Under the pieces are notes generated by a model. It was not told the origin of the DNA and ran no database searches. It saw only the letters and a program-made list of their open reading frames with translations. Shown piece by piece: positions 1 to 5,242 of a DNA stretch of 5,242 nt (its first letter is position 1; every line of letters begins with the position of its first letter). Source of the DNA: Deltaproteobacteria bacterium RBG_13_61_14. Its GTDB lineage: Bacteria; RBG-13-61-14. The stretch covers positions 1 to 5,242 of the forward strand of contig MGQK01000057.1 of the NCBI GenBank assembly GCA_001797815.1, written 5' to 3'. Both the position numbers and the translations under genes were made by a program.

Positions 1-1389
1 GGAGATGCGCACCTGCCACAGGGCCACGAACTTGGGCCCGCCGCTCGTCACCCGCGCCTTTTCATACGCGGCGGTCAGGTCCAGGTAGCCTTGCGCGGTC
101 TTGCCGGCCTCGATCTGCATGGCCAGGCCGCGAAATTCCTCGGCCAGCTCCTGCAAACGCTGGCGGGAAATGGTGGGAAGGTTAAGCGTGGACTCGTGCA
201 GGAAGAGCGAGGTAGTGTCGGCCACCTGCAGGATTCCTTCTGCTTCGCACCGCTCGTGGATGGGCGTGCCTGGAAAGGGATAGAAAATCGTGACCGTGAT
301 ATGGTGCGGCCGGATCTGGCGATTGATCTCCATGGTCTCGCGGATCTCGGCCGCGGTCTCGGTGGGAAGACCGATCATATTGAAGTCCCAGGTCTCCAGC
401 CCCAGCTCGTCCGCCCATTTGAAAACCCGGATGATCTGCTCGTTGGTCATGTGCCGGTTGAGCACCTCCCGCCGGACCCGCTCCGAGCCGCTCTCCACCC
501 CCACGATCACGGAATAGAGACCGGCCTCCCGCAGGATCCCCAGGGTCTCCCGATCCACCGTTTCCACCCGCAGAAAGATCTGGAAGGGCGTGGTGAAAGC
601 CCCGCGGTAAGCGGCGCAGAACTCCCGCACCCATTTGCGGTTCAGGGTGAAGATCTCGTCCATGAAGATCAGCGACTTGAGGTTCGGGTAACGCCGGTGC
701 AGATCCTCGATCTCCGCCATCACGCTTTCCACCCGGCGCTGGCGGACCAGGTTCTTGGCCCCGCCGGCGAGTTCGGAAAGGACCGAGTTGCAGCAATAGG
801 TGCAGGCATAAGGACAGCCGCGGGAGGCCATCAGCGGCACCTGCCGGTCATTCTCCTGCATCAGCACCTCGTTGTCGAAAAGCTCGCGGTCCACGAAGGG
901 CAGTTGCTCCAGGTCCGCCGGCGGCCGCAACGGGTTTTTCCGGATGGTCCCGTCCGGGAGTCGCCGCCAGAGATTGCGGATCTCCGAAGGATCGCTCCCG
1001 CTCTGGAGCGCCTGCGCGTATTCGAGCAACGGGTATTCCCCTTCCGCGCGGATCAAGTCGTTGAAGACCCGGTCCTTCATGACTTCCTCGGGGGCGATGG
1101 TGGCATGGATGCCGCCGATGAGGATGGGCAGGCCCAGCCGGGACTTGATCGCGGCGCCGTAGCGCCGGGCGAAAGGGTATTGCATGGTGGTGGACGAGAA
1201 AGCGACCAGGTCCGGGCGATAAGCCTGGACCTCCTGGATGAAACTGTCGTCATCGAGCTCGCGGCTGAGATAGATCAGGGAAGTCGGGTGGCCGGCTCGC
1301 TTGAGGGTGGCGGAGATGGAGGCGACGCCGTGCTGGAAGTGGGGAAATTGCAGGGTCTGGATGTCGGGATAGACCAGGAGGACTTTCAT
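1..1389 (-). CDS. B12-binding domain radical SAM protein (3' end outside window)
   Basis: 463 residues are visible, with no stop before the left edge. Residues 1 to about 130 form the Rossmann-like cobalamin-binding domain that precedes the barrel in class B radical SAM proteins: it opens MKVLLVYPD and carries GVASISATLKRAGH (21-34) and GGIHATIAPEEV (92-103). The DxHxxG cobalamin-ligand motif of methionine synthase is not seen, which is usual for this class. The barrel holds RGC192-PYA-C196-TY-C199-CN, the MDE at 243-245, VGVESGSE (296-303), NMIGLPTET (337-345) and PFPGT (371-375). Relatives are methyltransferases, cyclases or other radical enzymes, often unassigned, so the reaction is not known. 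The tail after PFPGT already reaches 92 residues, so an extra C-terminal domain may follow. The ATG at 1389 lies 7 nt after the preceding stop. AAGAGAT (1399-1405) is a plausible ribosome-binding site with 9-nt spacing, and a GAGG only 2 nt away is too close. The gene belongs to the same operon. Confidence 0.92.
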   Translation of the reverse strand, partial: MKVLLVYPDIQTLQFPHFQHGVASISATLKRAGHPTSLIYLSRELDDDSFIQEVQAYRPDLVAFSSTTMQYPFARRYGAAIKSRLGLPILIGGIHATIAPEEVMKDRVFNDLIRAEGEYPLLEYAQALQSGSDPSEIRNLWRRLPDGTIRKNPLRPPADLEQLPFVDRELFDNEVLMQENDRQVPLMASRGCPYACTYCCNSVLSELAGGAKNLVRQRRVESVMAEIEDLHRRYPNLKSLIFMDEIFTLNRKWVREFCAAYRGAFTTPFQIFLRVETVDRETLGILREAGLYSVIVGVESGSERVRREVLNRHMTNEQIIRVFKWADELGLETWDFNMIGLPTETAAEIRETMEINRQIRPHHITVTIFYPFPGTPIHERCEAEGILQVADTTSLFLHESTLNLPTISRQRLQELAEEFRGLAMQIEAGKTAQGYLDLTAAYEKARVTSGGPKFVALWQVRIS

Positions 1390-1396
1390 GGCCTCA

Positions 1397-2431
1397 TTAT
1401 CTCTTTTCAGGTGGTTCTTGTCCATAGATGGCGGGCTCCAGGTAGAGCCCGATGCATTCCGCGCAGGCGGCGGAATTTTCACCGGCCAGGATCTGGCGGC
1501 GGACTTCCGCGTAAGCCGGCTTGGACCAGATGGAGGGCAAAGGTTCCTCGGTCAGGCGACCGAAAGTGAGCGACGGCGTGAAGACCAACTGGCCTGACTT
1601 TCGCATCAGCGACACCGGGTAGGCCATTTGACAGCAGACCGAGACCTCGCCCCCGGCGGTGATAAAAGGCTTGTGCACGTCAAAACCGCCGCAGCCGTGG
1701 CCGCGGAAGCGCCGCACCCGCTCCGGCCCGGCCACGATCAAGCCCGGCTTGGCCTCGGCGCGGGCCTGGGCCAGGCTCTGCTTGAGAAGGGCCGGGTCAA
1801 AGTCGCTCCGGTAATACTCGGTGTAGGTGATCCGGGACAAGTGCGCCTCCGAGAAAACCCCGGCCAGTTGCTGAAAAACCACGCCGTCGAGGCCGAGGGA
1901 CTGCATCAGCCGGACAAACTCGGGCAGTTCATCCAGCGCCTCGCGGCGCAAGAGAAAGAGCGCGAACACCTGGGGCCGGGAAGCGCCCTGGGCCTGGCGA
2001 AAGGAGACCAGGTCACGTAAGTTTTGAAGCAGACGGTTAAAGTCACCGCCCGGTCGAATGCGCTCATAGCTTTCCGGCCGAGCCGCGTCCACGGAAACGC
2101 AGATCACGTCCACCCCCTGCTCGACCACGGCTTCGATCTGCTCGCGCTGGAAGAGCAGGCCATTGGTGGTGAAGGTGAGCCGGCCGGAAAAAGATCGGCG
2201 GATTTGCGCCAGGATTTCAGCGAAGCGGGGGTGGAGCAAAGGCTCGCCCCAGCCGGTCAGGTCCAGGCTCTCCAGTCCGGAAAGGCAGGGCAAGACCGCG
2301 GCCAGGGTCTCGGCCGACATGGCCTGGCTGGGGTAATCGGCCGCGATCGTCCTCCGCACGCAGAGGGGACACTCAAGCTGGCAGAGCGAGCTCAGCTCCA
2401 GGGAAAGCCCGGTCATCCGCTCCGCACTCAT
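1397..2431 (-). CDS. Radical SAM/SPASM domain protein (third of three, GWGEP variant)
   Basis: This is a 344-residue radical SAM enzyme if read from the ATG at 2431. C17-x3-C21-x2-C24 (CQLECPLC) is the SAM-cluster triad. The usual GGEP is replaced by GWGEP (60-64), an accepted variant that keeps the Gly-Glu pair. TTNGLLF (88-94) and CVSVDAARPESYERIR (from 111) follow family patterns. The C-terminal SPASM-type region shows C247-x13-G261-x4-C266 plus C267, then a SIW segment near 300 and C323-x2-C326. The reading frame is open upstream to an ATG at 2560, which would give 387 aa, but that start would overlap the previous gene by 133 bases and the added residues look unrelated to the family. The 2431 start forms the standard ATGA overlap. 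GGAGGGG (2444-2450) lies 12 nt upstream, rather far, so translation probably depends on coupling. A start at 2416 (MTGLSLELS) cannot be excluded. The substrate is unknown. Confidence 0.9.
   Translation of the reverse strand: MSAERMTGLSLELSSLCQLECPLCVRRTIAADYPSQAMSAETLAAVLPCLSGLESLDLTGWGEPLLHPRFAEILAQIRRSFSGRLTFTTNGLLFQREQIEAVVEQGVDVICVSVDAARPESYERIRPGGDFNRLLQNLRDLVSFRQAQGASRPQVFALFLLRREALDELPEFVRLMQSLGLDGVVFQQLAGVFSEAHLSRITYTEYYRSDFDPALLKQSLAQARAEAKPGLIVAGPERVRRFRGHGCGGFDVHKPFITAGGEVSVCCQMAYPVSLMRKSGQLVFTPSLTFGRLTEEPLPSIWSKPAYAEVRRQILAGENSAACAECIGLYLEPAIYGQEPPEKR
2428..2431 (-). promoter_or_regulatory. ATGA stop/start overlap coupling the second and third SPASM genes
   Basis: On the minus strand the four bases ATGA hold both the start codon of the third SPASM gene and the TGA stop of the second. 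The nearest purine-rich site, GGAGGGG at 2444-2450, is 12 nt away, so terminating ribosomes probably re-initiate here. Confidence 0.75.
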
Positions 2432-3483
2432 GGCCCCCAGCCGCCCCTCCGCCACTCGCTCCAAGTCAGGGAATCGCCCAGGGAGCAGCCGAGCTGGCAG
2501 GTCGGACAATGCTCGGTAACGATCCGCCGGCGCAGCGCCTCCATTTCCTGGCTCCGCCACAGCTCTTCCAGGTCCCGACCCTTGACATTGACCGGATAGA
2601 TATTGGAGCAGGTGGGGCAGGGGAGAAAAGTCCCGTCCGGTTCCAGGTTCACCGTGCTCCAGAGCGTGAGGCAGCGCCGGTCGCGGGGCTCACCCCGCAG
2701 CATCCGCGCGATCTGGCGGTAGTGATCGCAGAGCGCCGCCGAGCTTTGGACCGCCACCTGCTCCAGGAAGGTGGCCGCCGGTTCGACCTGCTCGGGAAGA
2801 AAACGCAGTTCCGCCTCGGATTCGAGGTTGTCAAAAATTTGGTCGGTGATGACCACGATGTTGAAGGTGATGGAGAGGCCGCGCTCGCGGGCGAACGCGA
2901 GCAAGCGGGGCAGCTCGGCCACGTTGGCCGGCTGGATTACGCAGTTGAGCCCGGCCTCGATCCGGTGTCCGGGATAATCGTGCCGGAGTTCCTGGATCGC
3001 GTCCAGGGTGGCGAGCACTCCGGCCTGGGCGCCGGGGATGCCGCGCACCTGGTCGTGGACCTCGCCGGCGCTGTCGAGGGAGAGGTGGATGAAGAGGCCG
3101 TGGCGGGCCGGGTCCAGCACGTCGAGGAGGTTCACGACCTGCTGGATGACCCGCTGGGTGCGGATGCCGTGGGTGGCGAGACCCAGGGTCGCGAGCGAAG
3201 GCATGGAGGCGATCATGACCGCGGCGACCGCGGCCAGGTCCTGGCGCAGGGTGGGTTCGCCTCCGGTCAGCCAGGCCGTGCGCACCGCGCCGAAAAAGGG
3301 GTTGGAAAAGATCAGCCGCAACTCCTCGGGCGGAAGCTCTTCCGGATGCTCGCCCCGCCAGATGCCGCAGTGGATACACCGGGAATCACAGCGGCGGGTC
3401 ACGTTGTAACAGAACCAGCGCGGCCGGGGGGTGAAGAGCCGGCCGGCGCCGTAATACCATAACAGCCGTTGCCAATTATTCAT
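2428..3483 (-). CDS. Radical SAM/SPASM domain protein (second of three, distinct subgroup)
   Basis: This is a 351-residue radical SAM enzyme with C32-x3-C36-x2-C39 (RRCDSRCIHCGIW) for the SAM-cleaving cluster and LTGGEP at 72-77. The barrel contains HLSLDSAGEVHDQVRG near 133-148, a form common in radical SAM proteins that begin with a PRP-x-aromatic stretch. The C-terminal region keeps the first half of SPASM exactly (C271-x12-G284-x4-C289) and adds C292. Its second half is C326-x2-C329-x3-C333, shorter than the classic CxxCx5C arrangement and unlike the two sister genes. The start at 3483 is preferred over the in-frame ATG at 3513: GAGGT (3489-3493) lies 5 nt upstream of it, and it gives an 8-nt overlap with the previous gene instead of 38 nt. 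The 3513 codon has no recognisable ribosome-binding site. The final CCATGA carries the next gene's start. The substrate is unknown. The TRRCDSRC opening and GGEPTLR form differ enough from the flanking genes to argue against recent duplication. Confidence 0.91.
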   Translation of the reverse strand: MNNWQRLLWYYGAGRLFTPRPRWFCYNVTRRCDSRCIHCGIWRGEHPEELPPEELRLIFSNPFFGAVRTAWLTGGEPTLRQDLAAVAAVMIASMPSLATLGLATHGIRTQRVIQQVVNLLDVLDPARHGLFIHLSLDSAGEVHDQVRGIPGAQAGVLATLDAIQELRHDYPGHRIEAGLNCVIQPANVAELPRLLAFARERGLSITFNIVVITDQIFDNLESEAELRFLPEQVEPAATFLEQVAVQSSAALCDHYRQIARMLRGEPRDRRCLTLWSTVNLEPDGTFLPCPTCSNIYPVNVKGRDLEELWRSQEMEALRRRIVTEHCPTCQLGCSLGDSLTWSEWRRGGWGP

Positions 3484-4579
3484 GCAAGACCTCGTGAAAA
3501 GTGCGGTTTTCATAAAGGTAACCGCATTCCGCGCACGCGCACAAGGGCGGCGGGCCCTCGGCTTGGATGCGGAGCAGGCGGCCGCGATAGCCCTGGTAGC
3601 GCGGGCCGCGCCAGATTTCCGGGAACGATTGTTGGGTGAGGTTGCCCATCAGCTCCTCGCAGTTGCAGCAGGGCCGGACGTCGCCGTTGGGCCAGACCAT
3701 AGTGAAAGTGTAACCTGAATAACAAGGGATCTTGGAGTAGAGATCGTCGTGGCGCAGCCGGCCCTGAAAGCGGGCATCGCCGCCGAAGCCGAGAAAGAGC
3801 CGGCGTTCGCGGGCACGGTCCTGGAGCGCGTCCACTTCCTCCTGGAACTTCCCGAATTCAGCCGCGCTGAGAGTGAGCGCTTCATTGGAGGCCGGGCCGT
3901 CGAAGCGGATTTCCATCAAGGGAATGAAGGTCAAGGCGTTCGCGCCCGCTTGTCGGCAAAGCTCGAAGAGCGGCTGGACCTCGCCCGCGCTCCGGCGGGT
4001 GAGCACCGCGGTGACCGAGATCAAAGGCAGCGGACTTTGCGCCTTGTTTTTTTCCTCGGCCACCGCTTGGATGCCCCGGACAATGGCCGGGAAATCGCCG
4101 GCGCCGGCGGCGGGGTTTAATTCCTGATAATTCTGCTCGGTCCCGGCATTGATGCTGACCGAGAGCCGCGCCAGGCCGACCCTGGCCAGGACCGGGGCGA
4201 ATTTTTCGAGCAGGATGCCGTTGGTGACGAGCGTGGTCTCCACCTGGGGGAAACTCTGGCGCAGGCCGAAGAGCAAGGCCAGGAGCGGCCGGTAGAGCAA
4301 AGGCTCGCCGCCGGTGATGTGGACCCGGCGCAGCCCGCCGAGCTGGTAGAGGTCGTCAAAGAGCCGGTCCAAAAGCCCGCCGTGCAGGTCGGTGATGGGC
4401 CCGAGCCAGCGCGGGGCATGGCGCGCCTTGACCTCCGCGCTCGCCGCCAGGAGCGGGCAGAAGACGCAAGCGGCGTTGCAGCGGGTGGTGGGCAGGATCT
4501 GCAGGTCGAGCGGGCCGGTAACCGGCCGGCCTTGTTCCAGAGACTGGCGGAGGATCTGGATCGAGTCGGCGGAGAACAT
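3476..4579 (-). CDS. Radical SAM/SPASM domain protein (first of three)
   Basis: This 367-residue soluble protein is a radical SAM enzyme: C34-x3-C38-x2-C41 would bind the catalytic [4Fe-4S] cluster that cleaves SAM, and TGGEP (89-93) is the SAM-contacting GGE motif. The barrel runs to about residue 225, including VTNGILL near 118 and LSVSINAG near 139. The C-terminal SPASM-type region has C286-x12-G299-x4-C304, followed by C305 and C307, then MGNL, an EIW segment near 321, and a terminal C347, C349, C352 group. These would hold one or two auxiliary clusters. The length is usual for SPASM proteins. The ATG at 4579 is chosen because GGAGG (4587-4591) sits 7 nt upstream and the codon overlaps the preceding stop as TGATG. 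SPASM enzymes modify peptides, sugars and other substrates, so the family assignment is secure but the substrate is not determined. Its sequence is closer to the third SPASM gene (1397-2431) than to the second. Confidence 0.93.
   Translation of the reverse strand: MFSADSIQILRQSLEQGRPVTGPLDLQILPTTRCNAACVFCPLLAASAEVKARHAPRWLGPITDLHGGLLDRLFDDLYQLGGLRRVHITGGEPLLYRPLLALLFGLRQSFPQVETTLVTNGILLEKFAPVLARVGLARLSVSINAGTEQNYQELNPAAGAGDFPAIVRGIQAVAEEKNKAQSPLPLISVTAVLTRRSAGEVQPLFELCRQAGANALTFIPLMEIRFDGPASNEALTLSAAEFGKFQEEVDALQDRARERRLFLGFGGDARFQGRLRHDDLYSKIPCYSGYTFTMVWPNGDVRPCCNCEELMGNLTQQSFPEIWRGPRYQGYRGRLLRIQAEGPPPLCACAECGYLYENRTFHEVLHE
3489..3493 (-). promoter_or_regulatory. Ribosome binding site GAGGT that decides the start of the second SPASM gene
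   Basis: The minus strand reads GAGGT 5 nt upstream of the ATG at 3483, within the end of the preceding gene. The alternative in-frame ATG at 3513 has no such site, so this element is the main reason for the shorter 351-residue protein. Confidence 0.7.
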
Positions 4580-5242
4580 CAGTCGGCCTCCACCAGGATC
4601 GGGTTGGACCAGCCCACGGTGTTGTAATCGGTGGCGGCCGGATCCACGGTCTGCGTGGCCAGCTCGAGCACCAGGCTTTTGCCCGCCCAGGAGCGAAGGT
4701 CGAGGCTAAGGTCATGCCAGCCCCGATCCTCCGGCCGGCCCTTGGGGTCCAGGGTCTTTTCGAACACGGTTTCCAGGCGCTGGGAGTTCCGGCCCAGCCG
4801 GATCGTGAAGACCACGCCGTTGCCGCCGGGCCGGTCATAAACGCCCGGGTGCATGGCCAGGCCGAAGCGGAGCATTGAGGCATTCGGAAGTTGGAGAAGG
4901 TAGCGGATCCGGGAAGGCGGATGCTCCATCAACACCCGGCGCACGTCCTCGCCGATGGTGAAATAGTCCTCGCTCACGTAATGGGGGAGCGGGGTGGCAA
5001 TCTCAGCCTGGGGGAGCAACTCGATCAGGTCGAGCAGGATCTTCTTGCCCTGGAGTTGGCGCTGGAGCCGCTTGCGGTTCTTGCACACGTCGCTCAAATG
5101 GTTGAGCCGGCGGTGCCATTCCGCGATTTCTTTCGGCGGGAACTGGGGCAGGTTGAGCACGCTCTCGGGCACAAAGTAGCCGTCCACCTCGCGGCCGCTG
5201 AGCCAGCCTTTTTCGCGGCAAAGCTCGTAGAGCTGGGTGCCG
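4579..5242 (-). CDS. B12-type radical SAM protein, C-terminal part, with appended jelly-roll-like domain (5' end outside window)
   Basis: Only the last 220 residues are visible; the frame is open to the right edge, so the GTG at 5187 is internal rather than a start. The first visible residues, GTQLYELCREKGWL, match the FPGT-x-[LI]-[YH]-E segment that closes the catalytic barrel of B12-binding radical SAM proteins. The following ESVLNLP matches ESTLNLP in the complete radical SAM domain of the gene at 1-1389, which supports the family call although the CxxxCxxC motif lies outside. Visible residues about 40-75 are charged and probably helical (a linker). Residues about 93-217 look like a beta-sandwich: RRVLMEHPPSRIRY, LRFGLAMHPGVY, GVVFTIRLG, a WHDLSLDL-x-x-WAGK strand pair and a final TVGWSNPILVE. 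From memory this pattern resembles accessory carbohydrate-binding-like domains; the ligand is unknown. No membrane segment is seen. The TGA stop overlaps the next gene's ATG by one base, so the two are coupled. Confidence 0.78.
   Translation of the reverse strand, partial: GTQLYELCREKGWLSGREVDGYFVPESVLNLPQFPPKEIAEWHRRLNHLSDVCKNRKRLQRQLQGKKILLDLIELLPQAEIATPLPHYVSEDYFTIGEDVRRVLMEHPPSRIRYLLQLPNASMLRFGLAMHPGVYDRPGGNGVVFTIRLGRNSQRLETVFEKTLDPKGRPEDRGWHDLSLDLRSWAGKSLVLELATQTVDPAATDYNTVGWSNPILVEAD
4587..4591 (-). promoter_or_regulatory. Ribosome binding site GGAGG of the first SPASM gene
   Basis: The minus strand reads GGAGG here, 7 nt before the ATG at 4579 and inside the final codons of the upstream gene. 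It fixes the start of the downstream gene and, with the TGATG junction, suggests re-initiation by the same ribosomes. Confidence 0.75.

Follow-up and report, generated by a model that had tools for sequence, protein, structure and literature searches.

The window, meaning the whole stretch of 5,242 nucleotides that was analysed, lies in an operon that probably builds, radically remodels and exports an O-antigen- or capsule-type surface glycan through a Wzm/Wzt transporter. This reading is suggested by the flanks, which hold Wzm/Wzt, GT2, GT4, an acyltransferase, a methyltransferase and CBM-like domains. The first-pass annotation of the window had left the product open, with a leaning toward natural products and peptides. 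The flanks indicate an exported glycan instead.

Radical SAM genes in the window and the conserved operon

Pfam matches and coordinates bear out five adjoining radical SAM genes, namely the tail of B1 followed by S2, S3, S4 and B2, and every gene in the window lies on the minus strand (Table 1). S2-S4 match Radical_SAM and SPASM, B1 and B2 match B12-binding and Radical_SAM, all above the curated cut-offs. The junctions were recomputed as a 1-nt overlap, an 8-nt overlap, a 4-nt overlap and a 7-nt gap, the same values as in the first-pass annotation, and the four CX3CX2C triads it had reported were located in S2, S3, S4 and B2. The triad of B1 is outside the window, as is the start of the gene at contig position 6339. 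Long plus-strand ORFs (e.g. 1-1569) are antisense open frames in GC-rich coding DNA.

Table 1. Features of the operon in contig numbering (locus L031); the window covers positions 1-5,242.
Feature	Position	Strand	Remarks
B2, B12-binding radical SAM	1-1389	minus	463 aa seen, cut by contig end
S4, SPASM/twitch-type radical SAM, 344 aa	1397-2431	minus	Pfam, Cys triad
S3, SPASM/twitch-type radical SAM, 351 aa	2428-3483	minus	Pfam, Cys triad
S2, SPASM/twitch-type radical SAM, 367 aa	3476-4579	minus	Pfam, AF2 model (radical SAM + SPASM fold)
B1 tail (C-terminal 220 of 586 aa), B12-binding radical SAM	4579-5242	minus	Pfam
B1 C-terminal accessory domain, CBM51-like beta-sandwich	4582-4962	minus	127 aa modelled
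DUF6485	6361-6558	minus	upstream of B1
GT2	6586-8037	minus	
S1, SPASM	8149-9192	minus	
Wzt	9189-10445	minus	
Wzm	10459-11256	minus	

The run had been said to reach both edges and perhaps to be longer. The left edge is indeed the end of the contig (C57); the right edge is merely that of the window, and the contig continues to 17,388. The array does extend beyond the window, with S1 located upstream of B1, past GT2 and DUF6485. The operon order on the contig is Wzm, Wzt, S1, GT2, DUF6485, B1, S2, S3, S4, B2. The operon of the relatives, with 13 genes, adds a hexapeptide acyltransferase, a methyltransferase and a GT4 downstream, and the acyltransferase and methyltransferase were found on another contig (C64) of the window's own genome. 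A sixth consecutive radical SAM gene, B3, probably follows B2 across the contig break in that genome. B1, B2 and B3 have the look of operon duplicates. For the SPASM genes, an origin by recent tandem duplication is not supported, as S1-S4 are at most 29% identical to one another and each orthologue set forms a separate clade.

Whether the genes would scatter in related genomes was examined in three genomes from two families of this poorly sampled phylum. Gene order is intact in 3/3. Each of the operon's 10 genes on this contig has orthologues, with 39–73% identity across families. The radical SAM genes alone are 39–55% identical between families and preserve their order, strand and overlapping junctions. 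Each radical SAM position forms its own clade in the tree with 99–100% support. Because the unit is co-directional, tightly packed and conserved, the shared multistep pathway first proposed from the window is reasonable.

The genome has 84 radical SAM matches and further radical SAM-dense spots, as would suit a loose collection of such genes without one pathway. When 84 matches were placed at random among ~4,300 genes (an estimated gene number), a run of five arose in 0/20,000 draws (expected number ~1e-5), so chance does not explain the run. Conservation of order, strand and overlapping junctions across families, together with one-to-one orthologues at every position, argues against a loose collection, which is largely refuted and highly improbable.

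Relatives of the B12-binding and SPASM enzymes

B1 and B2 consist of an N-terminal B12-binding Rossmann domain and a radical SAM domain (PF02310, PF04055) and are predicted from sequence to belong to the cobalamin-dependent class. Their orthologues are 47–49% (B1) and 52–55% (B2) identical. The B2 orthologues are about 590-600 aa long and end in a CBM-like domain, just ahead of which the contig end truncates B2. The closest named relatives, which share the B12-binding plus radical SAM architecture, are AprD4 among PDB sequences and HpnJ in NCBIfam. AprD4 acts on paromamine and counts as a diol dehydratase rather than a methyltransferase (PMC5461906). The substrate of HpnJ is lipid-linked glucosamine, a glycolipid (PMC12583986). 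B1 and B2 differ from both in their additional CBM-like tail and in the absence from the operon of the partners HpnI/HpnK or AprD3.

These relatives raise the question of whether the radical SAM enzymes act in making or altering a lipid, or a small molecule linked to one, in the manner of HpnJ or the ladderane enzymes, with GT2 and the exporter serving a glycolipid rather than a polymer. HpnJ (TIGR03471) gives the top score for both proteins, and a ladderane-type B12 radical SAM family (TIGR04072) was matched too. However, the HpnJ scores of 143 bits for B2 and 107 bits for B1 lie far under the equivalog cut-off of 577.6, the operon has no lipid biosynthesis genes, and both Wzt_C and the CBM-like tails suggest carbohydrate recognition. 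A lipid product is therefore unlikely.

S1-S4 match PF04055 and PF13186 above cut-off and combine the CX3CX2C triad with a C-terminal SPASM domain, which places them in the SPASM radical SAM subfamily. Their Cys pattern is of the reduced SPASM/twitch type. Orthologues of S2 are 48% identical, and those of S3 and S4 in one relative (G002) are 47% and 39% identical, respectively. The radical SAM core and reduced Cys pattern are shared with BtrN, BlsE and DesII, though at ~15–20% identity. The sugar-acting BtrN and BlsE are among the nearest named relatives of S2 by sequence, and BlsE and DesII match it by fold. The fold search with the S2 model gave SkfB (Z 22.4), BlsE (21.7), DesII (21.1) and SuiB (21.0), so that peptide maturases are level with sugar enzymes and the modelled fold does not separate them. 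The closest PDB sequences to S3 and S4 are the peptide-acting SkfB and PqqE. S3 also clusters with an Elusimicrobia SPASM gene that adjoins a GT2.

Among NCBIfam models, S1 scores highest against TIGR04317 (143.6 bits), the radical SAM maturase family for tungsten cofactor oxidoreductases, and S4 against TIGR04311 (149 bits); S4 scores 140.7 bits against TIGR04317. Such matches could mean that S1 and S4 mature a metalloenzyme or cofactor, for example a tungsten oxidoreductase, and are only co-located in the operon. This is very unlikely, as both proteins fall far under the cut-offs of 380-400 bits (380 for TIGR04317) and an AOR-type oxidoreductase partner is present in the operon in none of the three genomes. 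Because the radical SAM scores are far below every NCBIfam cut-off, the substrate class was read from context.

Exporter, CBM-like domain and DUF6485

Wzm matches PF01061 and Wzt matches PF00005 and PF14524 (Wzt_C), all above cut-off, identifying an ABC-dependent exporter. A GT2 was found in the operon by Pfam, and a GT4 in that of the relatives. ABC-dependent O-antigen and capsule loci likewise carry Wzm, Wzt with Wzt_C, GT2, GT4, an acyltransferase and a methyltransferase in one operon. What differs here is the presence of six (probably seven) radical SAM genes against two glycosyltransferases. Neither an initiating sugar-phosphate transferase nor a sugar-nucleotide synthesis gene was found in the operon. 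A literature search of partial coverage for radical SAM arrays with polysaccharide export returned nothing relevant, an absence of little weight.

A C-terminal domain is common to GT2, B1 and, in relatives, B2. It was modelled (pLDDT 84) as a beta-sandwich near the CBM51 sugar-binding domains, and the best Foldseek matches include sugar-recognising domains. The model aligns with CBM51 (VIA) at Z 10.3 and 2.9 A over 109 residues with 16% identity; reelin gives the same Z, and the CBM51-like beta-sandwich is a common fold in which sugar binding is not universal. The domain had no Pfam match and no match among PDB sequences up to E=1. Elsewhere it is carried by a PMT-like glycosyltransferase whose gene lies immediately ahead of a B12 radical SAM gene, by a YfhO protein and by sulfatases.

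DUF6485 is part of the operon unit, a small Cys-rich protein of 65 aa whose gene separates GT2 from B1 in each of the three genomes. It could be the precursor of a RiPP that the SPASM and B12 enzymes modify and the ABC transporter exports. SPASM proteins are often peptide maturases, SkfB is the top structural match of the S2 model, and in sequence S3 and S4 resemble SkfB and PqqE. Against this, DUF6485 is 73% conserved along its length, above any operon enzyme between families. It also occurs in unrelated genomes (33/149 Elusimicrobiota), with a radical SAM gene within 1.5 kb at 1/30 loci. A precursor gene with a leader and variable core was not found, and DUF6485, which had no match among PDB sequences up to E=10, is the sole small ORF in the operon. 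No Pfam match to an RRE or PqqD was found in S1-S4 or their neighbours, and the triads of S1-S4 begin at residues 17-36, leaving no room for a fused RRE. Some RiPP systems have no recognisable RRE. The transporter is of the Wzm/Wzt type with Wzt_C and is not an ABC transporter with a peptidase domain. Since DUF6485 is conserved throughout and usually distant from radical SAM genes, its role as a radical SAM-linked precursor was set aside as the main reading, and a peptide product has little probability.

For the exported glycan, we infer the following pathway. GT2 and GT4 would contribute to the assembly of a lipid-linked glycan in the cytoplasm. Before export, two (probably three) B12 enzymes and four SPASM/twitch enzymes would remodel its sugars by means of 5'-deoxyadenosyl radicals. 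The B12 enzymes may carry out C-methylation, deoxygenation or ring rearrangement, as GenK, AprD4 and HpnJ suggest, and the SPASM/twitch enzymes alcohol oxidation, epimerisation or decarboxylation, by comparison with BtrN, NeoN and BlsE. The CBM-like tails on GT2, B1 and B2 might grip the same growing glycan. The methyltransferase could make a chain cap, and Wzt_C would recognise the finished or capped chain ahead of export, for which recognition of a chemically modified terminus by Wzt_C is a precedent (PMC9445017). More tentatively, and with the balance against it, the B12 enzymes, tethered to the growing polymer by their tails, and the four SPASM enzymes might act directly on that polymer in an assembly line of radical steps (C-methylation, deoxygenation, ring rearrangement, epimerisation), so that radical chemistry would largely determine the structure of the surface polysaccharide.

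Radical SAM arrays and fusions in other lineages

An uninterrupted run of five radical SAM genes was at first taken to be unusual. It is not exceptional, since an Elusimicrobia array (L040) has nine in a row, with 11 radical SAM domains. This array and a second one from Elusimicrobia (L038) each contain a GT2. In a locus from a distant relative in Omnitrophota (L039), positions 6180-8390 encode one unbroken protein in which a GT2 (15-143) is fused to radical SAM and SPASM domains (397-708), and a B12 radical SAM gene follows. All three loci, which come from MAGs, resemble the operon in having consecutive SPASM and B12 radical SAM genes with a GT2; in Elusimicrobia an S3-like gene adjoins the GT2. 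They differ in that no Wzm/Wzt match lies within the stretches examined, and in having B12 radical SAM::SPASM or GT2::SPASM fusions where the operon has separate genes. At a further locus (L050) a radical SAM gene lies inside an LPS-type cluster.

Attention to clustered radical SAM genes has been mostly on peptides. If the operon serves a glycan, radical enzymes may tailor glycans, not peptides, here. Taken with the GT2::SPASM fusion and the CBM-like tails of the B12 radical SAM enzymes, the operon makes a concrete and testable case for radical tailoring of exported glycans, and the tail domain and the fusion provide sequence handles for finding such loci. If true, unusual surface sugars would occur in lineages known mainly from metagenomes.

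Gene content and conservation

The window occupies the left end of contig C57 (17,388 bases) in a genome of 4.74 Mb and 132 contigs, its left edge coincides with the contig end, and the minus strand carries all of its coding genes. The first-pass annotation had described five consecutive radical SAM (rSAM) genes or gene tails. This observation is confirmed because gene calls, junctions, Pfam domains and CX3CX2C triads agree. The B12-binding members are designated B1 and B2 and the SPASM-type members S1 to S4. The recomputed B1/S2, S2/S3, S3/S4 and S4/B2 junctions (1-nt overlap, 8-nt overlap, 4-nt overlap and 7-nt gap) match those reported earlier, and the four complete triads were located in S2, S3, S4 and B2. 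Random placement of the 84 rSAM matches in the genome yields no such run.

Features of the operon on contig C57, in operon order
Feature	Position	Strand	Remarks
Wzm	10459-11256	-	operon start
Wzt	9189-10445	-	with Wzt_C domain
S1	8149-9192	-	SPASM rSAM gene
GT2	6586-8037	-	glycosyltransferase
DUF6485 protein	6361-6558	-	65 aa, Cys-rich
B1 tail	4579-5242	-	B12-binding + Radical_SAM, Pfam over cut-off
S2	3476-4579	-	Radical_SAM + SPASM, Pfam over cut-off
S3	2428-3483	-	Radical_SAM + SPASM, Pfam over cut-off
S4	1397-2431	-	Radical_SAM + SPASM, Pfam over cut-off
B2	1389 to contig end (truncated at base 1)	-	B12-binding + Radical_SAM, Pfam over cut-off

The cluster is present in 3/3 genomes of the phylum examined. 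One relative carries it on one contig in the order Wzm fragment, Wzt, S1, GT2, DUF6485, B1, S2, S3, S4, B2, hexapeptide acyltransferase, methyltransferase and GT4. In the other it is split over two contigs, and S3 alone is missing, in the gap. Window proteins and their counterparts share 39-73% identity. The best match was the positional counterpart in 62/63 comparisons, the sole exception being the missing S3, and every rSAM position formed a separate clade (bootstrap 99-100%). Since cluster, positions and one-clade-per-position tree are kept in relatives, where separation of the genes would have argued against a unit, the operon is real and conserved. DUF6485, single-copy in each genome and always between GT2 and B1, has the highest conservation between families among the operon proteins (73%).

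Length of the rSAM run

The array had been suspected to be longer. Because GT2 and DUF6485 lie upstream of B1, the unbroken array extends only ~1.1 kb past the right edge of the window, to the B1 start; S1 is one further rSAM gene beyond them. To the left, the run probably continues on another contig of this genome (C64), which opens with the end of a B2-like rSAM gene and then carries the acyltransferase and methyltransferase orthologues; the gene end shares 59% identity with B2 across residues 295-458. B2 has 33 matches in its own genome, and the highest identities are those of this fragment (59%) and B1 (43%), as expected of local duplicates. The simplest reading, which relies on an inferred physical link between C57 and C64, is that B2 was duplicated and the run comprises at least six rSAM genes. 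Elsewhere on C64 (L103:7890-10266), two more B12-rSAM genes lie near genes that, judged by their sequence, are corrinoid-protein-like and uroporphyrinogen-decarboxylase-like.

An uninterrupted five had been considered unusual. The run is real and non-random, yet not unique, because longer runs occur elsewhere: an Elusimicrobia locus (L040:2005-14706, +) has nine rSAM genes in a row with 11 rSAM domains; two of the proteins, of 910 and 975 aa, are B12-rSAM::SPASM fusions. Ahead of that run lie GT2 and a further SPASM gene, and after it come genes for a GDSL esterase and a sulfatase.

Other rSAM genes cluster elsewhere in the window's genome. Three very similar B12-rSAM paralogues with short branches in the tree lie near contig ends (L021, L012 and L014; G000:C31:1089-3371 and G000:C86:1161-1649) and are probably another array broken by assembly. 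A further rSAM-dense region, G000:C81:89066-99249, has four matches on the plus strand in ~10 kb.

Clues to the substrate

The operon exporter is of the Wzm/Wzt type, in which the Wzt_C domain is known to recognise chains that end in a modified sugar (PMC9445017). The closest named relatives of the B12-rSAM proteins are the sugar-acting enzymes HpnJ (PMC12583986) and AprD4 (PMC5461906), and S2 matches BtrN and BlsE. Against a sugar substrate, S3 and S4 resemble peptide enzymes in sequence; comparison of the S2 fold does not discriminate between the two classes. A RiPP pathway would make DUF6485, the only small gene in the operon, the candidate precursor. However, DUF6485 is strongly conserved over its whole length and, in Elusimicrobiota, where 33/149 genomes carry it, an rSAM gene lies within 1.5 kb at only 1/30 loci. 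Pfam search of the operon proteins found no RRE domain, and S1-S4 have only 16-35 residues ahead of the triad. Conservation of DUF6485, its location mostly away from rSAM genes, the lack of an RRE and the short N-termini make a RiPP unlikely, despite the fixed place of this gene in the operon.

GT2, B1 and B2 share a ~115-residue C-terminal domain, carried in the three genomes by these operon proteins and, weakly, by one sulfatase. Its AlphaFold2 model is a beta-sandwich (pLDDT 84). Among its top structural matches are CBM51 sugar-binding domains (Z 10.3), but reelin scores equally well, and the fold by itself is therefore no proof of sugar binding. In Omnitrophota the domain occurs on a YfhO protein, on sulfatases and on a PMT-like glycosyltransferase whose immediate downstream neighbour is a B12-rSAM gene; at L104:1-3368 (+) it ends the glycosyltransferase, which overlaps that downstream gene. 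Another Omnitrophota locus (L039:6180-8390, +) encodes a single unbroken 736-aa protein, GT2 at the N-terminus and rSAM-SPASM at the C-terminus, adjoining a B12-rSAM gene.

A proposed glycan pathway

Alongside the observed gene content, conservation, domain sharing and GT2::SPASM fusion, we infer a glycan substrate, the order of steps and each single reaction as follows. A lipid-linked glycan would be assembled in the cytoplasm by GT2 and GT4 and its sugars edited by the B12-rSAM and SPASM-rSAM enzymes, with the CBM-like tails holding GT2, B1 and B2 to one chain. The acyltransferase and methyltransferase may contribute decorations or a cap, and the chain would be checked by Wzt_C, then exported through Wzm/Wzt. 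Either chemistry, methylating or non-methylating, may apply to B1 and B2, since GenK places its methyl group on a sugar carbon (PMC5461906) and non-methylating B12-rSAM enzymes such as HpnJ and OxsB form or rearrange rings (PMC13142503). The operon is most likely an ABC-exported glycan locus of a new form, distinguished from known loci of this kind by its unusual rSAM load. The tail domain and the GT2::SPASM fusion render the glycan hypothesis testable.
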